Position numbers and translations under genes: made by a program
NCBI GenBank assembly: GCA_963678705.1
Contig: OY783209.1
Location: 9,424,001 to 9,488,000 of the forward strand
Direction of reading: 5' to 3'
From: Panorpa germanica
Taxonomy: Eukaryota; Arthropoda; Insecta; Mecoptera; Panorpidae
DNA: 64,000 bases
In this document: one piece after another, positions 1 through 64,000 of the stretch
Position numbering within the stretch: position 1 is the stretch's first letter
Layout of the letters: each line of letters begins with the position of its first letter
The notes under the pieces: generated by a model
Database searches by the model: none
The model's input: only the letters and a program-made list of their open reading frames with translations
Told to the model about the DNA's origin: nothing

Positions 1-3000
1 GTCATTTTATGGTTGTTTCAACAATACCAGTCATTTTATGGATATATCAACAAGAGCGGTCCTGTATACAACAATTCGTGCCCCCGAGACTGCTAAGTCT
101 GTCGATTTCTACTGGAGACATTCCACTCCGTGAGAGCTAGATAATTATATGCTTTTTTAACCCTTTTACTGTGTACAAATGCAAGTACAAGAAAAACTCT
201 ACAGCATGTGTTTAGAACTTAACACTTGCACTGCTTTTTCATACTTTCTTTTTCTATTTTATAAAATATTTGTAATTTGCTATGTATATTTCTTCTCTCT
301 ATACATTCATACTTTGATACAGTAACGAAAGTCATTTTTTTATTTTTTAACTTGCTTTTTAAAACTTGGGGACCAATATTGATAAGGAACAGTGTGTCAA
401 TATAGAGTGAAATATATTAATTTGTTTCACCTGAAGATGATTTCGCATTGGGGGTCGAAAGCTGTTAGTATTTTAATAAAATAAAGCAGATTTCCTAAAG
501 ATAAAAGGATTGTTTTATTGAGTAACGTAGCATGCCTTATGGCTTGTACAGATACGTGCGACATAAAACATTTGTTGTAATAAGTTTTACAATACATCCA
601 CACTAGTACGACATACAATTTAACACGTCAGAACCTTTGATATTTCGAACGACTTCCTTTAACAAATTATTTAACAATAGATCCTTCTTGACGGGCCCTG
701 TATCAAAATTTTGTTGGGGGCCCAAATGATGGGTAAAGATTTTTCACAAAAGGAACAAAGACCCTCGCATTGAATTAAAGTAATTATATATTAATTATAC
801 ATTATTACTTACAATTAATTATACTAAGAACTAAGCTAAGTGCGGCTTAAGAGTTTAAGTGAAATTGTGGATAACATTTTACGAATTTCTTCTGCTTACA
901 GACGTTTGGGGCCCCGTCTCATTGATACGGCAGATACGGCGGTAGCTACGCTACTGGTTTTATTGAGCTAGTAATTGATGGCGATTTCAAATTCTTACAC
1001 CTAGAAATATAGTATATACGGTTTATAGTCTACTACTTCAAAGGTAAGATAAACGAGTAAGTAATTTAATTTTTGTTTTGAGTTGTTTAAGAAAGTTAGA
1101 ACCTAATTTATACATAAATGGACCACGAAAATAAACCCATACCTACATAATAACCCTAGAGGAGCAACGTTAACTAATATTTTAGGAATATATCTTCGAG
1201 TATATAATAAACATATATCAAAAAATAAGTTGAAGACTTTGTATATTCAATTGGCCTCCTGGGCAAATTACAGAATATTAACACATGGGATCTCCCGGAG
1301 GCGCACAAAATGACTACAAAGCCTACGAACCAAGTAATCTGGAATAAGTTATAGCCAGGTGGTAGGCAATACGAACACGAGTATAAATCAAACAAAAATT
1401 ACTTGTTCTAACTTCTATGAATTAATTAATTTTAATGATTTGCGTGCATATTCATTGAGAAGAGAAGAACAAACCCGCGTAGTGGAAATCCAGGTGTTTT
1501 GTGTGTGTGTGTGTGTGTGTGAAGGCTTTGTTATCAGGTGTATAACACATCTGTTTTGTAAACAGGTGTCAGTAACCTTTTAGATATATATTTTTATATG
1601 GTAGTGCCGCTTTTAGGATGTGTGGGCTCCTAGACGGAATTAGTTATGCGGCCCATAGAATAGACAGTATTAATTACGTGAATTTAGTGTTTCTAGACAA
1701 CCAACCGAATATACCTAGACAACATAACTGTGTCGACATCTTTTCTAATTACAAGAAATAGCATCAGTATTTAAAAAAAATATATATTGTTTAATCTATT
1801 AAAAACTAAGTAAATAATTTATTTTTAACTGTTTTCTTCTGTGGTGCGGGCTCTTAGGCTGCAGCAACTTAAAAGCATCCCTGCTTTTATTACATAAACC
1901 ATTTTGCATTCATAAAACTATATATCAAGTTTCATCTCCCTTGTTCTTTATTTCTCTTCGCCACTTCTAACGCCATTACTCCATTTTATTCTCTCCTTCT
2001 TCGCCTCTAAGATCTCTATCACTATAATCTTCTAGTTCACCCCTATTTTAAATATTTTGAATATTTTGTAAATATGCATATTGAGCCTTAGTTATATTCT
2101 TATAATTGTTTTGCCTTCAGTTCTTACAATCTTTCTTATAATCCGCCTAATCTCATATAAACTAAGCTTAACCACATTAACTATCACCCTTCACTTTTTC
2201 CTCCATCTCTATTCTCTTGCTCCTTACTTCATCCATGCATACTCTTCCTTCCTCTTTCCTGTCATATATCTCCTGCAAACCTACTCGACTTTACACTGTC
2301 TGTTGTCACCTATTCTTATGTGCTATAATTTTTACTTTTCCTCCCGTACATTCTGCATAATTTCTCTTCTTCCTTTTCTTAATATCTAGTTCCTTTTTTT
2401 CATTCACCATATTGAACCTGGGATCATTCACATTTCTTTCTGTTCCTATTTTTTTAGGTTCTTCCCCGTTTTTGAGCTCTAGTTATTCACAAGACTTTTT
2501 CATTTACCCCTTTTGAAAGAATTTACTTCACTTAGCCGGCTTGTGGTCTGATGGAACTGCTCTTGTAGCTTTGACATAATCTATAACCATCGTGAATGGA
2601 TAATTTGTCATTGTCTTTAACATTAATCATCTCACCTACATTACCAACTTTAATATAGGTAATTAATAATTAATTTATATATTTTCACAAAAAATTAAAA
2701 AGATTCACTACCCCTGGCCTTTCTCTCTCTCTAAATTATACATTAATATGTAATATGAAGTTTTCGTGTATAGTTGCGGCTGAAGCTAGGTGAACCGTTA
2801 ATTAAATTGGTTATTATTATTCATACTGGAATTATGTGCTGAACTTTGTTGTGGTAAAATTTATATTTTAGATGAGCTCCAAACATGATGTTAGGTGTAT
2901 AAGCTGTTACCGTAAAACCAGCAAAAATACCAGAACTCTATACCACGACAGGGGCGGTAAACAGTTGCTTGTTATATATAGGATATGTTCAATTTATTTC

Positions 3001-3754
3001 AAATTTCATTTCATTTAAAGTGATTTTTATCAGTATAATTATACAGTGTGCCTTATTTTAATAAAATGCAAATTTAAATTTTGTCGATGACTTTTGTAAA
3101 ATACGAAAAATTTCTGGTTTAATCTTGACTTAAATCCTTAGCAAAAACATTAACCTCGTCTTTGACTAGCTGCCGTGAAAAAGAAATACTAGACTCGAAA
3201 TAAGAAAAACACTTTAAAACCTTGCTTATGTTATGCCGATTCAGAAATAAAAAAGAAAATCCAGTTACCTTTTCTAAACAAAGACCAAAAGTCAAAACTA
3301 ATTACTACGCAAAAGAAAAAGTTATTGCTTAGTGAAACGAACTAGTCTTTTATTGATAATGTTCAAAGATAATTAAAAATACTGCTTGTGTCGTCTTAAG
3401 TAACTATTCACGATAGCGTAGAAATAAAAAAAACTAAAAGAGTGAGGTATCCAAGAAAACGCTGGCACTAACAATATTAAAAAATGAAGAATTAAAAAAA
3501 CAACTTTAAACTGACGATATCTGGAAAAGTTTGCCATTTTTGCTAAAGCATGTTAGGCTTATTCAATGTGTCTGAAGCAGCTCTACCTCCGGTATCAGTT
3601 TGAGATACTACTTTTGAGACACCTTGCCGATCTTATTATGGCAATCTTTAACAAGGAATTTAAGTTCTTTAGGGAATTTCAATTTTGTTATTTTTGTTAT
3701 ATAGAATGTTGTATTTCATTATAACTTCCGGTAAAACCATTTGACTTTAATCTC
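1..3754. other. AT-rich intergenic DNA, no gene recognised
   Basis: Only short reading frames without family resemblance occur here. A GT-dinucleotide microsatellite lies at about 1500-1522. From about 1930 to 2480 the plus strand is strongly pyrimidine-rich (runs of tctccttctt type), so the minus strand is purine-rich, as in the lysine/glutamate-rich LINE remnant at 4386-5133. It may be an older, unreadable copy of that LINE, but this is inference. Around 3470-3580 is a stretch that recurs at 63087-63200. No promoter, RNA gene or coding exon could be supported. Confidence 0.5.
3470..3580 (+). repeat. Dispersed repeat, copy 1 of 2 in window
   Basis: This stretch and 63087-63200 share an ordered set of motifs in the same orientation: aaactttaaactgacgatat, then a variable spacer, then catgttaggcttattc followed by gatg/aatg and gtctg. 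Similarity is interrupted by small indels. No terminal repeats or coding sequence were seen, so the family is unassigned. Confidence 0.55.
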
Positions 3755-3757
3755 TTA

Positions 3758-3921
3758 GGCCTTGATCACACTGCGGTTTAACCTCAGCGGTTTTTTTTGC
3801 GTGGCTTTGTAACACATGGAATCATATGAACATGCACACACCACAGGTTTTAATTCTTTCATGTGTTACAAAGCCACGCAGAAAAAACCGCTGAGGTTTA
3901 AATCGCAGTGTGATCAAGGCC
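3758..3921. mobile_element. Near-palindromic MITE, Harbinger-like, TSD TTA
   Basis: The two halves are almost perfect inverted repeats of about 62 bases around a loop of about 40 bases. The ends read GGCCTTGATCACACTGCG and its reverse complement. The element is flanked by TTA on both sides (3755-3757 and 3922-3924). A 3-bp TWA-type duplication and GG-starting termini are known features of PIF/Harbinger MITEs, and the assignment rests on these alone. There is no coding capacity. A truncated relative sits at 59097-59192. Confidence 0.75.
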
Positions 3922-4226
3922 TTACGTATCAGGTGCTTTCGTATACTTACTCGTATTGTTTACTGATTTGTATTATAAATAAATAAACAGCCAAAAAAAA
4001 TAACCTTTATATTCTTTTAAATGATTTAAATGTTTCTATATGGAAAAGTATATGTATATCATCATTATGACGCAAAAGCTCTTGTGGAGCCGTGGCTTCA
4101 TTAAAGACTTCTAAAATCTATCTTCACTAACTCTAACTAATTATTTTTTGTAAATTTATTTATTTAATGTTTTACCTTTCGGCATTACATTCTTCTGCCT
4201 TAGTACAATACATTTTAATCCATAAG

Positions 4227-4233
<7 letters not shown>

Positions 4234-4297
<64 letters not shown>
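4234..4297. repeat. TA-dinucleotide microsatellite
   Basis: An uninterrupted run of about 32 TA units. It can form a cruciform or hairpin and is likely length-polymorphic. The run lies next to the LINE remnant, and the apparent minus-strand ORF across it (isoleucine/tyrosine repeat) is not a gene. Confidence 0.9.
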
Positions 4298-4299
<2 letters not shown>

Positions 4300-4385
4300 C
4301 CTGCCACCGGAACCAAAAACAAAAACCTCAATTCTCCTAATATCTACAAGAAAATAAATGGTTTTGCACATTTTAAAAAGATTTA

Positions 4386-5133
4386 AATCGCTTCAGCCTT
4401 CCTTCTTCTGATTATTTCTGCCATCCATCTGTTCCCATCCTTGCCCCCTTTTAAGAGCTGCCCAATATTCATCTCGCTCACTACTTTTTCCTTATAATCA
4501 AACTTAATGTGCTCCAGTGTTTCGTCCTCCGTTCCGCACACTCTACACATTTTTTCCTCTCTACATTCCCAGTATCTGTTTCCTTTTTCCTCATTTCCCA
4601 ATCTAAACCTTGCTGTCTTTCTTATGTTTTTTGTGTCTTTTTCTATTAAGTACTGAGGTATATTACTTTCCCAAATCCTTTTATATCTTGTATTGTAATT
4701 GCTTTTCTCGATTTTTCCCATTCTTTCTTGTTGCTGTATCTCCTTATCCCTTCTCCTTAGCTCCTCTGCCACACTTGCGCCTCCTTCTCTTCTTCTCTTC
4801 TTCTCTCTGCCTCCTCGATCGCCATTCCATTCCTTCCAAAATACTTCTTTCTCTTTTTCGGGCCTCCCTTCTTTATTCTTTCCTCTCTTATTTTCTTTAA
4901 AATTTTGCTTTTAGCACTGCTCATTTTCTCCTCATATTTTATTGCTCTTTTACCTGCTGTAATTCTTATCTTGTCCCTTTTTAGCTTCTCCATGACCATG
5001 TATCCTGTCCAGCCCTAGTATCCATTTAATGTATCTCTCCTGTATTCTTTCCAACTTCTCTTGCTCCTTCCACCCCCATATCTCTGTTTCATACATCATC
5101 ATACTGGTTATCAATCTGTCGAATTTCAATAGT
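4386..5133 (-). pseudogene. 3' end of a non-LTR retrotransposon (LINE) ORF2, frameshifted
   Basis: Read on the minus strand, the region encodes the part of a LINE polyprotein downstream of the reverse transcriptase palm. From 5133 it reads FDRLITSMMMYETEIWGW and ERIQERYIKWILGLDR. A frame change near 5000 is followed by a lysine/arginine-rich stretch with YFGRNGMAIEEAERRREEE. A frame change near 4760 then gives KTARFRLGNEEKGNRYWE and a cysteine motif MCRVCGTEDETLEHI, closed by a stop. This architecture is one I associate with LINEs common in ants and wasps. At least two frameshifts and the missing upstream RT make it a dead 5'-truncated copy. A shorter relative lies at 19925-20213. Confidence 0.75.
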
Positions 5134-6140
5134 CTATTTTGTAATTAACTTTAAGTAATTAATTTTACTAGTTCTTCTTCCAATTTCTGTTTGAATGTCT
5201 CCCACCCATCCAGATTCTTATACAGAACTTTCTAAGCCGTTCTGTTTTAACAATTCAGAAGTGGGAAATAAAAAGTGTAATCTTTCAAGAAGGTTGACTA
5301 CATCTGCTCCTGTAACCTCCACATTACTTCACCTCATTACTTAGCGCTCTGGAATGCGTGTTGAGTTACAAATGCGAAACGTTATTCAATCGTGAAGTAT
5401 TTTCATTAAGGAAACAAACAAAATACTAAGAAACTTTCGTTTAGAATGTTTTATTAAAAATGTTTGATAATAAAATATGCTTAGTTAATGCTAAATATTT
5501 TCGATAGAATTAAAACAATTGTCTTAATTATGGTACATGATAACGGAAACGTTTTCCCGACTGTAGTTCACTAGTAATATGCCGGATATCTCTACTAAAA
5601 AGAAGTACCATACCGCACAGTACCACCCAACGCATTTGATACGAGCAGTGCAGATCTGCGAAGATTTAAGCATAGATAAAATGAAGTGCAAACCCGTGGA
5701 TGCATACCTTAACAGTGAACATACGTTTAATGACAATTATTGAATTTCTCTCAGTATAGTTTTCCAACAAAGATTTCCTCCAGCTTTTCCACGAAGCCAA
5801 AAAGGAAATAACTGCAATGTCATCATTTTCGACAAAATAGTGTTCTCCATTCTCGACTTCAGTAGCATGCAACTTATTGTTGTAAATTTCCAGGTAGGTG
5901 TACACGTACTAGTACGTACTTTATGTGGGGAGAGAGGGGTGGGGACGACACGTGGGGTACACGTGGGGCATGAGGTGTAGGGCTCTCACACGGTCCATGG
6001 CTCGCGTCTACACTCTCGTCTACTCGGGAAATGGTATACCCTACACTGTGCTCGATCAATATTATGTATACTTGGTCGTTTACGAGCCAGTATTAATCTT
6101 CTACGGGCGTTATTTTTTATAGCTTCACCATTACAGGTTT
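5134..6140. other. Intergenic DNA with a G-rich patch; no gene supported
   Basis: A minus-strand frame at 5666-5905 (79 codons, with ENDDIAVISFLASWKSW) has protein-like composition but matches no family I recognise and has no clear splice context. It is more likely chance or a decayed element than a gene. At 5936-5978 four or more G4 runs in a row (gtggggagagaggggtgggg and further gggg) make a possible G-quadruplex. Confidence 0.4.
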
Positions 6141-6429
6141 ACACGGGACGTAGTACACGGTTGCGGTTCAACATCAAATTTCGGTAATTAATTTTGTAGC
6201 TCTCTGTGTTTGTATTAACTGAAATTTATGTTATTTATTTTGACAATTTCAATTGCTAACGCTTCGCTTCGTCGCAGTGTGACGTGTATGAATATCTTAA
6301 CTTATGAACTTCCCTATTCACCTCGGCGACTAGATTTAATTTTACCAATTTAAACATATGATCTATTATGTTCCTGTTCAAAATTTTATGTAAAAGTTTT
6401 TCCAAAGTAACGGCTTCCTAGAATATTCA
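6141..6429 (+). repeat. Family C dispersed repeat, copy 1
   Basis: About 290 bases starting at acacgggacgtagtacacgg and ending at cttcctagaatatt. It is repeated in the same orientation at 7187-7476 with scattered substitutions and small indels. The middle carries the motif gcttcgcttcgtcgcagtgt. There is no coding potential and no terminal inverted repeat, so the class is unknown. The two copies lie about 1.05 kb apart and may be a local duplication or two insertions of one family. Confidence 0.75.
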
Positions 6430-7186
6430 GTAACAAATTCAAACACGTTGAAGAAAAACTTTCTCGAGAAAATATAATTTTTCTTTAGTTGTTTTTACCA
6501 ATTATAAAAATTAAATAATGAACATTAACCAGATTCTGAAAATAACAAAATATACATTTTTAATAGACAAGTCGAAAAAATTTATTTTTACTTCTTTATT
6601 TTTGAAAAACTGACATTTAACTTCTTTTAAAAATAAATCCTACTGCATTTTGAGAGATAGTCACATTTTGAATGTTATAATATAATTTTATTTTAATTTA
6701 GTATTTTTAATTTAGAAACATTGGACCTTATAACGTTCTGAAATAAGCAAAGAAAACTAACAAACATATAAAATGTATTTCTATTTGATTGATAAACATT
6801 AAAATAGGTGTTTGCTCTATGATAAAGTGTGCTAATACCAAAAACTCCTTGAAGCAAGTAGTCATCTATATACCAGGCATTTACTGTACGACTACCTTGA
6901 TTACTTTACAGGCACAATCCGCACCGTGTTCTAAAGACTTCTGGTTTTGATTTTAATTTAAATCTCGGAAATGAATAGAATAAATCTATTAATGTGAATA
7001 TTGTGTTCTTGAAATATCAGACATTTCTATACAACACTTTTCTTTATTCACTTTATGCTCCAGTTTTTATTCAGAGAAGTTTAAATTGAGTTTAAGTTCT
7101 ATAATTATATGCAAACACAACTTTCTTTATTTGTAGAAATAATTAACTTATGGAAATAAAGGATTGTGATATATATATATATATAT
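6430..7186. other. AT-rich spacer between family C copies
   Basis: No gene, RNA or element is recognised. The stretch ends in a short (AT)n run directly before family C copy 2. Confidence 0.5.
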
Positions 7187-7476
7187 ACACGGGGCGTAGT
7201 ACACGGTTTCGGTTCAATATCAAATTTCGGTAATTAATTTTGTACCTCTCTGTGCTTGTATTAACGTAAATTTCACGTTATTTATTTTGACAATTTCATT
7301 TTACAAACGCTTCGCTTCGTCGCAGTGTGACGTGTATGAATAACTTAACTTATGAACTTCTCTATTCACCCCGGCCACTGGATTTAATTTTACCCATTTA
7401 AACATATGATCTATTATCTTCCTGTTCAAAATTTTATGTAAAAGTTTTTCCAAAGTAACTGCTTCCTAGAATATTC
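7187..7476 (+). repeat. Family C dispersed repeat, copy 2
   Basis: Second copy of the repeat at 6141-6429, beginning acacggggcgtagtacacgg directly after a short (AT)n run. The copies diverge mainly by single substitutions, so they are old relative to the LTR elements nearby. Confidence 0.75.
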
Positions 7477-7492
7477 TAATAATTCAGAATAA

Positions 7493-7686
7493 TTCGACAG
7501 GGTTACCTGCAAAAACTTATCAACTAATGAAATCATTTTGGTTTTTTGATTTGAAATAATTCAATGATGAGTTATGAGGGATACCGCAAGAAGACTTTAT
7601 TTTGTGACGTCAGCGGAGATTCGCTTTCATAAACTCATTTCTTGATATTTATTTATGAAAATTTCACAAAGTATTCTTAAAATAGT
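7493..7686 (+). repeat. Family B repeat, truncated copy
   Basis: Matches only the 3' third of the longer copies at 17091-17672, 53205-53890 and 57545-58230. It starts at cgacagggttacctgcaaaa and continues through cttatcaactaatgaaatca to ttcacaaagtattctt. It lies about 120 bases before family A copy 1. No coding sequence. Confidence 0.7.
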
Positions 7687-7803
7687 TCATGTTCATCTGA
7701 AGTTATTTTATTTTAGTTATATTTGATTTATTAAATTTATATCAGTAAGGAATTCGAGCACTTTTTAAATTTCTTCTAGATTTTATTTCTGGAAAGCATG
7801 ATA

Positions 7804-8132
7804 GGGCTTGTGTCCTATGTCTTAATTTCTATAAAAATGTACTATACGCTATATTGATAAAGTGGGTTACTAGAACCTCAAATGTTTAATTATTTTTTAA
7901 TAACGTTAGGAGATATTCACAATTAAAAAAGTCATTTTTTCCCTTTAATTATTAAAGGGATTCAACGTTGTACACATTCCAAGTGCATGTGACATCACAA
8001 TCCTTGTGTAAGGTTACCAACCTTACAGATCATAAATCTCTGCTATATGTATTTATATATCAAAATATCAAATATTATTTACAACTATTTCAAGAAACAA
8101 TCAAATTTCAATATTATGTCTGCCTTAGCAGG
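7804..8132 (+). mobile_element. Family A inverted-repeat element, copy 1, left part
   Basis: Left end GGGCTTGTGTCCT is the reverse complement of the right end at 16306-16318. The sequence follows the intact copies (for example 50300-50932) up to the target site GCAGG at 8128-8132, where the BEL/Pao element is inserted. The rest of the copy resumes at 16015. The apparent ORF at 7968-8150 is not conserved between copies and is not a gene. Transposon superfamily is undetermined because no target duplication is unambiguous. Confidence 0.85.
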
Positions 8133-8441
8133 TGTTCAGTACAAAATTAGTACAGAACATAAGAAGATGTCTCTGTTGGCATTCCAACATTATAATGTAT
8201 TGTTGTCTCTAATAGAAGTAATGCGCATGACTACAATACGACGACTGCTGTACGCTACAGCGATATGGCATTCGTGTCAGTTGTGTTTTGGGCTTCTACA
8301 CTGTCAAGATCATAATTCCCAACCATCTTGTTATTATAAGAATGTTGGTTCAAAGTTATTAAAAAGTGTAAAATTATTTTATCATTAAACAATTGAATAA
8401 TTATTCAATCTACAAATACTCGCATGGTTTTATTTCGTACA
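8133..8441 (+). repeat. 5' LTR of the BEL/Pao element
   Basis: 309 bp from TGTTCAGTAC to TTTCGTACA, indistinguishable by eye from the LTR at 15706-16014. A short imperfect inverted repeat (gttcagtac ... gtacagaac) lies just inside the 5' end. The frame at 8161-8388 inside it is repeated in the other LTR and is not a gene. Confidence 0.92.
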
Positions 8442-9321
8442 TGCGAAGCTGGTCCTTCGAGTCTTACAAAGCCGATCCTTCGAGTTTATTAACCGCGTGT
8501 GTTTTTCATTGTATTTTTGGCGTTTTATTACATTTGCCCCTTGGCGATTGCCATTGATTGGGTAAATGGGACGCTCTATTTTGGCGGATTCACGGAGGAT
8601 TTGGATATTTTACAATTACATTTCCAGAAGCCTTACAAGCGAAGCTGGATATTTTACAATTACATTTCAAGAAGGTTTTAAATCCTACAAAAAAAAAAAA
8701 CTGGCCTTACAAGCCATTGGTACCCGCGTGTGATTTCGTGGTGTTTTGAGGTTACATCTGTATAGTAACCAGCACAAGTGCAAGCTATTTTGTTACATTT
8801 ACCCTATGGCGGCCTGGCAAGTCATCAATTGCCATTGATTGGGTAATGCAACGTTTGATTTAAGCGGATTCGCATGGTTTTATTTCGTACATGCGAAGCT
8901 GGTCCTTCGAGTCTTACAAAGCCGATCCTTCGAGTTTATTAACCGCGTGTGTTTTTCATTGTATTTTTGGCGTTTTATTACATTTGCCTCTTGGCGATTG
9001 CCATTGATTGGGTAAATGGGACGCTCTATTTTGGCGGATTCACGGAGGATTTGGATATTTTACAATTACATTTCCAGAAGCCTTACAAGCGAAGCTGGAT
9101 ATTTTACAATTACATTTCAAGAAGGTTTTAAATCCTACAAAAAAAAAAAAACTGGCCTTACAAGCCATTGGTACCCGCGTGTGATTTCGTGGTGTTTTGA
9201 GGTTACATCTGTATAGTAACCAGCACAAGTGCAAGCTATTTTGTTACATTTACCCTATGGCGGCCTGGCAAGTCATCAATTGCCATTGATTGGGTAATGC
9301 AACGTTTGATTTAAGCGGATT
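8421..9321 (+). repeat. Tandem duplication of LTR end plus leader (2 x ~450 bp)
   Basis: Units 8421-8870 and 8871-9321 are nearly identical. I see one C/T difference and one extra A in a poly(A) run. Each begins with the last 21 bases of the LTR and continues through the presumed primer-binding site into the leader. The junction carries a short homology (tcgcat) present both in the LTR end and in the leader at 9321-9326, as expected for a replication or template-switch duplication. Each unit also holds an internal direct repeat of the ggatattttacaattacatt motif. Confidence 0.92.
8450..8463 (+). promoter_or_regulatory. Presumed tRNA primer-binding site of BEL/Pao element
   Basis: The sequence TGGTCCTTCGAGTC starts 8 bases after the 5' LTR. 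TGG is the complement of the CCA end of tRNA, so this is the likely primer site for minus-strand synthesis. The tRNA was not identified. A second identical copy lies in the duplicated unit, about 450 bases downstream. Confidence 0.55.
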
Positions 9322-9559
9322 CGCATATAATTTGGATTACTACACGTTTATATTTTAAGAAAAATTATTCATTACGGAAGAGGATACATGGATGCTGGAG
9401 GAGAGTAAAATACTTCTTTACTCATGAAGGTACAAAGTTATTATTACTATCTGCAAGTACCAATCTATTAAAAACTTCTCATGTTGCTGGATTAACCTGG
9501 ATTAGTTTGTCATCCACGTTTCATCTATCATATAAGTACGAATCTATCACCTAAGCAAG

Positions 9560-10969
9560 ATGGAGGGATTGAAAAGGCTTAGATCGGCGCGGACGGCTGC
9601 AAAAAGTGCAATATCACGGATGGACAATTACGTCAGCGACCCAAGGGCTCTCGACTCCGCTACAGTGGAGGTGCTGCAGGTGAAAAAAGAAAAGATGATG
9701 ACTACATTCCAATCGTACGAGCTCACGCAGTACAGCATTTTAGAAATTGATGATCAAGATGAGGAAGACATTGAAGAAGTTGAAGAGAAGTATTTTAACA
9801 TTATTGCAAAATTAAATGCTAGCATCAATAAGTTAAAAGAAGTCAATAGGCCTGAATTAGTTCCATTGAAGCTCCCAGCGGTGGAAATTCCAACCTTCGA
9901 TGGCAAGGATATAACCAGGTTTAAGCCCTTTTATGAGCTCTTCCAAGCAGTGGTTCACAATAATGCATCATTGTCCGATGTTCAAAGACTTTTTTATTTG
10001 AGAAAGTATCTCGTTGATGAGGCTCTCTCAATAATTATAAATCTGCCGCTTGTGAACAGCTCATACAAAGAGGCTATTGATTTATTGTTAGCGCGGTATG
10101 AAAATAAGGCAAGATTAATCTTTTATCACATTAATATAATACTTGATATTCCCAACATGCAGAAAGGTACTGCAGTCGATATAAGGGCTTTTTTATGTCA
10201 AGTAAAACAGCAATTACAAGCGTTAAAAAATCTTGATGAGCCTGTAGACAAGTGGGATATGATTTTAATCTCGGCCTTAAGTAGAAAATTAGATATCGTT
10301 ACTAACCGCACTTTCCACATGGAAAGAAATTTAGAAGAACTGCCTACTATGGCAGAATTTATTTCATTTTTAGAAAGACGTGCAATTGCAATTGAGTATA
10401 GTTTAGATTATAAAAATATGTCACATGACAATAATAATAATAAAGGAAATGTGGTTCCAAGAAAATTGTATAATAAAAATAAGTATTCACATAATAATAT
10501 TGTATGTAATCTTGCTATTTGTGAATATACAAACCTTGAGAATGTTATGAAACAATCTTGGACAACTGAGAAAGTCCCAGAGGAATCAGATAAGTTTTCT
10601 GAGGATTACTTAAAGGCTGAACATAAATTTCAAAATTCAGTAGCACTTAAAAATAATTTAACTGTTGATTTGCCATTACTCAGCCTAGTAAATAAAATAG
10701 AATTGGAGGATTCTTTCTCAGTTGCCCCGCAAAGATTTAATGTGTTGGAAAAAAGATTTAGACACAATCCTTCATTATTGGAGGTTTATAAAACATTATT
10801 AAACAGATCAACCAGTATTATGACATTAGGTTTAAAACACAATATTATTTTTATAAATATTAAAATAAAAACAAATTTAATTTGCTACAAGTCCAGGGTA
10901 GCTCCATCAAGTAAGGTACTTACAATACCCCAGCTTGAGATTATTAGCGCAGTGTTGCTGGTGCGAATC
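9560..10969 (+). CDS. BEL/Pao gag (DUF1759) with collapsed pol remnants
   Basis: The ATG at 9560 opens a frame of 470 codons up to the copia insertion. Residues 1-100 are charged and helical. Residues 105-290 fit the Pao gag domain DUF1759 (IPTFDGKDITRFKPFYELF). No CCHC knuckles or protease motif follow. Residues 332-415 resemble the connector upstream of the Pao RT (SWTTEKVPEESDKFSEDY, and RFRHNPSLLEVY). Residues 444-468 resemble the stretch near Pao RNase H (SRVAPSSKVLTIPQLEI). The RT core, RNase H and integrase are absent, so two large internal deletions are implied while the frame stays open. Beyond 10969 the frame reads ten codons of copia LTR and stops. The native continuation lies at 15275-15550. 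Confidence 0.8.
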
Positions 10970-11091
10970 TATTGTAATAGGTATCAAAATATCACTACTT
11001 AGTAACTAGTAACGCCATCTGTAATCTGTTGTGTAAAAACTTTTTCTTATGTCAAATATAGTCTGTTGCGAACTGCTAACGTGTCTTTATA
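10970..11091 (+). repeat. 5' LTR of copia element
   Basis: 122 bp starting TATTGTAATAGG and ending GTGTCTTTATA, with the same bases at 15148-15269. Termini are TAT...ATA instead of TG...CA. The boundary is fixed by the flanking GAATC duplication, the primer site and the purine tract. It is short for a copia LTR. Confidence 0.9.
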
Positions 11092-11101
11092 GGTTATGGG
11101 C
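11092..11101 (+). promoter_or_regulatory. Copia primer-binding site
   Basis: GGTTATGGGC immediately follows the LTR. It is complementary to the anticodon-stem region of initiator methionine tRNA, the primer known for Drosophila copia. Ten bases match before similarity stops. Confidence 0.75.
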
Positions 11102-11174
11102 AAATTTACCGGTTTATCAGTTTTTTTTATAGTATAAAATAGATAAATTGTTACGTTTTTTTTTTCGCGGAAAC

Positions 11175-14100
11175 ATGACTATGAACTATATTGCGAGTGT
11201 GCCAAAGCTAAAAGGCAGAGAGAATTACGATGAGTGGTGTTTCGCGGCCGAAAACTTGTTGGTACTAGAAGGGATGGAAAAGTACATCAAACCTAGTGCA
11301 GACTTCGAAGTTAAGCCAGTGGACGACTCCAAAACGAAGGCAAAGCTAATTTTGACCATCGATCCAGCATTGTACGTGCATATAAGGAATACCAGGAGCT
11401 CGGCAGAATTATGGACAAAATTGAAAGCCATGTTCGATGACTCCGGTTTCTCAAGAAAAATAACCTTACTTCGACATTTGATTTCGATAAGACTTGAAAA
11501 CTGTGATTCGATGACTACCTATGTCACACAAATGATCGAAACGGCTCAAAAGTTAAATGGCACTGGATTTACAATAACAGATGAATGGGTCGGATCATTA
11601 TTATTAGCAGGTTTGACTGATCGCTATTCTCCAATGATAATGGCAATAGAACATTCTGGCATTTCGATAAGTGCGGATACTATAAAGTCGAAGTTACTCG
11701 ACATGGAAGTAACCAGTGATTTTGAAGGTGCAGCTGGCGGTACGGCGGCATTTGCAGCGAGAAATAAATATAATTCTGGCAGCAGCGGTAAACCAAAGAA
11801 ATATGGCGGCAACCCAATGTCGAACAAAAAGACAGCGGCAGATACATCAGCAAAAACAATCACTTGTTTCAAATGTAAAGAGGATGGACATTATCGAAAT
11901 CAGTGCCCAATGTTGAAGAAAAACACAAATAAATGCGTGTTTAACGTTGTTTTCCTAAACGGAAAGTATAACAAAAACGAATGGTACATTGACTCCGGCG
12001 CAAGTGCACACATAACAGCAAATAAAGATTGGGTAAAGAACATGAACACAACTCCATGTATACCAGAAATTGTTGTAGCAAATGAATCAAAAGTGCCAGT
12101 TGTTTGTTCCGGAGAAGTTGACATTATTTCTAAACTTGGATGCAATATAATAGTGAAAGATGTGTTGTGTGTGCCTAGCCTGACAACCAACCTATTGTCG
12201 GTTAGTGAGCTCATTCAGAATGGCAATCATGTGATATTTACAAAGAAAAACTGTTATATTAGAGACAAGAACAATGTTTTGGTGGCGACAGCTGATTTAT
12301 CTGATGGTGTTTATAAGTTGAGATTACAATCACAAAGTTGTATGTTGGCTACTACAGCTAGTGCAAAGTTATGGCACAGAAGACTGGCACATATAAACAG
12401 CCAAGACATGCACAGAATGAGAAATGGTATTGTTGATGGTTTGTCTTATGATAACTCACTTGACATAACCAAATCACAATGTACTACTTGTTGTGAGGGA
12501 AAACAAATGAGATTACCATTTTCTCATGTGGGTGAGCGGAGTACAGAAACTTTACACAGAATCCACACAGATATTTGCGGCCCAATGGAAACAAGTTCTT
12601 TGAGTGGTGCTCGCTATTTCCTGTTATTTGTTGATGATTATAGTCGCATGACTTTTATTTATTTTCTGAAGCAAAAGAATGAAGCTTTGAACAGATTTAA
12701 AGAGTTCAAATCATTGGTTGAGAATCAACAGAGTAAGAAAATAAAGGTGATCAGGTCAGACAATGGACTAGAATTTTGTAACAAGGAATTTGAAGGCTAT
12801 TTGAAGCAAGCTGGAATTATACACCAGAAAACAAATTGTTATACACCTGAGCAAAATGGACTTTGTGAAAGGAGTAATCGTACAGTTGTTGAGAAAGCCA
12901 AATGTTTACTATATGATGCAAATTTAGATAAGAAATTTTGGGCGGAAGCAGCCAATACTGCTGTGTACTTGAAAAATAGATCGATTGCATCAGGATTGGA
13001 TAAAACACCTTATGAGTTATGGTATGGATCAAAACCAGACTTAAGTCACCTACGTTTGTTTGGAAGCAAAATTATGGTGCATGTACCCAAACAGAAACGT
13101 TTGAAATGGGACAAGAAAGCTACACAACATATTCTAGTTGGATATGGTGATGGTGTTAAAGGTTATCGTGTGTACAATCCTTCTAAGAACACTGTAATGA
13201 TCAGTAGAGATATAATAGTGATAGAAGATGTAACACCTATCAAGGAAGTCAGTGAAGAGTCAGCTATTTGGATATCCAATGAAGAAAATCCTACCGACAA
13301 TTTAGTGGAGGAAAGTAAAGATAAAGTGGGGGAGAGCAGAGATTCAGTGGGGGATCTGTCTAATAATGTTTCAGAAACAGATTTTTTAGATTGCTCTTCA
13401 GGTTCCTCATTACATACTGATGACAATGAAACACTGACTGAAATAAACACTGAAGATGTTCCAGAACAAGCAGTATCAATACCTGAGCAAGTGCCAGATG
13501 TGCCAAGTAAGCGTCAGAGAAAGAAGCCTGAGCGCTATGGTATTAGCAACATATGTGTTTCCAGTACTGTTCCAGCATCGGAGGAGATTGTATTCTCAGA
13601 GGCTCTTGAAGGGCCTGACCGGGAGCAGTGGAAGCAGGCAATGGCTGATGAATTACAGTCATTTGAGGACAGTGATGCGTGGCAGCTTGTGGACCATCCA
13701 GGTGATGTGACAATAGTGAAGTGTAGGTGGGTGCTAAATAAAAAGTATGATTTTGAAAACAATGTAAGGTATAGGGCTCGATTAGTGGCAAAAGGTTTCT
13801 CGCAGAAACCAGGTGTTGATTATACAGATACTTTTTCACCGGTAGTGCGGCATTCTACTCTAAGATTGTTGTTTGCACTTAGTGTTCAAATGAAAATGAG
13901 TATAACACATCTAGATGTAACCACTGCTTTCCTTAATGGTTTTTTGAAAGAAAATATTTATATGTCATTACCTGAAGGTTTTGTAAACAAAAGTGGGGGA
14001 AAGGTCTTAAAATTAAATAAAGCCATTTATGGGCTAAAACAGTCTTCCCTGGCATGGTATGAAAGAGTTAAAGAAGTTTTGAGTAGATTAGATTTCAAAA

Positions 14101-15113
14101 ATAGTCAATATGAACCATGTTTGTTTACAAAAATAACTGGTAAAATTAAAGTGATAGTGGCCCTGTATGTGGATGATTTTTTGATTTTTTCAAACAATGA
14201 TTTTGAAACAAATAAATTAAAAAGTGTATTAGGTTCAGAATTTAAGTTAAAAGACTTGGGACCTGTAAGACAATATTTAGGCATGAGAATAAATTTAGAT
14301 AAAAATAAAAATGTTATTACTGTAGATCAACAACAATATATTGAACAGTTAGTTTCTAAATTTCAAATGTCTGATTGTAAGACACAAAGTACTCCGATTG
14401 AGCCTAAATTGAATTTAGATAAGTCATCTGATAAATGTTTACCTGATGTTCCTTATCAAAAACTTATTGGAAGTCTGATGTATCTGGCAGTATTAACAAG
14501 ACCAGATATTGCTTACTGTGTTAGCTATCTCAGTCAATTTAATAGTTGTTATAGTCACATACATTGGAATTATTGTAAACGTGTATTAAGATATTTACTG
14601 CATACTAAAAGTTATTGTTTAAAATATACCAATAATAACAATAGTAATTTACAAGGTTTTGTAGACAGTGATTGGGCAAGTGATGCTCTAGATAGAAAAT
14701 CCTATACTGGATTTTGCTTTATGTTGTCAGGGTCTGCCATTTCCTGGCAAAGTAGGAAGCAGAAAACGGTTTCATTATCCAGTACTGAGGCGGAATACAC
14801 TGCTCTTTCTGAAGCTTCAAGAGAAGCTATTTATCTAAGAAATTTAATGCATGAAATTACTGATGTATTTAATGTAATTGATTTGTATTGTGATAACCAA
14901 AGTGCATTGAAGTTAGCCTCGAGTAGTCAGAGTCATAATAGATCCAAGCATATAGATGTGCGTTGTCATTTTATTAGAGATGTTGTAAAGAACAACTTTG
15001 TAAAAGTTAAGTACATTCCTACTGAAGAAATGCCTGCAGATATTTTAACAAAAGGTCTTTGTCATCTGAAACATTATAAGTTTATGAATTTACTTGGCAT
15101 TGTTTCTGTGTAA
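11175..15113 (+). CDS. Copia gag-pol polyprotein, intact
   Basis: The frame is open from 11148. The ATG at 11175 (residue 10 of that frame) fits the usual short copia N-terminus (MTMNYIASVPKLKGRENYDEW), giving about 1312 aa. Numbering from 11148, the gag UBN2-type domain spans 20-190 and the zinc knuckle CFKCKEDGHYRNQC lies at 240-253. The aspartic protease motif is DSGAS at 282, and the integrase zinc domain is near 410-450. The integrase triad is D475, D538, E574 with the canonical 35-residue last gap. RT spans 850-1090 with D923 and YVDD at 1007-1010. RNase H residues are D1173, E1214, D1249. The C-terminus is ADILTKGL. No stop, frameshift or missing catalytic residue was found. Functions are polyprotein cleavage, reverse transcription and integration of the element. 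Confidence 0.95.
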   Translation: MTMNYIASVPKLKGRENYDEWCFAAENLLVLEGMEKYIKPSADFEVKPVDDSKTKAKLILTIDPALYVHIRNTRSSAELWTKLKAMFDDSGFSRKITLLRHLISIRLENCDSMTTYVTQMIETAQKLNGTGFTITDEWVGSLLLAGLTDRYSPMIMAIEHSGISISADTIKSKLLDMEVTSDFEGAAGGTAAFAARNKYNSGSSGKPKKYGGNPMSNKKTAADTSAKTITCFKCKEDGHYRNQCPMLKKNTNKCVFNVVFLNGKYNKNEWYIDSGASAHITANKDWVKNMNTTPCIPEIVVANESKVPVVCSGEVDIISKLGCNIIVKDVLCVPSLTTNLLSVSELIQNGNHVIFTKKNCYIRDKNNVLVATADLSDGVYKLRLQSQSCMLATTASAKLWHRRLAHINSQDMHRMRNGIVDGLSYDNSLDITKSQCTTCCEGKQMRLPFSHVGERSTETLHRIHTDICGPMETSSLSGARYFLLFVDDYSRMTFIYFLKQKNEALNRFKEFKSLVENQQSKKIKVIRSDNGLEFCNKEFEGYLKQAGIIHQKTNCYTPEQNGLCERSNRTVVEKAKCLLYDANLDKKFWAEAANTAVYLKNRSIASGLDKTPYELWYGSKPDLSHLRLFGSKIMVHVPKQKRLKWDKKATQHILVGYGDGVKGYRVYNPSKNTVMISRDIIVIEDVTPIKEVSEESAIWISNEENPTDNLVEESKDKVGESRDSVGDLSNNVSETDFLDCSSGSSLHTDDNETLTEINTEDVPEQAVSIPEQVPDVPSKRQRKKPERYGISNICVSSTVPASEEIVFSEALEGPDREQWKQAMADELQSFEDSDAWQLVDHPGDVTIVKCRWVLNKKYDFENNVRYRARLVAKGFSQKPGVDYTDTFSPVVRHSTLRLLFALSVQMKMSITHLDVTTAFLNGFLKENIYMSLPEGFVNKSGGKVLKLNKAIYGLKQSSLAWYERVKEVLSRLDFKNSQYEPCLFTKITGKIKVIVALYVDDFLIFSNNDFETNKLKSVLGSEFKLKDLGPVRQYLGMRINLDKNKNVITVDQQQYIEQLVSKFQMSDCKTQSTPIEPKLNLDKSSDKCLPDVPYQKLIGSLMYLAVLTRPDIAYCVSYLSQFNSCYSHIHWNYCKRVLRYLLHTKSYCLKYTNNNNSNLQGFVDSDWASDALDRKSYTGFCFMLSGSAISWQSRKQKTVSLSSTEAEYTALSEASREAIYLRNLMHEITDVFNVIDLYCDNQSALKLASSSQSHNRSKHIDVRCHFIRDVVKNNFVKVKYIPTEEMPADILTKGLCHLKHYKFMNLLGIVSV

Positions 15114-15147
15114 TCATGTGTACTTAGATTATTTTGATAAGTGGGGG

Positions 15148-15269
15148 TATTGTAATAGGTATCAAAATATCACTACTTAGTAACTAGTAACGCCATCTGT
15201 AATCTGTTGTGTAAAAACTTTTTCTTATGTCAAATATAGTCTGTTGCGAACTGCTAACGTGTCTTTATA
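15148..15269 (+). repeat. 3' LTR of copia element
   Basis: Copy of 10970-11091 at a constant offset of 4178 bases with no difference seen. It is followed by GAATC and return to BEL/Pao sequence. Confidence 0.9.
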
Positions 15270-15274
15270 GAATC

Positions 15275-15550
15275 AAACAAGCAACAAATAAAATTTTTGA
15301 TTCAAATACAATACTTCCATCAGATATTAATTGCAATGTTTACAACATTGATGTAAAACAAACATCTGTACTGTTGGAATTGTTAAAAGATAATTGTTTC
15401 AATAACATTGTAACTATTGAGTTGATGATTGTTGTGTACATTATGCAAATGATAATGTATGCTACATTGATAATTATGGTTTCTGTTATATTTAGGATAG
15501 TAATTAATTTGTTTTATATTATTTTCACAAAATTATGTAGACTACCATAG
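15275..15550 (+). pseudogene. BEL/Pao ORF tail cut off by copia
   Basis: Continues the frame of 9560-10969 exactly in phase across the insertion for 91 codons and then stops. It would have completed a protein of about 561 aa before copia arrived. The C-terminal 45 residues are hydrophobic and low in complexity. I recognise no domain in it, and it may be non-homologous sequence read in frame after the integrase deletion. Confidence 0.6.
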
Positions 15551-15705
15551 AGTTAAGAAGTTTATGTTATTTTGTGTAATTTTGTTTATAATAGTTTTAA
15601 GAAGTTCACATTATTTTTTGTAAATTGGTTTATAATAATTTTATGTAACATTGTATAATTTGATATTGGTTGTGAGCTTATCTACTTCTGCTGGCTGGCA
15701 ATTTA

Positions 15706-16014
15706 TGTTCAGTACAAAATTAGTACAGAACATAAGAAGATGTCTCTGTTGGCATTCCAACATTATAATGTATTGTTGTCTCTAATAGAAGTAATGCGCA
15801 TGACTACAATACGACGACTGCTGTACGCTACAGCGATATGGCATTCGTGTCAGTTGTGTTTTGGGCTTCTACACTGTCAAGATCATAATTCCCAACCATC
15901 TTGTTATTATAAGAATGTTGGTTCAAAGTTATTAAAAAGTGTAAAATTATTTTATCATTAAACAATTGAATAATTATTCAATCTACAAATACTCGCATGG
16001 TTTTATTTCGTACA
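15706..16014 (+). repeat. 3' LTR of the BEL/Pao element
   Basis: 309 bp, same sequence as 8133-8441, followed by the GCAGG duplication and the remainder of family A copy 1. The bases before it (ctggctggcaattta) are not purine-rich, so the plus-strand primer site is not evident. Confidence 0.92.
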
Positions 16015-16318
16015 GCAGGGTTAAATAAAATAAAAACTTATTATTCTTTGACTTGACTTGATTATTTGACTACCAACAGCTACAAAACATTACCATAGCA
16101 CTGACCTACTCAACAAATAACTGACGTTAAAATGCATTTCACGTCATACAAATATGGCCGACCATTTCTAGCGCTAAAACTAAATTCAAACTTTTAATTG
16201 CTATATATTCGTCAATATTTAGCTATTTAATAAAATAGACACGCTAATACACATTTATTAACATCAATTTCAATCAACAATTGAAAAATCGACCACTAAA
16301 AAATGAGAACACAAGCCC
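16015..16318 (+). mobile_element. Family A element, copy 1, right part
   Basis: Resumes at GCAGG with gttaaataaaataaaaactt and ends with the right terminal repeat (aacacaagccc, one change from the consensus). Together with 7804-8132 it gives a copy of about 630 bp. Confidence 0.85.
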
Positions 16319-17090
16319 ATTTCTACTTAAATGTTTATTAATACACCAGTGTGTTGCAAAAGATCCCCCTCATTCTCCGATTCACTCATCCGTCATGTAC
16401 GCACCAATAAAAAAGAGGGGATTAGTCTGTTCCAGTGTGAGAGCTGCCTAAAATACTCTTTGTTCTAGATCTAGAGAATTATCTTGCTATTGTTATTTTT
16501 ATGTCCTCGATGGGGGTGTAACACCCCATAACATTATATACGGTACATTATTATCACCCAGTAAACCCCGTAAATCAATTACTGTGGGTAAACACAGATC
16601 CGTAAGCTTTTGTTTACTAGTTCTGCCCTTTGCTCACTGTGATGGAAGTACCATCCTCCCACCCACACTTTCTACATCCCTACAACCCTTCCACCCACCC
16701 TCTACATGTCTGTCGCATGCCGTCCATCACTCGGCAGTGCTCGGACGTGGACTATTGTTCCACTATGTATATTTACCTTCCCCTCCCCACCCCCCTACCT
16801 ACTCCTACTATATCTTCTGTACTTCAAGCACTAGGATGTCCAACACCTCTCGGGGAGGCTGTACTACGAGTATCCTATTGTTGCTATGTAAATATTTTCC
16901 CATTTTTCATTTAAAATTTTATTCTTTTTATTCAATAGAAAGTTTTATTCTCAATTTCTTTTTTTTTAATGTTAGTAAGATAAGTAATTATATCAATTAA
17001 ACAATTCGCTGGTTTCTTAATAAACAGTATTAAGTAGTACACCTAATTGTATAAAATTCATTTCTGATTTTCAGTTCGATAAAGTAACTT
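16319..17090. other. Intergenic DNA, no gene supported
   Basis: A pyrimidine-rich part (about 16640-16860) gives spurious proline/serine-rich frames. No splice-supported coding exon, RNA gene or terminal repeats were found. Confidence 0.45.
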
Positions 17091-17672
17091 TAATGGGGGT
17101 AAGGTTTCAACTTTTTTATTTATTTATATTATGGTACAACATATTAAGTTTATTGTGTAAAAATTTGAAGTCGATTGGAGTAAAACCGTCGGAGATATAG
17201 AGTTTTAAGTCTAGCTCAAAATTTTGTACACTCTTACTTTAAATAAATGCCGAGGTAACGCTACGGAGTTTTTTTTATTTTTTTAATTTTAATGTATTTT
17301 AAAATAACAAAGTTTCTGATTTATTTCATGAAAAAACGGTATTTTGACTTTTAAGTGCAATAAAAAATTTAAAAATCAATGAAAAAAAAAACTCGACAGC
17401 GTTACCTGCAGAAACTTATCAACTAATGAAATCATTTTGGTTTTTCCATTTCAGAAAATCCAGTGATGAGTTATGAGTTGCACCGCAATATTACTTTTTT
17501 TTTGTGACGTCGGCAGAGATTCGTTGTCAATGCCTCATTTCTTGATATTTATTTATGAAAATTTCACAAAGTATTCTTTAAATGTCATTTTATCATGTAG
17601 TAATTATAGAAATAATTATCATGTATTAACTGTGTCGTCAAAAAACATTATCGAAAATATGCTTCTTTTTTA
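17091..17672 (+). repeat. Family B repeat, long copy 1
   Basis: Aligns by eye with 53205-53890 and 57545-58230. It has the tail acagcgttacctgcagaaac through gtgacgtcggcagagattcg to ttatcgaaaatatgcttctt. This copy lacks part of the ctctctggtctgc segment of the others. The reading frame at 17473-17673 recurs in other copies only because the repeat does. No protein family is recognised and the class is unknown. Confidence 0.75.
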
Positions 17673-19924
17673 ACGTCTCTATGGACTCTCACGTATTGTT
17701 AAGTTTGTACAAAGCGACATTCTACAGGTTCAAGAATGGGGTTAAATTAAATTAAAATTAAAACATTTATAAAACATAATATGAAATTATAACACAAGAC
17801 AGCAATTCAAGTATATACTAAAAATTGACGAAAAATTTGGGTCACTGCAAGAAAATTGATACTGACAATTTACAAATGAAATTTTGTGATCTGAATATCA
17901 TCTTAAATTTACATACTATACAAATACACGAGTGTATATATTTCTATTTGGCGAGGCTGTGTCATTAAATGATATCATTAGATGCAGCAAATGAGGGCAG
18001 TTGTATACACAAATACACTCAAACAGAGTACTCGCCTATAGAATACGAATACGAATACATAACAATATAATCCAACAAACGTAAAACGTTGCTGAGCCAT
18101 TACTACGCTAATAGCTGATACTATGATCCATTAATTAGCTGTCAACCATCCAAATACCAACACATTCATTATCTTAATCCCTTTATGTATATCTGAATGA
18201 CATGTTTAAGGGCAGGCAGACATATGTAAGAATGTGTAACGTTTAAAAAGAATGAATAATAAAATATTAACTGTTTGTATAAATCGTCACATGTGTGGTG
18301 ACAGCGCTGTCATCGTAAAACCACTCATGCTGTATTTTATGTATATTTAGTATTACCATCATCAAATAAACTACAGCGAATTTTATTTTTATATATAAAA
18401 ATATTGTTGTTTTTTAAATTTTGTTGTTTAGCTTAATCAGCCTTCTTTGCAAATATATTTTGAATGGATAGTCATATAAATTGCGATTTATTTTCACACA
18501 CTAAAGTATCATTCCCACACTCACTGCTTTAATTTTATTTTGTATTTAATTTAAATTGTTTAGCATATGGCAATACGCGTAGCATTCACAGTACCATTTA
18601 TAATTTAATTTATTTTTTAAGTTTTCTTAGCTTCTTTTAGAACCTTACAAGTTCCAATGTTTTAAATTAAAAAAAACTATATTATATTATAACCTCTAAA
18701 ATGTAACAATCTGTCAAAATACAGTAGGATTTACTTTGAAAAGAAGTTTAATGTCAGTTTTTGAAAAATATAGGGAAGTGAAAACAATTTTAATTATTTG
18801 TCGAACTGTCAAAGTTTATATTACTAACGATGCATACGCATCAACTAAATTAACTAAACTTAAATTAAAACACAAATGTAAAAAGGAATGCTTAAACGAG
18901 AACCTGAAATCTAGATTACAATATTAAATAAACAGTAAATTAAATATCAAAACAGTGAGTGGGAATGAGGCTTTCTATTGTCGATGTTTCTATTGTCAAT
19001 TAAGCTACAGAAAAACTAAAGAAAGATTAACCTAAAAAGTGAGTTTGTCAACTATGGTTTTGTCAAAGACCGACTACAGTTAACACACCTCATTATTGAC
19101 AAATGTGATTTTTAGATAATAGCGACCTTCAACCGATATGTGTCAAAATTTCTTGACATTCCGACAATTAGTTTACGAGTTACAGAAGTTCAAAGTCTGT
19201 CAAATACAAACTAAATGGCGTAGCTTGCTCAAAATTTAACAGTAGTCTATTAATAGAAGGGAGTTAACGGAAAATGCGCGGGAAATTCAAACCACCCTCG
19301 TATTTATAGGCTAACGGTGGTTATATATATTCAAACCAACAAGAAACTTGTTTAAAAAATTTGTATCTAAGCCAAAGCCTAATAATTTAAAATAATATAT
19401 AAAAGTTTTTATCCTAATTGTCACGAAATTTTTATGCAGCAAATGTGACTTAAACTTACGACTCACAGTTTAAGGGTTGTAACATTACAGTTACAAGGAA
19501 TATGTTCCGAGATATCTTGGCACCGATATTGAATTAATTTATAACTCTGATAGCAGCGCTGGGCCAGGAAAATATACAAATGCAATATGCAGCTGTATGG
19601 CGTATGTCTACCGAGTCTACCATGTCTAGCAGTGTACCTCTACGACGACCGCGCAACGCGCAGTCAATGCAAACTGCACATTGCACATTGCATACTGCAC
19701 ATACGAGTATAGTATACAAACGTACATCGGGTGCTTTTTGTTCATTGCATTTGCACCAAATCAGTGCATCGTAAAGTACAGTAGAAAACATGTCGAGACT
19801 TATTGTATTTACTGTACCAGCATCGCTTTAAAATCATCCGTGGATTCCGTGGTAAAGGTCAACGTATTTTTTTGTTGTAGGAGAACGTCTATTAGTAGTA
19901 TGCATTTAAAATATTCTAAAAATG
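17673..19924. other. Intergenic DNA with a possible inverted-repeat element
   Basis: Around 18511-18528 (attcccacactcactg) and 18947-18963 (cagtgagtgggaat) are inverted ends about 450 bases apart, with AT-rich sequence between. This may be a MITE, but no clean target duplication was found. At about 19660-19700 there is a short run of ttgcacattgcata-like units. No gene is supported. Confidence 0.4.
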
Positions 19925-20213
19925 TAGATAAAATATTATTAACACTAGGAGGCAGGGCAATAAAGTTCGATGAGAAAATGAGTAAGGAGTAATGAGTAGA
20001 AAGGAGGATGGGAGAAGAGGCACGAAAAAGAGAAAGGTGTATTTTGAAAGGAATGGGTTAAGGATAGAAGAGGCAGAGAGAAGAAGGCAAAAATGTAGAA
20101 GAGGAGCTAAGGAGCAAAGGCAAAGAGATAGAGCAACAGGAAAGAATTTGGGAGAGAGAGTTACCGGAATAGATTGTGATTTAGATTGGGAAACGAGAGA
20201 TAACTGGAGATAA
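19925..20213 (+). pseudogene. Short LINE ORF2 remnant, same family as 4386-5133
   Basis: Two plus-strand frames in succession carry GGRAIKFDEKMSKE and then TKKRKVYFERNGLRIEEAERRR. These align with GKRAIKYEEKMSS and PKKRKKYFGRNGMAIEEAERRR of the minus-strand copy. A stop and frame change near 19990 and loss of the downstream cysteine motif show decay. Confidence 0.65.
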
Positions 20214-20308
20214 AAACATTATTTTTTAATCCTGCAAAAAAAATTTAAAAATCGTTTAGTACTTTTCCAGAAAATTGCTATAAACTTATCCATAGCCATA
20301 TATGTTTT

Positions 20309-20627
20309 GCGGCACCCTCCCATTTGGTGCCAATGCCTAAAAAAATGATCTGTGTAAAATTTTAGGTCAATCGGATAACGGAAAAACGTTCGTCGCACGA
20401 AAAAAAGTCATAGATGATAATATATGTGTTTTTAATAGATCTACAACTTTCGTATAATACATTTTTGCATAAAATTATTATTTCGCAAGATAAAGCAATT
20501 TTTTTTAAAAATTCTGGAATTTTTCAATTTTCCGGGCTCTTGGAGCACCCTTTCCCATTATCCGATTGATCTAAAATTTTACATATATTATTTTGTCATG
20601 CAATGGAACCAAACTGGAGGGTGCCGC
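20309..20627. repeat. Foldback element with ~75-bp arms
   Basis: The left arm starts gcggcaccctcccatttggt and runs to about 20384. The right arm runs from about 20553 to 20627 and ends ggagggtgccgc. They are inverted copies with modest divergence, sharing the motif taaaattttaggtcaatcgg in the left arm and its complement in the right. The loop is about 170 bases and AT-rich. No coding content. Class unknown. Confidence 0.65.
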
Positions 20628-23600
20628 AATAAAAAACCAAGAGTAAATAAGGGCCACTCTAACGTATAAAGACCCATAGCATACTTGATTATTTTTTTCA
20701 GTACAAATTCTTTCGTTTATTTTCTTTATAAATGGTAAGTATATATAAGTAGGTAAATGTAGGGTCTTTGATGCCATAAAATATGTTTAAAATTATATTT
20801 GGACTTTAGTCAACACACGGCATAACAAATAATTGAATTTTTATTTTTATTTATTTGATTATTTTTTTAATGAAAAAGAGGCATTTTTGGACACTTTTTC
20901 AACAGGCTCAGGTGCCGTATAAAGGTAAAAATTGTCCAAAACATGTATTTTTGAATTCTTAAGGTACCAAACCTAATAATAAAATAATCATTTAATTATT
21001 TTCTTATAAATATGTTTAAAATTTGGTCAAAGATTGACTGAAATAAATTGACATATATTGTGTGATGTTTAGATAAGGTGATCTTTAGAGCGTCTATTTT
21101 CGGAATGTAAAGTTTTTAATATAGGATCGACCAATAGTGTTTTAACATTGAGAAGCCCAGAATTTTCCAATTTTCTTTCCTTAAAAATTTTATTGAGACT
21201 ACCGCTTATAGCATTTTAAAAAAATTAACCAAACCGGTCCAACCGTTTCCAAGTGATGCGCTTACCAATGAACAGAATTTAGTTTTTATTAATATTGATT
21301 ATCAACATTTAAAAAAAATCATCAAAATCGGTGCAGGATTGAACGGTACCTTAATATTTCACCCCTTTACTCGCGATCGACTGTTTGCCCTCATCTGGTA
21401 TATTATTTAACACTTAAATAAACCCAAAATATATATTTAAAAACTGAATCTACTTTTATCATCTTCTACCCTCATGATCAGTGGTAACATGACATCGGTT
21501 CCATAATTTTGGTGGAACTAATTAATTTATTAAAAGCACAAGCACATAAACACGTGCCTTCTAAATGAACATATTACGTACAAGATACTAAACACGAAAA
21601 CCAGCTACTAACCAAAGGGTGGAAAAAAGAGATGAACTGATGATATTAAACGGTTCATTGGTCCGAAGCACTTATCCATCGTAATCGGGACCGGGATCCA
21701 GATCGGACCATATTGTTTGGGGTGTTGTGTTATCCATTTTAGTGGTAGTTTATATAATGATGTTTATTAGGGCGGGTAGATTTATAATTAGAACATGAAG
21801 AGATGAATGGAACATATCTAAAACTAACAACCACCGTATTGGTACAGTGTGAGCAGCGCCGGCACTAAAATGTTTTTTGGGTGGAGCAAGATTCCCAAAT
21901 GGCGTTGGAATCCATGAATATTAAAAATTAGTCATATAAAAATTGGAATTTAACTAAAAAATATAGCAACATTCATTTCCAAAACCTATTTTTGCAGTTC
22001 CAACTCATTAACAGTCAGTGGAAGGAAAATACGTTATTCATCTAACTGATTGCAGCTTTAGAATTTCATTCGCGTTTCTAGTTACTTACATAAAACGATT
22101 TAAACATAAAAAACATGGTTTTCTTGATAATATTTAACCTGCTGTATAGTATCGCCATCTATATTTCGCGAATCAAAAATGGCCAAGTACCGTTTCCCCT
22201 TAATATTTCTTATATCTAGACAGCTGTCACTTTCGACGCATGCGCATAGAGAAGAAATAGGAACATATACCTTTCTCTTTCGCACACATTTTGGACACAC
22301 TTTTAATCTATACGAAACATATATATATGCTCTAAGACAATGATACATTCGAATACGCGTGCCCTAGCAACCTAGTGATGTCCAGCAAAAACGTAGAAGC
22401 TCGCCTCTCGTTGGACCTTAAATATAAAAATTAAGACTCCCCCTGTATCTGTATTACTGCGGTTGGATCACTCACAAAAAGATTCTGTGTACGCCTCTGG
22501 TTTCTTGGAAAAGCACTGAGTGGAAATCCAAGAGACGGTGAAGCACGCGTTCGATGGACAGGATAATATCTATTAACATGTATTTGATTGACACAAGAAA
22601 TTTATTCAAAACTGTCATGGGGCTTTCTTTGAACTAAATTTATTGTAAATTGAAAATCTAAACACTCACTGAACTCTATGAACAATTTCAAAAGGTTTTG
22701 CTTTGTTGATATTTTCCTTTCAAAATATTTAAACATGAATCATATATAGTATAGGTATATATATGAGTACACAAGCAAGCAGTAGGGATAGAACAGTGTG
22801 CGGGGGGGAGGGGGATACTGAATGGTATAGTATGGTATTATTAAACCTGAGTGAGTTTCACAAAAGGAACACGGTAGCTTTGTTACCGACTAACATTTTC
22901 AAATATTTTTCATTAATATATTTTTTTCAAAAATTTATTTACTTCCAAAGATACTCGTTGTTTTATTTGACACCCCGAGTCGAAATTTTAGACCTATCCT
23001 TATCCTAAAATGCATCTTTGCCCCCTTTTCATTCTAAAAACAGTACAATGAACCTCGTCTCAATCTAAAAGTTATTATATGACCCTCGCTTCACCCTAAA
23101 TGAAATCTATGATAATCGTTTATTTTAAATTTAATTAATTTTTAAAATCTGAAATCAGAAACGGGTTCTTTAGGTCGACAATAGGGTCAAAATATCAGTG
23201 AATATCAAAAACACATACATATATGGTAACCCAATCACCAATAATGCTAATAGTCCTTAGATGAAACCACCCGCAAATTCCAACACAAGAACAATAGCTA
23301 TAGAACACAGAGCAATGGGGCTTTTAGTTCCCCATTCCAACACTTAGGACCAACTATGGCCAATGCTCTTATCTAACGACCACAGGCCGGTATAGACACT
23401 CAGTAACACTTGATACCGTCTTTGATAACTCAGCATTAAAATAGTTTCTAAATGTTTTAACAATTCTAGTTCCAGTTCCAGTGCTAGAACCACCACGCTA
23501 CTGCAATTATTTAGATAGTTTATTATAGTATTCTCTATTCAATTCTATGAACTAGTGGTTCTGAAACTGTGTTCCAAAGACCGCTATCTATATGATATAT

Positions 23601-23739
23601 CAGTTTCTCATTCATTAATATTAGCGTACGCACTGCTCGCATCAAACGCATTGGCTTTATTGAAAAAAGGGAATGCAGGAAACAACTGTGATCGCTATGA
23701 CCTTAATAATTTTCGTTTTCTGTAACTTTTTCTTATAAT
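20628..23739. other. Gene-poor AT-rich DNA
   Basis: No conserved coding exon was found. At 21853 gcagcgccggcactaaaatg resembles a hAT-type end, but no partner end was located. G-runs occur at 22802-22813. The minus-strand frame at 22100-22348 has no recognisable domain. Confidence 0.4.
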
Positions 23740-24363
23740 GGGTTTGTGTCCTCATTTTTTAGTGGTCGATTTTTCAATTGTTGATTCAAATTGATGTTAA
23801 TAAATGTATATTGGCGTGTCTATTTTATTAAATATCTAAATGTTGACGGAGATATAGCAATTAAAAATTGAATTGTAGTTTTAGCGCTAGAAATGGTCGG
23901 CCATATTTGTATGACGTGAAATGCATTTTAACGTCAGTTATTTGTTGAGTAGGTCAGTGCTGTGGTAATGTTCTGTAGCTGTTGGTAGTCAAATAATCAA
24001 GTCAAGTCAAAGAATAATAGGTTTTTATTTTATTTAACCCTATTACGACAGACATAATATTAGAATTTTATTGTTCCTTGAAATAGCTGTAAATAATATT
24101 TGATATATAAATACATATAGCTGAGATTTATGAGCTGTAAAGTTAGTAACCTTACACAAGGATTGTGATGTCACATGCATTTGGAATGTGTACAACGTTG
24201 AATCCCTTTAATAATTAAAGAGACAAAATGACTTTTTTAATTGTTAATATCTCTTAACATATAAGGAGTTATTAAAAAATAATTGAACATTTGAGGTTCT
24301 AGTAACCCACTTTATCAATATATAGTACACTTTTATAGAAATTAAAACATAGGACACAAGCCC
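23740..24363 (-). mobile_element. Family A element, copy 2 (complete, inverted)
   Basis: 624 bp, inverted relative to copy 1, from gggtttgtgtcct to aggacacaagccc. All internal landmarks are present in reverse: tagtggtcgatttttcaatt, tggtcggccatatttgtatg, and the cctttaataattaaag palindrome. No coding capacity. Confidence 0.88.
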
Positions 24364-25731
24364 ATTAAAAATTGGTCATCATTCCTAAAAGGTTCAGAGT
24401 CACTGGTATAGACTTTAGAAATGTGGAAGTTGCTCTTATTACTAGTACATCGTCCATCGTAGATCGTTGCATGTGAAACGCTATTTGGATATTATCTAGT
24501 GACCCTTCTAAAGAATGAACAATGACGTCGACTGTGATATTATTTATTTGGTAATTATTTTTATTTATTAAATACATGTACTTCGAAAAGGTCTATTGTT
24601 GGCTATTGTTACTCAAACTATTTTAGATTAAATTTTCATTATACAGAAAAGGAGCCAGTTTTAAAACCACCATGTAAAATTTAGTACAAAACAAATTGAA
24701 GACTACATTGTATAGAGAGGATGAAACAATATTAGAAAAAGATGAGAATAGAAAACAAACTAGAAGTTGGAAGAAAACAAGGTGTTTCAAAGAAATGAAA
24801 TATATACTACAAGTGACAGAAGAGGAAAATAGATGACAACGATATATATGTAAAGAATATTTTTAATTACATTTATATAATAACTTTGTAACAGAATTAT
24901 GTTAAACTTCAGTAAGTAATAAAATGTAAGGTTATGTAATACATAAGTACATAATACATGAATTTACGTTTTATATTTAGTCAGTGTACATCAGAAACAT
25001 TACAATATATGATAATAAACAAATTTTACCTGTAATCAGCAAACTTTGTTATTCCCGAGCTCTCACAAATTTAAACTCACGTCACATACAAATGTTTATT
25101 TTAATGAAAAAACTAGGTTATATTTTCCACAATAAAACACTCTCAAATGTCAAAAGTGTTTATACAATTTATTAAACACAGTTCTTAACACACACGTAAT
25201 ATAATATATAATAATTATCGCGTTTTGTTTTTGATTAAAATGAAAACATCATTAAGTAAAACCATAACCTGCCCTAAGGTGTGAGTCAACAAAACAAACT
25301 GAAGGCCACAGGTGGCCGCAGGTTAATAAACCCAAAGGATTATGGTCTTTGCAAATTTAAGACAATATGTTATAATTATGTAATCTGCATTATCGGCAAT
25401 TTTGGATCCCGTTCAAATGAACGTATAGTTGAATTATGTAATGTTTTCGGCATTTTTTTTTCGCAAATTATCGTCTTTTCTGGAATAATATTTATCATTT
25501 AATATAAAACACTCATATTTTGTAGAAGTAAAAAAATAAAAATAAGTGCAGTAGGACTTAAAGCAATCGCGCAAAATACGGGTCATGGTAACATATGGAA
25601 TGTGTACTAAGAGAACAAGTCTGTATGAAGGTAGTCTTGATTGATCTTAGATTGTATTAGAACTGTCTTAAAACAAAATCGTCAGCGTTGTCTCTCTTTG
25701 TTCATCATATATATAAGACTGTTAGAAAGAT
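24364..25731. other. Intergenic DNA; one unassigned minus-strand frame
   Basis: The minus-strand frame 24365-24577 (70 codons, with VDVIVHSLEGSLDNIQIAFH) begins right at the edge of family A copy 2. Its composition is protein-like, but I recognise no family and see no splice partners. It could be a remnant cut by the insertion. Nothing else is supported. Confidence 0.35.
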
Positions 25732-25735
25732 TTAA

Positions 25736-26474
25736 GGGAGGGGTTAGGGTTTTCATTTTCGTAAAATCCAATTTTTTTTTTGTCTTATCTTATTGTTTAA
25801 CATTTCAAGAAGTTGTCCTTAAAATTTTAAGCCGATCTAAGCAATATTCTTGAAGTTATTGTCTTATTAATCCGGTATATTATATATATATTATATGTTA
25901 ATCAGGTATACAGTTTATTCATTGCTATTGTCCTGACGCGTTTTTCTCAAAACTAACATCCACGGCCATTTAATAACTAATTGACCGATTCATTTCAAAC
26001 TTCGTACACATAAACGTATCTATATATAAAATACCTCCCCCCAACGTTTAGATAAAACATTTTTTTTTACATTAAGGATGTTTCCCACCCACAAAATGGC
26101 GGAATTTTTCGTGAAAAATAACAGTTTACACTTTAGATGGCCGCCAAAAATTTTTAAATGAAAGAAAAAATTATCAGAGACCGTTGGGGAGAAGATTTGA
26201 TTATAATTTAACAAAATTTTAATGGTTTTTCATTTTGAGATAATTTCCGGCCGAGTTATTGTGAACACAGCAAATTGTCTTTTTTCCCAAGACCTTCGGA
26301 GGAAGCTCTGTTACCGGCTTATGCTTCAATATTGCTGCATGATAAAATTATACAACATAGTCAAAAGTATGCTCAATAATGTACAAAAGGTTCGAATAAA
26401 ATTGCTCAATCTATACTTGAGAAAAAAAATCGCAAATAAAGTGGTTTTTTTACGCTGAAACCATAACCCCTCCC
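25736..26474. mobile_element. Inverted-repeat element with TTAA target, piggyBac-like
   Basis: 739 bp flanked by TTAA at 25732-25735 and 26475-26478. The ends are GGGAGGGGTTAGGGTTT and the complement of GGGAGGGGTTATGGTTT, so the inverted repeat is at least 11 perfect bases and about 17 with one mismatch. TTAA duplication with a C/G-triplet end is the known signature of piggyBac transposons. No transposase is encoded, so this would be a non-autonomous copy. The two internal short frames show no domain. Confidence 0.7.
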
Positions 26475-26478
26475 TTAA

Positions 26479-27020
26479 AGAACTTAAATGACAATTCATT
26501 ATTATTAATTCAATCTTTTCAATTCGTCAATTTTTTATTTATTTTTAAAACGCTAAAAACATTGTATAAATAATATTTTTTTAAATAGAACGCAACCCAA
26601 TATTATTGTAATAGGTTATCTATGTTGAAACAAAGATGGCTCTGTCTCATGTTAATATTAATAAACCATCATCGTCAAAAGATACAACGTTGACAAGGCT
26701 GGAAATGAGACTGTGATATGACCCGTATATACGATGTACCTATGACCCCATACAGCTACAGAACTAGACTAAAACCATAACAGAATCTGAATTAAATGAA
26801 TCTGTCAAAAACAGCATCTCTCACATCTCATGAATATCATAGACTATAACAGTTTCCTGTCGGAAGATTAGATCCTTTGTAACTTTATTTTATAATATGC
26901 AACTATTATATGGAGATATACGAGAAATGTAGACATATATGAATAATATAATAATAATACATTACATAGTCGGTTATAACCTTTTTTTTTTATTTTTTAA
27001 CTTAGCGGGCGCGACGTACC
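26479..27020. other. AT-rich intergenic DNA
   Basis: No gene, RNA or element recognised. Confidence 0.45.
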
Positions 27021-27209
27021 ATTCATTGGAATGTTCTAGAACGTTGAATCCTTAATAATTACATGAAAAAAATGACTTTTTTATTTGTTAGTATCTCCTA
27101 ACACATAGCGAGATATTAATTAAAAAATAAATATACATTTAAGGTTATAGTAATTAATTTTATCAATATAGTACAGTTTTATAGAAATTAGGACATAGGA
27201 CACAAGCCT
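27021..27209 (-). mobile_element. Family A fragment, copy 3
   Basis: Covers only one end of the element, from cattggaatgttctagaacg to the terminal aggacacaagcc. It is inverted relative to copy 1 and more diverged than the full copies (agatattaattaaaaaataa in place of the usual agttattaaaaaataatt). It lies 325 bases from copy 4 in opposite orientation. Confidence 0.75.
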
Positions 27210-27533
27210 ATTAAAAATCAAGTGCCCCGTTTTCTCACAGCTATGGACGCACAGGTATTTATATGAACAGAATGTATGGAGATACCTATCAATTTCAATT
27301 AAAACAAATTCTAAAAATAGAATTTCTAAAAATAAACCAGTAATTATTAATTTACAAGATGCATTGTGGGAAATGGAAGCTCGGGTTGGTCAACAACAGC
27401 AACGCAATAGATAGAAATGTGACAAAGGGTAAAGGTCATCGCTGGTAAACCCAATGTCTGTGTACTCTATTACTTGAAATTAAAATTATATTAAATATCC
27501 TACAATAGGTTTGAGAAATATGGTACACTTAAA

Positions 27534-28150
27534 TGATTGTGTCCTATGTCCTAATTTCTATAAAAGTGTACCATATATTGATAAAGTGGGTTACTAGAAC
27601 CTCAAATATTCAATTATTTTTTAATAACTCCTTATATGTTAAGAGATATTAACAATTAAAAAAGTCATTTTGTCTCTTTAATTATTAAAGGGATTCAACG
27701 TTGTACACATTCCAAATGCATTTGACATCACAACCGCTGCTAACCTTACAGCTCATAAATCTCTGCTATATGTATTTATATGTCAAAATATCAAATATTA
27801 TTTACAGCTATTTCAAGGAACAATAAAATTTCAATATTATGTCTGCCGTAACAGGGTTAAATAAAATAAAAACTTATTATTCTTTGACTTGACTTGATTA
27901 TTTCGACTACCAACAGCTACATTACCACAGCACTAACCTACTCAATAAATAACTGACGTTAAAATGCATTTCACGTCATACAAATATGGCCGACTATTTC
28001 TAGCGCTAAAACTACAATTCAAATTTTTAATTGTTATATCTCCGTCAATATTTAGATATTTAATAAAATAGACACGCCAATACACATTTATTAACATTAA
28101 TTTCAATCAACAATTGAAAAATCGACCACTAAAAAATGAGAACACAAGAA
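27534..28150 (+). mobile_element. Family A element, copy 4 (complete)
   Basis: Same orientation as copy 1, from gattgtgtcctatgtcc to gagaacacaaga. Both terminal repeats carry substitutions in the outer bases. A short deletion removes part of the ccttgtgtaaggttaccaa segment seen in copy 5. Non-coding. Confidence 0.85.
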
Positions 28151-29717
28151 CATTGTAAGAGTAATAAATAAATGCAAATACAATAATACTTTTGCTACAG
28201 CGCTGGCTACTATTTATTATCAGTTATATAAAAAAATGTTGTATACATAAATCGTAGAAAATTTATGTCAGTTGAAAAAGCTTCAGGGGGTAGACCTTTA
28301 AACAAAGATGAGAAATTAAAAGGTTTGCATTCTCTGAAACGGTGCATAGATTACATAAATTGTTAATTAAAATTTGAGCAACAAATGAAAGAGATTTTTG
28401 TTGGGAGTGAATGAGTAAACTAACTTTAAAAAAAATACCATGTGCTATAGTTCATAGGTTCAAATACAACGGAATAAAAAACAAGTTAAGTTTTGTAAAT
28501 TAATTATAAATATTTAAATTATTTAACGTGGGCCTATTTCCGATATTCCTATCACCGATTACCTCCTACTACATTGACAGTAATTGTACTTTGAACTATA
28601 AAATTGTGGAAATATAACTCTTGTCCAGAGATCGACCCCGAAGACAATTAGTTTAGTAACGACTATACAGGGGACAAGAGAGAAGCGCTCTAACCGATAG
28701 TAACATACTGAAAATTGTAGATTTATTAATTGTAAGTTTTGTGGAAAAATAGAGTGAGCGTCAAGTGGAATTTTCATTGACCTGTGAACTGAAGCCACCA
28801 CTGATTCCATTAAATGACATTTTCAATTATATTATTTCATACATGAATAAGCTTTCAAAGTGAGAATTAAAATGATTAATATTTAAAGTGTTTTATTTTA
28901 GTTAGAGCAGTAAGCTTTATAGATTATTTGTTAAAAAATATAGCAATATAAATAATAGCAAAATGGCACTGCAATATAATTCTAAAATTACGTTTTATAA
29001 TAGATTCAATTAAATTTCAAAAACATTTTGTATAAAATTTGAATCGAATATAAAGCAGCTTCGTAACGCCATCTTACTTCTTATAGAAAATACCTTAAGT
29101 AGAACTCTGTAAATGGTTTTGATATTAGATAAGCTTACTAAAGAAATAACTTACAGAAATACAGAATAACTAATTTTTACTTGTATGTATATTATCTAAT
29201 CAATAAATATATTACTTTTATCAACATAAACAATGAAGTTCTAACCTTGTTTACTGTAATATTATCAAGCAATGTCGCAAGACATTAATTATTTATAGTA
29301 TTTATCGACAAATTGTTTAAAAATGGCCGCTACTTGTTTTGTTACTTTATATATATATATTTCTCAATTTAATGCGCAGTCGTATTACAGTTTTAGGCGT
29401 ATATTTTACAACTCATTGATGCATATTTGGAATATTTAGAGTATATCCGGTCCTGTTATATCTCTTGCCGGTATTAAGCGCTACAGACTAAATGTATACT
29501 CTGTGACTTATCGTACTCTTTCGCGTCTTGTTGCGATATGTTGATGGCCTTGACGAATACGATCAGATAAATGATTTCTGTATAAATATTTGTGCTTCAT
29601 AACTCTATCGTCATAATTACTTTAATATGCTGTATCATTCATAAAAGAAAAATAAATACTTACAACTCTACTTGTTTGCTTATTTTAATACTCAGTGGAA
29701 ATTTTACATAAATAATA
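28151..29717. other. Upstream region of MOCOS
   Basis: Intergenic DNA before the MOCOS start codon. At about 29346-29362 a tttatatatatatattt run precedes gcgcagtcgt by about 20-30 bases, which could serve as a TATA/initiator pair, but any AT-rich genome offers such matches. The minus-strand frame at 28559-28810 has no recognisable domain. Confidence 0.35.
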
Positions 29718-32700
29718 ATGGAATACAAACCCGTATATAACTCTGATGAACAGCTGATAATATCTGAAGAATTTAGCAGAACGAAAGGTAATTATAAAAA
29801 CAAATATTATATACATTAGTTTGAATGTTGAATGTTTGAAAGTTATACTAATTTAAAATCAATACAGTTCCGTGAAGAAAGGTGTTCACAACAGCACTTC
29901 GATGCCATTTCTTTTTTTTGAGTTATTGAGTAAATTAATTTTTTTAATTATGTAAAAGTTGATTTAGATATAGCTATTTGAAATTTGAATTTCTGTTTTG
30001 ACGCTTGTGTTAGTTCTGTATATTACTTCACACAACAATCATAATATAAAACTTTAAGGCTTGCACGATCCCACTGTAACTAGTATTAACTGACGCACCA
30101 CTGACACTGCTTACTTGTATAAAAGAGATGGCAATTCATAGAATAAAATAAGGACATCACAAGCGGATTCAGTTTTTATAACATTTGATCCCTTAATAAT
30201 CATAAATGACTATTTTAATTGTTAGTATTAGATATTTGAGGTACTGATAGCCATCTTTATAAATATATAATACAGTTTTATACAAATTAAATAACAGAAG
30301 AAATGAGAAAAAGAACACGGCTACCAAGAAGACATTCCGCCAAATTGTTTTCTACGGAAAAGCCATTTAAATTTATTTTATTTCAATTTAATTTGTGTTA
30401 TTATTAATTGCAGATCATTTTTATATGGACCATGCTGGCACTACTTTGTATTCAGAAAAACAACTGACACAAGTATTTTCGGATTTATCTCAAAATTTAT
30501 ATAGTAATCCACATACAAGTAAACATACTGGAGATTGTATTGACCAAATCAGATATAGGTACTTAATTAATTTATTGATTAGATGGAATATATATATTCA
30601 CTACTTATATATTTTCCTAAGTGATATAGATAGCTCTTGTTTAATAAACTTTTATCATGGTATCTGCTATAAACTTACAACGTGCAGCAAATTAATTACT
30701 GATAAGCTCTATTATTGCTCACGAAAAAATATTATTGTAGTATTGTAATATAATTTCTTTTCTATTTATAGGGTTTTACAACATTTTAACACAAATGCCA
30801 ATGAATATACCGTTATTTTTACTTCAGGAACTACAGCGGCATTAAAATTAGTCGCGGAGTCATTTAATTTTAAAACCAGTGAAACCGGAAACGACAAAAA
30901 TGGCACGTTTTGTTATTTAAAAGAAAGTCACACATCACTGGTGGGATTAAGAGAAATTGCGGCAAATAAATCTGCAGAAATTAAATGTGTCACCCATAAC
31001 CAATTCTTTGATATATTAAAAAAGGATGATATAACACCAAAAGATAATAATGATAAAACCAATTCATTATTTGCATATCCAGCACAATGTAATTTTAGCG
31101 GATTTAAATATCCACTTTCAATGATAAAAAAGATTCAAAATGGTGCTATTAATGATTCAAATTGGTTTGTGTTATTGGATGCAGCTAGTTTCGTTTCTAC
31201 TAGCTTTCTAGACCTTTCGAAATATAAACCCGATTTTGTATGTTTTTCGTTTTATAAGATTTTTGGGTACCCGACAGGACTAGGTGCTCTGTTGGTCAAA
31301 AATGAAAGTTCTTGGATTTTAAGTGATAGAAAATATTTTGGTGGAGGTACAGTTAAAATTTTGTTAAGTGAAACTGGATTTCACAAAATGAGAGATAATT
31401 TGCATGAAAGGTACAAACATTAAAATACTTATAAAATAAGAACCAATACCACTTATTTATATAAATTTTCTTTCAGATTTGAAGATGGTACTCTCCCTTT
31501 TCTCTCTATTTTATCTCTGAGGCACGGTTTTGATACAATACAACGTCTGGTTCCGGAAACTGAAATAAAAACTATTGAAAGAATAAGACAACATGCTTTT
31601 CAGTTAGCGAGATACATATTCTTTCATTTATCTTGCATGCATCATCAAAATGGCAAACCTGTTACCAAAATTTATGCTGAAACCAATTACGATAATCCCG
31701 ATACGCAAGGGCCTATAATTAATTTTAATATCCTTCATGATAATGAGGATTACGTAGGATTTGCAGAGGTATTTTAATGCTTATTTATTTGAATTACAGT
31801 TTGTAACTATGTTTTTAATAATCATTTTTAATTAGATAAATCATATGGCTAATTTACATAATATAACATTGCGAACTGGATGTTTTTGCAATCCAGGATC
31901 ATGTCAGAGATACCTGAAAATTACTGATGAAATCATGAAAATACAATACGAGGTAGTATTATTATAATGTCTACTAAAAACTCGAAATAGTGTTATGCAT
32001 TCTATTCTATTAAATTAAATTTCAGGCTGGACATATTTGTGGTGATGAAAATGACTTAATAGACGGTATTCCAACTGGATCAGTGAGGGTTTCTCTTGGT
32101 TACATGTCCTCAAAGAGAGAAGCTGATGTTTTAATCAATATGATAAAATCTTGTTACGTACAAGGAGTTCCAATTTACCAAATTCCTCTATGGTGGCAGG
32201 ATGTCTCCAAAGATATTCAAATTTCTAACACATTCAAAAAAATGATCACTGACAACTATAAGGAAGAAACTTCAGTATTAGTTAACCATAATTATAACAT
32301 AGGAAATGATACTGATACTACTAATTCTGACTTTCAACTTTTGGGAATTTGTGTTTATCCTATTAAATCATGCGGGGCGGATAGAGTTTCTGAATGGGCA
32401 ATCAATAGCAAAGGTCTTCAGTATGATAGAGAATGGATGATCGTCACTGGAGCTGGAGTTGCTTTGACTCAAAAACAAGATACAAGAATGTGTCTTGTTA
32501 GACCAAAAATTGATTTGGAACATAACAAATTGAATTTATCTTTTCCAGGTAAGAATAACTCATTAATATTATTAGCAAAGTAGGTGCAATCAAAATTTGT
32601 ATACATTTAAAGTCATTTTAATTGAGATCATTAATCAATTTTATTTGTAATTTTACTATAGTTTTGTATTTTAGCACAATATCTATAAGAGTATAATAAA

Positions 32701-33540
32701 TAAAATAATTTTTAATTTACAGATATGGAAGACATATCAGTTCCATTGCTCTTAACTGAAGGCGAAATTAGAAATGATTTATCCCTTTGTCAAAGCAAAG
32801 TGTGTGGAGATCGGATTGAAGGAATAGATTGTGGTGATGATGTTGCTCATTGGTTAAGCGAAGCTCTGGAGAAGCCAGGTTTACGTTTATTAAGACAAAG
32901 TACAACGCAAAAGAGAGTATTTCGACAGAAGATTAAAGATGGTAATATCGCACAACTAAAAATATGAAAACAATTCTATTATTAATTAAAAAAAATGAAA
33001 CAGCCCATCTTTTATATTAACTCACAATTCTTAGCTTTTGAATGCAATTTCTTTCTTAAATTACAGAAGTAGAACAGCCTGAAATAGGTCTTGCCAATCA
33101 AGCGCAATTTTTACTGATTAATCAAACGAGTGTGCAATGGTTAGCTGATAAAATAGAGTCTGAATTTGATGAAAATATAGATGCATTTGTTGCTCGATTT
33201 AGAGGAAATCTTATAATTAGCACCAAGAAACCATTAGATGAAAATAATTGGAAAAATGTTCGAATTGGCGATGTTAATTTTAAAGTAAGTAAAAAGAAAT
33301 AATATTAATCAGTTATTAGTCTTTAAAATGAATGTAATAATATTGATACAGGTTGAGGGACCATGTACAAGATGTCAAATGATATGCATTGATCAGTATA
33401 CTGCAGTTAAAACACCAGAACCACTCAAAACAATTGCTAAAGTGTTTCAAGGAAAAATGAGGTTTGGCGTTTATCTGTCTCAATGTAAGGATAATCCTAC
33501 AAACGCTGTTTTGAAGTGTGGAAACAACATTACAGCGTAA
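29718..33540 (+). CDS. MOCOS: Molybdenum cofactor sulfurase (MOCOS / maroon-like)
   Basis: Nine exons, 803 aa: 29718-29787, 30414-30558, 30772-31410, 31477-31768, 31836-31952, 32026-32548, 32723-32941, 33067-33284, 33352-33540. All introns are GT-AG and the frame holds throughout. The enzyme is a PLP-dependent cysteine desulfurase that transfers sulfur to the molybdenum cofactor, activating xanthine dehydrogenase and aldehyde oxidase in the cytosol. The aminotransferase-V domain (about 24-470) opens with FYMDHAGTTLY, has the PLP lysine in FSFYKIFGYPTGLG (about K234), and the active-cysteine loop LRTGCFCNPGSC (C398/C400). The MOSC N-terminal beta-barrel starts near 523 (LLGICVYPIKSCGADR). The MOSC domain ends in VEGPCTRCQMICIDQY. 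Length matches the Drosophila mal protein (about 780 aa). The gene appears intact and is convergent with the MIEN1-like gene 317 bp downstream. Confidence 0.95.
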
Positions 33541-33856
33541 TTCCATTATTACTCTATTGCTTGATTAAAAATTAGATAAAAGCACTTATGTATTAGTTAT
33601 TTTAAAACTAGTTTTATATACTGCTTGCACATTATTTTATATGCATTTATTAAATAAAATATTAATGTGATAATAGTTAGAATAGTTATAAAAATAGATT
33701 CATACGTTTAAGAAACCTATTATTTTATGTTATAAATTAAATAAACATGACAATGTTGATGCAAAACAAGTTTTATTTAATAAACTCGGCTATGAGTTTA
33801 CAATATATAGGTTATAGAGGAAACTAAAAGCGATATACCTTATATGTGCACAGAAT
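33541..33856. terminator. Shared 3' region of convergent MOCOS and MIEN1-like genes
   Basis: AATAAA-type signals for the plus-strand gene occur near 33651-33660. tttatt (AATAAA on the minus strand) occurs near 33773-33780. The two transcripts therefore end within about 120 bases of each other or overlap at their 3' ends. Confidence 0.5.
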
Positions 33857-34306
33857 TTACATAATATTGCAATCTGTAATAGGCTGCTGTTGCACTACAG
33901 GATGAATAGGAAGTCCTTCCGAAGCATTTTTCGTAATATTAGCTACTTCAGAAAATTCTGGAAAAGCCATTGTTTGTAATTTTGAATGGATTAATACATC
34001 ATTAACTTTTATTTCAAATGACCCTGAGGAAAAAAGATTTCGTTGGTACAGTTAAATATCTTACTCATTAGAAAATAAATATTTATTTCTACCTCTTCTT
34101 CCCTTTTCACAAGAGACTTGTGTATTAGGATTCATTAATTTTATTATTTTTGCTAATTCTTCACATTTTGAGCTATAATCGCAAACAGCACTAGAACAAT
34201 AAATTTATAGGTTATAATTTTATGTCATTTTAATATTAAACAAAGTGAATGGAGTAAAAACAATGTTCACTAGCACCTACCAATATTCTATTTTTACGTC
34301 TACCAT
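33857..34306 (-). CDS. MIEN1: MIEN1 / selenoprotein-W-like redoxin, CXXC form
   Basis: Three minus-strand exons (34306-34281, 34190-34093, 34023-33857) with GT-AG introns give a 96-aa protein. Rdx (SelT/SelW/SelH) family members are small thioredoxin-like proteins implicated in thiol redox control. The protein opens MVDVKIEYCAVCDY, placing a CXXC at residues 9-12 where SelW has CXXU. The segment GSFEIKVNDVLIHSKL is the conserved central strand-turn, as in human MIEN1. The end is DCNIM, a CaaX-type prenylation signal like the C-terminal CaaX box of MIEN1, so membrane anchoring is likely (inference). Every exon is under 60 codons, so simple ORF scans miss the gene. Alternative name: SelW-like. 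Cys replaces Sec and no in-frame UGA is needed. Confidence 0.85.
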
Positions 34307-35146
34307 TCTTAACAATATTTACAAGATGGTTTATTTAAATAAAATTTCAGTAAATAATCTATAATTATACATTTAACTTAAAATCTAGGCCGAAAGTTAA
34401 TAAATTATATTCAACAGATTGTCAAAGCTATTATTTGCTATTATTTAAAAATGTTCATGAGCTAAATATAACAAAGTATTACCTGCGTGTTTCATTTTAA
34501 AAAATCAATAAAAGAAAGACATGCTCTCGTGTAGATTGAGTAATGTATATATTGGTAAAAATTATTGCCGACAATAATACAACATAAAACATGTACTTTT
34601 AATTATTTTTTAAGTGAAATTTAGTTCTACATTTTAATTATACTTGTTGAATGTAGTACAAACTGAGCTATACGTTATCAAATTACCAAGGCTATATAGC
34701 TGTTCTAGTAGTACATATAGATAAAGTTAATTAATTATTCTCATTGATAACGGTAATTTAAAACACCCGCTGGTTGGCAATGTATACATAAAGAATAAAT
34801 GAAAATAGGACTATACCATCATACACCATATCCTTCATTCTTGTCAATACATTGTGCGCATCGGTTTATAATCAGCAACAGGTGTAAAATAAATTAAATA
34901 AAAAAATAAATAGCCAATTAACCGAAGTGCAAACACTTACTTCCAAAAGTTAAACCTATTAGTGTTATTATTAACTGAAGTAATTGGCAATTTATTCAGT
35001 AAAAGTTAATATTTTCGCAGTAATAAAAACTTGAACATCACTCAGTTTATTGAATTTATTTTATCTATTTATATTTCGGGCCACAGACTATTTAGGCCTA
35101 TCCTACTGGTTTGATTTTGCCACCGCGTTTTTTAAAAGAAGTAGAT
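34307..35146. promoter_or_regulatory. Divergent intergenic region of MIEN1-like gene and Rab27
   Basis: 840 bp separate the two divergent start codons. No coding sequence is seen and the region is AT-rich. It presumably holds both promoters and 5' UTRs, but no convincing core-promoter motif was identified. Confidence 0.45.
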
Positions 35147-36394
35147 ATGGCTGGTGCTGATTATGATTATTTAATTAAATTTCTTGCGCTTGGAGATTCA
35201 GGTGTCGGGAAAACAAGTTTTCTTTATCAATATACAGATGGTATATTCCACTCCAAATTTATTTCTACAGTAGGAATTGATTTTAGGGAAAAAAGACTAG
35301 TATGTATATGATATGTACACACATATATACCCGCTAAACACAATTACATGTATTTTTTATTTATTGTTATTATTATTAAGTTTACAATATAATCCTTATT
35401 AAATAATAATGTTAAAAATATTTTTAGAATAAAAAATTGATCTTTTTGTATCTTTAGAATTATAAGAAAGCAATTTCTGAAAAGATTGAAACCTTTTTAA
35501 ACTAAATATTTTTAGTTATTGTTTAAATAAAATTTGATCAGTATTTTAGGTATTACACTACGTTTGTGTTTAGCGGGTGAGATATATTTTGTATTGTATT
35601 TAAAGATTAATAATATATCGGTATATAGATTTATCAAACACCTGGTCGCAGTCACCGAGTGCATTTACAATTGTGGGATACTGCAGGACAGGAAAGGTAT
35701 ATCTTTTAAACTAATAATATATTTAATAACACATATATTTCTAAATAAATATTTTATGCTAAATTTGTCTGTATTATATATTTATTTTAGGTTTAGGATA
35801 TTTTGATTACATAGATCATTTTATATTATATATATTCATAGGTTTCGCAGCCTAACAACAGCTTTCTACAGAGATGCAATGGGATTTTTGTTATTATTTG
35901 ATTTAACAAACGAAGCATCCTTTTTGGAAGTTAGAAATTGGATAGAGCAGTTGAAAGTAATGCTTCATGAACATTATAATGAGAAGAATAAATATAGTTG
36001 AATGAAATAAAAATAAAATTTCTGTTTTCAGGTTCATGCTTATTGTGAAACTCCTGATATAATCTTATGTGGAAACAAAGCAGACCTGGAGGATAAAAGA
36101 GTTGTAAGTGAACATCGGGCTAGAGATTTGGCAGATAAATTTGGATTTGTTTATCTTGAAACTAGTGCAGCAACTGGACAAAACGTTTCTCGTGCAATAG
36201 ATGTACTTTTGGTTAAAGTAATGGCGAGGTAATATAAATGTAGGGAAAATGTGTGTATAATTTCTTGTATTTCATTATTATTAATTTCTAGAATGGAAAC
36301 AATTGTGGGAAATACAAAGCTGTTAAGACACACTTTAAAAGATACAACTAAACCAAATACTCCAGATACAAACTCTACAAAGTGTGCATGTTAA
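35147..36394 (+). CDS. Rab27: Rab27 small GTPase
   Basis: Five exons, 211 aa: 35147-35299, 35629-35696, 35842-35956, 36032-36228, 36292-36394. Rab27 recruits effectors to secretory granules and lysosome-related organelles for docking and exocytosis. The start [19 protein letters not shown] is typical of Rab27. Motifs seen are the P-loop GDSGVGKT, switch I with [10 protein letters not shown], switch [23 protein letters not shown] for guanine specificity, and ETSAA. The small second exon supplies the Rab27-type insert before switch II ([17 protein letters not shown]). The C-terminus KCAC is a CXC double geranylgeranylation site. ATG 35147 was chosen over the open frame upstream because no ATG lies there. 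A polyadenylation signal (aataaa) lies near 36485. Confidence 0.95.
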
Positions 36395-36881
36395 AATATT
36401 TATTGTTTTAACATATGTTGTTATTATAGATCAGTATTAGTTATTGCAATGTAATTAAACCTGTTAAGGTATTGTTAATAATTCAATAAAATTCAAAAAT
36501 GATAATGTATTTTGTGCAATAATTTTCAAAATATGCGCTTTACAATAGTTGATGGAACGGACATCTATAATACATTTCACAAAGTAAAACTGTCACAAGC
36601 AAAAATGTTTGTAACCTCTATTTGATTCATTTTGAGTTCTGTGAACAATTTCATAAAATGTTATGGCTATACTACGGTTGTGATGCTATTTAATTTTGTA
36701 AAGGGTTTTTATTATATTTAACTCTAATATGAGATTATCTAAGTTAAAAATAAATCAGGTAATGTGTTATAAACGTAAATCACAAATGCTTCTTTTGTTA
36801 AATACTATCTATACAGTGTAAAATAATTATGTGAAGTAAAAACTATAAAGTTTGACACTGGTGTTTTGCCGACGGGTGAAA
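36395..36881. other. Rab27-RSF1 intergenic spacer
   Basis: Holds the Rab27 3' UTR (aataaa near 36485) and the RSF1 promoter and 5' UTR. The RSF1 start codon follows tgacactggtgttttgccgacgggtgaaa. No other gene was seen. Confidence 0.5.
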
Positions 36882-39800
36882 ATGGCGTCGGATAATGAAG
36901 CTTCTTGTGTTAATGACCCAAATTTTGCAATTATTTGTGCTTTCTTTCAAAAATTTGGTGCTTTGTGTGGTGTAGAATGTTCAGATATGTCAGAACTACA
37001 AACAATGATAGAAGACACCGAAGAAGGTTTGCCCCCATTGAATATTATGTATGGTATTTCTCATGCGACATAGTTTTAATAATGTTTGTTTTGTTTAGTG
37101 CATCCATATCTTAGAGAGCTTCACGTAAAATTACTGAGAAAACTACGTAAAACTGTAAATATGGATAAGTGGGAAGGTGCTGTCGTGAAATTTTGTCATT
37201 CTTATTCCAATCAAGATGCTTGGGAGATTGAAAGATTTGGTTACAAAAAATCTAATTTAACAGTGAAGCTTCGGATACTAAAGGTACGACATTTAACTTA
37301 TTTATTTAAAACATTGTGTAGAGTAACGTAAATCGTGCAATACAATATAACGAGAAATATATTTCCAGAATCTAGTAGAAAGACAATTTGATAGTAACAC
37401 TAAATTTCGAACTGAAGTAAGCCGTATGTCTGCAACAGAGCTACGTTCTCAGCCTGTGGGGCGCGATAGTCATGGCAATGCTTATTGGAGCTTGGTGGAT
37501 GATAGCTGTAATATACGAGTATATAAGGAAGACTTAGATGAAGAGACTTGGAAAATCGCCGCTTAGTAAGTGTCCATTATCAAAATAAAGACAGTTACAC
37601 TTACAGTAATTTTATTCTTCTAATTGTTGTTTTTTTGATTAGCGATCGAGATGGATTAGTTCAATTGATAGATCAGCTTAGTGGTGGAAGTTCTACTAGT
37701 ACTACTTCAGACCAATTAACAAATGAAGACAGTAATAGCATCAGTACGAGTATCTCTATTCAAAAGGCAAATGGAGATACACAAGAAGAGGAATTAAAGC
37801 TAGAGCAAACTACTGATACAACAAGTTTTGCGAAATCACATGAAATAAATCATATAAATGGATTCAATGGTAAGATCGAAGAATCAAACAAACTCTTGGA
37901 AGAAGATAAAGACAATGAGAACACAACGCCAAACAATGAAATGGATGCTTCCGAAAGTAAAAATGTTCCTAAAAATACAAAAATTGGTTTAATTAAAATA
38001 AGTTCTGTGTCCAAAATTAATGAGACAGTAGACTTATTTAAAATAACTAATACAACTCCAAATGGGAATACAAATGAGGCTGCTGATACTTTTCAAAATG
38101 ATATTAATTATGATAATAAATTCATTTCGGACAATGCCGTTAAGAAATCCGAAGTAAACAAGGATTCATCTTCTGATGGATTAGACTTAAGCATAAACAA
38201 AAACTCAAGCGAAAATATTTGTGACCGTAAAGTAGAAGAATCTAGTTTACTATCTGATCCGTTAAGAAATAAGAGACGCGCATCAGAGAATATCTGTGTG
38301 GAAAAATCTGATGAATTAAAAAATCAAATTGCTAAGAAATATAAATGTGACGACAGTAATGGTATTGAACAAAATGAAGAAGTAGATGAATCTCAAACAG
38401 AAGATGATTTAGTGGGAGAAGCTATTGAAGAACCTGTTATGTTTGTTAGTGGAACTGGTTCAGGACAAGAATGTGATGCTGGAAACCCAGAGAAAGAGAG
38501 TGGCGAGGCTACTAATGCTGGCACATCCACTAACGAATCTAAAGATTCGTTGAGCACGAATTCTCAGCTTCAAAGTTCCGATCAAAAAGAACTTATATGT
38601 TCACAAAATGATGACACTGCTACTAATAACTCTGGCACTATAACAGAAAGTTTGATTAGTCAAGAGGTAAAGTCACATACTGCTGAACAATCTGAAAACA
38701 TAGCTTGTGATCTTTCTATATCGAAGTCAATGCCTTCTAGTACAGAAAAAGTTGAAGAAACTTCAAATAGAGATGCAAGCAATGATAAATGTGAAGAAAA
38801 TATTAATGACAGAATATCACAATGTAATGTTTCCAATGCAGATTCACATGGTTTTATAGGAGATGAACAAAAAAAGACTGACTCTGAAGAACACATATCA
38901 CCAGTAGTTATAAATAATGCAAAAGAACTTGGCGATATTAATATAAAGGAAAAGGATGGTAGCATTGTAGAGGATAACAAGACTGACGAAATGGCGGTTG
39001 AGGAAATAAAAAGACAAAATACACCGAATTCAATCCCAAAAGAAATTGACTCATTAATTATTGAAACAGAAAATAATAAAATAAATGATACACTTGCAAA
39101 TGATGTTACACAACAGGAAACTAAAACAGAACAAATGTTTTTTTTTGGAAAACCTGGTTGCCTCCAATTGAATCCCATTTCACCGAAGAAGTCACTAGAC
39201 TCCGAATTAAAAAATAATATACCAATATTTAAAAAGATTGATACTATCGATAAGAATACCACAAGCAAAAATGTCTCAGAAGAAACTTCGTTAGATTTAA
39301 CAATGGAACGAATACCAAAAAATAATCTAAATATTATAACTGAAAAGAAATCTGAAACTGAAGAATTTTCGTGCGTTAAATTGGATAATCCAAAAGAAAA
39401 TGTAAATGTTTCTAGCACAAATAGTATCACGGAGAAAATACCTGACACAGAAACTACAGTGCCTTTGCAAAAATCAGATAGTGTTAATAATGAAGTCAAT
39501 AAGGATGAACTATCGAGCATGTTAAATAAAGAGAAAGAAGTGTTACCTGTTTTGGAGCATGAGACTGGAAGTGACACTAACGATGAAACGTTAGATGCAG
39601 AGTATGCCAATCTTCAAACACCGACCTCGAGTCCCATCATATCAGACACAGAAAGCGATCCTAAAAATGATACAGAAATTAATTTAACTAAAAGCAGTTT
39701 AATTGATGATTTAGCTGTTAATAAGCCTTCAGAATATGTTAAAACTTTAGATAATATACTATACGTGACAAAAGATATAACAAAAGATGAAAACCTATTA

Positions 39801-42800
39801 ACACCAACATTGGATAACAATCCAGTCTCAGAATATGCATCAAAAGATTCTGAGAAAGATGAACCAATAAATAAAAATATTGAAACAATGATAGAAATTA
39901 AATCTACATGCTTAAATAATAAAGACGATTGTATCTCAGAAAAAGTTAAAGAAGTAAATGCAGATAACAGTGACACAAGAAATTTATTATTAGAAAATGA
40001 TAATTGTAATACAATGGGAGAAACGTCTATCAAGAAATTAATTGATTCTGAACGAATATCTGAGGAAAATGATGAACAGGCAGGTAACAATTCGCAGGAA
40101 TGTTTGGATTTAAGTAAAATGAATAAATCTAAACAATCTGAAATAGATAATAACATCAAAGAATCCTGTAAGATTCAGGAGCAACAACTTTTAGTTGTTC
40201 ATGCGAAATCTTCTGAAGATAATCAAGAAAATGCATTTAGTAAAGAACAAAAATTAAGTATTCATGTCGACACTGAAAAACCATGCGAAGAAAATGAGAA
40301 TAAGAAAGGAGTGGATTTAACTGGAACTAAGAAACAAAAACGCGTAAGTTCTCCAAGAAATATGATGGAAGATTCATCATTGAGTCTTTCAAATGTTAGC
40401 GAGATATCTCCAGAAGATGTTGATGAGCAAGTCTGCAAAAAATCAAAATTGGATATAAGAAGTAACAACGACGAAAACAAATCTGTATTGAGTGTTGAAA
40501 ATGTTAGCAAGGTATCTGCAGAAGTTATTCATGAAGAAGTCTGTAAAAAATCGAAATTAAATTTAGAAAGTAACGAAGAAACTAAATCAGAAAAAGGTGA
40601 CAAGGACACTATGTCGCAAGCAAGCTCTGATATGAATGATGTGGCAATGGATGTAGAAGATGAGAGTGATATTTCAAATTTTGCGCAAGATGATTCTCAG
40701 TCGAGAGATATATCTTCTATTGAAGAGAATAGCATTAAATCGTTCGATATAAATGAAAAACTTGTGAAGCCAGAAAGTATTTTGGTTGAAAATATTAAAG
40801 GGAAGTCTGCGGGGAATTCGAATTCATTAAAAAACTCTGATGTATCCGTGTTAGATGATGTAGACCCTCTGGCGTGTGCAGATGTAGATTTAACAGCACA
40901 AAACAATGCTGATGAAAACATTGCTGAGCTATCAATACCAACAGTTAAACGAACCAAAAAAACTGCTACTAATGAAAATACAAACAAATCAAAACGAAAA
41001 ACTGAACTGGAAAAGTTGAATTTGGCAAAAACTGTATTATTTCCAAATACAAGGAAAAGGAGAATATCTGATAAGAATGAGTCTTCAATGGAAAGTGAAG
41101 TGTCTGATGAAGAATGCGGAGGGAAAAGAAGAAAACTTCGCCAAAAGAAAATTCCAGACAAAAATATAAAGTAATTATTTTATATTCGTAGTCATATTTA
41201 TAATAAAAATAAAATATAACGAAAAATATGTGTAATAACTGCTTAATTTTATAGACGTAAATCCAAGGATGATTCAGCACCAGTAGTCAGTAGTAGTGAA
41301 GAAGAGAAAAACAAGAAGAGCCCGAAGGTTCAAAGTAAAGCATCTACTCCTGAACCTGTAGAAATGGCCGTTGAAAATAATAGACGATCTACTAGAAGTA
41401 AGCAATAAATAAAATATCATTTGTGTACTCTTGTATTTACTATATTTATATTATAACTTACTTTAGGCAAGCTTGTCAAGGAACCCTCAAAAGTTGCGGT
41501 AAAGAAAAAAGCACCTACTGTTAAGTCTGCCCCTACAAATAAATTAGTAGCAAAATCTTCTACAGTTAAGGCTCCTTCAACTGCAAAAGCTACATCTACT
41601 GTTGTAAAGGAAACTCCTATTGTTAAATCCGTTGCAGAACCGAACACAGTAAATAGTAATCGCCCGTGCCCTCGTAGATTTAAGAAAAGTAAATTATAAA
41701 TTAAGTTATATTAGTAGTAAATTATAGTATATTTGTAAGTTATTATTATTTTAATATTTATTTAAAATATGCTTATTTTATTTACAGAAATTTTAGGTTT
41801 AGAAGTGGAAACAGATGTTATAGAGAAAATTACGGATGAACCGGAAAGTAATGTACGACAATCTAGAAGAATAGCACAATTAAAAATTAGAGAAGAAGCA
41901 GAAAGACGAAAAGTTGAAGAAATCACCTTGCAACAGTTAAAAGAACAGTCTCAGGTAAAAAAGAAAATTAAAGGAAAAGATGATGGTCAATCATCAGAAA
42001 AAAGAAAACGTAAACAACCAATTTCTGTATCTGCTTCTGCTGAGAGTAGCGAAGCAGAAAGTGGAGATAGTGGTAAACCAACAAGATTACAATTGCTGAA
42101 GAAAAAGAAAAGAGATACAGCAAGAACATACAACGAAGCCAAACCGTGGCAAAGTTCATCGGATAATAATAGTAGCTCCAATGAGGAGGAAGAGGAAGAG
42201 CCAGATTATCATGAACCATCAGAAGAAGGTATTATCATTACAATGATATTTTTATACGTAGTGGTTATTTAAATAGTAAAGTGTTTTAATTATGTAAAAT
42301 GTTATTTGCAGAAGCTGCTCCGGTTTTGAAATCAGATCATGAATTCTCACCAGAGAGTGATTTAGAGGGTGATGATGGTTTGCCTTTACGTAGAGCAAGA
42401 ACCGTAAAATGTGGTAAATATGATAACAATCAACGCTACTGAAGAAGTATCTGTAGGTTACTTCTAGACATTTTTTGCTATTTTAAACTCTTATCCTCTC
42501 TTTCATAGATGATGCAGCCATTGATGAAACAGATTCTTATAGATGCCAACGATGTGGAAAATCTGATCATCCAGAATGGATTCTCCTGTGTGATTCCTGT
42601 GACTGTGGTTATCATTGTTCCTGTCTTAAACCAGTGTTATTTGTTATTCCAGAGGGCGACTGGTTTTGTCCACCTTGTCAACATGTATGCCATTTAATAA
42701 TTATTAAAATAGTGTGGTCTTAAACAGTTTATTTTTAATTGATTACATTTTTATATCATTTTTAGAACAAATTAATTACTGGTCTACAATTTCAATTAGT

Positions 42801-45800
42801 TGAATTTGATAAAATGGTTAAGAAAAAGGATAATGAAGAGCTACGAAAGCAACGGCTGGCATTTGTAGGGATTAGTCTGAATAATGTAATTCAAGATGAG
42901 AAGAAACCAAAAGAGATACATGAAAAAAAGAGAATATCTTCTGATTCAGGTAATTATACGTAAAAATTTAGTAATTTTATAAAATAATTGAATCCTCAAA
43001 ATAATTATATCTTTTGCAGAATCATCTGGAAGTTCGGAGAGTGAAACTGATAGCGATGCACCTATATACAAATTTAGGGAGAGAAGGCAAACAAATCTAA
43101 ATTATCGTTTTAATGATTACGATGACCTAATTAATTCAGCAATTAAAGTAAGTTGTTTATTTTTGAATACATTAAATTGTAATATAATTAATTCCGATTA
43201 CTTTGTAGGATGAAATGGAAGAAGTTAAAGGTGCAGGAAATATGGGTCGTGGAAAAGATATTTCTACAATTATTGAAGCAGATAAGGAAGAAAAGGAAGA
43301 AGAAAAGAAAAACAAAATTGCTGCTGATCGCAAAAAGGATGACGATAACCTAAACAAAAACGTACGCAAAATTTGTAAAAATGAATTTAATTATTTACAA
43401 TAACATTTTGCAATTATACTATTTTAATTATTGGTAGGATGAAGATAAAGAAAGGGATCCTGAAAGTAAAAATGAACAGAAAGAGAAAGGAAGTAATACT
43501 GAAGACTCAGAAGATAGCGACTCAGAACCAATTAAATCAAAAACAACCAAACAAAAGAAAAAGCATAGAAAATTAAATAGTTTAGAATTGAGAAGCTCCG
43601 AAGATGATAACGTTTCTGATGAAGACTTTAAAGGGTCGAGGTAAGATAAGAAGAAGAGTTATAATTTTTCCGAATATATCGACATAAATAATAATGATAA
43701 TATGGTTACTTAGCTCTGACTCTGAAGATGAGGCAGATTCTGCTACTGGTGATAGTGAAAGTGATTTAGATATGCCTGGTCGTCGACGTGGTGGACGTCG
43801 CACAACAAGAAGGTCGACAAGAGCCCGTGTTACAAGATATGATCAAGATTTTAGTAAGCCCTTATTGTTGCATGCACACACTTGCGTTACATTGAACAAA
43901 TTTTGAACAAAAATTCTTTTAGTTAATGACAGTGATAGTATGGATGCCCCTAAAAGAAAAAAGACTCGTAGAAATTGGAGTGAAGAAGACGAAACTGAGG
44001 AGTCCGATAGCAGTGATGATGGATGGAGAAGTAAGAAGTCCAGAAGGTATTTTTTATTTAAAAGATCATTTTATATTTACTTTTGATAATGTATAACTTA
44101 CTAATTAGTTGATACACATTTGTAACTTTTAGAAAAGCAGCAACGAGGAAGAAAATATCTGAACCTTCTTCAAATTCTAACAAATCTCGTAGGAGAAAAA
44201 GAAATAATGAATTGACAGATTTGTTGTTCAGAGGTGGAGGTATAGGAAAGAAAAAAACAGATGGAACTGAAGAAGATCATGAGGATTCTGCACAAACAAG
44301 ACGCACAAGAGGAAAAAAGATAAACTATGTAGATGCACTGGCAACAGATTCGGAAGAGGTTTTTAATTTTAATAAAAGTATGTATTATATATTTAAATGT
44401 TATGTGTGTTCACATATATTTTTCATTTACAACAGGAACGTTCGAAGAAAACGAAAAAGAGGACTCCGAAAAAGATTGAGAGTGAAGAGGAGTATGTTGC
44501 TCAAGAAGAGGAAAGTGAAGCTGATGAATCTAAAGCAGAAATTGATAAAGAAGGTATCGATGAAACATCTGAAAAGAAGAAAGATTTAACAGAACCTCAA
44601 AAACAGCTTTCCAAAAATGAAGAATCGAAGGGTGTTGTTAAAAAATTGCAATCTAAAGGGGAAGAACTTTCAGATAAATTAACTCAGAAGGAGGAATCGA
44701 TTCTCAAATCTGAAGATAAGAAAGAATGTACAGAAATATTGAAAGTTCCAACTGCCACTGAAAATAAAAATGAGTCGAAAGACAAAAAAGAGACAGTTCC
44801 CGAGTTAATTAATGTTAACACAGAAGTTAAAAACGTACCGGTTGTTAAGGATATTGAGAAGCTAAACATTCTAGCAGATTTAAATATTCCTCCGGCAGTG
44901 AAGGAGATACCACCACCACCTCCCTTACTGACTGTAGCACCAGCAGTTTTACCATCAACAATATCGCCTTTAAAACTAGTTCCATCAACAAAATTAAAAA
45001 TCATGACTTCGCCTAAGAAATCCGCAACTGTAGGCTTAAAACAGGATGAAAATCAAGGACAACAGCCTCCTAAAATTACTATAGTTCCTGTGCTACCATC
45101 AGTTAAAAACACAGGTAATGTAAGAATGCAATTGCAACGCTTAATTCCATATGACTTTATTTATGTTTATTAATAATAATATTACTAATGATAAATAGGT
45201 TCTCCTTCAAAGAAAAAAACTATTCCCAATATGAAATTAAAAATAACAAAGGCAGCTCATGCAGAATCTGAAGATGAATTAGATGATGAGGAAATAGAAG
45301 AAGAGGAACTGGAAGAGGATGACGAAGATTTTGGCGAAGAGGTTTGTTTTGTTTATGTTGTTATGTTTTTGTTTTGTTAAACATTTACCATTTAATAGGC
45401 ATTGATTTTCGTATAATGTAGGACGAAGGTGAGGGTACTAGAGAAGGTTCTTTGGATTTTAATGTGTCTCTTGATGAAGAGAAAATGGAGAAATTAATGG
45501 AAGAGGAAGAATTTGCTAATAAACAATTGCAAATGGCTGGACTTCAAATAGCGAAAGAGAAACGAAGAAAAGAAGCGCTATTAAAGAAAACTCAGAAAGA
45601 AGAAAGGAAATTAGAGAGGTTACGCAAGAAAGAAGAAAAACAGCGTTTAAAAGTTAGTTAACATAAAATTAAATTGTTTTAAGTGTGCAGTGGATTTCTT
45701 TATACATTTTTTTTTCTAGGAAGAAAAAATTAAAGAACGTGAAGCGAAACGTCTTGCCAAATTGATCGCACCAATTTCTGTGCCGGGAGAACCTAAAAAA

Positions 45801-47544
45801 CGGGGTCGAAAAAGTAAGATTGATCATCTACCTCTAATAAATGCCCAGCCCACTTACTCAAATCTATCAAATGGTATTAAAACTACCAATAGTTTGTTAG
45901 ATGTTTTGTTTATTTCTTTTTCTAATGATGATTTTCTTATTTAGTTTCAGTTAGTAATACCAGTCAAGACAATTCAATGTCGTTAATGTCGCCGGATCAA
46001 AATTTATTAAGAAAAGGAGTTGACAATGATCCTGAAGTAAGTTCAGCAGATTCAATGTCAATGTCATCGACATCTACTACAGTTTCGAATTTAGATGCAG
46101 CTGTAACCAGCTCAATATCAGTGAATACTAGTATATCGCCGACAGCATCTTCTAGTTGTTCTCCAGTGATGTCTCCTTCGACGAGTATGATTACGAGTAC
46201 TGGTCCAATGGTTTCGTCAACAATTTCACCTCGAATGCCAATGGGATCATCATTTCCAGGTACACCTTCATCATCTGCATCTAACAGTCCCTCTCTACAA
46301 CAGATGGCGCCCACTGGATTCTATAATACTCCACAAAAAAGACGTGGACGAGGAAGAGGTAAGAAAACATTAGCTGCAGAGGCTGCAGCTGCAGCTGCAG
46401 CTATGGGACACAGATCTAAAGAAGGAATAATGAATACATCTATGTCCCCTGCAGGTAGTTACTACTACTCGTAAATATTTTAGATATAAATGATATATTT
46501 TAAATATATTAGATATAAATTAATATAATAATATTTTTTTAAAAGGTGGTGGTAAATTAGGTGTAGCAGCACCTCCACAACCATTTAATGCAAGTCATCC
46601 TACTCCATCAGTGATAACAAGAATGCTACAGAATCCATCAGGACCGCTTCCTGGGGTACCAGGTGCAATAGTGGTACCACCAGGACCGCGTTCAGGTGCT
46701 AGTCCCGGACCTCACCATGGTACCTCAAGCCCTGGTATTCCTAGTGGTCCTCCACCTCAAGGATTCATGGGTGGAAAATTTTATCCTCCTGGACATACAC
46801 CTGGAGATATTCCACCTGGACAATATTTACATCGGCCACGGGGTACACCACAGCCACATTACCGGTAAGTTATACTTATTGTGATATTTTTAAAAAGAAA
46901 TTCTTTAAAAATTCATGTTTCTTGCTTTAATTTTTAGACCACCAGGAAATATTCCGCCTATGTATTCATCTCCACCTGTTGGTCTTGGTAGTCCATCAAT
47001 GTATCATTCGCCACATCATCCTCTCGATCCATCACCATCTGGAGGAGGCCCTATTTCTATCAACCAAGGCCCTCGATCTCCAAATGCAAAAGGAGCGACT
47101 CCTCCACCACCATATAATCGAAGATATTTATCAGGAGAAATACCTCGGCCGTTAATGCCTCCCTTCCAACATACAATGGGTCATCTTCAAGCGCCTTTAG
47201 CGCATGGTAGCCCCCCTATGTCACATCCAACAGCTGTTCCTGTTCAACCCAATCTATCTCCAGGACTTCCTGGAATGCCTATGACTCACGCGACTCCATC
47301 GCCTGTACTATCGAATACTGTTAACACTGGTCCCCCCTTAAGACCGCAGTTTAGTACATTTACTCCAGCCTATCCGTATACTTATGATCAACCTCCAATC
47401 GCACAGCAGGTGCCTCCAGAAGCTTATGAAGGGGAATCGCAGGAATATGAGGAAGAGCCAGAACCAGAGGGTGAAGGAGAAGGTGAATTTGGAGGCTTAG
47501 TTAGTTACTTCTCTAGTCAAAGAGAAGATGATTTAGATTCATAA
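36882..47544 (+). CDS. RSF1: Remodeling and spacing factor 1 (RSF1), histone-binding subunit of RSF complex
   Basis: 23 exons, about 2978 aa: 36882-37026, 37099-37283, 37369-37565, 37643-41170, 41255-41397, 41467-41688, 41788-42228, 42312-42413, 42509-42684, 42766-42949, 43020-43147, 43209-43361, 43438-43640, 43714-43853, 43923-44046, 44133-44358, 44436-45114, 45199-45341, 45422-45652, 45720-45873, 45945-46454, 46546-46864, 46938-47544. All junctions are GT-AG and in phase. RSF1 pairs with ISWI ATPase to assemble and space nucleosomes. The N-terminus carries a DDT/WHIM-type region (FAIICAFFQKFGALCGV, LRSQPVGRDSHGNAYW). One 3.5-kb exon encodes about 1175 acidic, serine-rich residues. A canonical PHD finger lies near 1666-1712 (CQRCGKSDHPEWILLCDSC ... 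GYHCSC ... FCPPC). RLAFVGISLNNVI and YRFNDYDDLI follow as in vertebrate RSF1. Basic AT-hook-like stretches (KKRGRKSK, RRGRGRGKK) and a proline-rich C-terminus complete it. It is about twice the length of human RSF1 (1441 aa). The exon 21 acceptor is ambiguous (45945 or 45951, two codons). Confidence 0.92.
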
Positions 47545-48860
47545 CATTGACAATAGAGAACTTATTAAATGTATGTTATAATGAGTGTATTTCATTGATA
47601 CTCGTTTAAATTAGTGGAACGATAGCAGAGAAAATGAAGTTCCGTTCACCTTATTCTGTAAAATTGATTTGTAATCATAAATTAATGAAGTGTGTTTGTT
47701 ACCAGGAATCTGTTTGAAACAGGATAAGGAAGATAGTTTTATATGTGTTGAACATTGTACTAAAGTTAATAGTATATCGTTTATGACCATGACTAGTACA
47801 CTATAGTGTATGAAATTAAAAATATTTATTTATATTAGTTATAAGAAAATAGTAAATAAAATGAAGTATTATTATTTAAATTTTGATTGGGCATCTGATT
47901 GATATACTTGGCTTTAATTATTAATAACTGCACGTATATTTTTAGTATTATTTGGTATGGTATATATATATTTCTTACATTATGTAAAATCTCATTAATG
48001 TCAGATGCTTAAAATGCTTAATTATTCAGAAAAAAATTTATTTTTATAGTTTTAATATTAGGTTTAGGTTGTGCGAAATAATTATGTTTGCTTGTACTGT
48101 AACTTATTAGTATATTTATATTTTTATTTAGTAGATGAAATATTATGCAAATTATATTAACCAAAGCATTATCGAACTATAGAATTCCGAAATTATTTTT
48201 TAGATGTTTTTTAGATTATGAAACGGCAATTTATTTTTAATATTAATCAAAAAACAATAAATACAGATCTGATATTTCAAAATAATATTTTTATTCCGAT
48301 ATTTTATCAATTTATTTGTAAATATTGTATATAACTTTGTCTAAGGTTGGAGATTTTTAAAATATCTTATTACTACAGGGCCAGTGGCTTAAATTTCATT
48401 TCAAAATGAGATATATAAATAATATGTACATATATGAGAAAAATTAAATATTTGAATGAAATATACAATGTAGCACAGATTATAATTACCCAGTATTGAG
48501 AATAACTGTTCATTTGATTCTAATACTTTTATTTTTCATGTATATTTACGTATACATTAAATATATAAATTATGTTTACAGTTTTATAAATTAATTGAAT
48601 TAAGAGAGATATAATCGTTTTAATCTATATGTATAAATATATTGATAGTAAAATATAAATAAAGAATGATATATTTCGAATTAGAACCTACATAATACTG
48701 AAATGTATGTTAGCTATTTTAACTAGTTTGTGTAACATAATGTTCTTAGTTATTGAAATATTGTATACATGGTAATAAAATAAATATATATCTTAATGAG
48801 TTTTGTGTTAATAATTTGTCTTGTAATAATAATGTAATTAGAGTATCTCACATACTGAAT
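47545..48860 (+). other. RSF1 3' UTR and downstream AT-rich DNA
   Basis: Several possible polyadenylation signals follow the RSF1 stop (near 47862, 48254, 48657 and 48774). The true end cannot be decided from sequence. No coding exon is seen. Confidence 0.5.
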
Positions 48861-49199
48861 GTTCAACGGGTAGAACAAGTTGAAAATTTAGTAGTCCTTT
48901 CGAACTCCTGAAAAAGGTGCTTAGTGGTATAACTACTCTTTATTAGAAGAGTGAGTACTGCTAACTCTGGTTTTTTGGTTTAATAAGAAATGGGCCACCG
49001 ACCTTGTCTTCAGACAGTCGTCCTGAGAGAATCACGATCTTTTAACATTTAGAGTAAAAAGTATTGCGTATATACCAGGCGTGTGATGGTTTACAATCAG
49101 TTTGAATTTTGTATTCTATAGAAAGTGAAAGACATATCAGATTGACACTTGAACAATTTGTTTAAAACTGTATAACGATAGATAATTTAAACAAATTAT

Positions 49200-49556
49200 A
49201 AGGTTTTGTTTTTGTCCCTACGGGTCCCAACGCATGGTGGTGTTGCGTCGTCGCTAATAGTTAGTGGCGTCGGTGTGCTTAAACGACAACGAGAGCGTCG
49301 GCGTCGCACTCAGTCGTCTCTCTGAAGTGAAGCGCGCTGTTTCTTAACTTTTGTGAGTTAGTGAATACTTTTACCTAGTGTTTTATCATAAGTTTTTATT
49401 GTTCAACGGTAGAACAGATTAGAACTTTACAAATGAACATTATTTTAATTACAAATTAAAAAAAAAATCGACTTTTTTTTAAATTTTAGTGTTTTTTTTG
49501 TTTAAATTATTAACATAATTTTAGTGATCTGTACTGAAAATATATAAATAAACATA
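49200..49556 (+). promoter_or_regulatory. GC-rich island: candidate promoter and non-coding first exon
   Basis: Around 49215-49340 the base composition is far richer in G+C and CpG (gcgtcgtcgct, gagcgtcggcgtcgcac) than the surrounding DNA. TCAGTC at 49310-49315 fits the arthropod initiator TCAKTY. At +28 gtttc matches the DPE consensus at four of five positions. The sequence then continues without a long ORF to a strong splice donor, catag|gtaagt, at about 49556. This reads like the 5' UTR exon of a plus-strand gene whose coding exons lie further right or beyond the window. Inference only. Confidence 0.45.
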
Positions 49557-50299
49557 GGTAAGTTTTTAAAGTATTTTCAAAATACGTTTTATTTCTTTAA
49601 GTAAAAAGATAGCATTTATGTAATATTTATGTAGTAAGTATATAAAATTTTAATTGTAAAATATTTTAGATGATAGATTTTCTTTTATTTATATTATAAT
49701 AGCATTGTTTTTTATATCTTCAATAATCTCCAATCATGATAAGAAAGTCATTTAATGTGAAGCTATAAAAGCCGTCGCTAGAAGTCGTTAAAATAAACTT
49801 AGTTACAAAAATAATATTTATTGATAATACCACTAAAAAATGTATATATTTTAAACATCTTTCTCATCAATGAAATAATTTGTAAGGTATTATGTGACAT
49901 TAGTGGAAGCGCTTTATCAACAGGAGAGACCCTAAAGTAATCTTTCAAAAACTAATATTGAAGTAAGAATTCAGAAGCGCACAAATTCAAATTTGCACAG
50001 GGTTCAATGAAGTAACAATGCATCATAGTTTAAAACGATTTTGTCTTGATAGTTGCGCTAATTGAATTCAGTTTCATGTTATGAATAAAATTATTATTAA
50101 CAGGAAATAACTTATCAAAAAAGGAAAGAGATTTTGTGTAGTCCAAACTGAAACTTAACTTATACCTTACACTCTGGGACTTTGGGTGTCTATGCGACGG
50201 CATACCTTGCATACACCTCTTTTGCTAATAGTTATACCTCTCAGGTATAACTATTATTTACTTATTTTAGTATTACTCAGTGCTGCAACCACTAGTAAT
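49557..50299. other. Possible intron DNA, nothing recognised
   Basis: AT-rich and without conserved coding. If 49200-49556 is a first exon, this and the following repeats lie in its intron. Confidence 0.4.
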
Positions 50300-50932
50300 G
50301 GGCTTGTGTCCTGTGTCTTAATTTCTATAAAAGTGTACTATATATTGATAAAGTGGGTTACTAGAACCTCAAATGTTCAATTATTTTTTAATAACTCCTT
50401 ATGTGTTAAGAGATATTAACAATTAAAAAGGTCATTTTGTCTCTTTAATTATTAAAGAGATTCTACGTTGTACACATTCCAAGTGCATGTGACATCACAA
50501 TCCTTGTGTAAGGTTACCAACCTTACAGATCATAAATCTCTGCTATATGTATTTATATATCAAAATATCAAATATTATTTACAGCTATTTCAAGGAACAA
50601 TTAAATTTCAATATTATGTCTGACTTAGCAGGGTTAAATAAAATAAAAACTTATTATTCTTTGATTTGACTTGATTATTCGACTACCAATAGCTACAGAA
50701 CATTACCACAGCACTGACCTACTCAACAAATAACTGACGTTAAAATGCATTTCACGTCATACAAATATGGCTGACCATTTCTAGCGCTAAAACTACAATT
50801 CAAACTTTTAATTGCTATATCTCCGTCAATATTTAGATATTTAATAAAATAGACACACCAATACACATTTATTAACATCAATTTCAATCAACAATTGAAA
50901 AATCGAACACTAAAAAATGAGGACACAATCCC
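50300..50932 (+). mobile_element. Family A element, copy 5 (complete)
   Basis: 633 bp, from GGGCTTGTGTCCT to aggacacaatccc. It keeps both terminal repeats and all internal landmarks and is among the best-preserved copies. The outside bases are symmetric (aat | ggg ... ccc | att), as in copies 2 and 8, so the terminal repeat may extend two or three bases further and the target duplication stays unclear. Non-coding. Confidence 0.9.
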
Positions 50933-51412
50933 ATTCATAAATATTTTGTATGCATATGCATGTATCTATATGCAAAATATTTCATACGCTTTCTATAATG
51001 CGTCCTTATGCTACGCGAATTCATTTAAACGTTTCTCTACAATATAGTAACTGAAAGTTAACAAAGAAAATTCTAATTTCTTGAACAAATGTCTGATTAT
51101 GCATCGACGCCTGAAAGACGACTTCCATTAGAACATAAAATAATAAATAAACGTTGGCATGTTTGAACTATAAGTATATATAATTAACAAGCATTAATGA
51201 ATCATAAAAGCCAAATTAGATTGAATAGGGTATGAATTGTTCTATGCGAATCAACAATCCTATAATGAAAATATTAATTAATGTTGAATGTTTGATGTGT
51301 GTTTAACTGTTTTTGAAATTGCAGTTACGAAATCAGCTGTTTCGTATGACCAACGAAGACGATACCAGTGTTAGGCGACGACGGCACTTTAGGTTATAGA
51401 TGGTTTAAAAAC
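50933..51412. other. Spacer between family A copies
   Basis: No gene or element recognised. Confidence 0.45.
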
Positions 51413-52198
51413 GGGCTTGTGTCCTCATTTTTTAGTGGTCGATTTTTCAATTGTTGATTGAAATTGATGTTAATAAATGTGTATTGTCGTGTCTATTTTA
51501 TTAAATATCTAAATGTTGACGGAGATATAGCAATTAAAAGTTTGAATTGTAGTTTTAGCGCTAGAAAAGGTCGGCCATATTTGTATGACGTGAAATGCAT
51601 TTTAACGTCAGTTATTTGTTGAGTAGGTCAGTGCTGTGGTAATGTTTTGTAGCTGTTGGTAGTCAAATAATTAAGTCAAGTCAAAGAATAATAAGTTTTT
51701 ATTTTATTTAACCCTGCTAAGATAGACATAATATTGAAATTTGATTGTTCCTTGAAATAGCTGTAAATAATATTTGATATTTTGATATTTAAATACATAT
51801 AACAGAGATTTATGAGCTGTAAGGTTGGTAGTGGTTGTGATGTCACATGCATTTGGAATGTGCACAACGTTGAATCCCTTTAATAATTAAAGAGACAAAA
51901 TGACTTTTTTAATTGTTAATATCTGACGAATTTGACTTGATTATTTGACTACCAACATCTACAAAACATTACCACAGCACTGACCTACTCAACAAATAAC
52001 TGACGTTAAAATTCATTTCACGTCATACAAATATGGTCGACCATTTCTAGCGCTAAAACTACAATTCAAATTTTTAATTGCTATATCTCCGTCAATATTT
52101 AGATATTTAATAAAATAGACACACCAATACACATATATTAACGTCAATTTCAATCAACAATTGAAAAATCGACCACTAAAAAATGAGGACACAAGCCC
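51413..52198. mobile_element. Two family A copies fused head to head (copies 6 and 7)
   Basis: 51413-51924 is an inverted copy broken off at ttgttaatatctgacg. Four bases on, 51929-52198 is the matching end of a second copy in forward orientation, ending aggacacaagccc. The outer 270 bases on each side are inverted repeats of each other with a loop of about 245 bases, so single strands can form a very long hairpin. Small differences between the arms show they are not the two halves of one perfect palindrome. Confidence 0.85.
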
Positions 52199-53204
52199 AT
52201 TCAAGATAAGGCACAAGAAATTATTTAAAACAAACTAGAAATGTCAAGGCCTTCAAATAAAAATAGCTAATAAAAATACCAACATGAATAAATTTAAAAT
52301 CTTACTGAAATTGTACACTTTGTATTAAAAATGTTATTTTTTGCTACAAATAAATTAGGTTTTATAGTAACATAATTTAAAATAATTAAAGAGCATTTTA
52401 TTTAAAAATGAATGTGTGATTAGGTGGGTGAGGGGAGGTGCAAAGTGTTGGGGGGGGGGTCTATAATCTATACCCGTATTCTATAGCATATCGTGTGCGA
52501 ATTTACTGGTCTCATACTACACGTCCGACAGTTTATTGGCTACTATATGTAAAACATTTGGAACGATTCCAACAAACTGAAATACTAATTGTGTCACGGC
52601 ATTGTCAAAAATTACTAAAAGTGAATTTCACACAAATATGATCATAAAATCACCAGGAAAAGGGGTGCGAAGTGTAAAGGGTGAGACAGATACGTTAATA
52701 GAGATATTGTAGTTGCATATATGCCAGGGGCAAGAATCAAATATTTTTCATTTTGGTTTTTAATCTCTCCAGGGGCATTTTTTGGGTGTAAAATGAAATT
52801 AAAAATGTGGAGATATATATACTACTAAATTTAGAATTTAATTAAAGAGGTATATAAAAAAATCTACCTATTGAAATAAATTATTTTAATTAAATTAAAT
52901 ATGTTCTATTCCTTTTTATCATATTATTTTTCAAGTTTAAAAGAAAATTAAATTTATTTTTATAAAAGGATTTTTCTTGAATTAATTTTTGTATAATGCT
53001 TGAAAGACAATGTAGATTATTTTAAATAGTTATAAGCTTCTTCAAAGACAGAGTTTTTAGAATTTATCAATAGAAGTTGATAAAGCTAACTGCAGATTTA
53101 TTGCTACAGCTAAAATAATAAAAATCTGTAGAAGTTGAAGAACTTAGTAAGCGTCGACTATTCAGCATGGAACAGTCAACATATTGGATGTATTGAATTA
53201 AGGG
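52199..53204. other. Intergenic DNA with G-rich run
   Basis: A g10 run and neighbouring G-clusters lie at about 52422-52460. The plus-strand frame 52438-52641 crosses it and has no recognisable domain. Nothing else is supported. Confidence 0.4.
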
Positions 53205-53890
53205 TGGAGGAAGGGGTGATAAGGTTATGTTATTGTACAATATATTAAGTTTATTCTGTAAAAATTTGAATTCGATTGGAGTAAAACTGTTGGAGATATA
53301 GAATTTTAAGTCTTCACCTCTCTGGTCTGCTTTCGTCTTACTTTGAAACTTTTAAATGTGGTTTCTCACACATAGCTTTTTCAGAGTCGGTGCCCTCTCT
53401 AGCTTAAAATCTACTGAACCGATTCTTTTGAGATTTTGTACACTCTTTCTTTACATAAATGCCGAGGTAACGCTGTCGAGTTTTTTGTAATTTTTTTAAT
53501 TTTAACGTATTTTAAAATAACAAAGTTTCTGATTTTTTTCATGAAAAATCGGTATTTTGACTTTTAAGTGCTGTAAAAAATTGAAAAATCAATAAAAAAG
53601 GAAAAACTCGACAGCGTTACCTGCAGAAACTTATCAACTAATGAAATCATTTTAGTTTTTCGATTTAAAAAAATCCAGTGATGAGTTTTGAGTGGCACGG
53701 CAATGTTACTTTTTTTGTGACGTCTGCGGAGATTCGCTGTCAATGCCTCATTTCTTGATATTTATTTATGAAAATTTTAGAAAGTATTCTTCAAATGTCA
53801 GTTTATCATATAGTAATTATAGAAATAATTATATATTAACTGTGTCGTTAAAAAACATTATCGAAAATATTCTTCTATTTTATCGTTCTG
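53205..53890 (+). repeat. Family B repeat, long copy 2
   Basis: Contains the order tcgattggagtaaaactgtt, ctctctggtctgc, accgattcttttgagatttt, ccgaggtaacgctgtcgag, then the inverted ctcgacagcgttacc, then gtgacgtctgcggagattcg and the tail. The two inverted 15-18-base segments at about 53464-53480 and 53606-53622 form an internal hairpin kept in other copies. No transposase or RT is encoded. Confidence 0.78.
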
Positions 53891-54575
53891 ATCTTACACC
53901 CCCTTAAACACGAAAGGTCGTATGTTTACTGACGGAATCTTTTGAAGAAGCTTTTTGAACTACGTGTCACTGAAATACGGTCATGCGTACGCCTTCCTCC
54001 TTCGTTTTCCTTATCTTCCATGTTTGATACGATAAATCCAATGCGTTTGATACAAGCGATGCGAACCTGAGACATATTTTACATATTTTGTTGATTTATT
54101 ATGCTTTGACATGGACTGCCATACATGCAATTAATCTAGGTTTATTTATAAATATAATTGTTATCTATTGTTAATCTGCATACGTTACAGTTACATACAA
54201 AATATATTTATATTAAAATCAATGTCCATCTGGCGGACAACTCATGAACTAAACCGATGTTTGATACTTTGTTAAAAATAAATAAATTCAAACGATAAAG
54301 CAAATGTTACAAATTCTACTAATTACTGCTGAAGAGTAATGTGTCTTTAGGGTGTCATTATGTGCTGCAGAACTCCCCAGACCTTCACTCTCCCACCCCC
54401 GCTTTCCTCTCCACTATGCGGCCATGCTTTGTGACCTGGTGGTCTCTGTCTGTGTTGATGGGGCGCAATTATAGGGTATTGCATATTTAATAGTTTTTAG
54501 TCCATATTGTTCGTTGGACATTCTGAAATGTTTTGGAAAGTTTTGAGTGATGATAGGATTGTGAACCTTATCAAT
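53891..54575. other. Intergenic DNA with a short dispersed motif
   Basis: Around 54035-54065 the motif caatgcgtttgatacaagcg resembles stretches near 5625-5650, 23620-23650 and 56915-56935 (some inverted). This suggests a degraded repeat. No gene. Confidence 0.4.
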
Positions 54576-55370
54576 GGGCTTGTGTCCTCATTTTTTAGTG
54601 GTCGATTTTTCAATTGTTGATTGAAATTGATGTTAATAAATGTGTATTGACGTGTCTATTTTATTAAATATCTAAATGCTGACGGAGATATAGCAATTAA
54701 AAATTTGAATTGTTGTTTTAGCGCTAGACATGGTCGGCCATATTTGTATGACGTTAAATGCATTTTAACGTCAGTTATTTCTTGAGTATTTCAGTGCTGT
54801 GGTAATGTATTGTAGCTGTTGGTAGTCAAATAATCAAGTCAAGTCAAAGAATAATAGGTTTTTTTTTAATTAACCCTGTTACGGCAGATATAATATTGAA
54901 ATTTGATTATTCCTTGAAATAGCTGTAAATAATATTTGATATTTTGATATATAAATACACTAGCTGTCCCGGCCACGCGTTGCAGTGTCTAACGTTTTTG
55001 TCATATTACATTACATAGCGCCATCTATTGAATATTAATATTAAGATAATTAATAGACAAATAATTTGCAATAAGATAATATTGCAATCATAAATTGAGA
55101 TGTAAGCTATCCTATCTTTCAAGTTGGATCAAACTGCACACGGTGTACAAATTTGATTAAAATCGGTTAAGTAGTTTAGGAGTCCATCGCGGACATACAA
55201 CGTGACACGTAATTTATATATATTAAGATATAGTAGAGATTTATGAGCTGTAAGGTTGGTTGAATCCCTTTAATAATTAAAGAGACAAAATGACTTTTTT
55301 AATTGTTAATATCTCTTAACATATAAGGAGTTATTAAAAAATAATTGAACATTTGAGGTTCTAGTAACGT
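54576..55370 (-). mobile_element. Family A element, copy 8, with nested insertion
   Basis: Inverted copy starting GGGCTTGTGTCCT. It is interrupted at about 54958 by foreign sequence and resumes at about 55224 (gtagagatttatgagctg). It has lost the internal segment around aaccttacacaaggattgtg, and its distal terminal repeat is missing, since the match ends at ggttctagtaac near 55368. Confidence 0.82.
54959..55223 (+). mobile_element. RTE-like LINE/SINE 3' fragment nested in family A
   Basis: Begins actagctgtcccggccacgc and ends aatttatatatattaagata. It includes tgatcaaa-type and attaaaatcggttaagtagt segments. Elements with an actagctg start, an aaatcggt-plus-gtagtttag core and a taatttatatata tail are widespread in arthropod genomes, and I associate them with RTE-type LINEs. 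That family name is from memory and unverified. It interrupts family A copy 8, so it is younger than that copy. Confidence 0.6.
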
Positions 55371-56457
55371 ATTTTATAAAAATATCGTATCACATCCATT
55401 TCAGTATAATTTCTCCGAACAAAGCCGACTCCTTAGGCTGTACCTAATTAGAAAAGAACAATGACAAATTAATCTTTAAAAAAAATGCCTTAAAACGAAA
55501 TATAACAAGATGCAATCTATTGTTTTCTTCTTTTTTGTTTGTTATTCTACCCCTGGTATGACGCAACAATTATAACTTTTACTTTCATGAATAAATAAGT
55601 CCGAAAAGAAACTTAAAATTAGTATTGCTCGAGTTTAGATAATTAAGCTTTATACGTGTACGTCTTTAAAATATCTTGAATATTTAATATTTTTTGATTA
55701 AATTTAAAACTTTTTAAAAGCTTTAGTGAAAATATTATTAAATAATAAATATTTTAGAATTTTACTAAAATAGAATATTTAGTGTAAAACGAAAAGAGGT
55801 TTTTTCGAATTTTAAAAAGTGACATTAAATTAGACTAGCCCTGAAAATGGATGGCACTGAAGCGTTATGCTTATACTCAGTTGTTAGGGCAAGTGAAATC
55901 TGGTTATAATTATTATAAAGGCTCAGTAGCAGGGCCGGGGTGGTGTGTGCAGAAAGGTCTGGTCATGAGCCTGCCTAAATTGACGGTAAATTCACTTTCT
56001 TCAAGCGGTAGGTGACCTTTTCTTTTTTGGCTTCATGCCAAAATCATATTTACCCACTTACAGCTCTTCCCCGAAAAATTGGTATTACTTAGAAAACACA
56101 AATTCCCGGTTATTTAGTCTTTTAAAATTATTTAACACAGTTTTCTGATTGTGACGAGGTCTCATCTACGTAGACCGATGTCTTATGTGCGATCTAGTTG
56201 CTTGCCGAAGCAGCCTCGTTGCAAAATGTCGACGGTAACACATTTATACGAGTAATCGTACACCATAGATGTCACTAAGGAATTATACACAAACCATTTG
56301 ATACAATGAAAACAGTTCATAGATTTTGAGTCAGAATGTTTATAACTATAAAAAATAAATATAAAACAAACATCGGTCTTGTTCATTTTATACACAATCA
56401 GTTTTTCTTCTTCTTCTTCGTCTTCTGCACTTAATAAGAAAAGAACTAAGTTTCATC
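55371..56457. other. Intergenic DNA, no gene supported
   Basis: The minus-strand frame 56183-56395 has no recognisable domain. At 55930 cagggccggggtggtg resembles a hAT-type end, but no partner was found. Confidence 0.4.
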
Positions 56458-56465
56458 CAAATGAC

Positions 56466-56806
56466 CAGAGACGGCCTTAGGTGGTGGGGCCTCGCATTCT
56501 CGTGCAACAACCCAAGAACAAAAATTCATTGCTATATATGTATTTGAATCTCGCGCCTCGCTCTTTAGAAATCCCACTAGAATCACTGCGTATATCTTTT
56601 CAGGCATTCATGTACCTTAGTTTATCATCATTAATATTTGTCGTCTTTGTGCTTGTTAACTTTTATAACACTTCCAATATAAAATTTTATTTCTCGTCAA
56701 TTATCATCAAAAATACTTACTTACAATTTACATAAATTATACAAAGAACAAGTGCCTCGCAAAGATCTGTCGCTCCGGGGCCTCGCAATGGCTAAGGCCG
56801 CCCCTG
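56466..56806. mobile_element. hAT-like MITE, 341 bp
   Basis: Ends CAGAGACGGCCTTAG and the complement of CAGGGGCGGCCTTAG are inverted repeats with two mismatches. A second inner similarity is ggggcctcgca near both ends. Flanking 8-mers caaatgac (56458-56465) and caagtggc (56807-56814) agree at six of eight positions, both differences being A/G transitions. An 8-bp duplication and CAG-G termini are the known hAT signature. The open frames across it are non-conserved. Confidence 0.65.
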
Positions 56807-56814
56807 CAAGTGGC

Positions 56815-57544
56815 CGGTATGGTCATGGTAAAAGCTGTGTTCTAAAGAGGTCAATATGCAATCGCTTGTTTTATGAACGATCTCGAAAAACTGCAGTGTT
56901 CACTGCATACGCCTCTCCAATTCGTTTGATGTGAACCATGCGGGCTTGTAAACGCTCACATTAAATCGTAAATACATCTATAACATTTAACGACCTAGCT
57001 ATATACATATATATTTCATTGTCTTCTATTCATTGTTTGTTTTTTTAACTAGTAAACAAATCACCTTCGTAGTTAGCACTGTGACCTTGGAAGCCTTACA
57101 ACAGACATTCTAGAATTCTCAACCCTCGTTTCTCAGCAATCTTACAAATGACACCAGACACCACGAACATCTAAGTAAAGTAACTACGATTCACAACGAG
57201 TTGTAGTACACGGACACGGACACGGCACACCTGGTGGACGATCGTACCTGGTACATGGTACTAACTACTAACAAGAAATTGTCAAACCAATGCAAGGTTG
57301 TTGCTGAACCCATAACCTGGTTTATCGCATCGAAACGACGGCGTCGGAATGGGACAGATTCTATAAATACACGCCCATTGGCACCTACTCATTTCTTTCT
57401 GAAATTTCAAACAAACTCGATCATACTCTTGTGTACATACATATAATATTAGTATTTACTGTAGTTTTAAAAATACCAACACTATTATTAGCTTTGTTGA
57501 CTTTTTTAAAACATTGTGAAGTTCATATAAGAGACAATATATAT
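56815..57544. other. Intergenic DNA
   Basis: A short acacgg tandem run lies at about 57208-57228. No gene recognised. Confidence 0.4.
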
Positions 57545-58230
57545 TTTTTTGGGGTTTAGGTTTCAATTTTTTCTTTTTGCATTTATTTATATTATTATAC
57601 AACGTTTATTGTGTAAAAATTTGAAGTCGATTGGAGTAAAACTGTCAGAGATATAAAGCTTTAAGTCTTCACCTCTCTGGTCTGCACTTTGAAACTTTTA
57701 AATGCGGTTTCTCACACTTAGCTTTTTCAGAGTTGGTTCCCTCTCTAACTAAAAATGTACTGGACCGATTCTTTTGAAATTTTGCACACTTTTTCTTTAC
57801 ATAAATGACGAGGTAACGCTGTCGAGTTTTTTTTAATTTTTTAATTTTAACGTATTTTAAAATAACAATGTTTCTGATTTTTTTCATGAAAAATTTGTAT
57901 TTTCAATTTTAATTGCTGTAAAAAATATAAAAATCAATAAAAAAAGAAAAACTCGACACCGTTACCTGCAGAAACTTATCAACTAATGAAATCATTTTGG
58001 TTTTTCGATTTCAAATAATTCAATGATGAGTTATGAGTGGCACCGCAATGATACTTTTTTTTGTGACGTCTGCGGGGATTCGCTGTCAATGCCTCATTTC
58101 TTGATATTTATTTATGAAAATTTCACAAAGTATTCTTCAAATGTCATTTTATCATGTAGTAATTATAGAAATAATTATATATGAACTGTATCGTCAAAAG
58201 TATTATCGAAAATATGCTTCTTTTTTATCG
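57545..58230 (+). repeat. Family B repeat, long copy 3
   Basis: Same order of segments as 53205-53890, including the inverted pair acgaggtaacgctgtcgag and ctcgacaccgttacc. It runs to ttatcgaaaatatgcttctt. Similarity is clear along the whole length with scattered substitutions. Non-coding. Confidence 0.78.
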
Positions 58231-59096
58231 TTTTCCTTAATATAAACTCCTTTTAGCATCTTGGAATGTAACTGCTACATTTTGCAGTGTTATTTACATG
58301 CGTATTACAAACCTGTATAAATTTGTTCTTTTTATGTAAATACACTACTGCATTGCATGTTAATAAATACAGAATCGTCATGTTAAAATAATTATAAATT
58401 TAGTTTTGTTTTTGCAAACAGAATAAGTCTGAACTCTTCGTGACAGTTTGTGTTAAATGTCAATTTCAATTCGTACATCGATGATGTACACGAAGACTAA
58501 CACGAGACGAAGACGAAAACGATGACAATGACAATGATGATACCTCTCTCTTCCCCCCCCCCCTCCCGTTCAAATAAATATTCATTATCATAAATAAAAA
58601 TATATGATACGGCAAGGTACCACTAAAGTACCAAATGTCGCAAATGTCTGTCGTTTGCGTTTTTGCTGAAAACTGATATAGTACACGAGTGTAGAGTAAC
58701 CAGGGCCGGTTGTCTTGTGGGCCACGCAATTCTGCAGTAATAACCCTGAATCTTGAACGCTTTTAGTGATTTATTTATTTTTATTTTAATAGCCTATCAA
58801 TGACATTATCTTTTGGCTTCAAATCGTTTATGAAATCAACTTGTAAAATTCATTGTAAGTACAATAAAATAACCTGAAGCAACCAAAGTTGTTTTAAATA
58901 TAATGAAAATGTGTTTGAGAGAGTCAATAACTTAAGAAACCTGGGTGCATTTTTACCCGATTTAGGCAATATGCAGCTTGAAATTAAAGCAAGAATTACA
59001 GCTGAAAATTGGCTTAAATCTGCCTGTATAAACTAATAATTGTTGCCTATATTATATAATAAAACCAAACTATGGAAAAGCGATTGTGATCTCTTA
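58231..59096. other. Intergenic DNA
   Basis: A poly-C tract occurs at about 58553-58565. At 58701 cagggccggttgtcttgtgg looks like a hAT-type end without a recognised partner. No gene supported. Confidence 0.4.
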
Positions 59097-59192
59097 GGCC
59101 TTGATTACACTGCAATTTAAACCTCAGCAGTTTTTTCTGCGTGGCTTTGTAACACATGGAATCACATGAACATGCACACACCACAGGTTTTT
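59097..59192 (+). mobile_element. Truncated copy of the 3758-3921 MITE
   Basis: Starts GGCCTTGATTACACTGC after the same ctctta flank and follows the left arm and loop (gcgtggctttgtaacacatg, catgcacacaccacagg). It then breaks off, so the right arm is absent. Confidence 0.8.
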
Positions 59193-60545
59193 AATTTTCC
59201 AAAGGGAAATTTTGGAAAAGGAACATTTTGGTATGTGACAATAGATATATACCAAATATCGAGAAAGCGCCATTGTGACAGAAATTAGAAGAAAAGAACT
59301 GCAAAGGTTATGGCATGTAAAAAAATAGGCAGACACAAAAGGGCTAGGAAAGGAACCTAGGAGATGCCAGAGTGAGAGGAAAATGTAAAACAATATCGAA
59401 AAATCAAGTGCCGGAAGACCAAACGAAAATAGGTATGGTAATTTGGAAGCTAAGTAAGAATATAGAAATGTTTTAAAGAAGGACATGGTAGAACGAGTGG
59501 AACGAAGCATAACGACTAAGTGTGAGAGAAAGGCCCAGGACGAGATAGACAGTGTAAGTGGAGGAAGATGGGTATTGCAAATTGAAAAAGGAAAACGTCC
59601 TTTCCCATTTCTTAGGAAAGCATGCCGAAAAATGTTTCATGGCCCATGTAATGATTTCACTTTAATTGATTATGTGTTTACATAATTAGGCAGTAAGGTG
59701 TGTCTTGATGATGCTTTCCCATGATGCACATAGACACGTTTTGTATGACTACGTCTCTTTCTTCACAGAAGTTTGCCGTATTAAATAGACATCCCTTGTG
59801 CCTGATACATTACTTATATTTGTTAGCCAAAGTTCGACTCTGTCAATAAATATATTCTTTATCAACTATCAGTAGAAACATTTTATATTCAGAATTCAGT
59901 AATATCCTTCATTCGATCAATAATACCTTCTAAACATTTGTAGTTGATAGTTCTCAAACGAGGAGGCGCACAAGGCGGTCGTATAAGTAGAACAAGAGAG
60001 CGTGGTGCTTTTAGCTTTTAGCTTTGAGCGTGAACGTGGACTTATTACAGAATGCCGCAGTATAGCATAACATTGATTTTTTTTTTTATTATTATTTTAT
60101 AAAGTTAAAATAAAATATGTATTTTTCGTGTTAATTTTAATACATTTCTTATATTTTGCATACGAGTATATAATAGAAGTTCTGTTGTGAACATACTGAA
60201 AATATTATACAAAGAAACGACTGATCAAATAAGAGATTATGCACTCAGCGTATGCCGTATGGGAATTATTATCTGCAACAGTGTAAAAAGCTTTTTAATT
60301 ATGTGTTAGTATTTTCTTTAAGTAGGTACATATAAAGGTCAAAGCAATAAAATATATTTGCAGTAAATTTATCCGAATGTTCTTTTTATGATTTTTTTCT
60401 CTTTAATTACAAAAATATTTAAAATGTAAAAAAGTTCTACAAACGAAAATAATAGACAGGCTGATATTTTTCTTTTGTTTCACAATAAAACTTATTCAAT
60501 TTATAGCTATTTATTATTTCTTTAATTGTCCTGAGGCGCCCTCTT
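59193..60545. other. Intergenic DNA, no gene supported
   Basis: Short frames at 59124-59510 (minus) and 59485-59685 (plus) have no recognisable domains. The plus strand around 59320-59560 is purine-rich and may be a decayed LINE, but no motif supports this. Confidence 0.4.
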
Positions 60546-60782
60546 CTACAGTTTGCTGAAGGTAGTCCTGTCTTCCATTAGGTTGGTCACTAATTTATTT
60601 GGATGATTCACAACTCGGTCTGTTCGAGTTTTAATTTCTTGTCTCACTGTAGGCATGGCAAGATCGTGCAGTCTTTCGTTTGTAATGTACCACGGTGCAT
60701 CTACAATCAAGCGTAATGTATTTGATTGGAATCTTTGTAAGATCTCAATGTTTGAGTTAGTTGATGTAACCCATAAGTCCAA
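60546..60782 (-). pseudogene. C-terminal remnant of a Jockey-type LINE reverse transcriptase
   Basis: The minus-strand frame holds STNSNIEILQRFQSNTLRLI followed by DAPWYITNERLHDLAMPTVR and an HPN motif near the end. This is the conserved region downstream of the RT thumb in Jockey-clade LINEs. Upstream bases give PIWTYG in another frame, so a frameshift lies near 60770. Only about 80 codons remain, so it is a dead 5'-truncated copy. Confidence 0.75.
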
Positions 60783-63086
60783 ATTGGATTAAGTATATAT
60801 TTATGTATATTTGATTTGCCCCTCATTAGATCCGAACCTGTTACAACATCAAGCTTTGTTACAGTAAGGCGAGGCTCTATCTGAAGAACTTGTTACGAAC
60901 CTTAGATCTAGGTCTAATCCTAAGGCCATAGTTTTGTAAGTATATGTTTTCTCCGGCAGGTATATTCCCGGATATTTTTCTTCATTTGATTGTTGTGTTT
61001 GGATGCTATTTAGCTATTTAAGGTTAAGGTTGATAATGACAAAAAAATCACAACTGTTATTAAAAAAACGAATATATGAACCTTACCACAGAACGCCGAG
61101 GTAAATAAAAACTTTTAAGAATCGTCGCCCACTTCTGAGTTCGTAAAGAATTATTTTATCGGAATGTATCTGAACTCGGTCCTACTTATCGCATCGACCT
61201 TTAATTAGGGCTTTCAAGGGACTCCATTAATAATTAATGGCTGATATAATTGTAAGGCAATACTTGTATTTTCTTTCCCCGGGTACTTTGACATGTCAGC
61301 TTACAATTTATTACTTCTAATAACAAAGTTGGATCGAGAGGCTATTATTGGAGTTTACCTGGACCTGTACTTGTGGTGTAACTGTTAATGGGTAATGTCA
61401 ATTGTATATATTAATATATATAGTATATTGTATATGTAATATGTCTACAAAATCGATTAGTCGAGTCCAAAATAACATAAATGGAACGGGTAATATTTAA
61501 TGACCATTTTGCATACTTGATAAAAACTATTAAACAAAATGAATTAGATACACGATAAGATATTTATTACGTAAGAGAATATAGAACTGCCTTTAGGAAA
61601 TTGCTTGACATCTTAGAACATGTTGTACAGCAATTTACTTTAATTTTTTAGCGTCTTAGCTTAGACACGTAGGTCTGTCAACGACGGATTGTTAAAGATG
61701 AAGAAATGACCGCTTATAAATCAGAATTATGCAGCCACAAGTTTAAAAGGTATCTACAAATATCTTAATAAATAAATTTAACCTAAGGAAAAGTAGTGTT
61801 TCAAATTTCCCACGTGAAACATTGCAGATATTAATAATGTTCAATTGCAACGTACATGGGTTTGTGGATCTATTTTAAAGAATAATGAAATTCATTCAAC
61901 AGAAGTGCCTACCATTAGTCTATCCTGTTTTAGTCTTTGTCAGCATGTTCCCACAGGAATACTATTTTAACCTTTTCCTTGACAAGGGGTCGAATCTCAT
62001 CATCGTGACATCGTAACCCCGCGATAAAAATGTTTGCCCTACATGTGGTCAACATCAAACATCTATTTATTTCATCTTGAAGTTTTTGAAACAAGAACTG
62101 GCTGGTGATAAATTTTGGATGTTGTCTTAAAGATTTCTTGTTGTTAACAGCCATGCATTCGAATTTCTAAATAATGTTTTTTTTTTGGTAATAATTACAG
62201 TCGACTTTTGTAATATATGTTATTTTATGTACTTTCCCATGAAATGGCAGTTATATATTTGAAATATTTTATGAGTAATTTTTAATTATGAATTTAATAT
62301 TAAGTATTTACTAACTAGCAAATAGCGATCTCAAATTAGATCATAAATTTTAATTTTCCATCAACTTTTACGATTATCTTCTTATAAAATAAAAAGAATT
62401 TCCAGTTTTACGAGTTGTCAGATGACATCTGTTTCTGGGATGTATTTAATCTTTGGATTAACGTCATACAAGTCTGCTGCAACCTTTTGTAGCAACCTTC
62501 CTCAAGTAATCAGCTCGCTGCAGTTAGGTGGCATGTGTCGCCACGCTGTCTGCGAGACCTGGAGCACCAGGACGACGTGCAAACTAGGTCACATGACCCA
62601 TGAGCCCGATGCGCTGTTGATAACAAAATTTCATGCTTTTACAACATTGCTATTGTTCATATTTGGATATTACAACATTATCAGAATTCAGAAGACTTTG
62701 TAAACTCAGTGTTAATTGAATGTTCGGGTGTCTTTATTTTTTGGTTAGGGTGTCAGATTGGAAAAGTTTATTTTCTTATCTTTGTATCCTGGCACTAATA
62801 TTATTAGGTAAATAATTTCATTTTAACATTTTCAAATCAATTGCATAGCAAGTATACGATTTTGTAGGCAGGATATATTGAAAGCAATTTTAATTTTTCA
62901 AAATTTGCGGATCTTAGATTACTATAAGATAAACTCATGCTTTTATTTCCATTGGAAAATCTAGATATAGTTCAAATTACGATAGTTCGGAGGCTTAGAA
63001 GAGGTTATAAGAGCGGTATAAATTTTTAATACGATACTGAATTTTATCTTATTCGTTTCTATATAGATTATAGAAAAATAAGGCAC
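60783..63086. other. Intergenic DNA with two unassigned frames
   Basis: The minus-strand frame 61930-62154 (74 codons, with LQDEINRCLMLTTCRANIFI) and the plus-strand frame 62422-62703 (93 codons) have protein-like composition. I recognise neither, and no splice context ties them to a gene. They may be exon or transposon fragments. Confidence 0.35.
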
Positions 63087-63200
63087 TAACAGTGTTAAAC
63101 AACGGAGAATTTTAAAAAACTTTAAACTGACGATATCTTGAAAACCATGTGACTTTTACTGACGTCATGTTAGGCTTATTCGATGCGTCTGTGGCAGGTC
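63087..63200 (+). repeat. Dispersed repeat, copy 2 of 2 in window
   Basis: Partner of 3470-3580 in the same orientation, sharing aaactttaaactgacgatat and catgttaggcttattc. Confidence 0.55.
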
Positions 63201-63834
63201 TTGATATTAAAATTTATTTCAATTGAAAATTAAAAAAAACAAGAGCCCCATTGGAAAACTAGATTTTTTAATACTGATCCTAGTTACAACAGAATTTCCT
63301 TTACGTTTCTAGTTCTAGTTCTAGTTCTAGTTATTAAATGAATAGTTTCCAGTAAAATCATCAGAAGTGTTAAATGTTTGTTATACGTAAATGTGTTATC
63401 ATATTAATTTTGTTATCTTAATAATGTAGTATAACCCGTAGATTATCTGATTAGCCTGTGATCCTTTCCGAGTACGAGTCCGGCGGGTGGGTGGGGGTTG
63501 GGGGGTTGTCTGTGGGTCGGGTTGGGTACTCATAGACATCAACACTAACACGTACCGGTACTAGCCACTTCAAATATTAACTAGCCGAGGACTTTATGCG
63601 TTTACAACGGTTAAACACATAGATAAATAATGTAGTTAACACTCAATCCGCAAATAGATTTTATTATGCGTAGCGATATCTCTACTTCATACTAATATTG
63701 TTCCATTGCGAATAGAGCATCTTGTCTACAATTCTTGTACAAGCACTAAGCAGTACTTTGTCGGTGATAAGCACTTTTTAGACGAAAATTGGTTGAAAAT
63801 TATATTAGGTCAAAACGAAAAAAACGTAGCATAT
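63201..63834. other. Intergenic DNA with hexamer repeat and G-quadruplex candidate
   Basis: A ttctag/ctagtt hexamer is repeated about four times at 63307-63334. At 63484-63528 the plus strand carries successive G-runs (gggtgggtgggggttgggggg, then further ggg), fitting the G3+N1-7 rule for quadruplexes. No gene recognised. Confidence 0.5.
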
Positions 63835-63918
63835 TTTCGATAATGTTTTTTAACGACATAGTTAATATATAATTATTTCTATAATTACTACATGACAAAA
63901 TGACATTTGAAGAATATT
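63835..63918 (-). repeat. Family B repeat, fragment (inverted)
   Basis: The reverse complement matches the tail of family B: tcaaatgtcattttgtcatg, taattatagaaataattata, and the end near attatcgaaaat. It is truncated to about 85 bases. Confidence 0.65.
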
Positions 63919-64000
63919 TTTTTATATTTATTCACTTATTTGCCTTGACTTTCTTTCGTCATAGCCACCAACAATCTTTTTTAAATACATCTTTTATAAT

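Follow-up and report, generated by a model that had tools for sequence, protein, structure and literature searches.

LARD and TRIM elements are non-autonomous LTR retrotransposons that are moved in trans and, as a rule, have no coding sequence. Gag-carrying non-autonomous LTR elements have already been described in plants as TR-GAG, one of which was reported to transpose in an Arabidopsis ddm1 mutant (PMC8704663). In Drosophila, apparently in D. erecta, copies of the BEL/Pao element rooA of about 25% of full length have been suggested to be spread by intact helpers (PMC3087523), and CM-gag of Culex pipiens is a reiterated insect element said to hold the gag gene alone (title cited in PMC3286476). 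A truncated Gag product is known from Ty1: p22, which comprises part of Gag, is an inhibitor of particle assembly, although some of it seems to co-assemble (PMC4599808). A limited literature search, which is weak evidence of absence, gave no BEL/Pao element described as retaining gag alone in the portions of the sources covered.

We analysed a 64,000-nucleotide stretch of the Panorpa germanica genome (the window; contig OY783209.1, positions 9,424,001 to 9,488,000), in which a BEL/Pao element occupies positions 8133-16014. On sequence evidence, this element belongs to an abundant family that spread recently and has a capsid gene but no copying enzymes. Copies free of the Ty1/Copia insertion found in the window measure about 3.1 kb and hold a frame of 561 codons, unlike the non-coding LARD elements and the very short, non-coding TRIM elements. 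In a protein search with the family frame, all 91 scored places, among 2468 first-look candidates, were stop-free.

The family works like the plant TR-GAG class: the kind is known, and a BEL/Pao element with capsid minus nucleocapsid is new. As described for TR-GAG in the part of the source covered (PMC8704663), the copies without Copia are non-autonomous and combine LTRs with one gag frame and no pol enzymes, and a related, potentially autonomous element is present in the genome. The TR-GAG active in Arabidopsis is Copia-type with a full-length GAG, whereas the family belongs to BEL/Pao, lacks the zinc knuckles of its relative's Gag, and carries several pol leftovers as in-frame fusions. The text covered on rooA describes neither a selected open capsid frame nor a family of hundreds of copies with one junction (PMC3087523), and the likeness to CM-gag comes from the cited title. 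Ty1 p22/p18 are truncated Gag products that meet full Gag in particles (PMC4599808), as the family's capsid would, but they are encoded by autonomous Ty1 itself, comprise the opposite half of Gag, and are inhibitory. The original prediction had proposed a distinct gag-carrying derivative family; a BEL/Pao family of this kind does exist, but its novelty was overstated because TR-GAG had already been described in plants (PMC8704663).

Structure of the element

Table 1. Features of the BEL/Pao element and of the Ty1/Copia element nested in it (window positions; L051, full-length relative).
Feature	Position	Strand	Remarks
Target-site duplication GCAGG, left	8128..8132	.	Matches right copy
5' LTR, 309 bp, TG...CA	8133..8441	+	Identical to 15706-16014
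Leader unit A	8442..8891	+	Starts with presumed primer-binding region; first ~20 bases as in L051
Leader unit B	8892..9341	+	Tandem duplicate of unit A in the window copy
Remaining leader	9342..9559	+	
Gag, capsid (CA) part (codons 1 to ~293)	9560..10440	+	86% to relative's gag, L051:924-1813
DUF1759 match	9896..10315	+	Residues 113-252 of frame starting at 9560
Pol leftover 1	10472..10800	+	L051:2680-3012, between protease and RT core
Pol leftover 2	10799..10851	+	L051:3679-3731
Pol leftover 3, part of Peptidase_A17 region	10866..10961	+	L051:4100-4195
Target duplication GAATC of nested Copia	10965..10969 (left), 15270..15274 (right)	.	
Copia 5' LTR, 122 bp	10970..11091	+	Identical to 15148-15269
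Open gag-pol frame of nested Ty1/Copia, from stop to stop	11133..15113	+	
Copia 3' LTR, 122 bp	15148..15269	+	Identical to 10970-11091
Pol leftover 4	15295..15388	+	L051:4506-4608
Stretch matching 3' untranslated region of relative	15426..15687	+	L051:6064-6346
44-bp tandem repeat, 3' region	15553..15643	+	
3' LTR	15706..16014	+	Identical to 5' LTR
Target-site duplication GCAGG, right	16015..16019	.	Matches left copy

The LTRs are identical on alignment (309/309) and the GCAGG duplication is found on both flanks, as the original prediction had read them. The LTR pair with a target duplication of about 5 bp, together with a DUF1759 gag and a Peptidase_A17 region, the latter only partial, places the element in BEL/Pao. 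Its own protease, reverse transcriptase (RT), and integrase are absent, so it is a derivative and not an autonomous member.

DUF1759 (E 1e-27) and the partial Peptidase_A17 region (E 2.1e-7) share a single frame. The original prediction had counted two pol leftovers in this frame, but at least four are present, and all four in Table 1 read in the pol frame when mapped to L051, the phases being derived partly by hand arithmetic. The net gaps between the blocks mapped to L051 are 808, 668, 354, 282, and 1415 nt, with approximate junctions. Not all of these are multiples of three, to which the frame offset of L051 itself and later indels contribute, and beyond the 1415-nt gap the 3' untranslated region is entered in a different frame. 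Without Copia, the 561-codon frame runs into the stretch resembling this region, resulting in a hydrophobic C-terminus.

The Cys-His knuckles of the relative's Gag, recognised by eye in L065 and L067, are missing from the Gag of the window element; those of L065 gave no Pfam match at E 0.01. A sequence search of the capsid part against solved structures returned no matches up to E 1. The family has lost the zinc knuckles of the nucleocapsid along with protease, RT core, and integrase, and, judged by position, RNase H. The original prediction was right about the loss of enzymes, but the gag that it took to be kept is not complete and comprises only the capsid part.

A family with a common deletion junction

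A pattern for one of the deletion junctions was found at 411 places genome-wide (reversed control, 0), bearing out the expectation of other copies with the same junction. A 31-mer from the LTR end occurs at 1049 places (control, 0), a count that includes full-length copies and solo LTRs. The internal structure of the window element is shared by all 19 other loci that were fetched, all of them without Copia. Among 18 close copies, a sample skewed towards those most similar to the query, 16 align over both full LTRs; each of the 16 shows 0 mismatches between its LTRs, and 15 have matching 5-bp target duplications.

A full-length relative as candidate helper

A first comparison of frames at 30 of 150 scored A17 loci (L021-L050) gave about 50% identity over about 32-37 residues, and the view taken from it, that the genome holds no partner, was dropped once L051 was found. 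This full-length relative came from long-spaced LTR pairs picked by eye among the first 100 of the 1049 LTR-end places. A piecewise domain search of L051 gave DUF1759, DUF1758, Peptidase_A17, Integrase_H2C2, and DUF5641 above cut-offs, and RVT_1 and rve below them. Its gag and pol frames are offset, and it has no matching target duplication. With the RT piece of L051 as protein query, all 114 scored places were stop-free, 87 of them lying within a frame of 1752 or 1740 codons.

The LTRs of the relatives are about 80-87% identical to those of the window family (L051: LTR 85%, gag 86%). At a difference of about 13-20%, the relative copies found are not the direct parent, and the helper could be another of the genome's many BEL/Pao families. 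A full-length element with the same LTR had been foreseen; the full-length relative is there, but its LTR matches only to this degree.

Alignment columns 301-400, covering the LTR end and primer region, show 1/63 differences to L051, 0/100 to L065, and 4/63 to L067; fourfold gag sites differ at 16/76, 18/74, and 15/75, respectively. Beyond the primer block, the leader differs from the relatives by 4-21% per 100-column block and is therefore not specially conserved throughout. One copy, L077, is a mosaic with a short autonomous segment within gag, where 11 of 44 diagnostic sites, all consecutive, are autonomous. It could be the product of DNA gene conversion.

Origin and helper dependence

The element very probably belongs to a non-autonomous, helper-dependent BEL/Pao family. 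A single origin is most likely, in which several internal deletions in a full-length BEL/Pao element gave rise to a family that kept the LTRs, the primer-binding region, and the leader together with the capsid part of gag. Its RNA is most likely packaged in particles made by the autonomous sister family, whose enzymes most likely reverse transcribe and integrate it. Common junctions, hundreds of places, identical LTRs, and a sister family whose open frames are long are observed, as are the LTR-end/primer-site block common to both families and the one mosaic copy. From these features of the sequence we infer co-packaging and mobilisation in trans, the latter already proposed in the original prediction. 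The observation behind that prediction is partly confirmed overall and its interpretation, a non-autonomous BEL/Pao family that carries gag and has an autonomous partner, is supported by the 411 junction places, the identical LTRs, and the full-length relative.

Selection on the capsid part and its role

The capsid part is under significant purifying selection. Changes shared among 20 copies (S 25, N 31) give an omega of about 0.43 (p 1.6e-3); across counts, omega is 0.33-0.51 and significantly below 1 for changes present in at least two copies. The 20-copy set is the 21-copy set minus the mosaic L077; rows omitted from the latter are L063, L071, L074, L076, and L083 (broken or start not found) and the near-identical young copies except L002, L060, and L061. 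Neutral ratios were entered by hand as 2.9 (13 copies) and 2.95 (20 copies), close to the values for a transition bias of 2.2. Gaps in the codon alignment are multiples of three by construction and thus carry no weight as evidence.

The truncated capsid protein would join particles of the sister family, and on balance it is probably used itself, which is the weakest step of the explanation. A tentative reading is that the family may be a satellite retrotransposon, with its own capsid under selection, nucleocapsid and enzymes discarded, forming mixed particles with its helper, and old enough for several lineages.

It is somewhat unlikely that the capsid is inert, its frame being kept for RNA stability or through youth, which would make the family effectively a LARD whose gag is a fossil. 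Given the youth of most scored copies, an intact frame is expected regardless, and the pol leftovers, surely enzymatically useless, also stay open. The contrast between capsid and leftovers is not significant for all changes (14 copies, Fisher p 0.18) or for shared changes (Fisher p 0.051 with 13 copies, 0.083 with 21, 0.117 with 20), and it grew weaker with added copies. Some counts place the leftovers, too, below neutral (p 0.017; 21 copies, transition bias 1), and their singletons give an omega of 0.58 (p 0.025) with L077 and 0.55 (p 0.018) without it. Capsid singletons have an omega of 0.39 (p 4.3e-4) with L077 and of 0.64 without it, where the departure from neutral is no longer significant (p 0.11). 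An inert capsid is nevertheless at odds with the omega for shared changes, with pairwise values of 0.13-0.47 in the capsid versus 0.40-1.04 in the leftovers where defined, and with the pol frame of every leftover.

By analogy with Ty1 p22, the truncated capsid might instead be a trans-dominant interferer with the helper that brings no benefit in cis. The capsid domain is kept with the knuckles gone, and p22 provides a precedent for both inhibition and apparent co-assembly (PMC4599808), but the family and its sister family are both abundant, with copies of each very similar, which makes interference improbable. The inert and interfering capsid touch the role of the protein alone; family and helper stand regardless.

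The window copy

Positions 10970-15269 are a complete 4.3-kb Ty1/Copia element sitting in the BEL/Pao interior, so that over half of the 8133-16014 span is another transposon. Its 1326 codons encode a Copia-type gag, integrase, and RT (RVT_2), in this order and in a single frame, as in Ty1/Copia members. The insertion cuts the BEL/Pao frame of the window copy after about codon 469. The original prediction had taken the interior for pure BEL/Pao, which holds for DUF1759 and the pol leftovers but overlooks the nested element.

Both LTR pairs are identical, hence both insertions are recent; Copia hit the window copy afterwards. Two recent insertions would also fit a composite mobile as a single unit, which we rejected as extremely improbable: the BEL-Copia junction pattern occurs at one place genome-wide with up to 3 mismatches permitted, and the Copia interior is present at 100% at 40/40 scored places (198 candidates), 39 of them elsewhere. 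Among 20 loci, the window copy alone carries Copia and has its leader duplicated over the full 450 bp, as a one-off decayed copy or an assembly error in the gap would have it, but decay is rejected by the junction places against an empty reversed control, and assembly error is excluded by the identical internal structure of the 19 other loci, leaving this account almost no credence. Neither an assembly error nor a difference between the LTRs, two of the findings that would have spoken against the original prediction, was encountered.

Implications

If the family is a satellite retrotransposon with a capsid of its own, mixed particles would help its own RNA to be packaged or capture helper machinery. 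The family would widen the gag-carrying non-autonomous elements from plants to BEL/Pao. With its 411 junction places, several lineages, and a full-length sister family, it constitutes a large natural system for testing selection on a capsid without nucleocapsid, and the effect of such a capsid gene on the helper.

Structure of the window copy

The LTRs of the BEL/Pao element are identical at 309/309 bases and the target duplication GCAGG is present on both flanks, as the original prediction had stated. Its treatment of 8133–16014 as one element did not hold, since a nested Copia transposon had been missed. This Ty1/Copia element is complete, with short LTRs (122 bp) that start with TAT and end with ATA, not TG...CA. 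It is bordered on either side by the target duplication GAATC, and its interior contains an open frame of 1326 codons that encodes gag of the Copia type, a zinc knuckle, integrase, and RVT_2. The BEL–Copia junction pattern has a single genomic occurrence (at most 3 mismatches) and none in the control, a search of the same genome with the reversed pattern. Furthermore, all 40 scored places of the Copia interior (198 first-look candidates) are given as 100% identical. The Copia is therefore a separate, later insertion into the BEL/Pao element.

The long frame of the BEL/Pao element carries DUF1759 and a Peptidase_A17 fragment. The predicted combination of a gag domain with pol leftovers is thus present, but the leftovers comprise four blocks, not two, when mapped on the full-length relative L051. 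A leader unit of 450 bp is duplicated in tandem in the window copy. The repeat number differs among copies, with partial extra repeats of ~190–210 bp in L060, L061, and L064, as against the full duplication in the window.

Elsewhere in the window, one open frame matches class-V aminotransferases (PF00266, E 4.8e-17) and by eye resembles molybdenum cofactor sulfurase. Another, of 1210 codons, is acidic and serine-rich by eye and has no Pfam match at E 0.001.

Coordinates of features in the window and of window-frame blocks mapped on L051
Feature	Reference	Positions	Remark
BEL/Pao LTRs	window	8133-8441; 15706-16014	
Leader duplication	window	8442-9341	
Start of gag–pol leftover frame	window	9560	
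Copia element	window	10970-15269	
Copia LTRs	window	10970-11091; 15148-15269	identical to each other
Aminotransferase-like frame	window	30749-31423	
Acidic, serine-rich frame	window	37542-41174	
Gag block	L051	924-1813	
Pol blocks	L051	2680-3012; 3679-3731; 4100-4195; 4506-4608	
Stretch after last pol block	L051		matches 3' untranslated region

The non-autonomous family across the genome

We searched the genome (464 Mb, 249 contigs) with the frame as a DNA query, and all 40 scored places are given as 100% identical (836 candidates). Twenty loci were cut, one of which is the window; Copia is absent from the 19 others. Of these, 18 have a 561-codon frame from ATG, and for L007 the start of another copy was met first. 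With the protein as query, stops are absent from all 91 scored places (2468 candidates), and 87 lie in a 569-codon stop-to-stop frame (rows counted by hand). Among sixteen further copies (L069–L084, 16 of the 40 places of one list), the frame reaches 556 codons or more in 12; in the other 4 it is broken or no start was found.

The initial 31 LTR bases occur at 1049 places, which take in full-length copies and solo LTRs (at most 3 mismatches; control 0). A 35-place pattern spanning a deletion junction occurs at 411 places (at most 3 mismatches; control 0), and the junction is thus shared by other copies, as anticipated in the original prediction. Five places of this pattern fall within 9 kb (G000:C4:16438431-16447271), perhaps a cluster of tandem or nested copies.

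Both LTRs align over their full length in 16 of 18 close copies (L002–L020 without L007), which were chosen by likeness to the window and are therefore biased to young copies. LTR mismatches number 0 in all 16, and the 5-bp duplications match in 15. Four more distant lineages (L053, L057, L062, and L063), with frames 4–7% and LTRs 7–14% away, show 2, 1, 1, and 0 LTR-pair mismatches, respectively, in 308–312 bases. Because LTR pairs of these distant lineages are near-identical, several lineages of the family seem to have moved recently.

A full-length sister family and probable derivation by deletion

An LTR pair 6204 bp apart, found among the LTR places, defines the 6513-bp element L051, a full-length member of BEL/Pao. 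The original prediction had envisaged a full-length element with the same LTR; L051 is full-length, but its LTRs, with 0 mismatches to each other, are only 85% like those of the window. In this copy the gag frame is offset against the pol frame, and the flanks of the element show no matching pair of target duplications. In a piecewise search of L051, DUF1759, DUF1758 (a putative peptidase), Peptidase_A17, Integrase_H2C2, and DUF5641 scored above their cut-offs, RVT_1 and rve fell short of theirs, and none of the hits was to an RNase H family. Its RT and integrase pieces each give 40/40 scored places at 99–100% (232 candidates) and 98–100% (217 candidates), respectively. With the RT piece as protein, stops are absent from all 114 scored places (1369 candidates), 87 of which lie within frames 1752 or 1740 codons long (counted by hand). 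Given these near-identical, stop-free places and long frames, an apparently intact autonomous sister family with very similar copies exists in the same genome. Genome-wide, there are many further BEL/Pao elements whose open frames are long (150 scored A17 places, 1681 candidates), and frames of 1699 and 1719 codons recur among them.

All four pol blocks of the window frame read in the pol frame (three phases computed, the remainder by hand arithmetic), and five gaps separate the mapped blocks. Most simply, these would represent five deletions in the non-autonomous line, which would thus derive from a full-length element through five internal deletions. The net gap lengths relative to L051, with breakpoints that are approximate and not exact to the base, are 808, 668, 354, 282, and 1415 nt. 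Not every length is divisible by three, as the L051 frame offset and later indels enter into the values and the last gap changes frame. Two additional sister-family copies were read at both their 5' and 3' ends (L065–L068). Sister-family Gag (L065, L067) ends in C-x2-C-x3-H-x4-C-type motifs, recognized by eye and not called in a Pfam search of L065; they are absent from the non-autonomous protein.

Possible exchange between the two families

The LTR-end/primer-binding block differs from L051, L065, and L067 at 1/63, 0/100, and 4/63 aligned bases, and fourfold gag sites differ at 16/76, 18/74, and 15/75, respectively. The LTR middle differs by 20–32% from sister-family copies, and the rest of the leader by 4–21% per block. 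Such likeness of the primer block would be expected under priming by shared machinery, or if the block had been exchanged by recombination. The sister-family copy L065 (G000:C8:2239000-2241150) has a leader unit largely missing in L051 and L067, and in the block with the LTR end and the primer region it shows 0/100 differing sites from the non-autonomous copy L002. Judging by L065, the leaders of the two families look as if exchanged.

One of 21 copies, L077, has a mosaic gag. At 44 gag sites, three sister-family copies are distinguishable from the other 20 non-autonomous copies; L077 carries the sister-family base at 11 of these sites, all consecutive (alignment positions 171–276) and flanked by 10 and 23 non-autonomous sites; the chance of this clustering under random placement is ~4e-9. 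Template switching within a shared particle and gene conversion of DNA would both explain this pattern. The same scan gave one sister-family site in five other copies and two in L080, which we take as chance changes.

Selection on the capsid part

Between lineage pairs, omega is 0.13–0.47 for the capsid part versus 0.40–1.04 for the pol leftovers, the latter without two pairs lacking synonymous change in the leftovers. We then took a set of 21 copies, counted the changes that two or more of them have in common, and set the neutral ratio according to a transition bias of 2.2. Omega is 0.41 for the capsid part (S 26, N 31; p 8e-4) and 0.75 for the leftovers (S 29, N 64; p 0.12); with a transition bias of 1, the leftovers are also below neutral (omega 0.60, p 0.017). 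Dropping L077 gives 0.43 (p 1.6e-3) and 0.74 (p 0.11), respectively. As judged from shared changes, whose omega is significantly below neutral, the capsid protein is subject to some constraint. A stronger constraint on the capsid part than on the leftovers would need more copies to be claimed, the contrast without L077 being not significant (p 0.12).

Relation to known elements

An element of Culex that reportedly contains gag as its sole gene is named in the title of a cited study. Our literature search, mostly short of full text, found no BEL/Pao element presented as keeping only its capsid. In PMC8704663, plant gag-carrying non-autonomous LTR elements are termed TR-GAG, and one of them, with a GAG frame of 562 residues, transposed in Arabidopsis ddm1. 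For short copies of rooA, also a BEL/Pao element, PMC3087523 suggests helper-driven spread, apparently in Drosophila erecta. Gag-carrying non-autonomous LTR elements are hence already known, and BEL/Pao elements with the capsid alone would be a new form of them.
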